Positions 1-64,000 of a stretch of 64,000 nt of DNA are shown one piece after another. A program made the position numbers and the translations under genes. Each line of letters opens with the position of its first letter. Position 1 is the stretch's first letter. This DNA comes from Clavelina lepadiformis (Eukaryota; Chordata; Ascidiacea; Aplousobranchia; Clavelinidae), in contig NC_135240.1 in assembly GCF_947623445.1 (NCBI RefSeq), forward strand, positions 22,134,001-22,198,000. Reading direction: 5' to 3'. Under the pieces are notes generated by a model. The model worked only from the letters and a program-made list of their open reading frames with translations. It was not told where the DNA came from and did not search any database.

Positions 1-1660
1 TAAGATGGTAAGTAAGCATTGCCACCAAACCCACAAAATAGTTCCTAATTTTAGCAAATTTAAAACCAAAATGACACAAACAACTACACTATTGGAAGAT
101 GTAGAGAACATGTTCCCAATCCAATAATTTCATTTTATGGAAAGAAAATACTGAGCCTATTAACTCGTGCATTAAGTGAACTATAAGATGTGTTTTGTCA
201 AAAGTGGTTGTAGTTTTAGGCATCATCACTCACAAAAATTCGGAGCCAAATAACCGTGGTTCAAACTGTTTAAAAAGTATGGAAAATAACGCTGGATAAG
301 ACCACATGTATCATGGGTTTGTAATAGTGATATGCAGCAAGGAAGATTGTGAACCCGAATATCATGTAGGTTGACATGTATCATGTAGTCTTGCTTGTAA
401 CATGGTGTAATAGTTAAACAAATTGCTTTGTTTCAAAAATTAATGTTTAAAAAGCGATTAAAAAAGAAAAATTGTTTGGAAAATGATCTTCTTTGTAAAT
501 ACTGCTGAAATTATTTTAGCTTCGCTGAGAAACTAGATCATCATTTTTTATACAGTCAGTAAATTTGTAAGTGATATTGGGTCTAGTGCAGAACCAAATG
601 ACGTCACGAGCTGGGGCCCAGTGTACAAATGTATCCTGTGGACCCAGATAGCAGAGTTTCGAAAGAGCACACGGAGATTATTTTTATAAAATGGCATTGT
701 ACACGCTGGAATTTTACTTCTGAACACCTTAGATCTTAGCGAAAACCACCATATTGTGCAGACGGGCTGTGGACGTGGTTGTGCACTAGACGCGTAATAT
801 TGTATTCGGGTTCGCCATTCTTAGTATTCGCCTGAATCTTCCACAAAAATGATATTTGGCGAATCTATTCGGCTTTCCGTTCGTATTGACCCATCCCTAC
901 TTCGTAAGGGCTATAGTAAAACTAAATACTGAACTGTAATATTTTTCAATTTTTATGGCGCCAATGAGGAAGCCTCCAGGCACACAAGTTTGGAAACCGC
1001 TGGATTAAAAAATTAATACATATTATACAGCAGCAGGTAAGCTGTAAAATCCATAGTACATAGCGGTAGTGCTAATCAGCTAAATGTAAATTCTCTTAAC
1101 ACCCTGGTTTATGAGGTCACCGTCCATACGCGCCTTTCGTTTAAATTAAAACGTCACCATAGTCTAATATGTCTGTGGCGCGTCAAAGTGACAGCGTCTG
1201 AAAGTTCATGACCTAGGTTGGAAGTCAGTACATGTGACATGTGACCAATTTCCTATTGTCCTCTATTTGCGGTTGTAGTGGAAACTGCAAGGAGAAAAAA
1301 GCAGTTCCAATAATGTACTTTGATTGTTTACAAACGGTACAGGCTGCGCAAAATATGACAAACGAAACAATAAAAAACTGATACACCGGTAGCCGAAATC
1401 GAACGCGCGTGAAAACATTTGAGTGCGGTTTTCTTTAAACATCCATTTGTTGTGCGCTTAAGATATTCTCTGTCACTGTAATCAATCCTTGTCAATTCGT
1501 ATATTTATCTCGGCTGTTAATTTTCATGTTTTTAACGTTAGTGAATACGTCCTCTACATCTTCCAATAAGTGTAGCTGTTTGTGATATTATGGTTTTAAA
1601 TTCGTTAAACTTGGGACCTATTTTATGGGTTTGTTGGCCATGCTAACTTATAGCATTTTG
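1..1660. mobile_element. Transposon-like segment bounded by long imperfect inverted repeats
   Basis: Bases about 10-118 match the reverse complement of about 1550-1655 over roughly 105 positions, with scattered mismatches and small gaps. Shared blocks include AAACCCA, AATTTAAAACCA and TTGGAAGATGTAGAG. Two long inverted arms 1.4 kb apart suggest a fold-back or long-TIR DNA transposon. The left edge may lie outside the window, so length and target duplication cannot be judged. No transposase reading frame was seen between the arms. A copy of a small fold-back MITE lies at 579-652. About 830-900 looks like the right end of another hAT-type relic (ending GACCCATCCCTA). Confidence 0.5.
579..652 (+). 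repeat. Diverged copy of a small fold-back MITE family (GGGTCTAG ends)
   Basis: Starts GGGTCTAGTGCA and keeps the internal blocks GAGCTGGGGCC and ATCCTGTGG in the same order as the better copy at 53767-53868. A further block, TTGTGCACTAGAC near 780-792, resembles the far end of the same family. Confidence 0.45.
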
Positions 1661-1735
1661 TAGCACAATTTTATTATTGCTATTTTGCATGTTTTAAGCC
1701 CTTAGGCTTTGTCACTTTTTTCTGCCTGTTAATTG
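1625..1735 (+). repeat. Copy A of a dispersed tRNA-A-box-like module with hairpin and T-run
   Basis: Shares with 27666-27775 the ordered blocks TTGGCCATGCTAA, TTGTAGCAC, TTTTAAGCCC...GGCTTTGT (a small hairpin) and CTTTTTTC followed by GTTAATTG. It overlaps the inner side of the right inverted arm of the 1-1660 segment. The TGGCC-GTGCTAA block resembles a Pol III A box, but no convincing B box was found, so a SINE origin is only a possibility. Confidence 0.35.
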
Positions 1736-2983
1736 TCTGTGAGCATGTGTTTTATTGTGCTATAACTACAGCAGTTAACGTCATAACTTTCGCTCTGCAC
1801 AGTTAATGACAAAAAATAAACATAACAATACAAATACACATAACCTTAAAAAAAGGAATGGAGAAAATGCGCTTTGTTGGTGTCCTTGATGTAAGATGAA
1901 GATGGTCGCAAAATTTACCTGTCTGTGATGTTTACCAAAATGCTGCAGTTAAGCAGCAAAATGGAATACAGTAGTCATACTTATTCTTCAGAATCTACAT
2001 AGTGAATATCAGCTTAGCTGTTCAAAAAGTTAAAAAATTCGAGACTATGTGGTTCCCGTTTTTGCGATCATGTTGATGTTCGGTGATCATAGATTAGTTT
2101 TGCTTTATGTAACTATCTGGTTCAATTTTTCACTTATTTGTACCTACATCTTATTGGACACAGTTTATGAAGGGTTTATAGTTGCATAATATAAATATGC
2201 ATAAAAAGCGGTTTAGGTCTCCTTTTGTTTGCACTCCTGAAGTCAGTACCAAGTATTGAGGAATGTTTAAATTTTTTTGTTCATTCAAGCCTTTAATGTG
2301 CGAAAGTGAAAGAGGCACAAGTTGTTTACGTTTTCATTTTATGAACATTAGACCACTGTAGTTCAGCTATGTCCAACTGAAACGCTTTAATGGGCCAAAA
2401 ACGAAGTCAATTTATATGCTGGCCTCACACTCAATAACTAATTTCATTAGGTTAAGTTTAATATAAAGGATTAATAAGAAAAATATTGTTCTTAATTAAA
2501 GTAATTAACTTATGTTTTGCACTGTAATTGAACACATTGACATTGTTGCTGCCCAGACTGCAGAGTTTGGCATAAACGCACTCAATACTGCTTTTTATGG
2601 ACTTCAGTTCAACTTCATTTTAACTTCAGAACTGTTTGCTGCTTACTCAGTTATGAAATCATTACTTAACAATGAAATCCTCAATGAACTGCAAAAATCC
2701 TTTAGTTTAGGACACAGGAATTGACATAACTGGTTTAGTTCTGGTGACATGGTGTTGTTGACTATTACATTATATATAGTTTTGTAATACTGTAGTTTTC
2801 TATCATAGTGTTGCCTAAAAGTAGGCTGACTTGGCAATAACTTATGTTAAAGCTTTAACTATTTACAATTAAAAGACTTCAAATGTTTAGGTTAGCCAAA
2901 GTAAAGGTTTCCAGACCCACATATAGCTACATGTTATTTTGAATATTTATTTGACACAATTAGACAATTGTAAATGACTGTAA
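1661..2983. other. Intergenic DNA upstream of EIF2B5
   Basis: AT-rich sequence with no supported gene. Short open frames here have no recognisable protein character. The EIF2B5 promoter and 5' UTR should lie in the last few hundred bases, but no distinct core element was identified. Confidence 0.5.
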
Positions 2984-5900
2984 ATGGCACCAAAGAAAAA
3001 AACAAAGGAAGGCAACTTGCAGCAAGAAAATATCTTGGAAGCAGTTGTCATTGCAGACAGCTTTAATGTTAGATTCTATCCCGTTACCGCTAAAAGACCA
3101 AGAGTAAGTAACCTAGGCATTGATGATGCTGACTGACAGTTGTAAACCTTAGTTTTATATTGTTATCTTCCACAAAAAATTCAACCATACATTAATGATA
3201 GATATGTATACACATTTTGCACACCGAAATTCCCTCCATATAACACTGTTACGTGCTTGTTAATGATATTTCAATGACAACGTTTTTTTAAAGATAGGCC
3301 CATCTCTGGAAAATTTACCTGCATGTTACCTGCTTGTTTAAATGCATGTTGCTGTTTTATTTCAGTTTATTGTCGATTGTGATTATTTTGGTCCTAACTA
3401 TTCAAAATAAATTGCCTTTTTTGGATGCATATCTTTTCGGATTCAGAATTCTAGAATGCCCATCCCTATAATGCGGTATATAAGTGCATCAGATCTGTTA
3501 TTTAGCATTTTTTTATATTTTCAGTGTCTCTTTCCACTTGCTAACAAACCATTGCTCTCGTACACCCTGGAATTTTTGGCAAGATGTGGAGTAAAACATA
3601 TATTTGTATATTGCTGTCACTGTGCTGAGCAAATAAAGGATTATCTGGCACAGAGCAAATGGAGCAAACCGTGTGTATATACATGATTATTTGCATGATT
3701 GATTTGTGATGATTTGATTGCATTGCATGTCTATGATATATGCATGTTTGTGTTTTTCAATTTTTTTTCGTACTATTTTGGTCAGAAAGAGAAAAAACTT
3801 GTGCAAAATATATAAAAAGCTTTCACTACTTTTTTATGCACTTTACTCTTCATTGGCAGGTCTTCCCCTTGTCAAGTGACCACCATTGTTTCTTGTGATT
3901 TCACATCAGTTGGTGATGTGCTTAGAGACATTGACCAAAAGTCGCTTTTTGAAAGTGATTTTCTGCTTGTTCCAGGAGATGTCGTTTCAAATGCACAACT
4001 TAAAGATGCATTAAATGAGCATAAGTGAGTGAGTATATGACTGTATGTACCACTTACAGTATAGTGATATTTCATGTAGCGAAAACCCAGAAATGTGGTA
4101 CCTGTCCAAATAAAATTACCATCACTTAGTATTCCTATTTTTTGCTGTATTATTCGTTCCATCATAAGGGTTCGACGGGAAAAGGACAGAAATATTCCTC
4201 TGATGACCCTGGTGCTGCACTCATCTTCACCCACTCATCAGTCTCGAACGGTAGAAAGTGATATTGTTATAGCTTCAAATGCAGTCACAAATCGTGTCCT
4301 CCACTACCATAAGATTGCAGATAATGAGAGAAAGGTTCAGTTTCCATTGGTAAGAAGCTTATTCAGCCACTTCATCATTTAATGTTATTTTATAATTTTG
4401 TACTAAAAATTATCAAACCTTATGTTTTCTAGTACACTTATTCCATATGTAGCTTGTTGTATTTTGGAATTTTTTCCTTCTTACTAACAAATTTTGCTCC
4501 CATTTGCAGGGAATTTTTCAGTCAAAAGAAGGTCGTATAGAGATTCGATATGACTTGTCAGACACTGGAATATGGGTCTGTTCTCCACAAGTTCCACAGT
4601 TATTTACAGATAATTTTGATTATCAAACCCAGTTGGATTTTATTAAAGGAATCCTTATAAATGAAGAAGTTAGTATTTCTTTAGGGAACAGCTGACTATT
4701 TATGATATTCATATTTACATTTTTTTTTAAAAGTAAGATACATGCTATTGTAAAAACGATCTTGTATTTTAATTTTAAATATAAATACAACTAAAATGTG
4801 TCCTAAAACAAGTTTTCAGAATAGATTTATACTAAATTGGCATGTTTCTACCAACATTTTTAGACAAGTGAACAGTAGAATGCAAGTGCAAATTTGCAAT
4901 ATGACTAATATACAGTAAGTCCACTTATACTTCCTTGACTAAATTAGCGTGCTTTGCATAGTTTTTAGGAAATCAAATTCATATGCATGTTGTTCAAGAA
5001 CATTACTGTTCTCGTGTTTATAATTTTCATACTTACGATGTGGTAAGCCATGATGTGATATTTCGGTGGACGTATCCATTTGTGCCAGAAATTCATTTTG
5101 ATGATGACTATTCCATGCATCATGGTGCAAACGGTAAGAGTGTGAAAGCAATATAAGAATATAAATAAAGAAATATACATTCTGTTTTGATAATGTTTGG
5201 CTTAAATTTTTCATTTTTTGTGATTGTTTTTGTTTTCTATTTTAGGTTCTTTGTCGACTATAGGTTATACGAGTTCCTACAGCTTGCTAAGACACAATGT
5301 TTATCTTCATAATACATGTTTGCTTGGACAAAACAGCATAGTGCAGGATAATGTTGTTATCGGAAATGGTAGCAAGATAGGAAATCGGTGTTATATTTCC
5401 AACTCAGTAATTGGTGATGGTTGTTGCATTGAAGATGACTGTATTATTGAAAGTATGTTAAGAAAGAATTCACTATCAATTCACTTTGAAAATTTACAAT
5501 TACGCATAGTTCATTTCATAAACGGTATACAGGTTTTAAACAACAATTTTTAATGTTTGGAATAATAGTTCGGTCTGACGTATACATTTTATTGTATAGT
5601 TTTAGTTTCATTTTTGCAGTCTAAACAAATTTTTGTGCACCCTAATTGTAGATTCTTACCTTTGGAGTAATGTAACTGTAAAAAGCAAAAGCAAAATCCA
5701 TAGTTCATTTGTATGTGATGATGTTTCTATTCATGAAGGCGTCGTTCTTTCTGCTGGTTGCATTTTATGTGACAAGGTTGGTGCATAGGTTCTTAAAGTT
5801 TTCTACTAACAGTTATTGGATGAATGTGTAAGCATAAAGTTGAGAGATAGTTGTATTATTATTGGTTTACGTTCTGTGTTTTATGAAATGAATTTATATT

Positions 5901-7928
5901 TGTAGGTCTTGGTTGGACCATCCATCGAGCTAGAAAGCAAAATTATACACAAAAATGGTGATGATAAAACAATGGGTATCGTGGCTGACAAGGTGAAACA
6001 AACATTTTAACATTACTTTTTATAATAAGCATGCATTTGTAATTAAGTATTTTAGCATGCATGGTCGTTAATCATCATAAGATACTTGTCACATGTGGGT
6101 GCATAACTTGATTTTATATAGAGATGCGATATACATAACACAGATTTTTTGTTAAATTTTAAAATAGCAATCCTTTGATACAAGTCTCGTTGGTGAAAAT
6201 GGGGAAGGTTACATATGGCATAAGGATGTAGATGTTGAAGCTGATAATGATAGAGCTTTGTCAAAGGCACTGTGGGGTAAGTGACGTAACGTGTTTTGAT
6301 AGCAATTTGAATCCAATTTTTAATTCCTGAATTGTGGAAAACAATTTCAAAAATGTTTACTTGCATTATAGTAATACTTAGTGCAGTATATAATTGGTAT
6401 GTGATGTGTTAGTGGAATATAGGTAGTTGGAAAGTTAGCTATGCACTGTCTTTTCTCTAGATGTTTAATAATTAGTTTATTTTCGTTAATACCTTATATT
6501 ATACTGTTAAACATTTGAAAAATTATTCAACAGTATAATTCTGTGCTATTTTTTAGGTTTGTCGCTGCATGATCATAACAAACAAAAGCTAACTGCTGAT
6601 TCTTCGGAAGAGAGCAATTCAGAAAATGATATCTCATCAGCTGGAGAAGAGAGTGATTTTCAAGAGGAATCAGAAGAAGATGCATTTGATGACTTATCGA
6701 GTAAGCATAATGCTTGTTTTCCTTTTATCGAGTTGAGATTTTGTTTACAGGATGAAATTTTACTGACAGCACCAAAATGATAGCTTAATGTTTGGTTGAA
6801 AAGTTTTCGTCTTTTTGTCAAAGAATAGTTGTGAAAAGTTTTTTTTTGACAAATGTTTCAATAGATTTTGAAAAGGAAGTTAAAGAAAGCCTCCAAAGGG
6901 GATATGAAGAGAAGGTCCAGTGTGACAACCTTGTTTTAGAGGTAAAAGTTCTTAGTATTGGTGAATGTTTCTACTGTGTTGTGTTAAAGTGGTTGACCAA
7001 CTTTTTCAACTCACGCTTGACCAAGTGTGCAACATTGGTAGAATGTATCGTAGATGACAAGTGGAAATCACAACCATAAAGCTCTTAGTATAAGTTTCAA
7101 AAACGACTCGAATTATTCTGCCAAGTGCTTGGAATAACATTAATGACAGCCTTTGATGCACTCCGACTGTGTTTAAATATTTTGACCTTTTCGTTTCTGT
7201 TTAACTTTTCGTTCACAAAAGGAAACACTTAATAACTAAAAGTTTTACAATTTTTTTTACCTAGGTTAATTCGTCTAAATATGCCTACAATATGTCCATG
7301 CGAGATGTTATTCAAACGATTGCCAAATCACTTTTGGAAATAGCTGCTGCTCAAAGTATGGATGCAACCTCCTATTTTGCTACCTTAAAAGAAGTATACC
7401 AATTTTGGATATTTTTTCAAAAGGTGTTGTTAAGATTGCAGTTACTAACTTATTGGTTGTTCTCTTGCTTAGGTTCTACTACATTTTCTTCCATTGCTAT
7501 GTAATTATAACAAAACTGCATCATCCCAACTTGATTATCTGTATGCGCTGGAAGAGTATGCCGTGTCTCATGTAAATTTTGCAAACAGCTTGATAAAGGT
7601 ATTGTGAAAGTTTTGATATGTTGGTGGACTTTGTGTTAATTGTGTTGTGATTTTTACACTCATGTCCATGATTTTGTCATTTGTTTTGTAAGGTTTTCAT
7701 GTTATTGTATGAAAAAGATGTTTTGTCAGAAGAAGTCATACTTCATTGGAATTCAAAACCGGGAAATTATAAAGATGTTATTACATCACAAGAAATTCGA
7801 CGAAAGGTTGGCTACTAAAATAGTTAACGTGTAGTCCCTTGTTCCGTGTTAAAACATTTTGCTTGTTGCAGGTTGAAAAGTTTATTCAGTGGTTGGTGGA
7901 AGCAGAAGAGGAAGATTCAGATGAATGA
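2984..7928 (+). CDS. EIF2B5: Translation initiation factor eIF2B subunit epsilon (catalytic GEF subunit)
   Basis: eIF2B is the cytosolic exchange factor that recycles eIF2-GDP to eIF2-GTP; epsilon carries the catalytic activity. Sixteen exons join in phase: 2984-3103, 3525-3670, 3860-4024, 4169-4349, 4510-4672, 4969-5133, 5246-5452, 5652-5776, 5906-5992, 6168-6276, 6557-6700, 6865-6941, 7265-7393, 7473-7598, 7693-7806, 7872-7928. They give 704 aa, close to human (about 721). An N-terminal nucleotidyltransferase-like domain ([24 protein letters not shown]) is followed by a left-handed beta-helix of hexapeptide repeats (about residues 310-450, [15 protein letters not shown]), an acidic linker ([10 protein letters not shown]) and a C-terminal W2/HEAT domain ending in acidic EAEEEDSDE, as in other epsilon subunits. 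The start at 2984 begins MAPKKK. The exon 5 donor (GTATTT at 4673) is the least certain junction; the more obvious GTTAGT four bases upstream breaks the phase. Confidence 0.95.
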
Positions 7929-8649
7929 TTGCATTATTTATGTAGTCCTTTATTAAAAGGATTGTCATTTGCTTTTCGTGGATTGAGCATTGCATGCATT
8001 GACAGATTTAGTGATTTCCGTGTCGTTTATTTTTCGCAATTGACATTGGGCAGTGAAAAGAATGGTGGTGACAAACATAACACAAGATGTGCATACAAAC
8101 AATCAACGAACGGGAAAAAGCAGTAGTGGCTTTAGTGAGAGGCGGTCACCTCGCCCCACTCCCAGTGTGTGAAAACGTGTTCCAAAAGAACAAACATTGC
8201 ACACGAGTATTATTAATTATTGGAATTTTTTTCGGAACAAGCGTCATCCATTGGTTGATGCAAATTAGCTGTGTAAACTGTATTTAGAGCAGGTGAATGT
8301 TGTGCGAATTGGTTCTCTCCGGCTTTGAGATTTCTTTCATATAGGCCTAGCTTAATCGTTAAATGGTCAGGTGATTTGAGGGAACCATATTTGCTTAAAT
8401 TTTGCGATATATACATGATTTTGTTGGCGTTTTACGTAATGGTAAAGAAAGTGCGTTAGACCAATCAGAGTCCGGTGTTGTTTTTCGGTACGGAAATTAT
8501 CCTCGCAAATGGTACGTTGAAAACTTGCAGGTCGCAAGTTTAGGTTAGTCTAAATTGTAGTTGAAATTTGACTTTTGTCCCAAAATTGCAGTTTTAACGT
8601 GCTATTACATAGTTACAGATATGTTATTTTATGAAATAATAGCCTAAGG
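7929..8649. other. EIF2B5 3' flank
   Basis: Probable 3' UTR and intergenic DNA. No gene or clear repeat seen. No canonical AATAAA was noticed close after the stop. Confidence 0.4.
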
Positions 8650-9092
8650 CAGGGCTTCCCAAACTTTTTTGCTCGCGACCCCTTTCAAACTTCTGAAGTT
8701 TTCCGCGACCCTTTACGTTTAAATTGATTAACAGTGCGAAATATACCTTTGTCATTAGTGACATTTATTGAGATGCAAAGACTGAATTCAAGCAACCAGT
8801 ACTCAAAGCCTACTTACTACTTTACACATATGTAGGCCACTGGAAACAAAAAAAGCACACACATTTATTCAGTGTGATTGGTGCGACTGCTTTCTGCTAC
8901 AAAGCAAGTCCAGCCGTGGCTCAACATCTGCTAATGCTGGTCTCAAGGCGGTTTTAATGTTGATTAGGCTGGAACGATATTTTGTTTTGATTGTATTTTG
9001 TACTTCGTGTAAAATTGGTATACGCTCTGCGACCCCTGACGTTCGTTACGCGACCCCTTGCGGGGTCGCGAGCCCCAGTTTGGGAAGCCCTG
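8650..9092. mobile_element. hAT-type MITE, 443 bp, with perfect 8-bp target duplication
   Basis: Terminal inverted repeats CAGGGCTTCCCAAAC / GTTTGGGAAGCCCTG are flanked by identical 8-bp duplications GCCTAAGG at 8642-8649 and 9093-9100. The inverted similarity extends inward through CTCGCGACCCC / GGGGTCGCGAG. An 8-bp duplication with CAG...CTG ends is typical of hAT elements. There is no coding capacity, so it is non-autonomous. Confidence 0.9.
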
Positions 9093-11648
9093 GCCTAAGG
9101 CATACTAAACTAAACTCACATTCAAAAATTCACGTAACACCATGAGGGATTTTTTGATTAATTGCATTTTTATTTACTTTATATTAAAATAAACAAAATT
9201 ATTAAGCCTTTTTACTACAAGCATATACAGCGCCTAAGAAGCATCATGCCTAGAGGTTGTGTTTTCTCGGCAAACCTCTGAAGAACAGCAACAAAAAATG
9301 AAGGGTGTGAGTTCTTGAGGACCACAGAGCAAATTTCAAGGAGCGAAGAAATGCACAAAAATGTGTCTGGCAGCTTATTTTTGAAAGAAAAAAAAGTTTA
9401 AACTGTGTAAATTCAAATTGGTATCCACAAAGAAGTCCTGCCATACCTTACCTACCCCCCCCCCCCCCCCAACGCCACCACTGCAGCAAAACCCGGAAGC
9501 TCAAAACGTACAAGATGGTGCTAAAACGATAGACGGTTAGCACCTCCACCAAATTCAAAATGGATGAAATAGTGTGTATAATAATTTGGTGGAACCAATT
9601 AAACAAAAGAGATTTTGGAGCTGGAGTTAAAATTTCTTGAAATCTAGCTAGCTTACCCGATTTTTGCAACAGAAGTAAGATCCACCTGCGAGAAAATTCC
9701 GTAGTCCCAACTTCCAACCATACGTGCCACTAACATACTAGTGCCTACTAAATAAGATGTCAATTTGGTTAACTCAAGTGGAAGACTAGTGGCGTAATTA
9801 AGGCGCGTTTTAGAATTTGCCGCAGCGAAGTGTTGTAAACAGATGCTTGTCTTGTAGCTTAGAATTGCCGACATAAGATTGGTGTCCTATTCAAATAAGA
9901 GTCACGACATGTTGCTCAAAAGTAGCTTAGAGAGTGCTCGAGTGCTATGATAATATAAGCCCAGGTACTTGTACAGCTTTTCTAAAACTGCAAAACTCTG
10001 GCTAACCTATATACTGCAGCTACCTATATTTCCACAACCATATGTCAATATCAAAATAGGAGCAGCATTAGGGTCAGGTAGCCGGTCTACGAAAATACCC
10101 AATGTCAGAATTTTACGAAAAAATCGCTATTTTATTATTAATGTTTGGCCCAATTTAATGGAGTTTATGCAGGTAGTAAGCAAGATGTGGGTCGAGTTTA
10201 CAAGTGCACAACCACAGGATGCCTAATTGTTTACTAGACCCCAGCTACTCGAACTGTGAGGTCATCTGCTTGTGCACTTGTATAGTAAAAAACTGATTTT
10301 CAAGCCTAAACTGACATTTTGATGTCCAGCTCAAAAACTGTGATATATATTTCATAAAATAAATGGGTTAGAAAGCCCATTTTTGTATACTTACGCATTA
10401 ACTTCTCTATGTTTCTTTACATTTTTGGCAGAGCTATCTTTTCTGTAAGTTTTTTTTATGTAATTTTTTCTTTTTGGGTCTGAATTTTGTGGTGTCGCCA
10501 GTGTACGAAAAAGATCAACAATGGCAAAATGCATTGTCATCGATAGCAATTTGACGTTAGGCTACTTGATGTCTTTGGAAAAATTGGCTATGATACCAGA
10601 TACGTTACAAAGATATTTATATACCAATTTATATCACATACAGTTGGCTTTTAATTATTTCTAATTTAGCCTAGACCCGATTTTTTGTATGGCTTATTTA
10701 AAGTATTCCACAACTTCCCAAGATACCGATTGTTTTCGCGTTTGCTACACATCGTAGACCGAGTCTTCAACCGCTGCATGATAGAAACAATTTGTTGAAT
10801 TTACCTGACGTTTTTCAGTGATGTTTGAACAAAATTTTTGCAGAATACGGCTGAATTTATTAATAAAAAATTGTCTGAAAAATTAATACTGAAAACATTG
10901 GATGTCTATGTTTATAAAACCCTCCAACCAGAAAACAGTAGACTCAGTCACTCAGCACAAGAACGTGTGAAACTGAAAAATTTTCGTTTTGTACACTGGC
11001 AGAAATTTCGTTTTTTGTACACTGGCTCCATTTGAGGAAAAACTGATCACACTGCAAAAAAGTTACAACTACTTAAAAAAACTTTTGGCTAAATGATGCA
11101 GTTCGAAAAATACAAATAAAATTCTGCATGTAATGGTATAAATTTTGTTGTTGTACGTTGAGTATAACTTGTTTTATTTAAGTTGTAATCAGCAAGATAG
11201 AGTGAATTTTCCTACATTGGCTATCCGACCCTATATGGTACTGCCATGCGGTGTAAGCACTAACATATGTAGAAACTTTTTACTGATAAGGTTTTGCCAG
11301 GTCACATTGTGCATTGCAGTGTGTAAAAAAAAGACATTGTATTTGGTTATTGTTTTTTCTGCCATACCTCGCAGGCTGGCCAAGACCAACACTGTTATGC
11401 ACATTTACTGTATGATGTAGACCATATAATTTTTGAAGAATACCCATATTCACATATTTATTTACAGAATTAATTGTATATTTTTATTATTGCTCTTTCC
11501 ATTTAAAACTTTTTTGACTTTTTCGGACAAAGCATTTTGTATGATAGTTGTAGCAAAGTGTGTAAATTCCAGCTGTAGGCATTGTTATAGATTTTACTTA
11601 CGCAATTGTAAGCTTCTTCAGTTTTGTTCAGCTTTTTCTTGTAGTAAA
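9093..11648. other. Intergenic region between EIF2B5 and the transglutaminase gene
   Basis: No supported gene. Contains a 16-base C run at 9455-9470, a fold-back MITE copy at 10193-10285, and a two-unit tandem repeat (AATTTCGTTTT..GTACACTGGC) at about 10976-11029. The rest is plain AT-rich sequence. Confidence 0.5.
10193..10285 (-). repeat. Inverted copy of the small fold-back MITE family
   Basis: Read on the minus strand it matches 53767-53868. Shared blocks (plus strand here) are AAGTGCACAACCACAGGATG, CCCCAGCTACTC, GTGAGGTCATCTG and GTGCACTTGTATAGTA. Ends are inverted relative to each other. Confidence 0.6.
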
Positions 11649-14600
11649 ATGGCTCCTACAAGAGTTATATCAAGAGCATCAAGATCTGTTTATGGTTAGT
11701 TGTTTGCTGTTTTTCTGTACTTTTCCCAACAGAAAGTGTGAGTGAAAACAGTTTGTATTGAGTTATGCTATATAATGCATTTAATGCTTGTGTTTATTTG
11801 CATTTTTAGAACCCATAGTTGTGAAGTCTGTGGACCATCTTAATTCAGATAATGCCCCAAAGCATTATACTTCAGACTATGAGGGTGATGATCTTGTTGT
11901 GCGCAGAGGTTTTCCTTTTACACTGTTGCTGACATTGAATCGTGCCATTCTACCAGAGGAAAATCTTGCATTTGAGCTAAGAATGGGTAATTATCCACGG
12001 TAATGCCTTGTTTAAGTCCACCAATCGGATAAGTACCCAAGAAATATGACTCAGCATTAAAGTTTATTAGTTAGGATTATCAAAACAGAAGAGTTGTTTG
12101 TGTTATAGAAAATATTGCAGAAGAAAACAAAAAAAAACTTTTAAACAATGCTCTATCAGTAGCCTAGTTGAGTAATAAGATTGCAAATTGTATCTTAATT
12201 GTAATAAACATTTGTCATTGTCAAATGGAAATAAGATTTGGTGGAATGTGGAACAGCCTATAATAAAAAAATTACCAAGATTTAGTTTGTTATTACAATT
12301 TTTTGGTTTGTGTGCAATGTCATGTCAATAAGCTACAATACTGTGCCATGGGCTTCTGCTTAAACAAAAGCATGATATTTCTCGTGTGTCAAATTGTTAG
12401 ATTCGTCATCGTAGCAATTGTATAACTAGATGAGATAAAAGTTGTACAATTAACATCCTCTTTCTGAGTTTTCTTAACTATCGTTTAGTCTTAGAAACCA
12501 AGAAGCCAAATCGAAAGTGGAAGAAAAATATTATTATTTACGTGTTTTATGTCTTTTTAAAGTCTATAACTTGTTTTAAATGATTGTTTGTGGTTGTATA
12601 TCATCTGAATGACAGTTCATTTGAATGACAGTATTTGAGTGACATAATTATGACATAAATTATTCATTCGAGTGACATAATTAACCCTAACCCTCATCCT
12701 AATCCTAACCCTAACCCTAACCCATTACTGTAGTTTGAACAATACTTACCAATGTGTCACTCAAATGAACTGTCACTCAGTTGATCAACTACCATTGTTT
12801 GTATACCCAAATTACCATATCATAGCTGCATGAATAAAATAACAGTAAGCTATCTATTTTTTAATGCTTAGGATGACATAGGTTTCCTGTTTAATGGTGA
12901 ATGACTTTGTAAGTATGCGTGTCACGTTTATAAGAATACGACTATCTGAGATGAAGCATTCACCTTTTTGCTATTGGCTTGCACAGTTGCACTATTAATA
13001 ATTGCATACCATACCATTACCATAACTGTGTTTTTGTAATATAATATCAATTGTTAAGTGTTTATGGTGTGGCAATACTTTTGCTATTATTCATTACATC
13101 GTGTCACTTGTTTACAGTGTGCACATAAGCACAAACTGTGGAAAATGTTCATGTTTAAATTTGCGTTACATGATGATTAGGTATTATGCACTATATACCA
13201 TTTTGATCACAAATGAAGTGCTTAATTCATTGTAGTTTCAACTGTGACATGGCAGTACAGTGATATAATAAACGGTATTGTGGTTTGCATTACACAGGCT
13301 TGATTTTTAAAACCTACAATGGTTTTTAGTGGCACTTGCATTAACTACACAACAATTAGAACATGTATTTTTGACTCGATCAATCATTATTCAGCCATTA
13401 CTTTGATTTACATTTTGCAGCCTGTGGTCCAATAAGTTTGATCCTTGCCTTAAATACTTGATTTGAATTTCCCCAAACATAAGATTGACCTCGAATACCA
13501 AAGCGAAAATATATTTTTGTCATCTTTTTATTCATTTTAAAAATATTCAATTTTAAAAAATGAGTTGTTTTTATCTATTGTTAAAAATAAGGTGTAATTG
13601 TAAGTATGCCATCTCACTATTTAGACCAGTGGTTCTCAACCTTCTGATCTTGGCGGACCCCTTTTGCTGCTGTCAAAGCAGTGGCGGACCCCTGAAGTTT
13701 AAGCAAACTAAGGGTTCTGAGACTGCACTTAAATGTTTCTTTGCTTAGTTTTACTTAATAGTCTTGGTGCACAACTGCGCTATTCATTCAAAATAACATC
13801 AAACTATGCGGATATTTTTACTTAAAATCACTGTATCCAGCTGTCTTCTCGTATAATCCGCAATCTAGTGCATCACAATAGGCCTTCCCTGCGGGTGATA
13901 AATCTCAATAAGCTTTTGTATTGTCCCATCACAATAGGCAATTAAGCAAATGTTCAAGCCTATTTCAAAAAGCAATGATAAACAGCAAAAATTTTTTAAA
14001 AACTCCTACTTTATGTTGCAAATTTCGAAGTTCTCACGGACCAACTGAAAACGTTTCGCGGACCCCCAGGGGTCCGCGGACCACCGGTTGAGAACCACTG
14101 ATTTAGACGTTTTTATTTTGTGGAGAGTGTATTTTGCAGTGGAAGAAGTTGCTGTAGTATTTATCAGTTAAATAACAACAACATCCTGTAGCATAAAGTA
14201 CGTGTTACTTACCCAGTTTTATTTCCTGAGACGTGAGTGAGTGGATGTTTAAGTCAAACTTTTTTAGCATTTTTATGATTGTAGTAATTGCATGGACACA
14301 TTTTAAAATATACAGTCTAATAACTGCATTAATTATTATTATTATTCTAATATTTACTAATCCTTAAGTTGATTATCTCATGTTTTTGTCCTTCGTTTTC
14401 TGGTTTTAGAGCATGAAAATCACATAATTTGAATTTGCATTCACTTTAAAAAAGGAATTCTATAATTCTTTTCATAGCTTGCAAATGTTCTATATGCATA
14501 TGTTGTATGAGTACGATTGTGGAGCTAGTTGTTTGTAAGTACACAACTTGATTGCTGAATTTTTTTGCTTTTGTATTAGGTGGACGACCAATGGTTCATC

Positions 14601-17600
14601 ATGGCTCTCTTGTAAGGCTTCCTCAGATAGACCCAAAACCCAATGAAGATGTAGATGGTTTTACAGTGCTTGCTTCAGCTGGTACGGTATTATATTCAGA
14701 GTTTTGTGCTGTGTGTTCCAATTAAAGCATTTTAAGTATACACCATTTTCAGCACTAGTTCGCTTTTCCTTGTAGGTGAAAACTTAACAGTTAAAATACA
14801 CACCTCGGCCAAAACTACTGGTATTGGAAAATGGTTACTTGTAATGAAAACCACTCACGGAAGAAGAAGACTTCCTTATGTAAAAGTGTCTGACTCTATT
14901 GTCATGATTTTCAACCCATGGTCAAAATGTGAGTTTTATGTGGATAAAAAAAAACAATGATTTGCTTAGTTTAAATATGTAAGTCTTAAGTAGAGGTAAC
15001 AACTAATACAGTAGTAATGTAGTATTGAAACCTTTCTTGAGCACTGTAGTTTTGGTACTTTTCATGTGTTTTTGAACTATTTAGTAGAGATAAATTCCAG
15101 TTTACTTAAATTATACTGTTATTGATATGTATTATACCTATTATGTTTGTTATTATACTCATATTTATGTAAAGTATATTTACAGTGCAGGCTTGTTAAC
15201 TCAACTTAACTGGCAGTTTCAGATAACTCCAACTTACTGGTCTCTGCAAAATGCATGTAAACAACATACTTTTTAACTCAGTTTGTTTTAATTTATTTAT
15301 GTGTTTTATCAGTTCCAAGGCATGAGCAGAAACTTTTAAGTCTAAATTAAGAAAAAAAGTTTTTGAAGTGTATGAACCAGCTATCTTATCAATGATAATT
15401 GCTGACATCTTGTACCTATTCTACTCATTTTCAATACATCTTTATATCCTAGTCTCGTTTTATAACATTTTTTACCACTATATGTATTAACTTTAAATAA
15501 CTCAGACGTTATAAATTTAATGATTCCTTCAACTTCCAGCCCATGTGTTTCCACTATAATCTTATAATGAATGCAGTGGAACCTTGAGAATGTGACCAAC
15601 TTCGCAAACTATAAAACATTTGCAGTTTTCTATTTTACCAACATTCGGTGATGATTTAAATGAAAGTTTTTATGAGCGAGGTGGTTAAATAGAGTACCGG
15701 TAATCTATCGTTTTCAGTTTAGACCGAAAAAAGCAGTTCCAGTCCATGAAACAAGGATTTAATTGCTTATAAAACATTAAAAAACTTTGAGAACAGAAAA
15801 GTGGTTAGGTTACTGAGGTGGTATCTTTATCGGGGTGGTTGTTAACGAAGGTTGCACTGTAATACAGATATAATTAATCTGTGAGTTAGCAGGTGCATTT
15901 GGCCACATCTGATATTTCTTGCAAAATTCTGCAGACATTGAGTTATTGCTACATAGCATAATCATTCCTTTACAGTTCTTTAGCATACTTGCTAGTACAG
16001 CATATACATGATATTCAAGAAATTTGCTAATTACTCTAACAAAACTCTGATAGTTAGAATGTATTGGGCAAACAGATAACCTACCGATATTTTAAACAGC
16101 GTAAACAGCCTTAAATTATCCCAAAGTGTCATGTAAAACTTAGCATTTAGCAGTGTCAATTTTTTCGCAATTTCCTCACATGCTGACCATGCTAAAACAG
16201 CATTAAAATCAGTGGTGTAAAAACTTTTTTCATTATAAGTAAAACTTTTATTAGATCAACATTCTATCATAGCATCCTATCAAATTTTTTAATATATTTA
16301 AATACTTGGGACATGTTATTGGTCTTATGACAATATTGGCTTCAGTATGCACAATGCTCATGGAGATCTAAGTTTGTGGCCAACCTTGGTTCAACTGTTC
16401 TAATATAATTAATGAGAATAAGTAAAATATTTTCCTGACTGCATAACTGCTGTCAAATCACAATTACTAATTTAATATAATTTGGATTGTGTCTAAAAAT
16501 TTTGGACTTATTAAAATACATAACAAACTACTATTGTTAACAATAAAATTGTCAGTGGTCCCTGTAGTGTCACAATGAAATCTTACTTTAGCTGATCTTG
16601 GTTGCTGTAAGTTACAATGCTATAATCACTAAGTGCAGTAACAATTTACAGACAGTAACAAAATTATGATATTCAGAAAAGCTATTATTGTAGTCTTTAA
16701 TGATAATTGGTTGGTGTTTTGCAGTTGATCCAGTTTATATGAAAACTGATGAATGGAAAAATGAATACATTCTAAATGACGATGGCATGCTCTTCTATGG
16801 AAACACGAACAGAATTGGATCTATGGATTGGTATTTTGGACAGGTATGATACATTTAAACTTTCAATGATCTTTATCAATATTAACTCATAATAAAGAAA
16901 AAAAAGAAAGAATCAAATCGTTGATAGCTTACTTTATTAAATTAAACAGCCAGAACTAAGAATTACTACCAAAAATATTGTCTATTAGCAGATTTTTAGA
17001 TTTTTTTGCTTTCAGTTTGAAGCCGATGTGATGAAAGCAGGCATTAAACTGCTACACATGGGATATTTACGCTACAAAGATCACAGCGATCCAGTCGCCG
17101 TAGCTAGACACATGTCTGGATTGGTCAACAGCAATGTAAAACTAAACTAAACTTGTAGAAAATTTGTTGATTTGTGATAAGTGTTAAATACCAATATTAT
17201 ATTATAACGGGAACCCGTAAACAACGAAACAGTATGGTATATCAGCATGGCATGAACTGGTCAAATAGTATAAATAAAGTACCCCAAATAATGAATTATA
17301 TTTAGGTTGGTCACAAAACTTCATACCATTAGCCTACCATTATATCTGACATTAATATTTGTCTACTAGGATGACGATGGGGTGTTGGAAGGTAACTGGT
17401 CTGGAGATTATGATGATGGTAAAAGGCCGACTGATTGGGGCAGCAGTGTTTCTATCCTGAAGCAATTTATAGATACTGGCATGCCAGTTAAATATGGGCA
17501 GTGCTGGGTGTTCTCTGCGGTTCTTACCTCTGGTAAGGAGTAAAAACTGATTCTATTAATTAAAATTATCTTTATAATGTGTAATGTGACGTATTCTAGG

Positions 17601-20153
17601 GCCTCCGTTGCTGAAGTTATGATGACAAAGAAATTAGGTTGATGATGTTTTAATCTTATGATAATCTGATATTTTATAATTCACCTTCTAGTTCTTCGCT
17701 GCCTTGGAATTCCTTGCCGTAGCTTGACCAACTTTGAGTCTGCTCATGACACAGATGCAAACCTTACTGTTGATTACCACTATGATGTAGACTCCAAGCC
17801 AATGGATAATGATGACTCTATTTGGTAAGCAGAGAACTTGTTTTCGGTGAATGTATAATAAAGAAACTACAATTCATTAAGCTTATCATTTTTAGAAACA
17901 ATAATTCGTACATAACATTTTTTGTGTATGCGGTGGGTTGAAGGAATTTTCATGTCTGGAATGATGTTTGGATGGCACGTGAAGACCTGCCTGATGGTTT
18001 TGGTGGTTGGCAGGCACTTGATGCAACTCCACAAGAAGAAAGCGATAGAAAGTTCCAGTGTGGGCCTATGTCCATTAACGCCATAAAAGAGGTGTGTATT
18101 GTGTGTCTGCTACTTATTAAGCTCTAGTGTTTTCATCATTTTGATAATATTGATTGGTAAATTTTTACTTGCTCTGTGCCAAGTAAAGAAACTTTGTAAC
18201 CTGTACATGTGTACTGATAAAAGCTTTGGTTGCATTGTTACCAAATTCACATGCTTGTTTCATTTATTCCAGGGACACATCAATTTGGATTATGATGGCG
18301 CTTTCATTTATGCGGAAGTGAATGGCACTAAGAAGTACTGGAAACAATTGAAGGAGGTAGAAAGTAAGTTGATCAGCCCTACACAGGATTTTGATACTTG
18401 CTGCTGCTATACACTGTGTAGTAAACAGATTTTACCCAGTGCTTTTTTGTTTTAAATTATTGATTGTTTAGAAGCAACTAACTAAGGCCTTGCTTGCCAA
18501 ATGTGTTATACTGCAGCAATTTTTTTTTATTCAAAAATGAAATTGAAATTTTTGTGAAATTTTTATGCCCATATTCAGTATTAAAAATTTATGTGTGTTG
18601 GAGCTTTTTAGAAACATTGCCACAAAAAGTCATACTAAAATGGCCAAGCAAGATTCTTGTAAACCACTGTACTAAGATTTTTGTTATGTAATTATTTGTG
18701 GTTTGCAGCGGATGAAAATGGTAGAAAAATAGAATGGGAGGAACTTTCATCTGAATCAGCAAGCATTGGACAACACATTAGCACTAAGCAAGTTGGAAAA
18801 GAAGAAAGAGAGGATATAACTAATCAGTACAAATACAAAGAAGGTTAAATATAAAAATTGTTATCTGTGCAATGGCGGGGTGGCATTAAACGGTCGTATT
18901 GTTTTGTCTGGACTAATTTCAAACGAGAAACATTGAGTTGTTTCATATTAACCTGATTTGGCCAAATAAATGTATTCTATCTTCAAAAAGGTTCCAAAGA
19001 GGAAAATCTTTCCTTTGAAGTAGCAAGAAAATATGTGAGGATAACTCGCACAGCTCGTAAGGAAGTGAAGAAGGTTATAGAAATAAACACTGGGGTGCCT
19101 TCTTCAATAAAATTTGGACAAGATCTATCATTCAACATAAAGGTGAAGTGATCGTTTACTTGTTTTACGATTTTGGTCATTCTATTAAACATAGATGACA
19201 TTTCAGTGCCTGTTCTTACATGTACAAATGGCAGGTAATTCCACAGAGGTTATATTTCAGGTGAAGAATGTGAGCAAGAGTTCTCAAAATGTTTTCATCA
19301 ATGTTGTAGCTAAAACAATGCAATACAATGGTAAGTCTATGTTTTAGTTGTAAGTACCACTCAATTCATGCACCGATTGAAGTAGCTTAACTGGAAACAT
19401 AATTAAACACTAAACTCTGCAAGATAGAAGTAAGTCATTACCGTACTGTATCTACATAGGATCTTTGGTGGCTCAAATTTTGGACACTGATTTCCACAAA
19501 CAAATATCTGGCTCAAAAACTGAAGAGTTTGAAGTGTCTTTGCCTTCCAAGACCTATCTGGCAAAGATGAAAGGAGACAACAATGTGAAATTCTTTTTCC
19601 TTGGTGGTGTGGAAGGCGGCAGCCAAACTTTCGCTACCCAAGCGATTTTGGAGTTTGAAAAGCCAACCATTGATGTTGAGGTAATACTCATTAAGCTTTT
19701 TCCTAAATACAGTAGCAAACACAAAGACTGTCTGTAACTATAGGAAATTTGGGTTACTTTAGATATCAGGAACTCCCAAACTGCTGAAAAATCTTAAAGT
19801 GAAAGCATCATTCACGAATCCATTATCAGTTGCCCTTGAAGGGGGAGTCTTCAGGTTTGAGGGAGCTGGCATCAAAGATGCAGTGGTTGCTCCAGTAGAC
19901 AAGGTGGGAGAAAATATTAATATATAATTATATATGCGCAGAATATTGCCATGGTTATTAGTAAATATAAGCAAGATTAATGCTTTTGTTTGTTTTCTTA
20001 TAACTATTTGCTTCTCAGGTCAAGGCAAATGCAGTCTGCAAGGTCGAAGTCAACATTCAGCCACGCAAAGTTGGCAGCCGACGTATTATTGTGGGATTTT
20101 CTTCCAAGCAACTGCAAGCTGTTAGGGGATCTGTTGACATTGTTGTGGCTTGA
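11649..20153 (+). CDS. Transglutaminase (protein-glutamine gamma-glutamyltransferase)
   Basis: Calcium-dependent acyl transferase that crosslinks glutamine to lysine side chains. Sixteen phase-consistent exons (11649-11694, 11810-11986, 14580-14681, 14776-14928, 16725-16843, 17016-17135, 17370-17532, 17692-17824, 17944-18091, 18273-18363, 18709-18843, 18991-19142, 19261-19330, 19460-19680, 19763-19903, 20019-20153) encode 701 aa, the usual family length. Order: N-terminal beta-sandwich, catalytic core, two C-terminal beta-barrels. The triad is visible: Cys284 in YGQCWVF, His341 in NFHVWNDVW and Asp364 in [11 protein letters not shown]. No signal peptide is seen, so the protein is probably cytosolic or exported unconventionally; an erythrocyte-band-4.2-like loss of catalytic Cys can be excluded. 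The start [16 protein letters not shown] opens a 46-nt first exon. Which vertebrate TGM it pairs with cannot be told; invertebrate chordates often have lineage-specific copies. Confidence 0.94.
12592..12793. mobile_element. MITE-like inverted repeat containing telomere-type (CCCTAA) repeats
   Basis: Lies in transglutaminase intron 2. The left arm (12592-12645, GACAGTTCATTTGAATGACA) is inverted against the right arm (about 12751-12793, TGTCACTCAAATGAACTGTC). Between them at 12683-12723 is a run of CCCTAA units, some perfect and two altered (CCTCAT, CCTAAT). The whole is about 200 bp with no coding capacity. Confidence 0.7.
12683..12723 (+). repeat. Interstitial telomere-like array (CCCTAA)n
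   Basis: About six to seven tandem hexamers of the chordate telomere repeat (C-rich strand), with the last units perfect. It sits inside the inverted-repeat element at 12592-12793. Confidence 0.85.
13627..14100. mobile_element. hAT-type MITE, 474 bp, with perfect 8-bp target duplication
   Basis: In transglutaminase intron 2. Ends CAGTGGTTCTCAACC / GGTTGAGAACCACTG with identical flanking 8-mers ATTTAGAC at 13619-13626 and 14101-14108. Subterminal GGCGGACCCC and GGGGTCCGCGG are also inverted. Family distinct from the element at 8650. Non-autonomous. Confidence 0.9.
15574..15859. mobile_element. Probable small MITE, about 286 bp
   Basis: In transglutaminase intron 4. The left end CAGTGGAACCTTGAGAA is inverted against CGAAGGTTGCACTG at the right end, with further inner matches (GTGACCAAC / GTGGTTGTT). 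The flank on the right begins with TA; the left flank is ambiguous. The superfamily is not settled. Confidence 0.5.
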
Positions 20154-21309
20154 AATTTCGTTTATTTAGCTGCCCAGTAGTTTTACATGTAGTCTGCTTT
20201 TACCTCCCATTTGATGATCATGTAACCTGCAAAACTCTCTTGTGTTACTTCACTATACCATGCACAGTTCATTTCCTGCAAACTTGTTTGAATTATGTAA
20301 TTGTTCAAGAGTGCAAGCTTATATGCCTACAATTTTTTTTTGCTTTTAGGTAAGTATAGAGATTAATTACTTTTTTAACAGGCTTAGGTAGCTTTTTTCA
20401 AAAAATGTATATTTTGCTACCTATGTATGCTGACCCAGGAGCCTTTTGCTTGCAGTACACATTTTTAGATAAATAATATTGCATTGTACATGTAGCTTAT
20501 AGATGTGAACTGTGTGGTAGGTTAGCCTGTTTATCACATTGCCTTAATTGATTGGGTAGATTTGTATGGGGCGAAAAATGTTCACTTTTGTGTTTGTTGA
20601 TTTTAAACCATGTCAAGCTTTCACTCCAATTTCAACATTTCTTAATCATGCTTCATTTACTTATTATGCAGAAAAAGTGTCACCCCTAAAAATCTATATG
20701 CATTTCGTATATGTAGAACTGTTTTCTCACTCAAAATTAAAGCCCTCCATTAGCACAGCTGATTGCACTAAGAGTGTTATTACTTATTAGTCAAGATATT
20801 ATATATAATACCCTGTACAACACCAGCTGGTTTCTCACAAAATGGAATTGTGATAGCATTTTTCATTCAAAGTTTCATACATCATCAAACGAGTTTGTTT
20901 TAAAATGAGGATCAAGTGATAAAACAAGCTAAATTAAAAATTTACATTTATTTACTGACAACAATTATTTATTTGGTACCAGGTTTTGAATTCGACTTAA
21001 GACGAATTATTATCTTTAAGCAGTGCTTGCTACTTGTGCGTACAGTCTCACAGGTTGTTAACTAATCAAACGTGTTCAATGCATTTTTTTAGTTTGTTCC
21101 GATTACTTTTTAACAACACCTTTATTTCGTGTGGATGAAACATGAGTAAGACAAAAGTTCAAACTTTGTAAGTGTTGAAAAGTACCGCTTTCAAGACATT
21201 GCATTTTAAAATATATTAGGACAAGCGACAACACACATTGCTATTAACATGCAGCACCATTTTTCTAACCTAATAATATAACACAGTCCTCTGTTGCCTT
21301 GTTTACTCA
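20154..21309. other. Intergenic DNA between convergent transglutaminase and B3GALT6
   Basis: Both flanking genes end here, so this interval holds two 3' UTRs. AT-rich; no gene or clear repeat seen. Confidence 0.5.
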
Positions 21310-22314
21310 TCAAGGAATGCCATCAGCACGTACACAGCATTTTGTTGGTGGACCACTCCAGTCATACACATATCCATGAAAAGCTATTGTTTCTTTTTCA
21401 CACGGCTTCCCCATAGTTCGTAAATTTCTATCTTTTCTATACATATCCTCAACACTTTGTTTATGGCTAACAACGAAGGCATTTTTGCAACCTCTACTTT
21501 TGTACTCAGTGTCAAAACGTACATCATGAATTCTATTCAGTACAAGTGGAGCCAACCACACGGCAAGAGTTACATCCTCACTCAAATAAAGTTGAAACTG
21601 GTGCCAGTTGGTTGCTATGAACTTTACTAAATTTTGAGATATTATATACCCACCACCACGGGCGTATGGAAGGTAATAGTCACAGAGTTTCCAGTTGGTT
21701 TCCTTCCATGGACCCGATTGTTTAACATGCGATCGGCCATAAAAATAACCCCAGTACAAATTATCCAATTGTTTTTCTGGGTCACTTTTAAGGTCATCCA
21801 AAACCTGATCAAGTCTCACAAAAGTATCATCATCTGCTTTAAGAATGTATTTGTAATTACAATTCTTGTCCACCCATTCCAACATTCGTCCCAGCTTTTC
21901 AGTTAGTTTCTCATACGCATCTTCAAAATCCTCCAGGAGTAATAAATCCTTGTGAGATTCATACTCTTTTCGCACATCATGAGCAACATCACTAGGTAAA
22001 TTTTTCATTCCAATTACAAAATGGTGCAACACTTCCTTGTCATGGGCACTTAAGTGGTCTGATAGCCATGTTTGGCGTATCGCTTTTCGCCTGTCTGAGT
22101 TCCTTGGTCCAGTCATGATTAAAACAACTAATAATATTGGACTGTGGGAAATTTCCTCATGCACGGCATTTTCTGCCACATTTGTTCTTGGAAAAGAGCT
22201 GCTTTCAGGTGCTTGAAATAAAACCTGGGCAATCAAAAGCAGAAATAAAATGCAAAGTACCAACTTGAACAACCGATTCCTGAACAGAGTCTTGACATTT
22301 CTTGTGTTGATCAT
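21310..22314 (-). CDS. B3GALT6: Beta-1,3-galactosyltransferase 6-like (glycosaminoglycan linker galactosyltransferase II)
   Basis: Golgi type II membrane enzyme that adds the second galactose of the proteoglycan linker tetrasaccharide. A single exon encodes 334 aa, similar to human. A short cytosolic tail is followed by one membrane anchor (about residues 15-33, KLVLCILFLLLIAQVLF). The catalytic GT31 domain shows RRKAIRQTW at 75-83, the metal-binding DDD at 161-163 (ILKADDDTF), RGGGYIIS, and the SEDVTLAVWLAP region. The C terminus VYDWSGPPTKCCVR...GIP is characteristic of B3GALT6 rather than other GT31 enzymes, as is the YKSRGC...VVSHKQS stretch. It is the last member of a run of four minus-strand genes, with its ATG 299 bases after the stop of the TBC-like gene. 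Confidence 0.93.
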   Translation of the reverse strand: MINTRNVKTLFRNRLFKLVLCILFLLLIAQVLFQAPESSSFPRTNVAENAVHEEISHSPILLVVLIMTGPRNSDRRKAIRQTWLSDHLSAHDKEVLHHFVIGMKNLPSDVAHDVRKEYESHKDLLLLEDFEDAYEKLTEKLGRMLEWVDKNCNYKYILKADDDTFVRLDQVLDDLKSDPEKQLDNLYWGYFYGRSHVKQSGPWKETNWKLCDYYLPYARGGGYIISQNLVKFIATNWHQFQLYLSEDVTLAVWLAPLVLNRIHDVRFDTEYKSRGCKNAFVVSHKQSVEDMYRKDRNLRTMGKPCEKETIAFHGYVYDWSGPPTKCCVRADGIP

Positions 22315-22613
22315 TGCTACCTTTGTGACTACTTTTCATAATACTCTTCAGGTTTCCTGCTAATTTGATTGAATCGCATATTCTTCAGATAACTTGAACG
22401 ATATTACAGATCAGAAGAAACGAAAATTCTGGTCTGTGCAAACAAATGAACACTGTTGTATTATATAAGAAATAAAATTGGATTCAAGTTACTAAATCAA
22501 CCACTAGGTGTGTACAATAAAAACACTTTTAAGCAAAACCACTGATTTAATTATTACAAAAGTAGTAATTGTACATTATACACACACTCTTCACAGAAAG
22601 CTAAATTAGATCT

Positions 22614-24089
22614 TTAAATTGAGGAAATATTATCCAGTAACTTCCAGGCCTGTGCCATTTCAGGAACATTAACATTAATCATTCCATCTGTCAGCAAACT
22701 GAGAAGTTCTTTTTTCTCTTTGCATTTCCTGATATCCGAAGAAATGCAATGAAACAACACTAAGCAAACCCGTTTAAAACACGTTTGGCTCCAGTTATGA
22801 AGAAAAAGCTGGTCCCATATATACATTGTTGTCATAACATTGGTCACACCCACAAACAGATGAAAAACCCAGCTACGAATAAACGTGACAGGGTGGCTGT
22901 AAGCATCGGAATGAGCCGTATAAAATTTTATTAATGAAGCATAGGATTGAGACTGGTCGTCTTTAAATGGTTGTTCCAGAGTCAATTTGATGTTATCCAC
23001 GTCGGAATCTATGCCTAATGTGCAGAAATGGGTTTTAATGTCTGCATCATTGGAAGAATTTCCATTCAGGTTTGAGTCAATTATTTCAGACCACACAGAT
23101 AAAACAATATCATTTATCATGGGCCACAGTGGTAAACATTCACCAATAATAATATCCAACCACATTGCAATTTCGTAATCTTGTTGTTTACTGTGGATTT
23201 CTTTACTCAGAGCACTATGCAGTGGAAACAGCAAGTAAATATAAAAAGTTTCAAAATTTTTTCGATGTGTGTAAAGAATGTTCAACATCCTACACATATC
23301 CTGCTGGAGAGTAAGATCATCTGAAAATGGTTTCAAACCTGGGGTTGTTTCAAATGTTTCCAAAACAGAAGACTGGATTAAGTGGGAAACTGGTGTTTTA
23401 GTGGGCTGCTTTGATTTAAATTCCAACACGCCTTTCTTAACACTAGCCGCAAATGCTTCCCTCATTTTCAGCTGAGTTAGATCATCATTGAACACAGCTG
23501 CAGCACCAGACCTACCGGTGCCGGGGCTATTTTTTCTTTTGTTGATTAGAAGCAGGCGATAAAGATATCGTCTGAGCGTCTTTGGTAAATAGCGACCTTT
23601 AAGCTTTAGGGTGACGTCACCTAACTTACTAGAATCTTTTTGTAACACTTTAACTACAGATTGGGCCAGTCTATCTGTATGTTGACCATGTTTAAAATTG
23701 GTGGGCTCAACAATTTTTTTGGTTAGATCTACCAGGTTTGAAAAGCATTCTGGTGCATTTGGGCTGTTGGGTAGACTACACTCCGCATCATGAGCAGCTT
23801 TGAAGGTCAATTCTTTGAGTAGAACTTGGATTTCTCTTTCTGTATACTGTCGAGTTGCAATTGATGTATTTGATCTTTTTGCCGACTCATAAAGTCTGTG
23901 TTTCTTGATAAAGTCGTCACTTATAAATTTTGCAACTAAGGCAAGTTGTTCATACGTGAAGCCTTCCAGGGTGATTCTGTATGCCAGCCTTTCAGCTACT
24001 AGATCACGGACTTCGTGCCAAGGGCTACCTGGCAAACTCAGTTCCTCCATGCATTGTTCTAACCAATTATCATTATGATAAGAAGCCAT
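22614..24089 (-). CDS. Uncharacterised TBC-domain-like protein, 491 aa
   Basis: Not recognised as a named orthologue. The 491-aa single-exon protein is largely helical. Residues about 160-480 resemble a TBC (Rab-GAP) fold: RYLPKTLRRYLYRLLL looks like the first TBC helix, YTHRKNFETFYIYLLFPLHSAL like the middle, and MTTMYIWDQLFLHNW like the conserved WD-containing helix. The arginine-finger (IxxDxxR) and glutamine-finger (YxQG) motifs of active GAPs are not visible, so it is probably a pseudo-GAP or a divergent TBC-like scaffold. The N terminus (ERLAYRITLEGFTYEQLALV) has no assignment. The start MASYHNDNWLEQ is the first Met; only about 145 bp separate it from the upstream LYRM9 stop, with acceptor-like CCAACACTAG in between. 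The TBC assignment rests on eye-level likeness and is moderate. Confidence 0.6.
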   Translation of the reverse strand: MASYHNDNWLEQCMEELSLPGSPWHEVRDLVAERLAYRITLEGFTYEQLALVAKFISDDFIKKHRLYESAKRSNTSIATRQYTEREIQVLLKELTFKAAHDAECSLPNSPNAPECFSNLVDLTKKIVEPTNFKHGQHTDRLAQSVVKVLQKDSSKLGDVTLKLKGRYLPKTLRRYLYRLLLINKRKNSPGTGRSGAAAVFNDDLTQLKMREAFAASVKKGVLEFKSKQPTKTPVSHLIQSSVLETFETTPGLKPFSDDLTLQQDMCRMLNILYTHRKNFETFYIYLLFPLHSALSKEIHSKQQDYEIAMWLDIIIGECLPLWPMINDIVLSVWSEIIDSNLNGNSSNDADIKTHFCTLGIDSDVDNIKLTLEQPFKDDQSQSYASLIKFYTAHSDAYSHPVTFIRSWVFHLFVGVTNVMTTMYIWDQLFLHNWSQTCFKRVCLVLFHCISSDIRKCKEKKELLSLLTDGMINVNVPEMAQAWKLLDNISSI

Positions 24090-24234
24090 TTATGGAATGC
24101 TTAAAAGTTGTTTCATCAAAACAGTTGTATCTAGTGTTGGGAATGCAAAAGTTAGTAATAAAATGGAAGAGCAACAAAAATCAAGACACAGGAATGTGAT
24201 TACATCCTGAGAAATGGAAATGCTGCATCGCAAA

Positions 24235-25035
<801 letters not shown>

Positions 25036-25761
25036 TCATTTACAGACAAAAGAAGCCTTTAAATTTCCTAGTGAACCACCAGCTATTTTAAAAGCCCATC
25101 CCATAACAAGAATAAGTGAAACATAAGATACAATTAATGAAACATAAATTGAGTGCGGCAGAGTATTTAACAAAGTTAAGCACGAAACCAGCATATGCAT
25201 TAAAATTACAATGGCAATAGGGGCCAATTTCCTTTTCTTGTAAGCATTAAATATAATCACATTCCAAAAGGTATTTAGTAAAATGAAAGAACTTGCTAAG
25301 AAAGACGATACAAGGAAAAAGTTAGGCGAGGCTCCAGTAATGCCAACATTTCCTGGTCCAATTGAATTTGATAAAACATTTATAACAGAAAATAAACCAC
25401 TCATTAAGCCAAATCCAAAGCCAGAAACATAAGACAATTTGTGGCTTGCTATTGATCTTCGTTCTTCCTCTGACAGAGCATCTTCAAGGCCTGTTTCAGC
25501 TTTATTCATAAGCTTGAATAACGCAAATCTCATCAGCTCTTGAAATATGACGCTGAATACCAATGAAAAGGCTAGTTCTTCTCTCAATGGAACTACAGCC
25601 AACCATAGCAGGGCAGAAAACAGTAACGACAGTAACCAGAAAAATGCACCCACCACAAGAAGAATTATTCGGAGTGGGAACTTCATAACAGTAAACACAA
25701 ATAAGGCCAGTGATGGCCCAAATGCAACAAACATACAACCAAAGAAGACCATTAACGGCAT
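25036..25761 (-). CDS. APH1: Gamma-secretase subunit APH-1
   Basis: Multi-pass membrane scaffold of gamma-secretase, the intramembrane protease that cleaves Notch and APP-type substrates. The 241-aa single exon has about seven hydrophobic segments. It begins MPLMVFFGCMFVAFGPSLAL, matching the family N terminus (VFFGCTFVAFGPA in vertebrates). The glycine zipper GxxxGxxxG that packs TM4 is intact at Gly114, Gly118 and Gly122. The two conserved membrane histidines are present at His189 (ILMHMLVS) and His203 (LPHSIY). The C-terminal WAFKIAGGSLGNLKASFVCK matches the family signature. Slightly shorter than vertebrate APH1A/B (about 250-265 aa). Just upstream of the ATG is AAATCAG, a possible splice or trans-splice acceptor. 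Confidence 0.95.
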   Translation of the reverse strand: MPLMVFFGCMFVAFGPSLALFVFTVMKFPLRIILLVVGAFFWLLSLLFSALLWLAVVPLREELAFSLVFSVIFQELMRFALFKLMNKAETGLEDALSEEERRSIASHKLSYVSGFGFGLMSGLFSVINVLSNSIGPGNVGITGASPNFFLVSSFLASSFILLNTFWNVIIFNAYKKRKLAPIAIVILMHMLVSCLTLLNTLPHSIYVSLIVSYVSLILVMGWAFKIAGGSLGNLKASFVCK

Positions 25762-26142
25762 CTTGGTTATTTCACTGATTTCTTATTAATGATATACTGA
25801 AATAAATATTATAAATAAATTGGTTATAAGTATATCAAAATACTTTGTCTCTTATATTAATTTCATACTTAACATAGGATTAACGGTACCAAAAAGTGTT
25901 AATTGTGTAGATAAATACGGGAATGCCAATTAACTAATTATGATACCCATAAGACAGTAGCCAAATGGTCGAGTAAGAGGGGTGGCCGCGTTTGTGGATT
26001 TCACACCAGAGCAGGACTTCACCATTATAGATGAGACCTTAGTATAGCACGTATGCATTAAGCATTATGTTGTTTCAAAGAAATCACAACATGATAGTTT
26101 TGAAACACACGTAATACAGTAATAAGAGCAATGATACATACT

Positions 26143-26632
26143 CAGAGGTGGGCAGTCGATACTTGTTAAAGTATCGTCGGTAACGGTACATATACTTGGC
26201 AAAAAATGTACCAACGGTTCCGAAATTCGACAATATTTAAAAAAAATAGTTCGATACTTCGCCGGTCCTCGGTACTTTTTGTGCAAAAGATGTTTCTGCA
26301 AATGCAATGTTTGTTACTATTATACCCTCAGTATAGGTTACTCCAAGTCAAAACATGTGTGACGTTAATCGTTTAATCGCAATTTTACTTCACATTTCTA
26401 GATTAAAAAAGATCAACATATGGTAAAATTAGTATTAAGGATTAATTAATGTGTATTTTGAAAACATACTTGTTAAAATTTTGAAATTATCATGCGAAAA
26501 AATACAGACTACTGTGACCAACAGAAATTTTTGAAAAAAGTAATTGGGTTCTTTTGCCGATGGTACCGGTATTGAAAAAGTGCCGCGGTACAGTAATTCG
26601 GTACTATAGTACGGTGGTACTCCCCACCTAAG
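26143..26632. mobile_element. hAT-type MITE, 490 bp
   Basis: Begins CAGAGGTGGGCAGT and ends ACTCCCCACCTAAG (inverted, imperfect). Flanking 8-mers TACATACT (26135-26142) and CACATACT (26633-26640) agree at seven of eight positions. Internal palindromic GGTAC-rich sequence (GGTACCGG, CCGCGGTAC). No coding capacity. Confidence 0.75.
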
Positions 26633-27665
26633 CACATACTATAATAAATTAAAAATATTATTACATAATAAATGCATCTAATATTTATTAGATAGAATCT
26701 TTGATAAAGGCTGGTTTCAGCGCAACTGTTGAGGTTTCACACAGTCTGTTTTCAATCTTGTACACAAAAAAACATTTGGTTTTGCACTTACATACTAGCT
26801 CTGAAAACAGCAGAAGAAGGGTTGCATCTTTTTCTAACAAAAACATTTAATTTCATTCAAGCATCAAATGAATGATATATAATTCATAAAAATTTGTGGA
26901 AGTAAACAATAAACAGACAAACAAGCCATACAAGTCAACGAACTACGGGCAAGTTTATGCACAATGTTGGTGTATTCTTCTTGGAGCACAGGATAACAAC
27001 AAAACAAAATATGTTTTAATATAACGGTGCAATGATTTCAATTCTCTGAGTCCAAATAGCCTACATCATTTCACACTAAATTTTTCTCATTCTAGATAAA
27101 AACTAACTTGAATGCAAACTTTTCTCAATTATAAAATGTCTCCAAATGTCCAATGGGATTTTCAACAATGCAAAGGTTTCAGAGCAGTACACACTGCCTC
27201 TAACTACTACGCCATACCACAGAGCCAATTGCTGTCAACCAGTAAAAAAGACTGCTACACAGCGTACGTAGCCTAGTCAGTAAAAAATTTTCGTGTTTGT
27301 TGGTCGTTTGAAAAGGTAGGTGTTTAAATTAGTTGCAAATCAGCGATAGTTAGCTGAGAAGTTTACATTTCATCAGCAGTATGCTCAAAAAATTTCGTTC
27401 ACTCATTCATAATTATTTTTCGCCATACATTTATGTGGAGGACGGAAACTTAGACAATTACTAGTTACCAAAACTTGTGCTGACCCATAAAATTAAAATG
27501 AGCGTTGAAGACTGCGATCATTTCAGTGCACCTAACGCGTGCATAATACAACCAACGATGATACAACAGTTGGAATACGGATGTTAATCAAAGATTTTCT
27601 TCTAGATTAATAAACTAAATTGAAGTATTTAATTAATGATTCATAATTCAAAGGGAACTGGTACC

Positions 27666-27775
27666 GGTTTGGTGGCCGTGCTAAGCTTCTATCCTTGTAG
27701 CACCACTGAAATTAACTTCTTTTACGTTTTAAGCCCACGGGGCTTTGTTTGACGCTTTTTTCGTTAATTGATTGT
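27666..27775 (+). repeat. Copy B of the dispersed A-box-like module
   Basis: Ordered blocks GGTTTGGTGGCCGTGCTAAG, TTGTAGCACCACT, TTTTAAGCCC-ACG-GGGCTTTG hairpin, CTTTTTTC and GTTAATTG match 1625-1735 and, more loosely, 55840-55940. Confidence 0.4.
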
Positions 27776-28820
27776 TTGCAACAAAATTTCTTGTTTGATC
27801 AGTTTACAGTGAGGTTAGCACCATACTTTTCGATCCCTACGGTCGATGGCGACACATAAACGATACGATTCTAGAAAAGCTTTTAACTAATAATCGGGTG
27901 ATTCTGACTCAAGTTTTCAGGTTTGCTAGGATCGTTTGGGTGACTCGGAAACCATAGGCCAGTGGTTTTCAATCTTTATGGTTCGTGGGCCGTGGCCCAC
28001 TTATAGTGACCTTCAAAATTCGTGGTTCCTGCTCAACAATAAAAAATGTAGATTGTTTATTACAAAACACCTTTTTCTTTACTACTGCATTTGCAAAGTA
28101 GCCTTCGCGCCGCTAATTTTACACAACAAACACAAAAACGTGAGAAACTTGTGTCCTGCTTTCCCTCGTTTTCCCCTACTACTGCACACATAATGGCTTG
28201 CGGCCCCCTTTCGAGAAATCCTGCCGAGAGCGGTCTTATAGTAGTGTGCGGTAAATCATACCACTTTTGGCTGAAAAAGGTGTATAGTGTTGTTTCCAGT
28301 GATAAAATTTTTTGGCTTACTGCTATTTAAACATATTTATGAATTAAGCTACAGTTTTAAAAGCTCACGTTTGGTAATTATTTCGGTTAATCAGGTAAGA
28401 CGACCTTAGGCCACTGCGTTGGGTCCCACGCTGTGCTGCTGCTTAGTACCAAAAGAAAAATTCAGCTGTTGTCTTGTGCAAATCACAAGGTTAGTCCTCA
28501 ATTTCTTTTCGAAAGGGAATATTTTGGTGAAAAATTTCACAAACTGTTTAAGTAAGGCTCAACTAAATGGTCCAAGTGAACACTGTATATTTTGGAGATA
28601 TTTTACCTGTTGATTTTACTTTGATTAAACAACCACGCCTCATTTACCATTGAAATGAATTGACAATTAAATTCTTAGTTTGTTTTAAAAATTTGGAATT
28701 TTTTCTTTACCTATTTAACTTATATATCTTGATTTAAATAGTCTTAGCTGCTACTGTGTTATTTTTGCATATTTATTTGGTGCTAATTTGTTAAAATCTT
28801 ACTCAATCTGTACGTTCACC

Positions 28821-31800
28821 ATGTCTGATACAAGTTCAACAAGTGATAGGTTGCTCGATGGTGCTTTAAGCAACATAAACAAAATGTCAGATTATATCAA
28901 AACTGGACGTCAAGAGGTGTTGGAAGTTGGAGTGGAGCTATTGGACAACAAAAGTAAGCCAATACAAAAAGTTTCTTTAACCTGGAATGTCATATTTTGT
29001 AAATAGTTCTAACAAGATTTTAATTGTGCTTTAACCATAAGGCTAGTCTAAGCCATAAGCATGTAACTGATCCTGATTTTGTTTATGTTAATAATAAATT
29101 TGCTGTTGACAACACTGAATTTATTAAAATGCATTTGGTCTAGATTGTGGAAAGCATTAATTACACTATGTTACACAATTTTTGTTTGGCTACTTTTTTA
29201 ATGCCCCTTTATGTATTTCTGGGTGCTAAGTTCAAAAATCCAGTTAGTTTTTTCATACCGTCGTTACTTTTTGAGATTTCAAACTTTTTGTTTTATCTGA
29301 TGTAGCTGTAAGTGGCAAATTGTGTTCTACTCTTGCAATAGATTTTAACTCCACATCAAGGTTCTGTTCGGTTTATTAAACACAAAAGCCAGTTTAAAAA
29401 CGTTACTAAGGAAAGCTTGAAGATAAATGTAACGTTGTTTTTTCAAACAGTAAGAATCATTCAAAAATGTACTTTTGAGTGAGCCTTTCTTTTATGACCA
29501 CTCCTGTCTTGCCTTACCAAAGACCAAATGTAGTCTCCCATCATTGCACTGTCCCAGCGGCCTTTATATAGGTTTTCCATTGGCTCAATATCCTGGTGAA
29601 ATCTCTCACCATGCTTCTCACTGAAATCAACAAGATTTTCTTGAAAAAAAATCCAGATAGAAACATAAAAAATGAAGTTTGGCAGACATACGGCAACCCA
29701 TGTTTGGTTAACTTTTGATAAGTTTTTCCACCAACTCTTTTTAATTTCAGTCCCTTTTATTTTCCAAAAATCCATCAACCACACCTCGAAATGCTTGCCA
29801 CGCTTGTTTTTCTGTTTTATTCATTTTTTCTTCCAAGCTTTTACACTTAAACATTGCGCTTATCTGGGGACCAACAAACACTCCTCCTATTATTTTGGTA
29901 ACTGATAGTCTGGGAAACATTGAACGGATTTCTTGAAAAACTTGTCCTTGATAATCCAAAGCTTTGACAAACTGTTTTACCAGACCTAATTCGATATGAA
30001 GTGGAGGCAGAAAAACATTTTTCCAGCTTACAAAAGGCTCCCTAATAACGTTGTACATTCCTGGGGTTAGTTTTTCCCCTGTCGGCCAGTGAATTTTATC
30101 ATGGTGCTCACTGTCAGCTCTACTATTTCACAAGTACAAAAAGTATTTTGTGTAACCACCCTGCAGACCAAGCAAAAATCCCAACATTTTAAAGTTTTTA
30201 AAGTCACCACCAACATACCACTTAAACTGAGCGTAACTGATTTTAATGAGCAGTTGCTTGACGTTTTTTTTATTCTTTTTTCATCTGTAATGAATAAGCA
30301 AGTAGAATTGATGGATATATGTTGCCATTGTGAAGTAACACTGCTTTACAACTTTTGGTAGAACTGTCAATGAAAAGCCGCCACTGAGTAGGATCATGAT
30401 CTATTCCAACAACACTAAACAGGCCTTCCACATCTTTGCAATAGCAAAGGTCTTCAATAACATCAAAGTAGACAGAAAACTCCAAGTGCCTATTCCTGTT
30501 GGCAGTACTCTTAAAGTCATCACTCCCACATGCCTATTCACTTCCTCAAGTAAATAGGATACCTATTTACAACATGATAATGCTGATAGACACAGATCAT
30601 AGCAATCATAACCGCATAAAAGACCTACAGATAACAGAAAATCACAAAAAACGAGATTCATTGTATCTTGATAACGATCGATGATAGAAAAAAAAAGTGA
30701 TAGCATTTTTAGAATCAGCGCTTCAAAGTCATACAGACACAGTTAAAAAATATAGCCAAACAAACTTTTTTTAAATTTTGTTACGTAGTGTTATTTGTGT
30801 GCACTATGCATAAACTGATTTTCTTAAAATTGACTTTTTAAAATGTGATTATGAAGGCCAAAGAGTGGTGTATTATGTTATTGTAACTTGATAATTATTT
30901 TATTTCAGTTTAACCTTTCTTTTCACCGAAACCTAAATTGATTGTTTAAATTTGTTTGCAGTTGAAAATCCTGGAATTGGTGACCTGCAGAATTGCATAA
31001 TGGAACTCATCAAAGCTGAACAAAGAGTTAAAGCTTTTACCAGATCTGTAAATGATTTAAAATCGCGATGGCAGAATGGTGACCTTGATGACTCTACAGA
31101 TGTTGTACAGGTTTGTTTTTGTCACAAGTTTTCTTTACTGTGTTAATTAATGTATGAAATAGAGATGGGTGATTCAGAAAACCAAATCCTTATCCAACTT
31201 GGATCCTAAAACTTTTTGAATCCAAACTTTCAGTTAAAACTGATTAATAGGATTTGGTTTCGCTCTGGTGAACATGCTCTTTGTTCTTGACATGCTGTAA
31301 TCACTATAAAGTTCAAGGTCACGGAAGGCCACAGACAAAATATGATTATTAATATAATAAACTAATGGTTATTTTTGTTACCACACATATGATGGAGATC
31401 AATCATTTTCTTTAATATTGTTAAAGTAATGTTAATTTTAGCTTAAATCAAATCAAATTGAGTTTGTTCAGCACAGTAAGTACTTATCAATTAGTGGGAT
31501 TTTTTCAATCATGGACTTTTTAAGTAGCAATTTTTTGCACAACTTGGCCAACAATGCCACGTTAATTTCTATCTTTAGTGTCACCGGTCTAGTGATTTTC
31601 ATTATTGCTTGCTATGGTCGTTTGTATAAAATGAGCTAGTAGTATGTCACGTGTACATGTAATAATAATGCCTATTTTGCATAAAAAACTGCGCTTCATC
31701 TGATTTGCTCTGTTTAGTAAATATCGTAACTTACTAAAAAACATCTTTTTATTACAAACAACAAGCAGCAGAAGTGTGCTTTAATGGGAAGAGTAAATAA

Positions 31801-33400
31801 ACAGTTTTTTAAACAGTTTGAAATAAATAATCATCACATGGATAAATAATCACATGAAGTTGCTAAACACATATAAACTTTGGTAAGCTGACTTTGGGTT
31901 TAACTGGTTTTATCTAAATTTGCAAACACTGAGACATTTTATACCTGTACCCATACCTGACTTGGATTCGATGTGACTATTCTGGAGTAAAATTGGAATA
32001 CCGTAGTAATTTATTTTGTATTGTCCATACCTAGCATAAATCTTAGGTATCAGGGCATGCAAAACAGTGTTGTATATATGTTTTTTTAGGCATGGTTAGA
32101 TATCTTCTACATACAAATGCATATGTTTGAAAGGTTCTACAGCACGATCTACAAGCTCAAGAAGAGGCAAATGTTGATGTAAACAATATTTGGGATCATG
32201 AATTTATGGTTGCCTTTGTAGACCAAATGAAAGAAATAGATGGTGGTAAGTTAATAAGTTATTTCTGACTAAAGTCTTGTTGTTGTTTCTTGTTGCTCAA
32301 ATCAAGGTGTGGAGCCCATGAAAGCCAAAAAGTCTTTCATGCTCAATTGCCAAACGCAACATAAAATTCACTTGCAATTGTAAAAACATTATTTACAAAA
32401 CTGCATAAACAACACGCATCATAAAGAAACAGAAAAAAAACAACAAAAAAGGAAAAAAACTTTGCTAAATTGGAACATGCTTTGGCCAGCAAGTATATAT
32501 TTAAGAACCTTAAAATGTTAACGAACCATTACTATTACTCAAACATAACTGTAGTTTGCACCAACTCAGTCTTTATGTTTGCAGTCATTTTTAAGCTAAC
32601 ATTACAGCATGTGCATTCAAGCCAATTTCCCTTAAAAAAACAGTACAGTCATATGGTGTTCTTCAACTCAGGCGTTTCACTGAACACAGGACCAAACTCC
32701 AGCACGTCAGCAAACGATATGGACATGCAGATGACTCAGGCTGAGATGTCTGTCAAATGTCCTATTACACAGGTAAAATTCTTCCTAAATTTTCTCATAC
32801 TGTGGCGTATTCAAAAACTTTTATTGGTTCAACATTGGTTCTCTGATGCAGAGTGACATGGTTGATCCTGTTAAAGATAAAACATGCAATCATAGCTTTG
32901 AGAAAGAAGCAATCACGGCTCATATCAAGCAATGTCAAAAGCGAAGAAAAGCTGCCAAGTAACATGAACCATCTTGTGGTTGTCTTTGTTTTAAGAGCTC
33001 ATGGCATTTAATCAGTTTAATTTAAGATTTTGGCTTTAGACCTTCTGTCTGCAGTACCAAGACTACCAACCTGTAGGTTATTTACCATACCAATACTAAA
33101 TATTCCTTTATCTTGGTCAGGTGTCCATACCCTGGGTGCACTAACATCATTTTGGCTGGAAATCTCGAGGCGAATGTTGCTATTCAGAGGGCTTTACAAC
33201 GTAGAAAAGTAGCAAGCTAAGAATTTGGATGACTTCAGTTCTCTTTAAATGTGGTGTTCTTGACAGAAATGCCCATTTTCACAGTGTGAAGTTGTGCTGG
33301 CTACTTGCAGCCAATATTATTTTCACGTTTACAAGTGTATGTCCATCCATTTAATCCAGTGTTGCACGCTCCCATTTTCTATTAATGACCAATGTGTTTT
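28821..33400 (+). CDS. NSMCE2: E3 SUMO-protein ligase NSMCE2 (MMS21), 3' end unresolved
   Basis: SUMO ligase subunit of the SMC5/6 DNA-repair complex. In-phase exons: 28821-28953, 30962-31110, 32134-32245, 32672-32772, 32852 onward. The N-terminal half is helical, as expected for the SMC5-binding part. The SP-RING follows: KCPITQ, DPVKDKTCNHSFEKEAITAHI, QKRRKAAK. Reading straight on stops at 32960-32962 (201 aa), which would lack the last two zinc ligands. An exon starting at 33267 after TTGACAG encodes KCPFSQCEVV, aligning with the CPQIGC of vertebrate NSMCE2. The obvious donor (AA|GTAACA at 32959) is two bases out of phase with it. Either the junction is non-standard, or a base is missing or polymorphic here, or the gene truly ends early. 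The end coordinate is therefore approximate. Intron 1 holds a broken transposable-element ORF. Confidence 0.82.
29461..30485 (-). pseudogene. Broken ORF of a dispersed, probably transposable-element-derived protein family
   Basis: Lies antisense in NSMCE2 intron 1. Three minus-strand stretches in order resemble one protein: an N-terminal part with DPTQWRLFIDSS and KAVLLHNGNIYPS, a middle part with FLPPLHIELGLVKQFVKAL and GVFVGPQI, and a C-terminal part with EKHGERFHQDIEPMENLYKG and GRWDSAMMGDYIW. From memory this protein type recurs in many copies in insect and cnidarian genomes and appears to be mobile-element cargo; the element class is not known to me. The copy is broken into several pieces and is a fossil. 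Confidence 0.55.
31150..32133. other. NSMCE2 intron 2, possible hAT relic
   Basis: No gene. GAGATGGGTGATTC at 31162 and GTCCATACCTAG near 32022 could be decayed ends of one element, but duplications were not matched. Confidence 0.25.
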
Positions 33401-35171
33401 TATTTTTTTGTAAGTTTCAAAGCAGTGCAATATTGACACTTACAGCGGTGATCACAGCTGCATTTTATGACCTACAGTTTTGGTACTACGTAGCCAAGTA
33501 TAGACATTGTTTGATACTAATTACACAAATACTTGGTGTTTGTTTCATAACGCTGCTATTTGGTGTATAGTGTTTTTATACAACATCTTCAATACATGGT
33601 AAAATTTTCGGTCTAAATATTTGAGGTGACTTTACTCGTTATGTGCACATACACATCTCTTTCCTGCCTTTGGATTCAGACATGTAGTGCGCTATTTTTA
33701 GTTTTATGCAAAATTCATGAAGAGAGATATTGCATCATGTTTAGTTCAAAGCTTGGTGACAGTCCAGCTCAAATAATCGAGAAGATTATACAGGTCATTA
33801 TGAAAACTGTTGAGACCGAGTTTCAATTCGAATGCAATCATGCAAAGTATCTCAGCTATATGAAAGTAATTTTGAAGAATAAATGATAAATATTAACTGG
33901 ATCTTCTAAATTACTTTAGTGAAGCTGCATGTGCGTTGCACTCACAAGTGGTCAGACATGTAGGTCAAACATTGGCAGGTTCATATGCCATACCTCCTAC
34001 ATAATTCGATTTTTCCTGGGTAAGAAACACTCTCTCAATTTCGGCACTACCTTAATTATGATTTTCCTCATGTTTAAATTCATGCTGAAATAGAAAATCG
34101 ACATCGGAGCTTCATCGTATTTCAGAGAAGACGTCTTAGAGGAGTTTTTAGCAATCGTACAACTGCTGGGAGAAGTGTATTAACTCCCAACAGGAGTATT
34201 TTGAAGTACAGATTCATAATTGTCAAATGCTTAATATTGTATTTTTTACGTCCAGATTGAGTTTTGGTTTAAACACCCAAGTTAGGTGTGTCCAATTTGC
34301 ACTGCTCAATTTAAAATATACACCACTCGATCCTCATGTTCACATGGACGTTTATAAAATCCTGACCACTGCACAAAGATCAAAGGCAACATGAAATCGC
34401 AGCTGTTTAATTCAATACAACACAGTTACACGGACAGCCAGAGATTGGATTTTAAATTTTTAGCTGCTGGTTCTACAACGCCTTTTTATTAATAGAAATG
34501 GACGTCAAACAACAAAAGTTTTACCACGAGCAACAATTTGAGAACTAGTTTGTTCACTTTCACCTTTTTGCAAGAACCATCCTACTACTGCAGACAACAC
34601 TAGCTGCAATTAGTACACTGTTTTGTTCCATATAAAAACATATTTAAAATGCACCATGTAAAGAAGAATTGTAAGTTGACTGCTACCATCATAAATACAG
34701 CAGTAAAAAGAGCTGCATTTTACAGCAGTAAAATACTGATAAATTTTTTCCACAATTATGCTTTAGAAATAGCCACCAGTTAAAACACACCGCAAAAATA
34801 ATAGCAACCACTGAAACTATTTTGATTAAACACTGTAAAACGGAAAACTAAACTTGAATAAAAAATTTTAACAAAAACAGGTGATCAAGAGTGGTATTGT
34901 AACATTAGCAAGAACAACAAAAAATATTAAAGCACATTGATTAAAATTCAACGGTAAAAAAATAGACATACTGCTTCCCTACTAATACTAAATGTTATCA
35001 TTTTCTCAGGAAATGTAATACTAACTCAGCTTAATTGAAAACGATTATTTAAACAGCAGTTATCCATAAATATAAGTGAAGCAATTAAACAGAAAACTAA
35101 GAAGCTAAAAAACCTCTCCAAGAAAAAACATAACTGAAACGTTTCTCCAGACAAAGCATAAAAGAACAAGG
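33401..35171. other. Intergenic DNA between convergent NSMCE2 and the death-fold/STAND gene
   Basis: AT-rich. May hold remaining NSMCE2 exon(s), since the vertebrate protein extends about 25 residues beyond the last cysteine; none could be assigned. No repeats recognised. Confidence 0.4.
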
Positions 35172-38100
35172 TCATTTTTCAAGAAAAAGGTTAAGCCATT
35201 TTTGCATTCTGCCCCTCCATTCGAAACTTACTCCTTCAAGATCGAGAGCCTGCTTACATCTTGTTATTGCCCTAGCAATTTCTGCTGGTCTTGAATCTTT
35301 GCATTTTATGCATTCATTTACAGCCATAGCGTAATTATTAACAGCCCAAGCAAAAGAATTTGGTCGCCAATCTCGCAGGTCAGCCATATTATTCGAATCT
35401 GAATGAAATGCCATTTTATATGTAACAAAGGCATCAGTAAAATATCCACAAGCAGAAAAAAACTTTGCAGCTTGAATCATGCAGTGGGAAGCCATATCTA
35501 GAGAAGAATTTTCTTCGGCAAGTTTTTGCAATTTCTTACACTCTTCATATGCAGTTGGAGGGAGATCGTTTGGAGTTAAATGCTTCAGCAGTTTTGTATT
35601 GGCCTTGACAATATACTTATAAGCATTTAAGTTGGTATAAGCAGTGCCTTCAACTCTTCTGAATGTGCAATGCTCATAAAATGGGCCTCTTACTTCGAGC
35701 AAATCCTTGCTTTGCCTATGAGCTTCTTTTAAGCGTTGGTTTCTTGACTCCACATTCTCACCTGGTCGATTTTGTAAAAGCCTTGGTACCACTGCATTTG
35801 CAATGGCAATGTATTCATATATTATCCCAATGTTTGATTGTGTTTTCTCTCTTACAGCTTTACACAAATGATGAGTAACTTGTGTATAGTACTCGCACAG
35901 CTCCTGTTGCTCAAGCGACATTTTGTCCTGAACATAAAGGACTTGCCGACCATATGTGTGAAGAATGCTGGCCAAGCGTTCGACGAAGAAAATTTGCCTC
36001 AATTCTTTCTGCTCCAGAAGATTTGCGGTCTTTCTTAAAGATTTTAAAATGGCGTCATCACAAGGGAGTTTATGCGCAATCATTTCTTCGACACTTTTGA
36101 GATCTGCTGAAGCCTCCTTCCTAGAGATTTTTAACGTCTTCATGGAATTTAAAATAAAATGTTCCAGATTCATTTTGTTGAAGACAAATGAAACTTTCAT
36201 GTAATTTTCAAGGTACTCAGCCTTTACATTAGATCCAGCATCCATGCAGGGTTTAGCAAGCTCCTTTGCATGCTTTTCAGCTGAAATCTGCTTTTCAAGA
36301 TTAACTGAAGAGTTTCTATTGAACCACAAGAAACGATTTTTTGAAAAAGCCACTACAATATTCAAAATACTACTTGCTGCAGACAGAAGGACTTCCAACG
36401 CTGCAGAAATGTCAGTATGAATTCTTCCTTGGATTAAAGCTTGCCCAAGTAGCTCACGTATTCGGCAAGTGAGCATGATCATCTTAAAATTATTTTCATC
36501 CATTTTATCTGTATTGCCAGTGACGTCTAAATATTCCGGGAACTTTTCTGTTAATTTATTAAAATGTGGCCTCAAATAAGCCAGCTTAATGTCAGAACTT
36601 CTTTCGGTGTTATCTTTACTTATCATACTAGCTATAGCTTCCAGAGCAATAACAAAATACGATGACATTTCTTTTTTCTCATTCTCTTTCCAAATTGCAT
36701 CAAATAAATGATCTTCTATTGTGATAGCACCATTGGGATAATTGAGAGGTTGCCTATCTTCAAACTGAAACAGCTCTTGTAATCTATATACAACTTCAGA
36801 CGCTTCAAGCTTGTTCCTTTCATAGTTTTCTTTTGGCTTTAGATCTTTGGCATCCTTCCTTATTTGTTGGCATATCTTTCCAATATACAGAAAAGGGATG
36901 TTTTCATGATGAACAAAGTAGAGAACCTTCATGATAGACTGGCAAAGCTGATGTGTTTCAGAAAGCTTGTGTATGACCTGGTTGCCTGCTTCATCAATTT
37001 CATCTGCAGCAGAGGAGATTCCACTAAAAGAACGAAGGTAGATTTTGCTTTTTTCTTGTTTCATTGAGTTTGCAAACTGTTGGAATGTGATCTTGCGTGT
37101 TTTACAGTAAGTCATAGCCAGCAACAGATAACCTGGTCTGCAATTAAAGTGGTTTATCACATAGTTTGCACCTTCCTCAGTGAAAAGTGAGCTATTGGCG
37201 GTTAGTGCATCATCTGCAATATACCTGTAGCACAGAACTGGAGTAGTTTTGATGTCCTTTAAGTAATTATATGCTTCTTGTTCTGTAAATCCAGTCACTC
37301 TATGCAGAACAAACTTTCCCCTACCATAGATTTCGTTTTCATTGTAAAGATATTGCCTATCACCCGCCACAACAATACACTGAATTTGAGCAGATTTTTG
37401 CTCTAATTCTAGAATTGCTTCTGTCATTTCTCGTATCAGTGGTTTATCATTGTCACTGGCATTATCAAAGCCAAAAATTGCGGATATGCCCTTTTCATGC
37501 ATCAATTGGATGAGTTTTTTAACATAAATCTTTTTTCTGTCATCATTAAACAGATTTTGTAGCTCTTCTTGTGTAATGAGATTGGCATCTTGCAACTGGG
37601 TTAAAAGGCATTGCAGTTCTTCCAAAACTACTGACTCCGTTTTCTTACAGTTAATTTGAAATATAACTAAAGACTTGGTTGTAGCTTTTTGATCTAGAAG
37701 CTTGTGCAACAAAACAGTTTTTCCACATAATTTACCACCATGAAGCTGCAGTACAAAATACTTCTGTAATTTATTTTTGCACAGTTGGAACTCTTTTGTA
37801 TCCTGCAATTTTAAAAGTGAAGATATTAATATACAAATGATAATTCTACCTTAACTAACTTTATGTTATAACTAAATCAGTTAATATTATTGTTCTGTGC
37901 TGGGAAAGAAAGGTTCTTTGTTATAACACTTTGCAAGTGGGTTTAAAAATATAAATATAGTACTGGACTGCAAAAGTATTTGGGTATGTACCATGACATC
38001 AACTGGCAACTTGTCATATTTCCAGACATTCTTCTCTCTGGCAGCAGGCATTTTGTTTTTTATTTCACCACCCTCCGTGTATTGCAAACAGCTTTCTGAC

Positions 38101-41100
38101 ATGGCCATACCAGAAGGTAAGATAGGTTTGTCGGAGGCTATGGCTTCTGAAAACAAAACCCAAAATCTATGCAAAAACAAGTTGCTACTAAACCAATCTA
38201 TTTTGCATAAGAAAGTTCGGCAAAAAATATAGCACAGTAATATTTTATGTGCATTTCTGAAACAACTACAAAAAATCTGCAAATTATTTTTCAATTACTT
38301 TTTAATGTAGTCAAAACCAAGTTCCGCCATTGACCATGCAGATCACCAGGATAAGTTTCCTGAGCAGCAATTTTTGCACGTTGTGGAATATTTCCAAAAT
38401 GGTGTTTTATTCTATCCTCCCATCCATTAGGTGGTAGATTAAATTCACCTGCACAAATATTAAAAATTATTTTTAATGCATCTTTTGCTAAAATATATTA
38501 ATGGTTATGTAATGAAACACTTTATTAGATTACATAGCATCATTGAGCATGCTCAAATGAGTCATGTCTGGCAACCAACAAACAATACGAAATTAAATAT
38601 TGTAAAAACATTTATGCACAGAACAAAGTGAATGTGTTTAAGTTTCATACAGAAACACCTGAAACAGAGGTTTAATTAAATCTTTTCTGCTTCATTTCTC
38701 TTATCCAGTGTTAAATCATCTGTGTATTGTGTTAAAAATTTTATTTAAATATGTTTATTGTGTTGAAGAACTGCCATTGATTTTGTTCTTCAGTTTCCTT
38801 TGATTTTGTTAGAACTTCTTTCAGCAGTGTAAAAATGCAAGATGATGTAAAACGCTATGCAAATTTCAACAAAGCATGGTGAAATGCTTATGGTATTCTA
38901 CCTATATTAAATGCAAATATCCGGTTATTAACCACACAAAAGAGACACTTTACATGTGTCAATAAGCAACCAATAATTTTGTGTCTTAACCCATATTCTG
39001 CTAGCGTCAGTTTAAACTGACACCTACATATTTTACGCTGTATCGACCAGTTTGACATTTAGAAGAGATTAATAAGTTTCACATTGCCCTTGAATGTATT
39101 AGGAAAAGGATGAGTTAAAAAGTTTATGTGAAAAATCAGTTATTTATGGATAATTTTTCTTTGTTTGTATATTAACGTCTTCAAAGTGCAACTTTGATTC
39201 ACATAATGCCATTGCCGATTGTGCAAGTAAATAAATCACAAGCTAAATTTTGAAATATGTTTACAATGTATTAATCTATAATCTGGCCAAGTTACACTCT
39301 CATATTTCTTTTACGTCCGCCAAAATAAAAGGTTTTCCAGCGTCAGTTTCAACTGACGCTAGCAGTAGAAGGGTACAGGTTTTTCCATCAACAAAACCCT
39401 ATCAGTGGCTTTCTTTTGTTACGTCATTATAGAGACAATACTACCGGTAGTCTAGCAAACGAGGAAGCCAACAGACTGGTTTCAGTTTTGGCTCGTATTA
39501 AGATTTCTTTTACGTGACCAAAGTGACAAATTTTCAAAAGTAAGGAACGTTATTAATTATATAAACGACTCCTGCTTGAAAAACTTCCTACCGCAACAAA
39601 CTATCGACGAATCAATGATCCCTTACTTTGGGAGGCTTGGGGCGAAACAATACATACATAGAAAGCCGATAAAATTCGGATACAAAATGTGGGTCGCTGC
39701 GATATGCCAGGGATATTGCAATCAATTCATGCTTTACTTTTGAGCAGGGAGTGATATTGATCCTGTTCTTGGGCTTGGCGGTCTGTGGCCGACAAGCTTG
39801 TATCTTATTTGCCAGACCAGAATGGCTCTCAGTATCACATTGTCATGGACAACTTCTTTACGAACATCAAGCTCCTCAAACATTTGAAAACGAAGAACGT
39901 ATTTGCAGCTGGCACAATAAGAGTGAACCGAACGGAAAAAGCTCCTCTGAAAGATATCCAAGTTATGGATAAAAAGTGAAGGGGTACCCACGAAATTGTA
40001 GTTGACGTGAACAACAAAATAGCGGTGGTTTGTTGGAAAGACAATAAAGTTGTTACAGTGGCTTCAACATACTGTGGCGCTGCTCCCATTGGCAAAGCGA
40101 AGCGGTTCAGCCACGCTGGTCGTGAAAGAGTTGAAATATGCCAGCCTCAGGTAGTCTATATGAAATATCCCAGCCTATATGATCAACCATCGAAGCAAAA
40201 AATGGTGGTGGCCCGTCTTTCGCTTTTGCGTCGACGTGGCAGTGAATAATGCCTTCTTGCTTTACAAATCCCAAGCCCGCAATCCCCATTCCAGTTTCCT
40301 TGACTTTCTTGGGTTTCGACGAAGGATTGTGGACACCTACTACAAACGTTATCGGGTACAAAATGAAATTCATAGAATGTTTCCAGCTGCCCGCTCTTCG
40401 GAAGACAAGCGCGTCCAACAGAGTGTTTGCTACGATCACTTTGATCATTGGATTGTTAAAGGGAACCAGACTGTTTTACCGGATTCCATGTTAAGCTGAA
40501 CTGAAGACATGTGTTGTCATAAGCGTTTTGCGTTAATTTTTGGAGTTGTCTTATTGTTGTAGTTATTTTGCATTTTTCCCATAGTTTCCGTTGGCGCATA
40601 AGACGAAACAAAACCTGCACGTTTCCCGGAAAAATGCGCAATTTTATAAAAACTCTTTGAGAGTATAAAAACAATAATGAGTTTTAGCATTCTTTGTGAG
40701 TCAAAGGAAACAGAAATTCGTTGATACGAAAGGATAGCGAATAGGTCTGCAGTACCGTTCCTTCGAGAGTCGGTGAATGAGGCCCAGCAGAATTTGATAT
40801 AGAATTTCTTCTAGAAAATATATCAGTGTGTAATCTAAGTGTATATGAGATGCAGTTTTACATCACCTAAAGTACACGAAAGACAGAATAGATCAATATA
40901 ACTCTATCGTTTCCATAAAATTTAAGACAATATTGATTCCTTTATGATGTCATCACGGCGTCATCAATCCAATTTGCGTGTAAACACAACAGCGATTGCG
41001 ATATTTAACGTTTACTTCAAGTCGAACATTGTGTATTAGGCTCTTTACACTGACTTAGATGCTTAAATACACAAGTACCTGTTGACAATGTCACGAAATT

Positions 41101-43474
41101 TACCTGTACTCTCCTACTGCTAGCGTCAGTTTAAACTGACAGACAGTTTTTCATAAATATTTAAAAATATATTTTGTTTTTGAAAAAATTGAGGTATGTT
41201 TTCCTTCACTCCAACCAAAAATCTAATTAATGCACCATTTTAAAACCAAAAACTCGAGTGTGGGAGAATATGCATTATATTTCTTGTTTCGGGGCATATA
41301 GCTAGCAGGATGTTCGGTAGGTGAAAGACATTTATAGTTTGTAAAAAAAAAGAGTCAAGCAAAATACAAAGTACTATCATAGGTTGATTTTCTTCTCTGA
41401 ATATTGAAGAAATGCACAAACAATGATTAAGATTCCCAAAAGGCTTGTTAGTATACTGCAGCACATTGTACTTTCTAGTTTATAACCACCTCAGCTGCTT
41501 GTAGGACATAGACAATAGACATAGAAGTTTATGAACCAGTGGCGCATGCCTTACTCTTGCAAAAATATTCAGAAAGAGGTTAACAAAAACAAAAAGTAAA
41601 GCAAAAAATGCCGTATGACCGCACCACAATTCTTTACCAGTGTTGTCTGCAGGTAATTTTGATTTTATACAAAAAAGATTCATATCAGACAACTTGTGGT
41701 TTTGAAGGCCAAAGATTATAACCCAAGCCATACATGGTGGAAATAAAAAGAAGATAAAATCACAACAAAATCAATACCAACTGTGCTGAGCAAAGTCCTC
41801 TACAGTCAGCGTCATTACTTCACTAGAAGACCAGAGCAATAACCAACTGTCTGTCAACAGATTTTCAAGAACATTGAAATCACTCTTTCACTAAATAGGG
41901 GCGAGGCAATGAAAGTGTTAAGTGGGTGTAGGCCTTTAAGTAACTAGTAGGGGCACAACGATGTCAGTTTTAAGGTGAACAGGCCCAATCGGTATCGTAT
42001 CGTGTAATCGTATTCCAATCAATCGGTAATCATTGTGGATGTAGTTTAGAGCGCTCAGCAAAAACCAAGTAATCTAGTTTGGTTCATTGCAGCTCACAGT
42101 GGCCGTTTATACAGTGATTGGATACAGCAATATTACAAAGTTTATGAACTTTACAAAATATATTTGAAGAATTTTTAAATAAGCAATTGTGTAGTTGATG
42201 AATTTATGGAAAAAATTGACTGCATTTTATTATCGGAGCTGTAGATATATAATCAGAGCTGGGCAGTTTCGTGCGTTCACAGCGTTGTTTGTGCAGAAAA
42301 AAGCATGCTCGTAGTTTCGTTCCGAGTTTGAAAAAAGAGTGTCGCTCAGTTTTGATTGCACTCGCGCTGAGTGACGCTCGTGCCCAGTTCTGTATATCCT
42401 AATGTCCAAAAAGTAAAAACAGGTTTGTATGCTAAAGTAGATGTTATGTAAAATTCCATTTACCATATGATACGTTATTATCATACCATATTAATAATAT
42501 GACCTTAACTTCTTATGACTTTATTTAAATTTCAAACTCTAAACAAATTTTACCAATACAATATACAAAGTTTAAGATGATTGCCTTTATTTTCTTTCCT
42601 CTGTGTTAACCATTCATGTACATGGTGCAAAAGTTTTATGAAATCGCCTGTTGCAGCTGCTTCCGCTTGATCTACAATAATGTGTGGCAGACTAAGTCCA
42701 TTCTTTAACTTCTTTGCCCATTCCCTGCATAACCCTGGATTAAAAATCAAAATCATGTAAAATGGTGAGCACAAAACACAAATATAACAGACGACAAATA
42801 TATGAAATAGTGTGCTCAAAGTAACACACTTCACATTCTTTAAAAATCTATCTGTTAAAATTACAAGTAATTAGTTAACGACTACCAGAACACATCTATT
42901 CATACAAACATCATAACCAATAAAATTTAACCTATCTGGCAAGTATCTGGTAACGTAACCTATCTATAAAAAGTAACCTATCTGGCAAGTAACAGTAACC
43001 ACACACCATAAGAAATGTAACAAAAAATCACACTTCACATTCTTTAAAAATCTATCTGTTAAAATTACAAGTAATTAGTTAACGACTACCAGAACACATC
43101 TATTCATACATACATTATAACCAATAAAACTGTAACCTATCTGGCGCCCCTTTACTGATCAAATTTTGTTTAACTCACTAAATCCGATCGCATAAATTTT
43201 TAGTCATTATGATACACTTGTTGTTTCTTTGATTGCATCTATCTTTAATCTTTTAACTACAAACTTAGGACAGCTTTAACTCATGTTCTTAAATCTTTTA
43301 CATGTATAAACTTAGAAGTGGTAAGTTGAAATTATTAAATAAAGCAAAGCAACATGATAAAGTTTAAATTTCTATTTAATATCATTTCAAATCAAACCAG
43401 CTTTATTGCTTTTACGTGGAAAACAACTAACCTTGCCTTGAGTCATCAAAACTCCTATTTTCACTTGTTGACAT
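35172..43474 (-). CDS. Death-fold-like / STAND P-loop NTPase protein, 1,048 aa (unnamed)
   Basis: Five exons join in phase on the minus strand: 43432-43474, 42567-42734, 38299-38448, 37992-38146, 35172-37802. Residues about 15-70 (LCREWAKKLKNGLSLPHIIV, GDFIKLLHHVHEWLTQRKE) have the spacing of a death-family domain. Residues about 71-125 form a second small helical unit (GWEDRIKHHFGNIPQRAKIA). The NTPase follows: Walker A GGKLCGKT at 194-201, Walker B-like IFGFDNAS with Asp285, sensor-like VVAGDRQ (Arg321), an NB-ARC-style GFTEQEAYNYL, and a GxP-like CRPGYLLLA. The remaining roughly 600 residues are helical, perhaps TPR-like. Such architectures act in apoptosis or innate sensing (APAF-1 and NLR-type proteins); function here is inferred only. 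No LRR or WD40 repeats are seen. A piggyBac relic lies in intron 2. The 876-codon last exon is certain; the small upstream exons rest on phase and splice sites. Confidence 0.8.
38986..41150 (+). mobile_element. piggyBac DNA transposon relic in an intron
   Basis: TTAA at 38986-38989 followed by CCCATATTCTGCTAGCGTCAG marks a good left end. The block ACTGCTAGCGTCAG recurs inverted at 39340-39373 (ending GAAGGG) and in direct orientation at 41112-41130, each next to the palindrome GTCAGTTTAAACTGAC or a variant. Transposase pieces on the plus strand run from about 39480 to 40500 (SQYHIVMDNFFTNIKLLKHL, then KIAVVCWKDNKVVTVAST), matching the piggyBac DDE core. The frame is interrupted more than once and no clear inverted right terminus with TTAA was found. 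It lies sense-opposed to the host gene in intron 2 (38449-42566). Confidence 0.8.
39480..40500 (+). pseudogene. piggyBac transposase remnant
   Basis: A readable piece at 39785-39979 (DNFFTNIKLLKHLKTKNVFA, GTIRVNRTEKAPLKDIQVM) contains the catalytic Asp of the second DDE position. The next piece, about 39980-40130, reads EIVVDVNNKIAVVCWKDNKV. A further piece near 40250-40450 resembles the later NAFLLYK and DFLGFRR region. The pieces lie in more than one frame, so the transposase is inactive. Confidence 0.8.
42254..42392. mobile_element. Short hAT-type MITE, 139 bp
   Basis: In intron 2 of the death-fold/STAND gene. Ends CAGAGCTGGGCA / TGCCCAGTTCTG. Flanking 8-mers TATATAAT and TATATCCT agree partly. 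Inner sequence is rich in GTGC/GCTCG repeats. Confidence 0.6.
42827..43142 (+). repeat. Two direct copies of a ~112-bp unit, 204 bp apart
   Basis: 42827-42938 and 43031-43142 are nearly identical (CACTTCACATTCTTTAAAAA through ACCAATAAAA). The interval between also contains repeated AACCTATCTGGCAAGTA units. Located in intron 1 of the death-fold/STAND gene; it looks like a recent local duplication. Confidence 0.85.
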
Positions 43475-46322
43475 TCTAGACACACATCACCCAACTTAAT
43501 GTATGTAATATTATACGTTTTCAATATCAACAGATTAATTTTTTTTCTGCATTGAAATTGTAAACATGAAATTTAATCAGAGTATTACACTCTATTTTAA
43601 TGACATCTTCAAGAAATTCGTATTAAAACTGGTTCAAAATGCTGTATCACAAGCGATCATAATTCATAATCAATTCTGACTAATTCACTGCTAGAAATTG
43701 ATAAGTCTTGTGTCATATTGATGCATACAAAGACATATTAGCATATAATGTACTTCATTGGTCTAACCGATTTCACTGTACAGTGTACGCCATCAACAAA
43801 TGAAATTATCCTTGAAAATTTTCGAATTACTAGTCAGTGCCACCAACAGCAGTTTCAATTAGAACATGGCAATTTTCTATATGACATTTTTAAACCGCAA
43901 AATATGACCAATCAGCATTCAAATTAAACTATTTATGGTGCATAAAGAGTTTAATGAATTTTTTATTTTTTGTAATGGGCTGCACAACCATCAGTGAAAC
44001 AAGAGCAGCTTTTAATAAAAGATAGATTTTGCTTGAGAAAAAGTGTCCTTTGCTTTTAAGCTTTCTAAGCATCTGATATATAACACGCTGATTGCTTTCT
44101 GTCTCAAATTTATTGCTTAATGTTTTTAATACAGTATAACCGAGTGTAAGTTGCATAATTGGTAAATATTTTAATGCCGGCTTTGAACTTTTCTACTGTT
44201 TATACATACTTTCACAAATATTGTTATTCTTGTAAAAATCTTTTAGTTAACCTTTTAAACTTTCTTCAACTGGGCAGTTTTTACATCTGTGGATCTAAAG
44301 TTGGGCATGAGCACACTAATTTTTGAGCGCGCTACTTTTTTTAGCGCTCTCTTTTCAAATTGGGAGCATGAGTGGGAGCGTGTTACTATTTTAGGACTAT
44401 CTGCTTGTCACTCTTTTTTTGAACAAACAATAGGCCTACTATGAAAGCACAAAATAGAAAAAGGGTTCATAAAAAATTTAAGCTAAATTGAAAATCTAAA
44501 TTTTTACTGATTTAAGATCAATTTTAAGCTATGAATAATGGAAGACTGCATTGAGACAGACTTAAGGCAACTTACAAGTAACCACCTGACATGATAACGA
44601 CAATAATAGGGCATATACCTTAGAATTGCTAAAGAAGAGCACGCTCTTTTTCTCAGCGAGGAGCATGAGTGGGGGCAACACTCTTTTTTTAGTGAGGAGC
44701 GAGAGCATGAGCAAAGCTCTTTTAAAAAGCGCGGTTACCCAGCTATTTGTGCATCATACAAACCTTATTTCAATGTTACAAACTCCTTTTTTATCATACA
44801 TTTGTAAGCTAGTGCTGTTTCTGATGATGAACTTAAAATAGCATTCTGACTAATACAGCACACAAAGGACCCTTATTTTAGAGATTGCAGTTGGCATAGC
44901 ACGTCTTTGGTGTACGCATCGCACGGAATGCTCATTGGCAGACTGGTCTCTCTTTAATCTATAGCCTCATTAACAGATCAAGATTTTACAGTAACGCTTA
45001 TTTTTGTTTAGAACTAATTAAGAATTTTTTTAAAATATAAAAAAGAAGTGGACAAGCTTTTTTTATTTCTACCATTCGAGTTTAAAAAGCACTTTGAACT
45101 ACCGTCTCACATTGATCAGTTCCTGTTCCAAAAGCCAAAGGTACCGTTGTTATTTTTTTTCTCGGTGCTTTTGTTGAAGGGAATTACCCAAGTCAAATTC
45201 TTGTAGGGAAAAATTATAAAAATAGAAGTTTTTGCAGATGTCAACAAAAATATTTAGCTTATAATTTTCCTATGCTATAATAACAACTTCAGCTTTTTAT
45301 CTTGTTTCAAATGAAGTATTAACAATGTAGGCCTACTTGCAACGTATTATATTAAATTGGTCTATTTGATTGTAAAACTAGGCCTTAACAAACTTGGGTC
45401 TGAAGAACTGCTTTTGACTTATGAGGGTATCTTTACTGAATTTGCTCGTTAAATTATCTGACTCTATTGTTGCGTGTGGTTAGAACACTCTAACCTTTTG
45501 TCGGTCGAAAAGTTTTAATATTACAACATAATAGTTTACAAGAAAAGGTTTTTACTATAGGTGCTGTACACTTTCTCAGTAATACGAATAACCAAGAACA
45601 TAAGTAATACTACTGCTCATAAGATGTCTATTGAGTTGCAATCACCATGGCAGCTCAAACAACTAATCTGTTGATTTCGATGATTCACTCGGCTAACTCT
45701 GCTGGGCTGGTAGAAGTGCGAGCTTACAGTACATAACGTTAAAGCGATGGGATGTAAAATTTTCGACAAGAAAAACGCTGTGAGTCGTAGCAGGTGCAAC
45801 GGAAAAAAACAATATTTTCACAATGTGAGATACATGTAGCTAAAGCTAACACATTGAAACATAGAAAATAATATAATAAAAATTAATCATTGCTAAGTTA
45901 AGATGCGAGCATTTCCATAAAAGATTTCTTATCAGCACATATGCTGGAAAACAACCTGGGAACATATTAAAAGGAGTGTTCACACGAAGTTATTCAGAGC
46001 AAGTTTCCAAATATCAAACGACAGTTAAAGTGTTTGCCAAAAACCAAATTCATAAACTTCAAGCAATAATTATAGAAAACACTTTTGCAAGAAATGATGT
46101 AATGATATTAAAAAATACCTCCCAGGCCGCTACAAATCAATAACTAGAAAACACTTTTGCAAGAATGATGTAATGCTACTGTATTAAAAAACACCACCCA
46201 GGCCGCTTCAGGCCCTCCATGAATATGATTGAGAATCTATGATTCTGGGGGGTTCTTTTTAGAACTTTAATAAACTACCAGGCTTCTTATGACTGGTTGT
46301 GACTCCCGTTCTTCCTTTGTAA
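43475..46322. other. Intergenic DNA with a hAT-like GAGC-rich relic and a tandem duplication
   Basis: About 44295-44755 begins near GTTGGGCATGAGC and ends CGCGGTTACCCAGC, with repeated GGGAGCATGAGTGGG and GCGCTC motifs; this looks like a decayed hAT MITE related in style to 42254-42392. At 46074-46207 a roughly 69-bp unit (GAAAACACTTTTGCAAGAA...CCCAGGCCGCT) occurs twice in tandem. No gene seen. Confidence 0.45.
46074..46207 (+). repeat. Tandem duplication of a ~69-bp unit
   Basis: AGAAAACACTTTTGCAAGAA followed by TGATGTAATG and CCCAGGCCGCT appears at 46074-46136 and again at 46145-46207 with small differences. Confidence 0.8.
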
Positions 46323-47654
46323 CCCTTAAACACCTGGGTGTTTCGCCAATCACTATTACCTATGTGGGTCGCTAGCGACCCGGTGTAGGTTTTTGCGCTA
46401 AAGCTGTAGTAAGAATGTATCAATCATGTGAACAAAGAAGGGAGATGGTAATATGTACTTTTAACCAACGAAATAGTTAACAAAGCTCAAAAAACTTGAC
46501 AAAAGATAGTTCAAAACAGCAACATAACGAAGTGCCAGTGACAAATTGCTTGGTTACTCTTCACAATATGAACAAGTAACAGTGACAACTCTGTGCTCAG
46601 TGCAGCAAGCTTCATCGCAGTTGCTGCAACATTCTGCTGTCTTGCGGTCCAACGTTTACAGGCAAATGTAACATGTTTTTTTTTCGCTTACCAGAATGGC
46701 CGGTCTCAGTGGTTGGCTGTTGTTTCTGCTGCAATAAACATTTTCGCACTGCCGCTTTTGTAGGTCTTGAAAGCTGTGAAATTTGCATTCGACGAAAAAG
46801 CCAAGGTTGAAGAAGCTTCATTCCGAGTATTTCCAAAAACATCTTTTCCTTTGCGGCTTTCGCCATATTTGTTCGTGTGCTCAATAACCATCTCTAGCAT
46901 GTCTTCTTCAAAAAAGCACAAGAATGCTTCTACTTCATCTTGAATAAATTTTGCAACTCCTAATGAGCCTTCAGCTGAGTGTTTTATGTTGCAAGCGCGT
47001 GTGCGAGAAGGAGCAGAGCAAGCTGCAGACCATACACTTCCATCTTTCCTTTGAAGAATGAGTTGTCCATGCTCTGTGACGTAGATGAAGACGACTGATA
47101 GCCTTCAACTTCACTCCCGCTATTTCCGGAATCGGAAACTTCTTCTTCACTGTCATTAGTGGCGTTGTCCACTTCCTCTTCGTCCGGTTCAAAATCACTC
47201 ACTTCGCTAACAACAAAGCAGTCATCACCGACCTCTTCATCATCTTCAGACTAGCTATGGATCATTGATCTAATGTCAGCAATGTTTAGTCTTCTCTCCA
47301 CCTTAGCAATTTTTTTTTGCAAAAGAAAGCTTTTATTACAAGTTTTTTTTATATATTTTCCAAATACTTTTACGTTTGTGGTACATGTGTTATTTTTATC
47401 ATAATGCACATTGGAAATTTTTTGTTACGCTATTACCTAAGTGGGTCGCTAGCGACCATATAGGTTTTTGCGAAGAACGTTTAATAATTTTTTTAGGAAG
47501 TTACAAATGAAAACACTTGGCGTTTATGAAAGTCTAGGTAAATAGTAGCTTGAGTAATACACGGAGTATGGCGGTAGTGGGGCGTATAGTATGGGAGGTA
47601 CGTGCTTGCAAACTTTCATTCGGGGCGCTAGCGACCCACCTAGGTGTTTAAGGG
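46323..47654 (-). mobile_element. Internally deleted piggyBac element, about 1.33 kb
   Basis: Ends CCCTTAAACACCTGGGTG (46323) and CACCTAGGTGTTTAAGGG (ending 47654) are inverted; flanks GTAA and TTGA are near the TTAA target. On the minus strand an acidic N-terminal piece (SDFEPDEEEVDNATNDSEEE at 47140-47202) leads to FFEEDMLEMVIEHTNKYGE (about 46865-46920), the start of a piggyBac transposase. The next recognisable part is the cysteine-rich C-terminal finger (CCTEHRVVTVTCSYCEE, 46555-46610). Most of the catalytic core is absent. Palindromes GGTCGCTAGCGACC near 46368 and 47446 are in direct order. Confidence 0.75.
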
Positions 47655-48527
47655 TTGATCGCCTCAAAAACGTCAAAATTCAGAATAGTAGACTATAGAC
47701 GATGTATTGCGTAGAACGCACACTACCTTTGTGACCGTGTCACAAGTAGAATGGGTTATTTGGTCGGCATGGTCAGTGCCTTCTGGCAGCTGACCTTGAC
47801 GTACAAACGAACCACTGAGGAAACATGTCAATAATGAGCAAAAACCACAATTAATGACGTCATCCATAAATTTAGATTTCCCTGTAGCGCCAACTGCCAC
47901 CACAATTCCACAAAGTAAACTTGTCCTATCAAATAGATACGACCTATCTGTTATGGTTAGCGTGGTGTGAGAAGGAAAATCTGAAGACCCGTTAAGTATA
48001 AGCTTTCCTTACGTTAGATATTTTGTTTTATGGGATGTACTTTGTTATATGTGGTGAGTTTTAGGGAGGAGGTACCGCATTATAAATAAATAGCCTACTG
48101 TATTTTGAAACTTTGTCTAACATAGCGAAAGCGCTAGCAAACGATTCTGATTTGTTACTCGGCGGCGCCAGCTTATACTGTCGAGAGTGGATATTGCAAT
48201 GTTAATTAATATTGTATGTTTTATTTATATAAAGCCATTAAACGTGATAGTTAAAAAACTTACTCCTGTTCCGTGGTTCTGCTGATTTTTGAATTCGCGT
48301 AAAACTACAAAGAACTAAATGAAAAATGCTTCATTCGAAAAATTCATGTGCAAACAATCTTGTTAACCGGGGTTCGAGTTGCGAGGAATCATCGTAAGGT
48401 TTAAGTCGTGGAAATGCATTTCGCAGTTTGAGGATAAATTTCCCATAACACAATAGAGTATAGACCATTTTGTGATAAGTCAACACAATTGTTACGTAGG
48501 ATTCGCTTAATACATAACAACGTTATA
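47655..48527. other. Intergenic DNA
   Basis: No gene or recognised repeat in this interval. Confidence 0.4.
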
Positions 48528-48689
48528 CAGTACTTCCTCTATTATCCGTCCCTCGTTTAACCGGCATTCGATTATCCGGCCGAGTGATCAATGACTTTGG
48601 GAGGTCGTTTTTCTTCGCATGATTGCACTTGCAACTATCATATGCGTGAGATTACTCTGGTTTTTATTTTTCAATTGACGTTGAACCGC

Positions 48690-48806
48690 CGCCGTAGCTA
48701 CTACCGATTGAATGGTTTAGTGAGGTCCTCCGATTGGACCCGGAGCGGCTGGCAACGGCCGAACCGGTGTCCGAAAAGACGATCTAACTTGATCATTTAG
48801 AGAAAC

Positions 48807-48855
<49 letters not shown>
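48690..48855 (+). rRNA. 18S rRNA, 3'-terminal fragment (inside a transposon)
   Basis: Matches the last ~165 nt of eukaryotic 18S: CTACTACCGATTGAATGG, then AAAGTCGTAACAAGGTTTCC, ending GCGGAAGGATCATTA at 48855. The stretch between is close to a normal chordate sequence. The rest of 18S is absent. Not expected to be transcribed by Pol I here. Confidence 0.95.
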
Positions 48856-49081
48856 TCGAAACGAACGGAGGCTCCCGCTCGAGCTGCGGCGGCGTCGCCG
48901 GGAAACCGGCCGCCTCTCGCGCTTGTCGAGGTCAAGACGCGCCCGTTGAGGCGCTCGACAAGGCACAAGTCTTTCACGGGCGTCGAGTACCCCCGCAGTT
49001 TCAAGTGACGGTCGTCAGATCGTCCGCTCGGCGCTCACATTCAAACCTGTGACTGCTTCGTAGAAGCTGAAACGATAAACG
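48856..49081 (+). other. ITS1 spacer
   Basis: GC-rich, unstructured-looking sequence between the 18S end and 5.8S; length about 225 bp, short for a metazoan but in keeping with a compact genome. Confidence 0.85.
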
Positions 49082-49240
49082 ATGATGGCTCTTGGCGGTG
49101 GATCACTCGGCTTGCGAGTCGATGAAGGACGCAGCTAGCTGCGTGAATTAGTGTGAATTGCAGGACACATTGAGCATCGACGTTCTGAACGCGAATTGCG
49201 GCCTCGGGTTAATCCCGGGACCACGCCCGCCTCAGGGTCG
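49082..49240 (+). rRNA. 5.8S rRNA, apparently complete (inside a transposon)
   Basis: Contains the conserved blocks CTTGGCGGTGGATCACTCGG, GTCGATGAAGGACGCAGC, AATTGCAGGACACATTGAGC and the CCCGGGACCACGCCCG region near the end. Ends were placed by comparison with other animals and are good to a few bases. It looks undecayed. Confidence 0.92.
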
Positions 49241-49451
49241 TCTGAAAAGCAATCCCGGCGCGCCCGTCGCCCGGGCGAATGCGGAGTCGGACGGAGACCT
49301 GTGTCTCCGCCGTCCCGTCGAAGTCAGCAAGGGTCCGGCACGCGATCGGAGAGCGCGGCGGCGGCGGATCGACCTCGAAGAGGTGTCCTCGTTTCGCCAA
49401 GTCGCCGCGAACGTCGTCGATCCTCGGCACGTGTGACGTCTCTTACATTTC
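49241..49451 (+). other. ITS2 spacer
   Basis: GC-rich spacer of about 210 bp between 5.8S and 28S. Long open frames across this region are by-products of the GC content, not genes. Confidence 0.85.
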
Positions 49452-49472
49452 GGCCTGAGGTCGGACGAGACT

Positions 49473-49519
<47 letters not shown>

Positions 49520-49720
49520 GAGAATTCCCTCAGTAACGGCGAGTGAAGCGGGATGAGCCCATCGCCGAATCCGGTCGCTTTTGGAGCGCTCCGGAATTGT
49601 GGCATATAGAATTCGTCTTGCGCGCGTCGCGGGTCGCCCGCGTCCTTCTGATCGATCTGATCTTCTGATCGTCCCATAGCGGGTGTCAGGCCCATGGCGG
49701 CGATTTGCGTGCGTGCTCGG
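49452..49720 (+). rRNA. 28S rRNA, 5'-terminal fragment (inside a transposon)
   Basis: Starts near GCCTGAGGTCGGACGAGACT and includes ACCCGCTGAATTTAAGCATA, GCGGAGGAAAAGAAACTAAC and CCCTCAGTAACGGCGAGTGA. Homology runs through the D1 region (CGCGTCCTTCTGATCG) and stops about 49720, where AT-rich transposon sequence resumes. A short duplication of TCTGATC occurs near 49648-49670. Confidence 0.93.
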
Positions 49721-49813
49721 TAAAAATACAAATTCAATTATCCGTTTTTTTGCTTATCCGGTCAGATTTTTGAAAATATTGGCCCAACTTGACCGGATAA
49801 TCGAGGAAGTACG

Positions 49814-51195
49814 TACTATATAACAATAATAACACTCGATCGAAAGCGGGTAGTGTTCACTAGAAATTCAAAATTTTGTTCCGTAATTTATATACAGTAC
49901 TAAAATACCAGTTCTCGAGCACCTCTGCTGAGGCAATCTGGTAGTTGGTGCCAGAATTACGAATTTGCATTTTGTACTCAAATGTTTTCATAAACAATGC
50001 TACTTGTACTCATAATGCAAAATCAGTACAGCTCGGGAAATATCTATTTTTAGTAGGCTACGTCTTCGAATTATATACTGTATTTATGTTGATTATTCTG
50101 TTAAGATTTGATTTTATTTAACTTGACACCAATATTTTTCGGTGAAGTTACATGCCCAGCTTGGAAATTCTTTAAATTATCAGCTGAGGCGTTGTCTCAG
50201 TATTATTCTCAAATCTCAGTATTATTCACCAAATTGTTGCCAAAAAGAATGCAAGATTTTACAACGTTGAGCCAATGTGTCTCCAAGCCTAAGCGATGAT
50301 ATGCACTTAACTTATTTCGGTAATGTTAGCGCAAAAAGGCACACAGAAATTTGCACGAGTTAAACAATAGGTGACCATCTGAGGTTGTCTCAAGGAGCGT
50401 TCATATTTTCCAGAGTGACGATTTCACTGCAAGTAGGTCACGCAGCCCGCAGTTAAAGATAGGCGGTTAAGTCACATGATGTTGCAAAGCTCTTGAGGAC
50501 GGTAGAACAGGGACGTTATTCAGAGGTGATCTCGTTGTAACAAGATCTACCTCGGGCAGCCAAGTTGATCATACTTAACCTTTGTCTGCTGAGATCAATT
50601 ATATTATGCAACAGGGGTGAAATTTCACAAATCGCGAAATCAGGGTAAATAGAGAACCTACACATTTTGACAACGCATTGGTTACGCATAGAAAACAGTA
50701 CCTTTTAAAGGCTGAAGGGGCATACTTTTTGAACATCTGTTAGAGTTACGGTGTAAGCCTGTCATAGACCAGGTACTATTATGGTTTGCAAAACAATTGC
50801 AAAAATTAGTTCATTTATACTGTAGTTAAATCCCAAAGGTAACTCAGGAGTTATTATGAACTACTGTATGCTCATTATATATACATCCTTTGACACGCTT
50901 TCAAAGTTATGGCCTTTCCCTGCAATTACATAACAGCTGAGAGAACCTCTTATGTCTTTCATTCATTAAGTCACAGTTGGGATGGTAGCTGTAATAAATA
51001 GATTGGAAGCCAAAAACTTGTACCAGTTAGAAAATTCGATGCTCTTTCACATGCTTAAATAGTTGTATTGTAATATGGAACCGAACATAGCACTAATATG
51101 TTTCAGGTAACTAAGTTTTCACAATTCAAAGCAAGATGGTGTGAAACATGATTACAAAGCAGTGGCTTTTAACTAAAGGCAGGATATCCCTTTTC
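49814..51195. other. Intergenic DNA downstream of GATD3
   Basis: AT-rich; no gene or repeat recognised. The GATD3 3' UTR presumably lies at its right side. Confidence 0.4.
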
Positions 51196-54100
51196 TTATT
51201 TCATCAACTTCAGCAGGTTATCCACCATAATCCCAATACCATCAAATATCTTGTGCAAGTCAGTGTCACACATGAATGCGGGAGTAGTTACCACTTTTGT
51301 TTTCAGATCTACATGGGCTTCGTAATAACGCAGAACAGCAAGTCAAGTAAATAACAGAGCAAGATACAGTACGTCCACAACTACCGCTTAATAAATAAAA
51401 AGTTAAGCATTATCCCAATTTTACCACACAAAAAGATGTGCTTCTTATACATACCATAAGTTATTGTTACAAAAAGGATATTGTTACATCTTTTGCAATG
51501 TGCTTGGCTCCACATTGCTCTATTCCGCCGGCAGTTCCAGCATACGGCCACTTTCCATCCTCTTCTTCACTATGACCGACAGTAACCTCAACACCAGGCA
51601 AACACTTTGCTGCAAGTACGGGAGCGATGCAAGTCAACCTAAACACATTCAAATAAATGACCATACTGTACACATGAACACTATAGTATCATGTAATTTT
51701 TGTGATACGTTTTATTTGGCATAATTGGTGTGTTAAGTAAATATAGGGATTACAATACAGATGTTCAAAACACACCTATAGCTGTTACTATTATAATAGA
51801 AAAAAAGGGTCTACATAAACATGACATACATGAAAAAAGCTAACCAAAACACTGTCGTTTTGAAAAAACACTTTTGGGAAGCATGATCATGAGGTGAAAG
51901 TAAACTTTGACACTGAAATGACAATGGAACTTATGGAAGGTTTTCTGAACCAACGCACTAGACTTTCAACCATTGGCTACCTAATCTCTCTTTTAAGTAC
52001 CTTCCAATAGTGTATACATAACTAAAACTAAACTGTGATTTTGTCTGACAGCATTAATGAAATTATCTCCGCATTGTGATACACAATAAACGAAACAAGA
52101 GGGCCTAAGTTTCATTTTGAATATAATGGAGTTCGCATATAAAAGATAAATTTTGCCACTTGTGGTATACTGTATTTCATGAGCTATCTTAAATTTATTG
52201 TTCCTGTTATATTGGCATATCAATATATAGTATACACCTTCACCAAGTATAAGTATGTACTTGATATCTTCCTTGCAAAAAAATATTAAACCTGCAATGC
52301 TACAAAATGACTCACCCTATTGGTTTACTGTCCCCTTGAAATGCTTTTAACACTCGTTCAACATTTTGATTTACTGTACATGACGGACCATCAACAGCCC
52401 ACGAGCACAGATTTTTGGCAGCACCAAAGCCACCAGGAAAAACAACACCATCAAAGTCCGCAGATTGTAAACTGAAATTTTAAACAACGTTACCAAAAAT
52501 AACAAAAAGGTACTTTCTGTAAAAATTATGTGAAAAACATTTTACTCTGATAAAGGTTTGATGTTTCCTCTTGCGATTCGAGCAGATTCTGTGAGAACAT
52601 TTCTAGCTGGTTGCATTTCTTCACCTTTTATATGGTCAATGACATGCATTTGTGGTATGTCAGGTGCAAACATTGAAACGCTAACACCTGCTCTGCTCAA
52701 ATGAACCAAACATCTAAATGTAAACAAGATGAGCAACTACTTTGAGGACCGATAGTTAAAACTTTGTAGACTCTACAAACTTTCAGCCAGATGGTAATTG
52801 GCAAAAGAATAAGAGTATATCACAATGACATAAATGAATCATTAAATATAGAATAAGGTATCTTATGACACACATTGTTTTGGAAAAAAATACTGACGTT
52901 CCAAGAGCTATTTTCTAAATTTGTGAAAACCAAGTGCTTGAAATAATTTGCTTACGCAGAAGCTTCATGGACTTCTGATCCATCATAGACTCCACATCCT
53001 GAAAGAACCTGCAAAACATATTAGAAAAAATTACATACCAGGCAATAATATATAGCTACGATAAAAATACTACAATTGCCACCAGGCATAATCTTAATAA
53101 CAAAGGCTGCTCTTCTGGCATATAACTTTTTTAATAAATAGGCTATATTAAATACACCACAAGAGCTCAGCTTTTGTTATTGGCATGTATGCAAAGTTTT
53201 ATTTAGTCTGCAGATACTTATTCATGACAGATACTAAAAATTGAGTATGAGTAAACATGTGTGCACGTAATACTAACGCTTGGGTCAAGGAAGAAATCTG
53301 ATAGCAACTGAGTAGACGATTTCTGAAATTAATTGCATCACCAGCCAGTCTTTTTGTGCCATTGGTGCCACTGATGATTAAAAGGTTGCCGGTGTTTACT
53401 GGCAGGGTATCGTTGGCTGCTTTTCAGTACATGGTATGAAATGTCATTGACAGATTGGTTATTAGCTATTAACTTATCAAAATAGAAACACCACAAACTT
53501 TTCTAAAGCAATGTAGCTTTAGCTATTTAGTTTAGTTTTATGTTTTATAATGAAATTTATTTGCTATTTCTGTGTACCGTACTCATAAATACTAAACATA
53601 TTAAATTTAGGTAACATGAACATGACAACATGAAATGGTTTTACAAGTTACAAAAAACATTTGAGGAATTAAGTGAAAAGTTTTAGGCGATAAAAGGTTA
53701 TAAACGAATCAAAGATAACAAAGCAGTGAACAATGTGAACTTTTAAAACTTTTGCAAAGAAGAAACGGGTCTAGTATACAAGTACACAACCAGATGATGT
53801 CACAATTTGAGTAGCTGGGGCCAAGTATATAAAGGCATCCTGTGGTTGTGCACTTTTATACTAGACCCTAAAAAACTAGCATAATTTATTTTTTCTGTAA
53901 AAAAAGTTTAGATAGAAATTTAATAGGCCAACGTACATATTAGAAATTGTAGTTTGTATAAGCCTGGGAATACTAATAGCGTGCACGTTTTTCTCTCATG
54001 GCAGCAGGCAGCATGTACGCAATCTGCTTCCCGCACATTACTATGTGCATTGTAACAGTATGGTACCAATTTTTATTAAATTTCTTTCAAATAGTTTAGC

Positions 54101-54303
54101 GGTAAGCTACCATTCTGGCCCACTTTCAGTTTTTAGTAAGGTGACAGTTCTAAGTTACCGTATTAATTAAAAACATATGAGGTATGGGCCAACCGTACCA
54201 GAGCAATCTTGGGGCTCATAATTGTTGATCCCGTGTGTATTCCTGATGTCTGCTGAACAAGCGATCGTTTTAAATGAAATAATTTTCTTGCGTTTCTCAA
54301 CAT
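51196..54303 (-). CDS. GATD3: GATD3/ES1 (mitochondrial glutamine amidotransferase-like class 1 protein)
   Basis: Member of the DJ-1/PfpI-type superfamily; the vertebrate protein is mitochondrial and has been linked to deglycase activity, though its substrate is not settled. Six in-phase exons: 54199-54303, 52956-53008, 52546-52713, 52316-52471, 51482-51638, 51196-51321, giving 254 aa. The N terminus [20 protein letters not shown] is basic and lacks acids, as a mitochondrial presequence should. The fold signatures are [52 protein letters not shown] (Cys at the nucleophile-elbow position), GKWPYAGTA and [11 protein letters not shown]. The last intron (51322-51481) has AT...AC termini of the U12 class; only that choice keeps [12 protein letters not shown] in frame and aligned to vertebrates. 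Intron 1 carries a fold-back MITE. Confidence 0.93.
51322..51481 (-). other. U12-type AT-AC intron of GATD3
   Basis: Read on the minus strand the intron begins ATATCCTTTTT, the minor-spliceosome 5' consensus, and ends TTATTAC. A branch-site-like TTACTTGAC (consensus TTCCTTRAC) lies about 21 nt before the 3' end. GT-AG alternatives (GAT|GTAACA) break the reading phase. Length 160 bp. Confidence 0.85.
53767..53868. mobile_element. Small fold-back MITE, 102 bp (best copy)
   Basis: Ends GGGTCTAGTATACAAGTACA / GTGCACTTTTATACTAGACCC are inverted over about 25 bp, with ACAACCA / TGGTTGT continuing inward. The centre carries GATGTCACAA and AGCTGGGGCC. In GATD3 intron 1. Related copies at 579-652 and 10193-10285. 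Confidence 0.75.
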
Positions 54304-54900
54304 ATCACAAACGACTAAAACCTTTCCGAATTCACAACGCAAACGTGGTTTGCATGCAATGCAACTGCAAATAGTTTTGCTTGTTTTGGAGCAGCCCGTT
54401 GAAGCGTTTCCTCATCGACATCGAATGATTTGCCGAGATAGAGAGAGATCAGATCATGATCAGAGGTGGAGGAATTGGTCTAGGTTGGTGAACTCAAAAA
54501 GATTCTAACTAGGATGTTAATCAGTAAAAAAAAAACTAACTAATTCTTGCTTGTGTTTAGACATTTATCGCACATCTTGCTAACGTCGGCCGTAAACTAT
54601 AAGGTTGTCCGCCAACAGTAGCCTAAATAAAAATGAAACCAGTGTGACGAATGTTATTTGGTTGGTTGTTGATTGATGCCAATGTCATAATTGATTGGTT
54701 GATTGCCTCGTCAATGGCTAATTAGCGCAAATTGAGCCAGCTTAGGAACAACCTTAGTTTGCCAATGGGTTATAATGTTTCTTTCGTTTACACAAATCTA
54801 CTGACTTTTGGAACAAAAAAAAAACAGGACCAGCAACATATGTACAAGTTGTATTTTTCAATTCTCACATAATCAACTCCGCAAAGTTAGTAATAATAAT
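54304..54900. other. GATD3 upstream region
   Basis: Should contain the GATD3 promoter and 5' UTR. No distinct core motif or gene identified. Confidence 0.4.
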
Positions 54901-54950
54901 CACACTTAATGGTTCGATCGTACAAACAATGCTCACTCATAAACTGTAAG

Positions 54951-55480
54951 TCAGTCATAAAAAGTTCCTCTGCTTTCTCCTCGCGTTGCCCTCTGCGTTA
55001 TCACCTCTCTCCCCTTCCTCTTTGCGACACCCCGTTCTCTGTATACATTCGCTACCATGTCCATATAGCTGACTTGCTGAAAAAGTTCGGTCATGGAATC
55101 TGATTGGACAATAGGGTAACGCGTGACTTCTTCAGTTGTTACCTTAGGTTGTAACACATGTTCGTGTAGATTGTAGTTGCTGGAATTGGAGAAATTGGAC
55201 GTCACGTCGTCTACACTCCCATGGCGTTCTCACAACTCGTCATGCTGGGGAATGACCTTTTTCTTTGAACATGGTTTCCAGATCTTGCGAGCTGGGTAAC
55301 TGCTGCGTTATTTCCTTGATTTTGTCTGCAGCATAAGACTTTGCCATCTTTGATATGCCGTTGTCCGAAAATCTTCCGATGACGTAGTACTGGTCAAGTG
55401 ATGCACTGGGTGACTTGTCACACCAGAAGTGTCCGCTACGAAATAACCAGTTAGTTTTAAAAATTCCATCACATCAGGTT
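54951..55480 (-). other. Unrecognised open segments of possible coding origin
   Basis: Two neighbouring minus-strand open stretches have protein-like composition but no recognised family. One at 54951-55205 (84 aa from a Met) contains LQPKVTTEEVTRYPIVQSDS and a basic C-terminal part. The other, about 55245-55450, contains SASLDQYYVIGRFSDNGISK and DKIKEITQQLPSSQDLETMF; a second frame is open over nearly the same bases. No splice structure or flanking element was established. Could be a decayed gene or mobile-element fragment. Confidence 0.25.
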
Positions 55481-55499
55481 GCTTTTACTGCTTTTGTGA

Positions 55500-58400
55500 A
55501 GGTATTGTTTACGACTGGGTGTAAAATTTTATTATTCCATTTGCCGCAAAGTGGAATTCTTATACTTTATCAATCATGTTGATAGAGTTTTAAACGCTGG
55601 ATTGCAACAACTGGGATTGGGATCAGAAACGGGATATTGATTCCTAGGATGGTGTTTCTTTTGGTGGGGTTTTATTTTTACCATCCAACAATACAACGGT
55701 TACAACGATTACACAATAACGACTGCTAATCTTTTCCTCCACGTTTCCCTGAATTTATTGTTTTTGGTGTAAATATTCATAAATTGTGTGTTTTGTGGTT
55801 TACTTCACTTTCGTTTAGTATTAATATAAACACACTTTGGGTTTGATGGCCGAGTTAATTTTCCATCGTTGTCGCACCACTACAATTCATACATTGCACG
55901 TTTGAGGCTCTCAGGGCTTCAAACGTGCTCAGAATTTATTTAAATTTTACCAATCTGTGGCAAGCAAAGTTATTACAGTGTTATACAATAGGCTTATCAC
56001 ATTATCTTTTTTATTGCAATGCTATATTGGATGTTGTACCTGTAGCCTATGTTTTTTATAACACAATAAGTACGTGATTGAATGAGGTAGGCAAGCTATT
56101 CCTCTGTTGCATACTTACATACATACACATAGATCTAGGCTAGCTGGTTAAGCTTTTGAATATGATTTTTTGCAGTAAGCCTACCGCCTACCGGTACATT
56201 CTTCGTACTGACATAGATAATTAGGTCTAAGTTATACCCGAAAATACTGGTTCTTCTATAAAAACTAGCTAAACTCATCAGAATACACAATTTTACACCC
56301 ACAAAACTTCTTTCTTTGGAATACTTAATACTGCAGCTTTACCTTACCCGAGTACTCGTCTGTAAATAGGATACAAACCGTACTGCCCGAGACGACTTCC
56401 TAAACCAGGTTCCAGGCTTCATTCCTGTGATTTTACTAGTTGGAAAACCTGGAACGAAACCTTACTTTTAATCGTTCACAGTTCACACATGCGAAAAACG
56501 CGATTCCTGGTCGCGAAACCCGCTTAGTGTGAACGCGGGCGGAGCTACCACCAGGTACAGAACCTAGTTGTCATTCCCTTATGTGAACGCAGCCTTAGTA
56601 ACGGATTTGGTTTTCTCATGTTTTCATTTTATTGGGTTATTATTTAGTAGTCGTAAGAATGTGGTATACAGCTGTAGTGAATTTTATGCAATTGTATTTG
56701 TGTAAAATTTATAGTGTCTTGGTGGTGGACCTCGGGCACATTGATTGCACTTAGAGCGTGGAACGCACCTTGTTACTTTTGTGGTTTTCGACCTTAAATG
56801 TGTAGGTTTGTCTGGTTGCAGTGGGCCCAACCTTGTTCTTTTGAAGTTGCAAGTGTTTTGTTATATGTTTTTTATTTGATCTTTTATTATAGGTTATCTC
56901 CATTATAAGTTTGTTTAAGCTTAATTAAAGTATTGTGTTATGAATTATGATACACTTCAACAGCCTTTCCTGACTTGCAGTATTTAGGCTGCAGGCCCAT
57001 TTGTCAATTTGTGGGATTCAAACGTTTGAACATCCGGTCTTCTTACTAGTATGTCATATTCAGCAGGAGCCGATATACATATAGACCAAAGATTGATGTT
57101 TGGGTTGCCACAAGCAAGAGTCTAGCAAGTGAAATTACTCATTTTAATTATTTTCTTAACTTTGTCTAAAAATGATTAATGAACCATTATATTGTTAACA
57201 GTGAGCAGAATGTACTACTATTATTATGGTTAGTGATCGTGCAACATGAAGATAATCTATTGCAATACAGTACAGTATACGCAATACCTGCATATCACAA
57301 AGTGAGAGATCGAATCGAGTGTGAAGAATAACGCACACTTTTTTCTGTGACAATAGCAACTGCACTGTCAACAATCGATTTCTTTACAATGAGAAATGGA
57401 TTGGTTTCATATGAGATATATGCGAGTTCTACTGTATTGTCACTGTACAATGCGTAGTAAACATGCGTGCTTGTAAGTTGTTATGTTTTTATAATTTTTA
57501 GGGCTATTAATAGCGTATTTATTAGCCGCGGGAATACAGTGCTCGAAGTGAAATATAGTTCTAAACGTACGCTTGTTAACAGCCGGTTAGCGCATTTCAT
57601 TAAAATTCCAAGAACCGGTTCGCACGAACCGGCTAGCGACCTAGCGTTATTCTTTGGATCGTAGGTAACCTAATTATTATTAAGTGAGCAAAAAATATTA
57701 AAGAAACTGGCTAAAAGTCTTTAAAATGACGCTTAAAATTTCATATTAACTGCGAAAATCATAAGACTTACTATACTTATTTTTGTACATGTTTTAACCT
57801 ATGGTCTACAATTCTACATGGTATGGTTGAGTAAAATCATGTCTGTTAAAAGCTTGATTAGTGTCTTTCATAAACTGTCCTAGTCTTAATAAATGAAGCA
57901 AATTCGTATACAAACAAACACTTCCAGTTAGCTATTTTACGTTTGATTGTGTAAAGAAGTTAACGAAGCAGTGATTGAGACTGAACATGGAGAAGTAGCA
58001 CATTGAGCGCTGTTGTAACTAATGACGTAACTCGGAAGTAATAGAGAATGTGTCGTGTATACAAAACACGGCCGAAATATAGCACGACGCTTGTTGTTAA
58101 AACACGAAATAGAACACTAATAACATTGTAATATAATTGCTCATTAGATCTATATTATTGTTTTGCGTCACGTGTAACTTCTTTAATCGGTCACAATCTT
58201 TTTCCAACAAATCTCGGCTGAACTCTGGATACGATCTCGGATTGTTGAGTGTCCAACTGTCAATAGATTACGATTACGGTTCAAAAAACCAACATGTCTT
58301 TTGTGTTGAATCATTGCTTCGCAAACTTCTGGGGTTAATTCTGGCCTGGACTACTTTGCTGAACGATCATACAAACCTACTTTACTTCAAAATTTAATAA

Positions 58401-59796
58401 ACTATGCCAAATTTTACTTTCTTTAACATTTGGCCAAATGAACGTTTTTTGAGTCAAACTCTACAGTCTCTACACCATAATTGTAGACACGCTATGTCAA
58501 TGTTGATTTATAAAATGTTTGTCACGAATGTCAAATGAACTAAAACGTCCAAAATCAAGCTACACGTCCATTATACAATAGGCCTATACGGATAATAAAA
58601 ATTTTCTTTTTCAAAAATTTTGTTAATTTAATTGACAGCTTTTAGGGGCCTGTGGTCTAATATAAAATTACACAGTAAAATGCACCTTTAATTCAGCTTT
58701 ATCTTGCATATGGCCATTTTTTCAACAAAGCCTTTAAAATTTCCTTTACAATTTATGTTTTGTTGATTTATGGAGAAAGCTCAAACATTGTTAGTATTTG
58801 AGTTTGCGCATTTGTTTTCAAAATCTAGCTCAGCTTTTACGTTATTATTGATTTTGGGTATTGCAAATCATGTTTTTTGCCAGAGCATATGTTCGTTCAT
58901 ACACAGCAGAATGAGAAACTAACTGCAGTTTTTAAAATTTTGCTTCAGTTTTAGTTACTAAAATAAACCAATATTATTAAATTTATCAATAAATGGTATT
59001 TTATTAGTACAAATATTTCATTCATTTTATCATGTACTGAAAAGCAGGTCGTAGTCAATACTACCTTACGTACTCTCTTTTAAAACAACGTATATTCACA
59101 AATTTAACATTTCACAAAATGTTCTCGTGTCCAAAAGACTGTTTTCAAGTAATACCTACAAGCTATATGCCATATAGAGTATAGACTTTAAATTTTACCA
59201 GCATGGTACAATGTATTAAATGTTTATTGCAATATATTACGAAAAGGACAACAAAAATTTACGGAAAGCTCAATAAAATAGTTTGCATTTTATGAAAAAA
59301 TAAGTTGAAAATATGTTAGAATGAGCAAAATAGATCAGAAAAGAGAGAAAGAAGTTTAATGTGAAAGTTCAATGCATCTAGAAATATTGTGTAGAATAAG
59401 CATGTAAGTGAGATTTCATTGCAGAGCATGCATAGAAAATATATTTTATGCATGTAGCAAAAATATGCAGAGTAATACGTAATATGGTCAGTGAAAAGAA
59501 CAGTTTCAGAGTAAAATGAAAGCAGTTTTTAAGGTAAAAGCTTCAAGTTCAAAGCTATCAAAACTCTAACGCAAAAGAAAATAAAAAGAAATCCTCTTAT
59601 GTATATTGTAAAACTATATAAAAATACAAATATCGTTTTTAGTTAAAATGTTGTAGAATACTGCCTAATAAAGAGCTAGATTTACTTGACAGGCCTTTAG
59701 CTTGCTGATGATGTTATTAATATATTTGCGATGTTATACATATGATGCTATTAATACAGTTCACGAAATGCACAGTATGCTTACATAAGTACCGCT
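55500..59796. other. Long intergenic region
   Basis: About 4.3 kb without a supported gene. Holds a loose copy C of the A-box-like module (55840-55940). A MITE-like end lies near 56560-56595 (TTATGTGAACGCAGCCTTAG). A palindromic cluster sits at 57580-57640 (AACCGGTTCGCACGAACCGG). Otherwise AT-rich and featureless. Confidence 0.45.
55840..55940 (+). repeat. Loose copy C of the dispersed A-box-like module
   Basis: GGTTTGATGGCCGAGTTAA, TTGTCGCACCACT and an AGGCTCTCAGGGCTT hairpin in the same order as copies A and B, with more divergence and an extended inverted pair GCACGTTTGA / TCAAACGTGC around the hairpin. Confidence 0.35.
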
Positions 59797-62700
59797 TTAA
59801 ACTATGGCTTCATTGCACCTCATTGAAAGAAACTGGCAAATTTCAGCACCATGCTCATTGTTCTTATGAAAAATTCGGCAGGCATCACTGCAGTAACATG
59901 TTATGCCACAGTTTTCACAGGATTTCCATTCATTAACCTTGTAATAATAACATAAATTTATAAAACAGATAAAAATTTTCACACAAGGTTTTTCTTATGT
60001 TTTAATGATCATGATGAAAGCAAGTTTTTCAGACATTCATCTTACTTTCAAATTTTTAACGAACTGAAAGAAGACATGGAATTTACTGGCTATCTTACTT
60101 TAGCTTATCAATCGAGATTGATTATATATTATTGCAGATGGAGTACCTCTGTCTCTCTTCTAGAACATTTCCTGTAGGAACAACACCTCAAAACTTTCTC
60201 ACATAATTCAGGAAGAGGATCCAGCACAGCTGGACACAAATCATCAGCTTCTGAACAAACAAGCAAGAGTATACTTGTAACAGCATTTATAGAAATGTTA
60301 TGATGGTAATCAAACATAAGAGTTTTTGAAAAGTAATCGCATATCATGTTTATTTTAAAATAATCCAGGCAATTTTCCATACCAAGGTCCTTGGTGCCAG
60401 TTGTTTTGGTTGCAGAATATAAATTTTTCCACAGCCATTCTACAGCGCTGATAATTATGCGACTGTTGGAATCAGCATTTTCATACCTAATTACATCAAA
60501 TTTGTGTACAAAAATGAATTGCCAAGGTTATAAAACAAATAATTTTGCCGTACAGGTATTGTGAAATCATATAAAATTGTCTGATTTTTTAATGAAAAAA
60601 ACTATCAAATGACTTACATTGATTCAAGACTTTCCAAAGTGAGAATTTTTGACAACTGGTATTTAAAAGCAATAGCTTGACTTTTCAAAAAGCTGTGTAC
60701 ACTTGGCCTGAAAACAATAAAATGAAGTTGTGCCGTTATTCGCAAATTTAGTAAATCACAATTATTCTAACTACATCTTACAATGATAGTACAAAATAAT
60801 TAACGTTCAAATTCCTGACAATTAATTTTAAACAACTTCAAGATCCCAGGCATAGCCTACCATTTTAATACTGCATGAATTAGTACAACGAATGCAAACA
60901 ATAGGGCGCTGCTGCTAAAGCTCATGCTGCTATAAAAGCTTTCAGATTGATGCCAAACAGGATCAGTGGGGGGCTGGTCAGTGTTCCAGAGCAAAACCGA
61001 GCGGAAACAATAAGTGAAGACACGCTCTTGCAATTCACTAGACCAAGTCTTTGACTGCCCATCCGCACAGAGCAATGCAATTGCCTGTTCACACAAAATA
61101 CGATTACAACACTTTACAAGGAGTATGCATATGCTAAATTTTCCATTTTTCAATAAATTATGACAGTGTAGGTATGTAGCATACCTGCATGGCTATTGTT
61201 TGAAACTTGACAAAGTGCAAGTATTTCTTGGCGCAAGTGAAAGTGGCACATTGCAAGCCATTTAAGCACATATCAATAAACTTCAATTCCATTAGTTGTT
61301 GATAAGAATTTTCTAATCTGCAAAAACCATAACGAACACTATAAAGCTCATATGACAATCTGCTTGAGGTTGCCATTATAATTCTCACCTAAAACAATAT
61401 ATATATCTTAAAGCCATCTCAACTCTTAACATTTACACATGTTGAAGCTTAATCATATGCAAAGGTAACAGTGTAAGAGTTTTACTAGCGATAGTATTGA
61501 ATTTTAAAATAAAAATTCGTGCAAAACTAGTCACCAGTATTAAACAGTGTCAAAATGAAAATGCAGAATTATAAAAACATAAATGCCTTTAACAGAAAAT
61601 CTTACTTTTCAGAAAGAATTACGACAACAAGACGGTCTAAAACACTGATGGCTGGTACCATGTCACATTGCAAATCACCTTGTTCTACCATGGAAATCAG
61701 TTTCTTCAAAAACCATGGTTGTCTACGCAGCACTATCTGCAAAAAGTTGTTCCATTTCAGAATCAAAAACTTTATGCAGTGTCAGCATATACAGTCATCA
61801 GTGGAGACTTACAGTATTACGTATTGTTATAGTCACATATTGTAATATAATTTTATCCTAATCCCTAGCCAAACCTTTTCGATGTTGTCAACACAAAGAA
61901 CGTTAGTCAATGCATCCAAACACTTTTGCCTGATGATGGGAAGCACTGGATTCTAAGATACAAAACGCGCTTATTATGCAATCAATGTATTTAAATGTTT
62001 GTAAATTTTTCTTTCGGATTGCCAAAACCAAAACCATATACATATATGTGTATATATAAATGTATTGCCGCACTTAATTTACATTACAACTGACAGTTTT
62101 TGATAACATTACAAGAATGACACTAATTGTTTTTGCCTTGCCTTGTTTTATGAAAGACCTTCAGTGAAATATATTAATTTTACAACCAATGAACTCACTT
62201 TCATCATGGAGAAAATTACCAGCAATCCACCCGCTTCTGTAATATTCCAGCACAAAATATGAAGTGCTCGTCTAAACACTGATCCTGATTGAATGCTGCA
62301 GTTATCTGATAAAGACAAATCTTATTTAAAGATTATGAGGTCATTTTCAATAAAATAACGTTTTTATTTCCCATTCGAAAAGGGTCACAACTAAATGCAT
62401 ATTAAAAAAAGTTGCATTGTAGTTCCAGAGACAATATATACATGTTAATTTAAATACATCTTCATTTGAAAGTTCAATATATCTTCAGACATTTTCAGAT
62501 TGATACCTAGTTTGTTAAAACCATTTTTTCTAATGTCTCGTGGTGGCCGATTGTACTGAAGATCAAAAAAGGTACAGGCAGTTACTGATCCATGATACAA
62601 GGCAAACATAAGCTGGCTCAAGTTAAAAACTGCTTCCGCTTGCCTAAGTGCTACAAACAACATTTTTTTACGTACATTAATTACCACTAAATGTTCTGGT

Positions 62701-64000
62701 TAATATTTTGCATATGAAATGAAAGAAAATATACTTCAGGTGATTTATCAGAATAATACCTATTAAAGGAGGGCCTTGAGCTGTATTCTCCATATCTGAT
62801 GAAGTCCAAAGAAACGGAAGGCCATCTCTGGTCTAGAAAAGTTGATTTAATATAAAATATCTTGATAAAACAAAAACTACAAAAAAGGAACCAAGATTTT
62901 TTTACCCCGACTTGTAACTAAAGTGACAAACCTGGCAACACAATGTTGAAATCAAATGATCTGAATCAAAGTTATCCAAATCAGCAAATGAAAACCATTT
63001 TTTTGCAATGTAATGACCCTTTTTTTGACACACTAAAACATTTTCTGCAGTGGTTCCTCCCACCTGGATACAAAAAGCATTTAAAACAGGTTTTAATCAA
63101 GTCTTTATTTTCTGACACAAGCCATGTAAACAATTTTTAGACATCATACTACATTAAATTGGCTATGAGAACCTCATGGCTGTATCCAATTAAGTGTGGT
63201 AGATGGTTTCTTTCGAATAGGTTTAATTTTTTTAGAAAAATATTTGCTCTACAGTAGTTACTGAAAGACCTAATTTTTTGCAGTCACAATATGACTAGAA
63301 CCATGTTGAGTTACGTTGAGCTCATGTTAAGTCAAGCTATTTTGGACATTTGACTCGAGTCAAGTCAAGTCATGAAAAAATGTGACTTAAATCCACTAAA
63401 GTCAAGTCAACGACTGGGGTCATTAGGTATGATACAACACTGACTCGAAACAGCACCATGCTGCAATGAATATAAAATAAAATGACATATCCCAGCTAAT
63501 TGTCTTCATAATTTCATTGTTTCTTAAAACAGAAATGAAGGCATGACAGCCTATTTATTTTGCTTGAAGTTTTAACTGGTACTGGTATGATAATCTTTAT
63601 CTTCAGACTGAAGAAATTCTTTGCATGACTTAAACACGGAAACAATTCTTTATCGGTCGAGCTAGGATTACAGAACTAGCTTTTGTGCGAGTTTCAATTG
63701 TCAAACATCTTTTATATAGTATTGCCTGAATTTACAACTGTCCATCATGTCCACTGAACAGGAGAAAGTGCCGTTAATACATTATCCAAGGGCATTACAA
63801 CGGTAACTGAAATGCACAGTTTATCAAAATCTTAGCTATGCTAACCTGTAAGGTACCAGTATTAAACTTTAGGCGTTACAGTCTAACTTTTTCTGCTAAA
63901 AAATTCCAAACTTGCAACATAAAACTACATTTTAACTTTTAACCTACTTTGCAAAAGAACATACAGCGTGATACCATACGAAGTCTTACCATGTCTGCTT
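59797..64000 (-). CDS. MYND-finger protein with long helical region, 3' part (continues past the right edge)
   Basis: No named orthologue recognised. Eleven exons join in phase: 62932-63063, 62760-62832, 62507-62650, 62199-62305, 61875-61952, 61606-61736, 61185-61383, 60861-61084, 60618-60707, 60147-60486, 59797-59937. A probable further exon at 63990-64000 crosses the edge (donor GTAAGA). About 555 C-terminal residues are visible. Most are helical and leucine-rich with armadillo/HEAT-like spacing (NPVLPIIRQKCLDALTNVL, ALHILCWNITEAGGLLVIF). The C terminus is a MYND-type zinc finger spanning the last intron: CCSYRKC from one exon, then WKSCENCGITCYCSDACRIF and EHGAEIC from the next. MYND fingers usually bind proline-rich partners; the role of this protein is unknown. 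The 61383 acceptor (GTGAG|AA) is chosen because the acceptor five bases upstream breaks the phase. Confidence 0.78.

Follow-up and report, generated by a model that had tools for sequence, protein, structure and literature searches.

The element at positions 48528 to 49813 of the window (the whole 64,000-nt stretch of Clavelina lepadiformis DNA that was analysed) is, with a probability of about 0.93, a non-autonomous pogo-like transposon whose internal region was replaced once by ribosomal DNA (rDNA) of the host, and which was then amplified at TA sites. In the following, coordinates without a contig prefix refer to the window.

Structure of the rDNA-bearing element

The element starts with CAGTACTTCCTC directly after a TA (48526–48527). 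Its right end lies at 49813 and is followed by the second TA of the target-site duplication (49814–49815), which comes one base early due to a missing base: the right end reads GTACG in the window copy and GTACTG in the other copies with two ends. The terminal inverted repeats (TIRs, CAGTACTTCCTC(G/T)ATTATCCG) have arms of 19 nt with 95% complementarity. At up to three mismatches the TIR pattern had two matches in the window (the right end being the three-mismatch one), compared to a mean of 0.01 in shuffled sequence, and chance TIRs are thereby ruled out. The left transposon arm with its TIR spans 151 bp (48528–48678, plus strand) and is 98.0–98.7% identical to the left ends of the relatives L038–L040. 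It is followed by a junction of about 10–16 nt of scrambled or filler sequence (CGTTGAACCGCCGCCG, 48679–48694, plus strand).

Rfam detected all rDNA parts on the plus strand and in natural order. The 3′ end of the 18S rRNA (48695–48855; RF01960, 103.4 bits) also matches the native rDNA copy on contig C7, and the 5.8S rRNA (49087–49240; RF00002, 121 bits) covers model positions 1–154. The 5′ end of the 28S rRNA (49451–49719; RF02543, 94.4 bits) has a start that was extrapolated from the model, of which position 24 corresponds to 49474; the Rfam alignment for 28S extends beyond the element to 49860, and the excess tail was taken as spurious. ITS1 (48856–49086, plus strand) was aligned to native ITS1. 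ITS2 occupies 49241–49450 (plus strand), and the changes private to the window copy include a 10-bp deletion in ITS2 at about 49405. The right arm with its TIR comprises 94 bp (49720–49813, plus strand), beginning where CTCG is joined to GTAAAAATAC, and is 95.7–97.9% identical to the right ends of transposase-bearing relatives. The window element itself encodes no transposase.

A preliminary description of this DNA had proposed TA-flanked inverted ends that enclose naturally ordered rDNA, and the TIR comparison and Rfam bear this out to the exact base. It also spoke of an intact 5.8S gene. This holds for the full length of the gene but not in the strict sense, as one substitution distinguishes it from the native sequence (C to T at 49113).

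Elsewhere in the window, seven TAACCC repeats (TTAGGG type) are located at 12682–12723, inside the contig. Long minus-strand frames are found at 21310–25782 and 35172–37850, with matches to Galactosyl_T and Aph-1 and, in one frame and below the cut-off, to RabGAP-TBC; an 892-aa minus-strand frame has a match to NPHP3_N below the cut-off. No tRNA was found in the window by ARAGORN with the bacterial code.

The element belongs to a dispersed family

Copies were searched for in the assembly of 209 Mb in 95 contigs. The search with the whole element revealed at least 20 matches over the full length, together with several that carry deletions, among the best 40 of 181 candidates. The left junction between element and rDNA is common to at least 26 loci on eight contigs (C1–C7 and C9; best 40 of 78 candidates): the 161-base probe aligned over its whole length at 25 loci, and over 149 bases at C3:14217497. 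A strict pattern of 39 nt for this junction was found at 24 places with up to two mismatches, compared to none for the reversed control; L010, with two bases inserted at this junction, and L016 escape it. The right-junction probe identified at least 24 rDNA-bearing loci among the best 40 of 109 candidates. Both transposon ends are present at 24 loci, flanked by TA, and 20 of these 24 copies have a length of about 1.26–1.30 kb.

The 24 copies differ by 0.23–2.58% (mean 0.96%) from their own majority sequence, and by 1.8% on average from each other (276 pairs). The mutation rate of insects is near 3e-9 per site per generation. At this rate the divergence corresponds to an order of 3 million generations, which is only a guide.

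Two further rearrangements were observed among the copies. In L028 (C1:2641517–2643340) the 18S part carries an insertion of 537 bp with an apparent 8-bp target duplication (positions 268–275 of the query are repeated), which is probably a nested younger element. At C1:3174547–3175174 and C1:3414226–3414853 we found two deleted copies of 628 bp with the same form and the same flanks. They have opposite orientations and a distance of about 240 kb, and seem to result from an inverted segmental duplication.

Relatives with the same ends encode a pogo-type transposase

L038–L040 have the same arms (element positions 1–151 and 1193–1285) with transposase sequence between them. Pfam domains above the cut-off were DDE_1 and HTH_Tnp_Tc5 in the frame of L038, and DDE_1, HTH_Tnp_Tc5 and CENP-B_N in the frame of L039. 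In all three of these relatives, which share the whole left arm of 151 bp, the transposase frames are truncated or broken. Longer copies also occur in the genome, including matches free of stop codons in frames of 556–557 codons at C3:6290943, C3:17560017 and C1:13062347. The first of these (L057) has both TIRs and only 78 bases of the left arm in common with the window element. As the three of these longer relatives that were read (L057–L059) share only 57–78 bp of this arm, we infer rather than observe cross-mobilisation by copies with long uninterrupted frames.

The catalytic residues of the relatives' transposase have the spacing DD34D, and a PDB search with the transposase gave the DNA-binding part of CENP-B (1hlv) as the sole match at E 0.001. 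The right-arm pattern occurs at 54 places in the genome (control: 0), and 24 of the 54 are rDNA-bearing copies. Judged from its sequence, the window element can be placed with the pogo-like transposons on account of its TA sites and TIRs, the CENP-B-type helix-turn-helix and DDE_1 domains of its relatives, and DD34D. The terminal repeats, which had to be related to some transposon family for the preliminary view to hold, are thus those of a family whose transposase is of the pogo type. The assignment "Tigger/pogo-like" made beforehand stands in its pogo-like part, while "Tigger" was a loose name: according to the accessible text of PMC7325037, Tigger elements are polyphyletic, and "pogo-like" is therefore the better term.

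The junctions suggest capture during gap repair

At the left junction the sequence of the parent stops at CAATTGA. The following 10–16 nt or so fit neither the parent nor the native rDNA cleanly, and native 18S sequence is reached by about 48695. The capture step has left weak traces: a 9-mer within this filler (CGTTGAACC) is also present about 118 nt upstream in native 18S, a match that could be due to chance.

Two types of right junction were observed. The window type is found in 20 of the 24 copies; within this group, L023 has an 8-base deletion and further changes at the junction, and L027 has one changed base. In the other four copies (L022, L026, L029 and L030), which form one group in the tree, CATGGCG is joined to TAATGATGTAAAAATAC. 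Compared to the window type, the parent arm is about 6 bases longer in these copies and 28S about 20 bases shorter, and neither type can therefore be a simple deletion of the other. The two types show later remodelling at the border of 28S and arm: either the founder was longer in both parts, or a parent copy served as the template for a repair that rewrote the border.

We propose that the internal transposase region of a parent element was exchanged, once, for about 1.03 kb of host rDNA, from the 3′ end of 18S through ITS1, 5.8S and ITS2 to the 5′ end of 28S. The exchange most likely took place by interrupted repair of the gap left by excision of the element, during which copying would have moved into rDNA by template switching. 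The missing middle of the parent, the filler at the left junction and the types of right border all fit such a course of events. The rDNA-bearing element was then amplified by insertion at TA sites, with transposase presumably provided in trans by relatives that have these ends.

Capture may also have occurred by macro-transposition, in which a parent in or near the rDNA array, as one of two neighbouring elements or together with a cryptic end, mobilised the intervening rDNA and later suffered internal deletions. A continuous cargo in natural order is what this route would give, and the remodelling at the border of 28S and arm that the two right junctions indicate could represent such later changes. 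However, both arms come from a single element, of which they retain 151 bp at the left end and about 94 bp at the right, and the left junction contains scrambled bases. Furthermore, whole elements would be carried along by macro-transposition, or further deletions would be needed. We therefore regard this route as rather unlikely and favour interrupted gap repair.

The cargo is derived from host rDNA

Native rDNA at C7:2650311–2651099 matches positions 162–935 of the element at 96.4%. Only 9 differences in 776 positions (between 48697 and 49462) separate it from the majority sequence of the copies, and a horizontal origin of the cargo was rejected on this ground. At four sites (48993, 49038 and 49040 in ITS1, and 49259) every one of the 23 copies with data has the same sequence, which is not the native one, and a 3-bp deletion at 49050, also in ITS1, is present in 23 of the 24 copies, L032 being deleted there. 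These shared differences point to one capture followed by amplification, so that a single capture most likely founded the family. The founder marks rest on one native ITS copy, itself deleted in 28S, and may thus in part be variation within native rDNA. For instance, the 18S of L035, which belongs to the second element described below, likewise has the A at 48762.

The native copy (C7:2643343–2651099; L031 and L055) is the sole assembled native ITS copy that was read. It adjoins runs of N, and the end of its ITS2 is joined to AAGTACCGTGAGG, with 28S deleted. A search with the 5′ part of 28S did not find the native 28S 5′ end: all of its 28 matches lie in copies of the element.

With regard to exchange with the native array, comparison of substitutions with the one native ITS copy revealed only single-site matches to the native sequence, at 49015 (L016) and 49016 (L030). 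L026 and L010, which are on separate branches of the tree, have a 7-bp deletion in ITS2 at about 49261 in common, due either to recurrent slippage or to exchange between copies.

A second, unrelated transposon carries a different rDNA piece

Three loci, L035 (C3:10160872), L036 (C6:17128308) and L037 (C1:3055295), carry 18S and 35 bp of ITS1 within another element with long TIRs. In all three the rDNA gives way to non-rDNA sequence at an identical base (three matches for the junction pattern, none for the control). The complete SSU model of Rfam (1–1831) fits L035 and L036, and model positions 1117–1823 fit L037. The inverted repeats of this element have a length of about 380 bp and an identity of about 90%, and start with TAGTCCAGTCAAAATAGGGC. 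The end sequence forms nearby inverted pairs at seven places and occurs singly at one. Pfam gave nothing above the cut-off for five frames of this element and its surroundings. The second element is a different, unrelated transposon with a different piece of rDNA.

It is conceivable that rDNA cargo helps an element, either because silencing RNAs against it would hit host pre-rRNA, or because homology draws the element to the nucleolus and to rDNA arrays, where it can recombine; for DNA transposons of this lineage, capture of rDNA would then be recurrent and favoured. The observations that 24 of 54 right arms bear one and the same cargo and that a second element carries 18S are consistent with this reading, which we nevertheless consider improbable.

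The 5.8S gene varies like its surroundings

The 5.8S sequence is ungapped in 19 of the 24 copies: in six it is identical to the native one, and in 13 more it carries 1–4 substitutions. One might take this as a sign that the element carries 5.8S as a selected and expressed gene. However, the remaining five copies have lost 9–18 nt of 5.8S, and the number of segregating sites per position among 23 copies (L032 left out) is 0.121 in 5.8S, compared to 0.119 in the left arm. The values for ITS1, ITS2 and 28S are 0.157, 0.162 and 0.149; 18S (0.087) and the right arm (0.074) have lower values, based on small counts. Variation per site in 5.8S was thus not clearly below that of the surroundings among these 23 copies, and selection on 5.8S was not seen. 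Moreover, the cargo begins inside 18S and therefore lacks the intergenic spacer (IGS), in which the Pol I promoter is located. A selected 5.8S gene is thus very improbable, and expression of 5.8S from the copies, considered possible in the preliminary description, finds no support in this pattern of variation. Most likely the cargo is a neutral passenger.

Insertion sites and empty sites

A TA is present on the right of all 24 copies with two ends (read one base earlier for the window copy), and a script found TA on the left of 23. The 24th is L016, for which the alignment is shifted by one base; by eye, TA is followed by CAAGTAC. The flanks differ between loci with one exception: L033 and L034, the remaining two of the 26 left-junction loci, lack the right end and have both flanks in common, and so have the appearance of a single insertion that lies in duplicated DNA.

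The flanks of all 24 copies were also compared with the DNA of the retrieved loci. The joined flanks of L027 match an uninterrupted stretch beside L022 (3517–3817) at 293 of 301 positions across a single TA. For L019 the joined flanks correspond to DNA near L020, with 212 of 253 positions matching and once more one TA. Both are paralogous empty sites. A further spanning match, of L017 to itself (82%), was left out of this evidence.

The sign of mobilisation that had been called for, namely several copies with both junctions in common at separate TA sites, is present, and none of the findings named in advance as speaking against a transposon (a junction unique to this locus, terminal repeats unrelated to a transposon family, an assembly join) was made. 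The view that a DNA transposon captured rDNA, as opposed to a stray rDNA insertion, is strongly supported by one left junction at 26 loci with TA on both sides at 24. The deleted, native-like rDNA copy beside N runs on C7 does demonstrate rDNA outside intact units; that each copy arose from a stray fragment, inserted at a break or from an rDNA circle, beside an unrelated transposon end can nevertheless be dismissed in view of this common junction at unrelated sites and of two empty sites that lack arms and rDNA together. An artefact of assembly or scaffolding that joined rDNA reads to a transposon might be suspected as rDNA is poorly assembled, with N runs next to the C7 copy as well as within L041 and L042, but has practically no probability either, since the same junction occurs in dispersed copies with private mutations and differing flanks.

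Implications for rDNA analysis

According to our data, a mobile element can transport parts of ribosomal genes, and a concrete vehicle is now seen at base resolution: a cut-and-paste transposon with 5.8S/ITS cargo at at least 26 loci, together with a second element that carries 18S at three. Sites for an ITS1 primer (0–2 mismatches) and an ITS4-like primer (2–3 mismatches) are both present at 21 of the 26 loci, and ITS barcoding may therefore amplify copies of the element. Misleading results are also conceivable for coverage-based rDNA counts and for FISH with probes against ITS or 18S. Since all 28 matches to the 5′ part of 28S are element copies, mobile pseudogenes may be labelled as rRNA genes when this assembly is annotated automatically. 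What is new here is a pogo-like, Pack-TYPE-like transposon with ribosomal cargo; the surprise lies mainly in this cargo, in the number of copies and in a second such case within one genome.

Comparison with known systems

With regard to MITEs, which are short non-coding elements with the ends of an autonomous relative, the ends of the family are common to transposase-bearing relatives, but the prevailing length of about 1.26–1.30 kb is long for a MITE. SINEs derived from rRNA have no TIRs but an A-rich tail and target duplications of variable length; TIRs of 19 nt and TA duplications rule out such an origin. Non-autonomous pogo derivatives usually are internal deletions of the parent, whereas this family carries foreign cargo. 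The TA site, the TIRs, and the CENP-B-type DNA-binding and DDE_1 domains of the relatives are nevertheless as in the pogo-like/Tigger elements characterised in the available part of PMC7325037.

The nearest precedents are Pack-TYPE elements and the Pokey transposon. Like Pack-TYPE elements and Pack-MULEs, the family consists of non-autonomous TIR elements that hold a host fragment between their ends and were multiplied by transposition, and the donor type of this fragment is still present in the genome. In the sections available, PMC8903248 and PMC13317346 describe Pack-TYPE elements for coding DNA in plants, and the terms rRNA and rDNA do not occur in the main texts of these two papers. As its cargo is rDNA and not protein-coding, the family is not Pack-TYPE in the narrow sense, although it operates in the manner of such elements. 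For animals, the accessible part of PMC2572040 (2008) called transduplication of protein-coding genes unknown before Turmoil-1 of C. elegans.

Pokey, a piggyBac element of Daphnia, is likewise a DNA transposon that bears rDNA-derived sequence. As far as the accessible text of PMC3849761 goes, it inserts at TTAA and targets 28S, and it carries IGS repeats of about 200 bp and a piece of ITS2 of about 50 bp in its 5′ non-coding region, beside the transposase; these pieces evolve in concert with the array, and Pokey MITEs lack them. In contrast, the family described here is pogo-like, with a TA site and relatives of the DDE_1/CENP-B type. Its whole internal region is rDNA, including mature 18S and 28S parts and the entire 5.8S, and its copies keep their own founder marks.

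In the open-access literature, judged mostly by titles and the beginnings of abstracts, we found no report of a DNA transposon with an 18S-ITS-5.8S-ITS-28S segment. The part of PMC10257491 that deals with the mobility of rDNA states that its mechanisms have not been studied in detail, and favours spread mediated by satellites over mobile elements for Lepidoptera. The same source cites the grasshopper Abracris flavolineata (Ferretti et al. 2019), in which components of rDNA move independently. As in our case, single parts of the major rDNA unit are found at new chromosomal places in this species. The evidence from A. flavolineata is chromosomal and genomic, and the account in the available part of PMC10257491 does not name a vehicle, whereas the vehicle here is a sequenced transposon.
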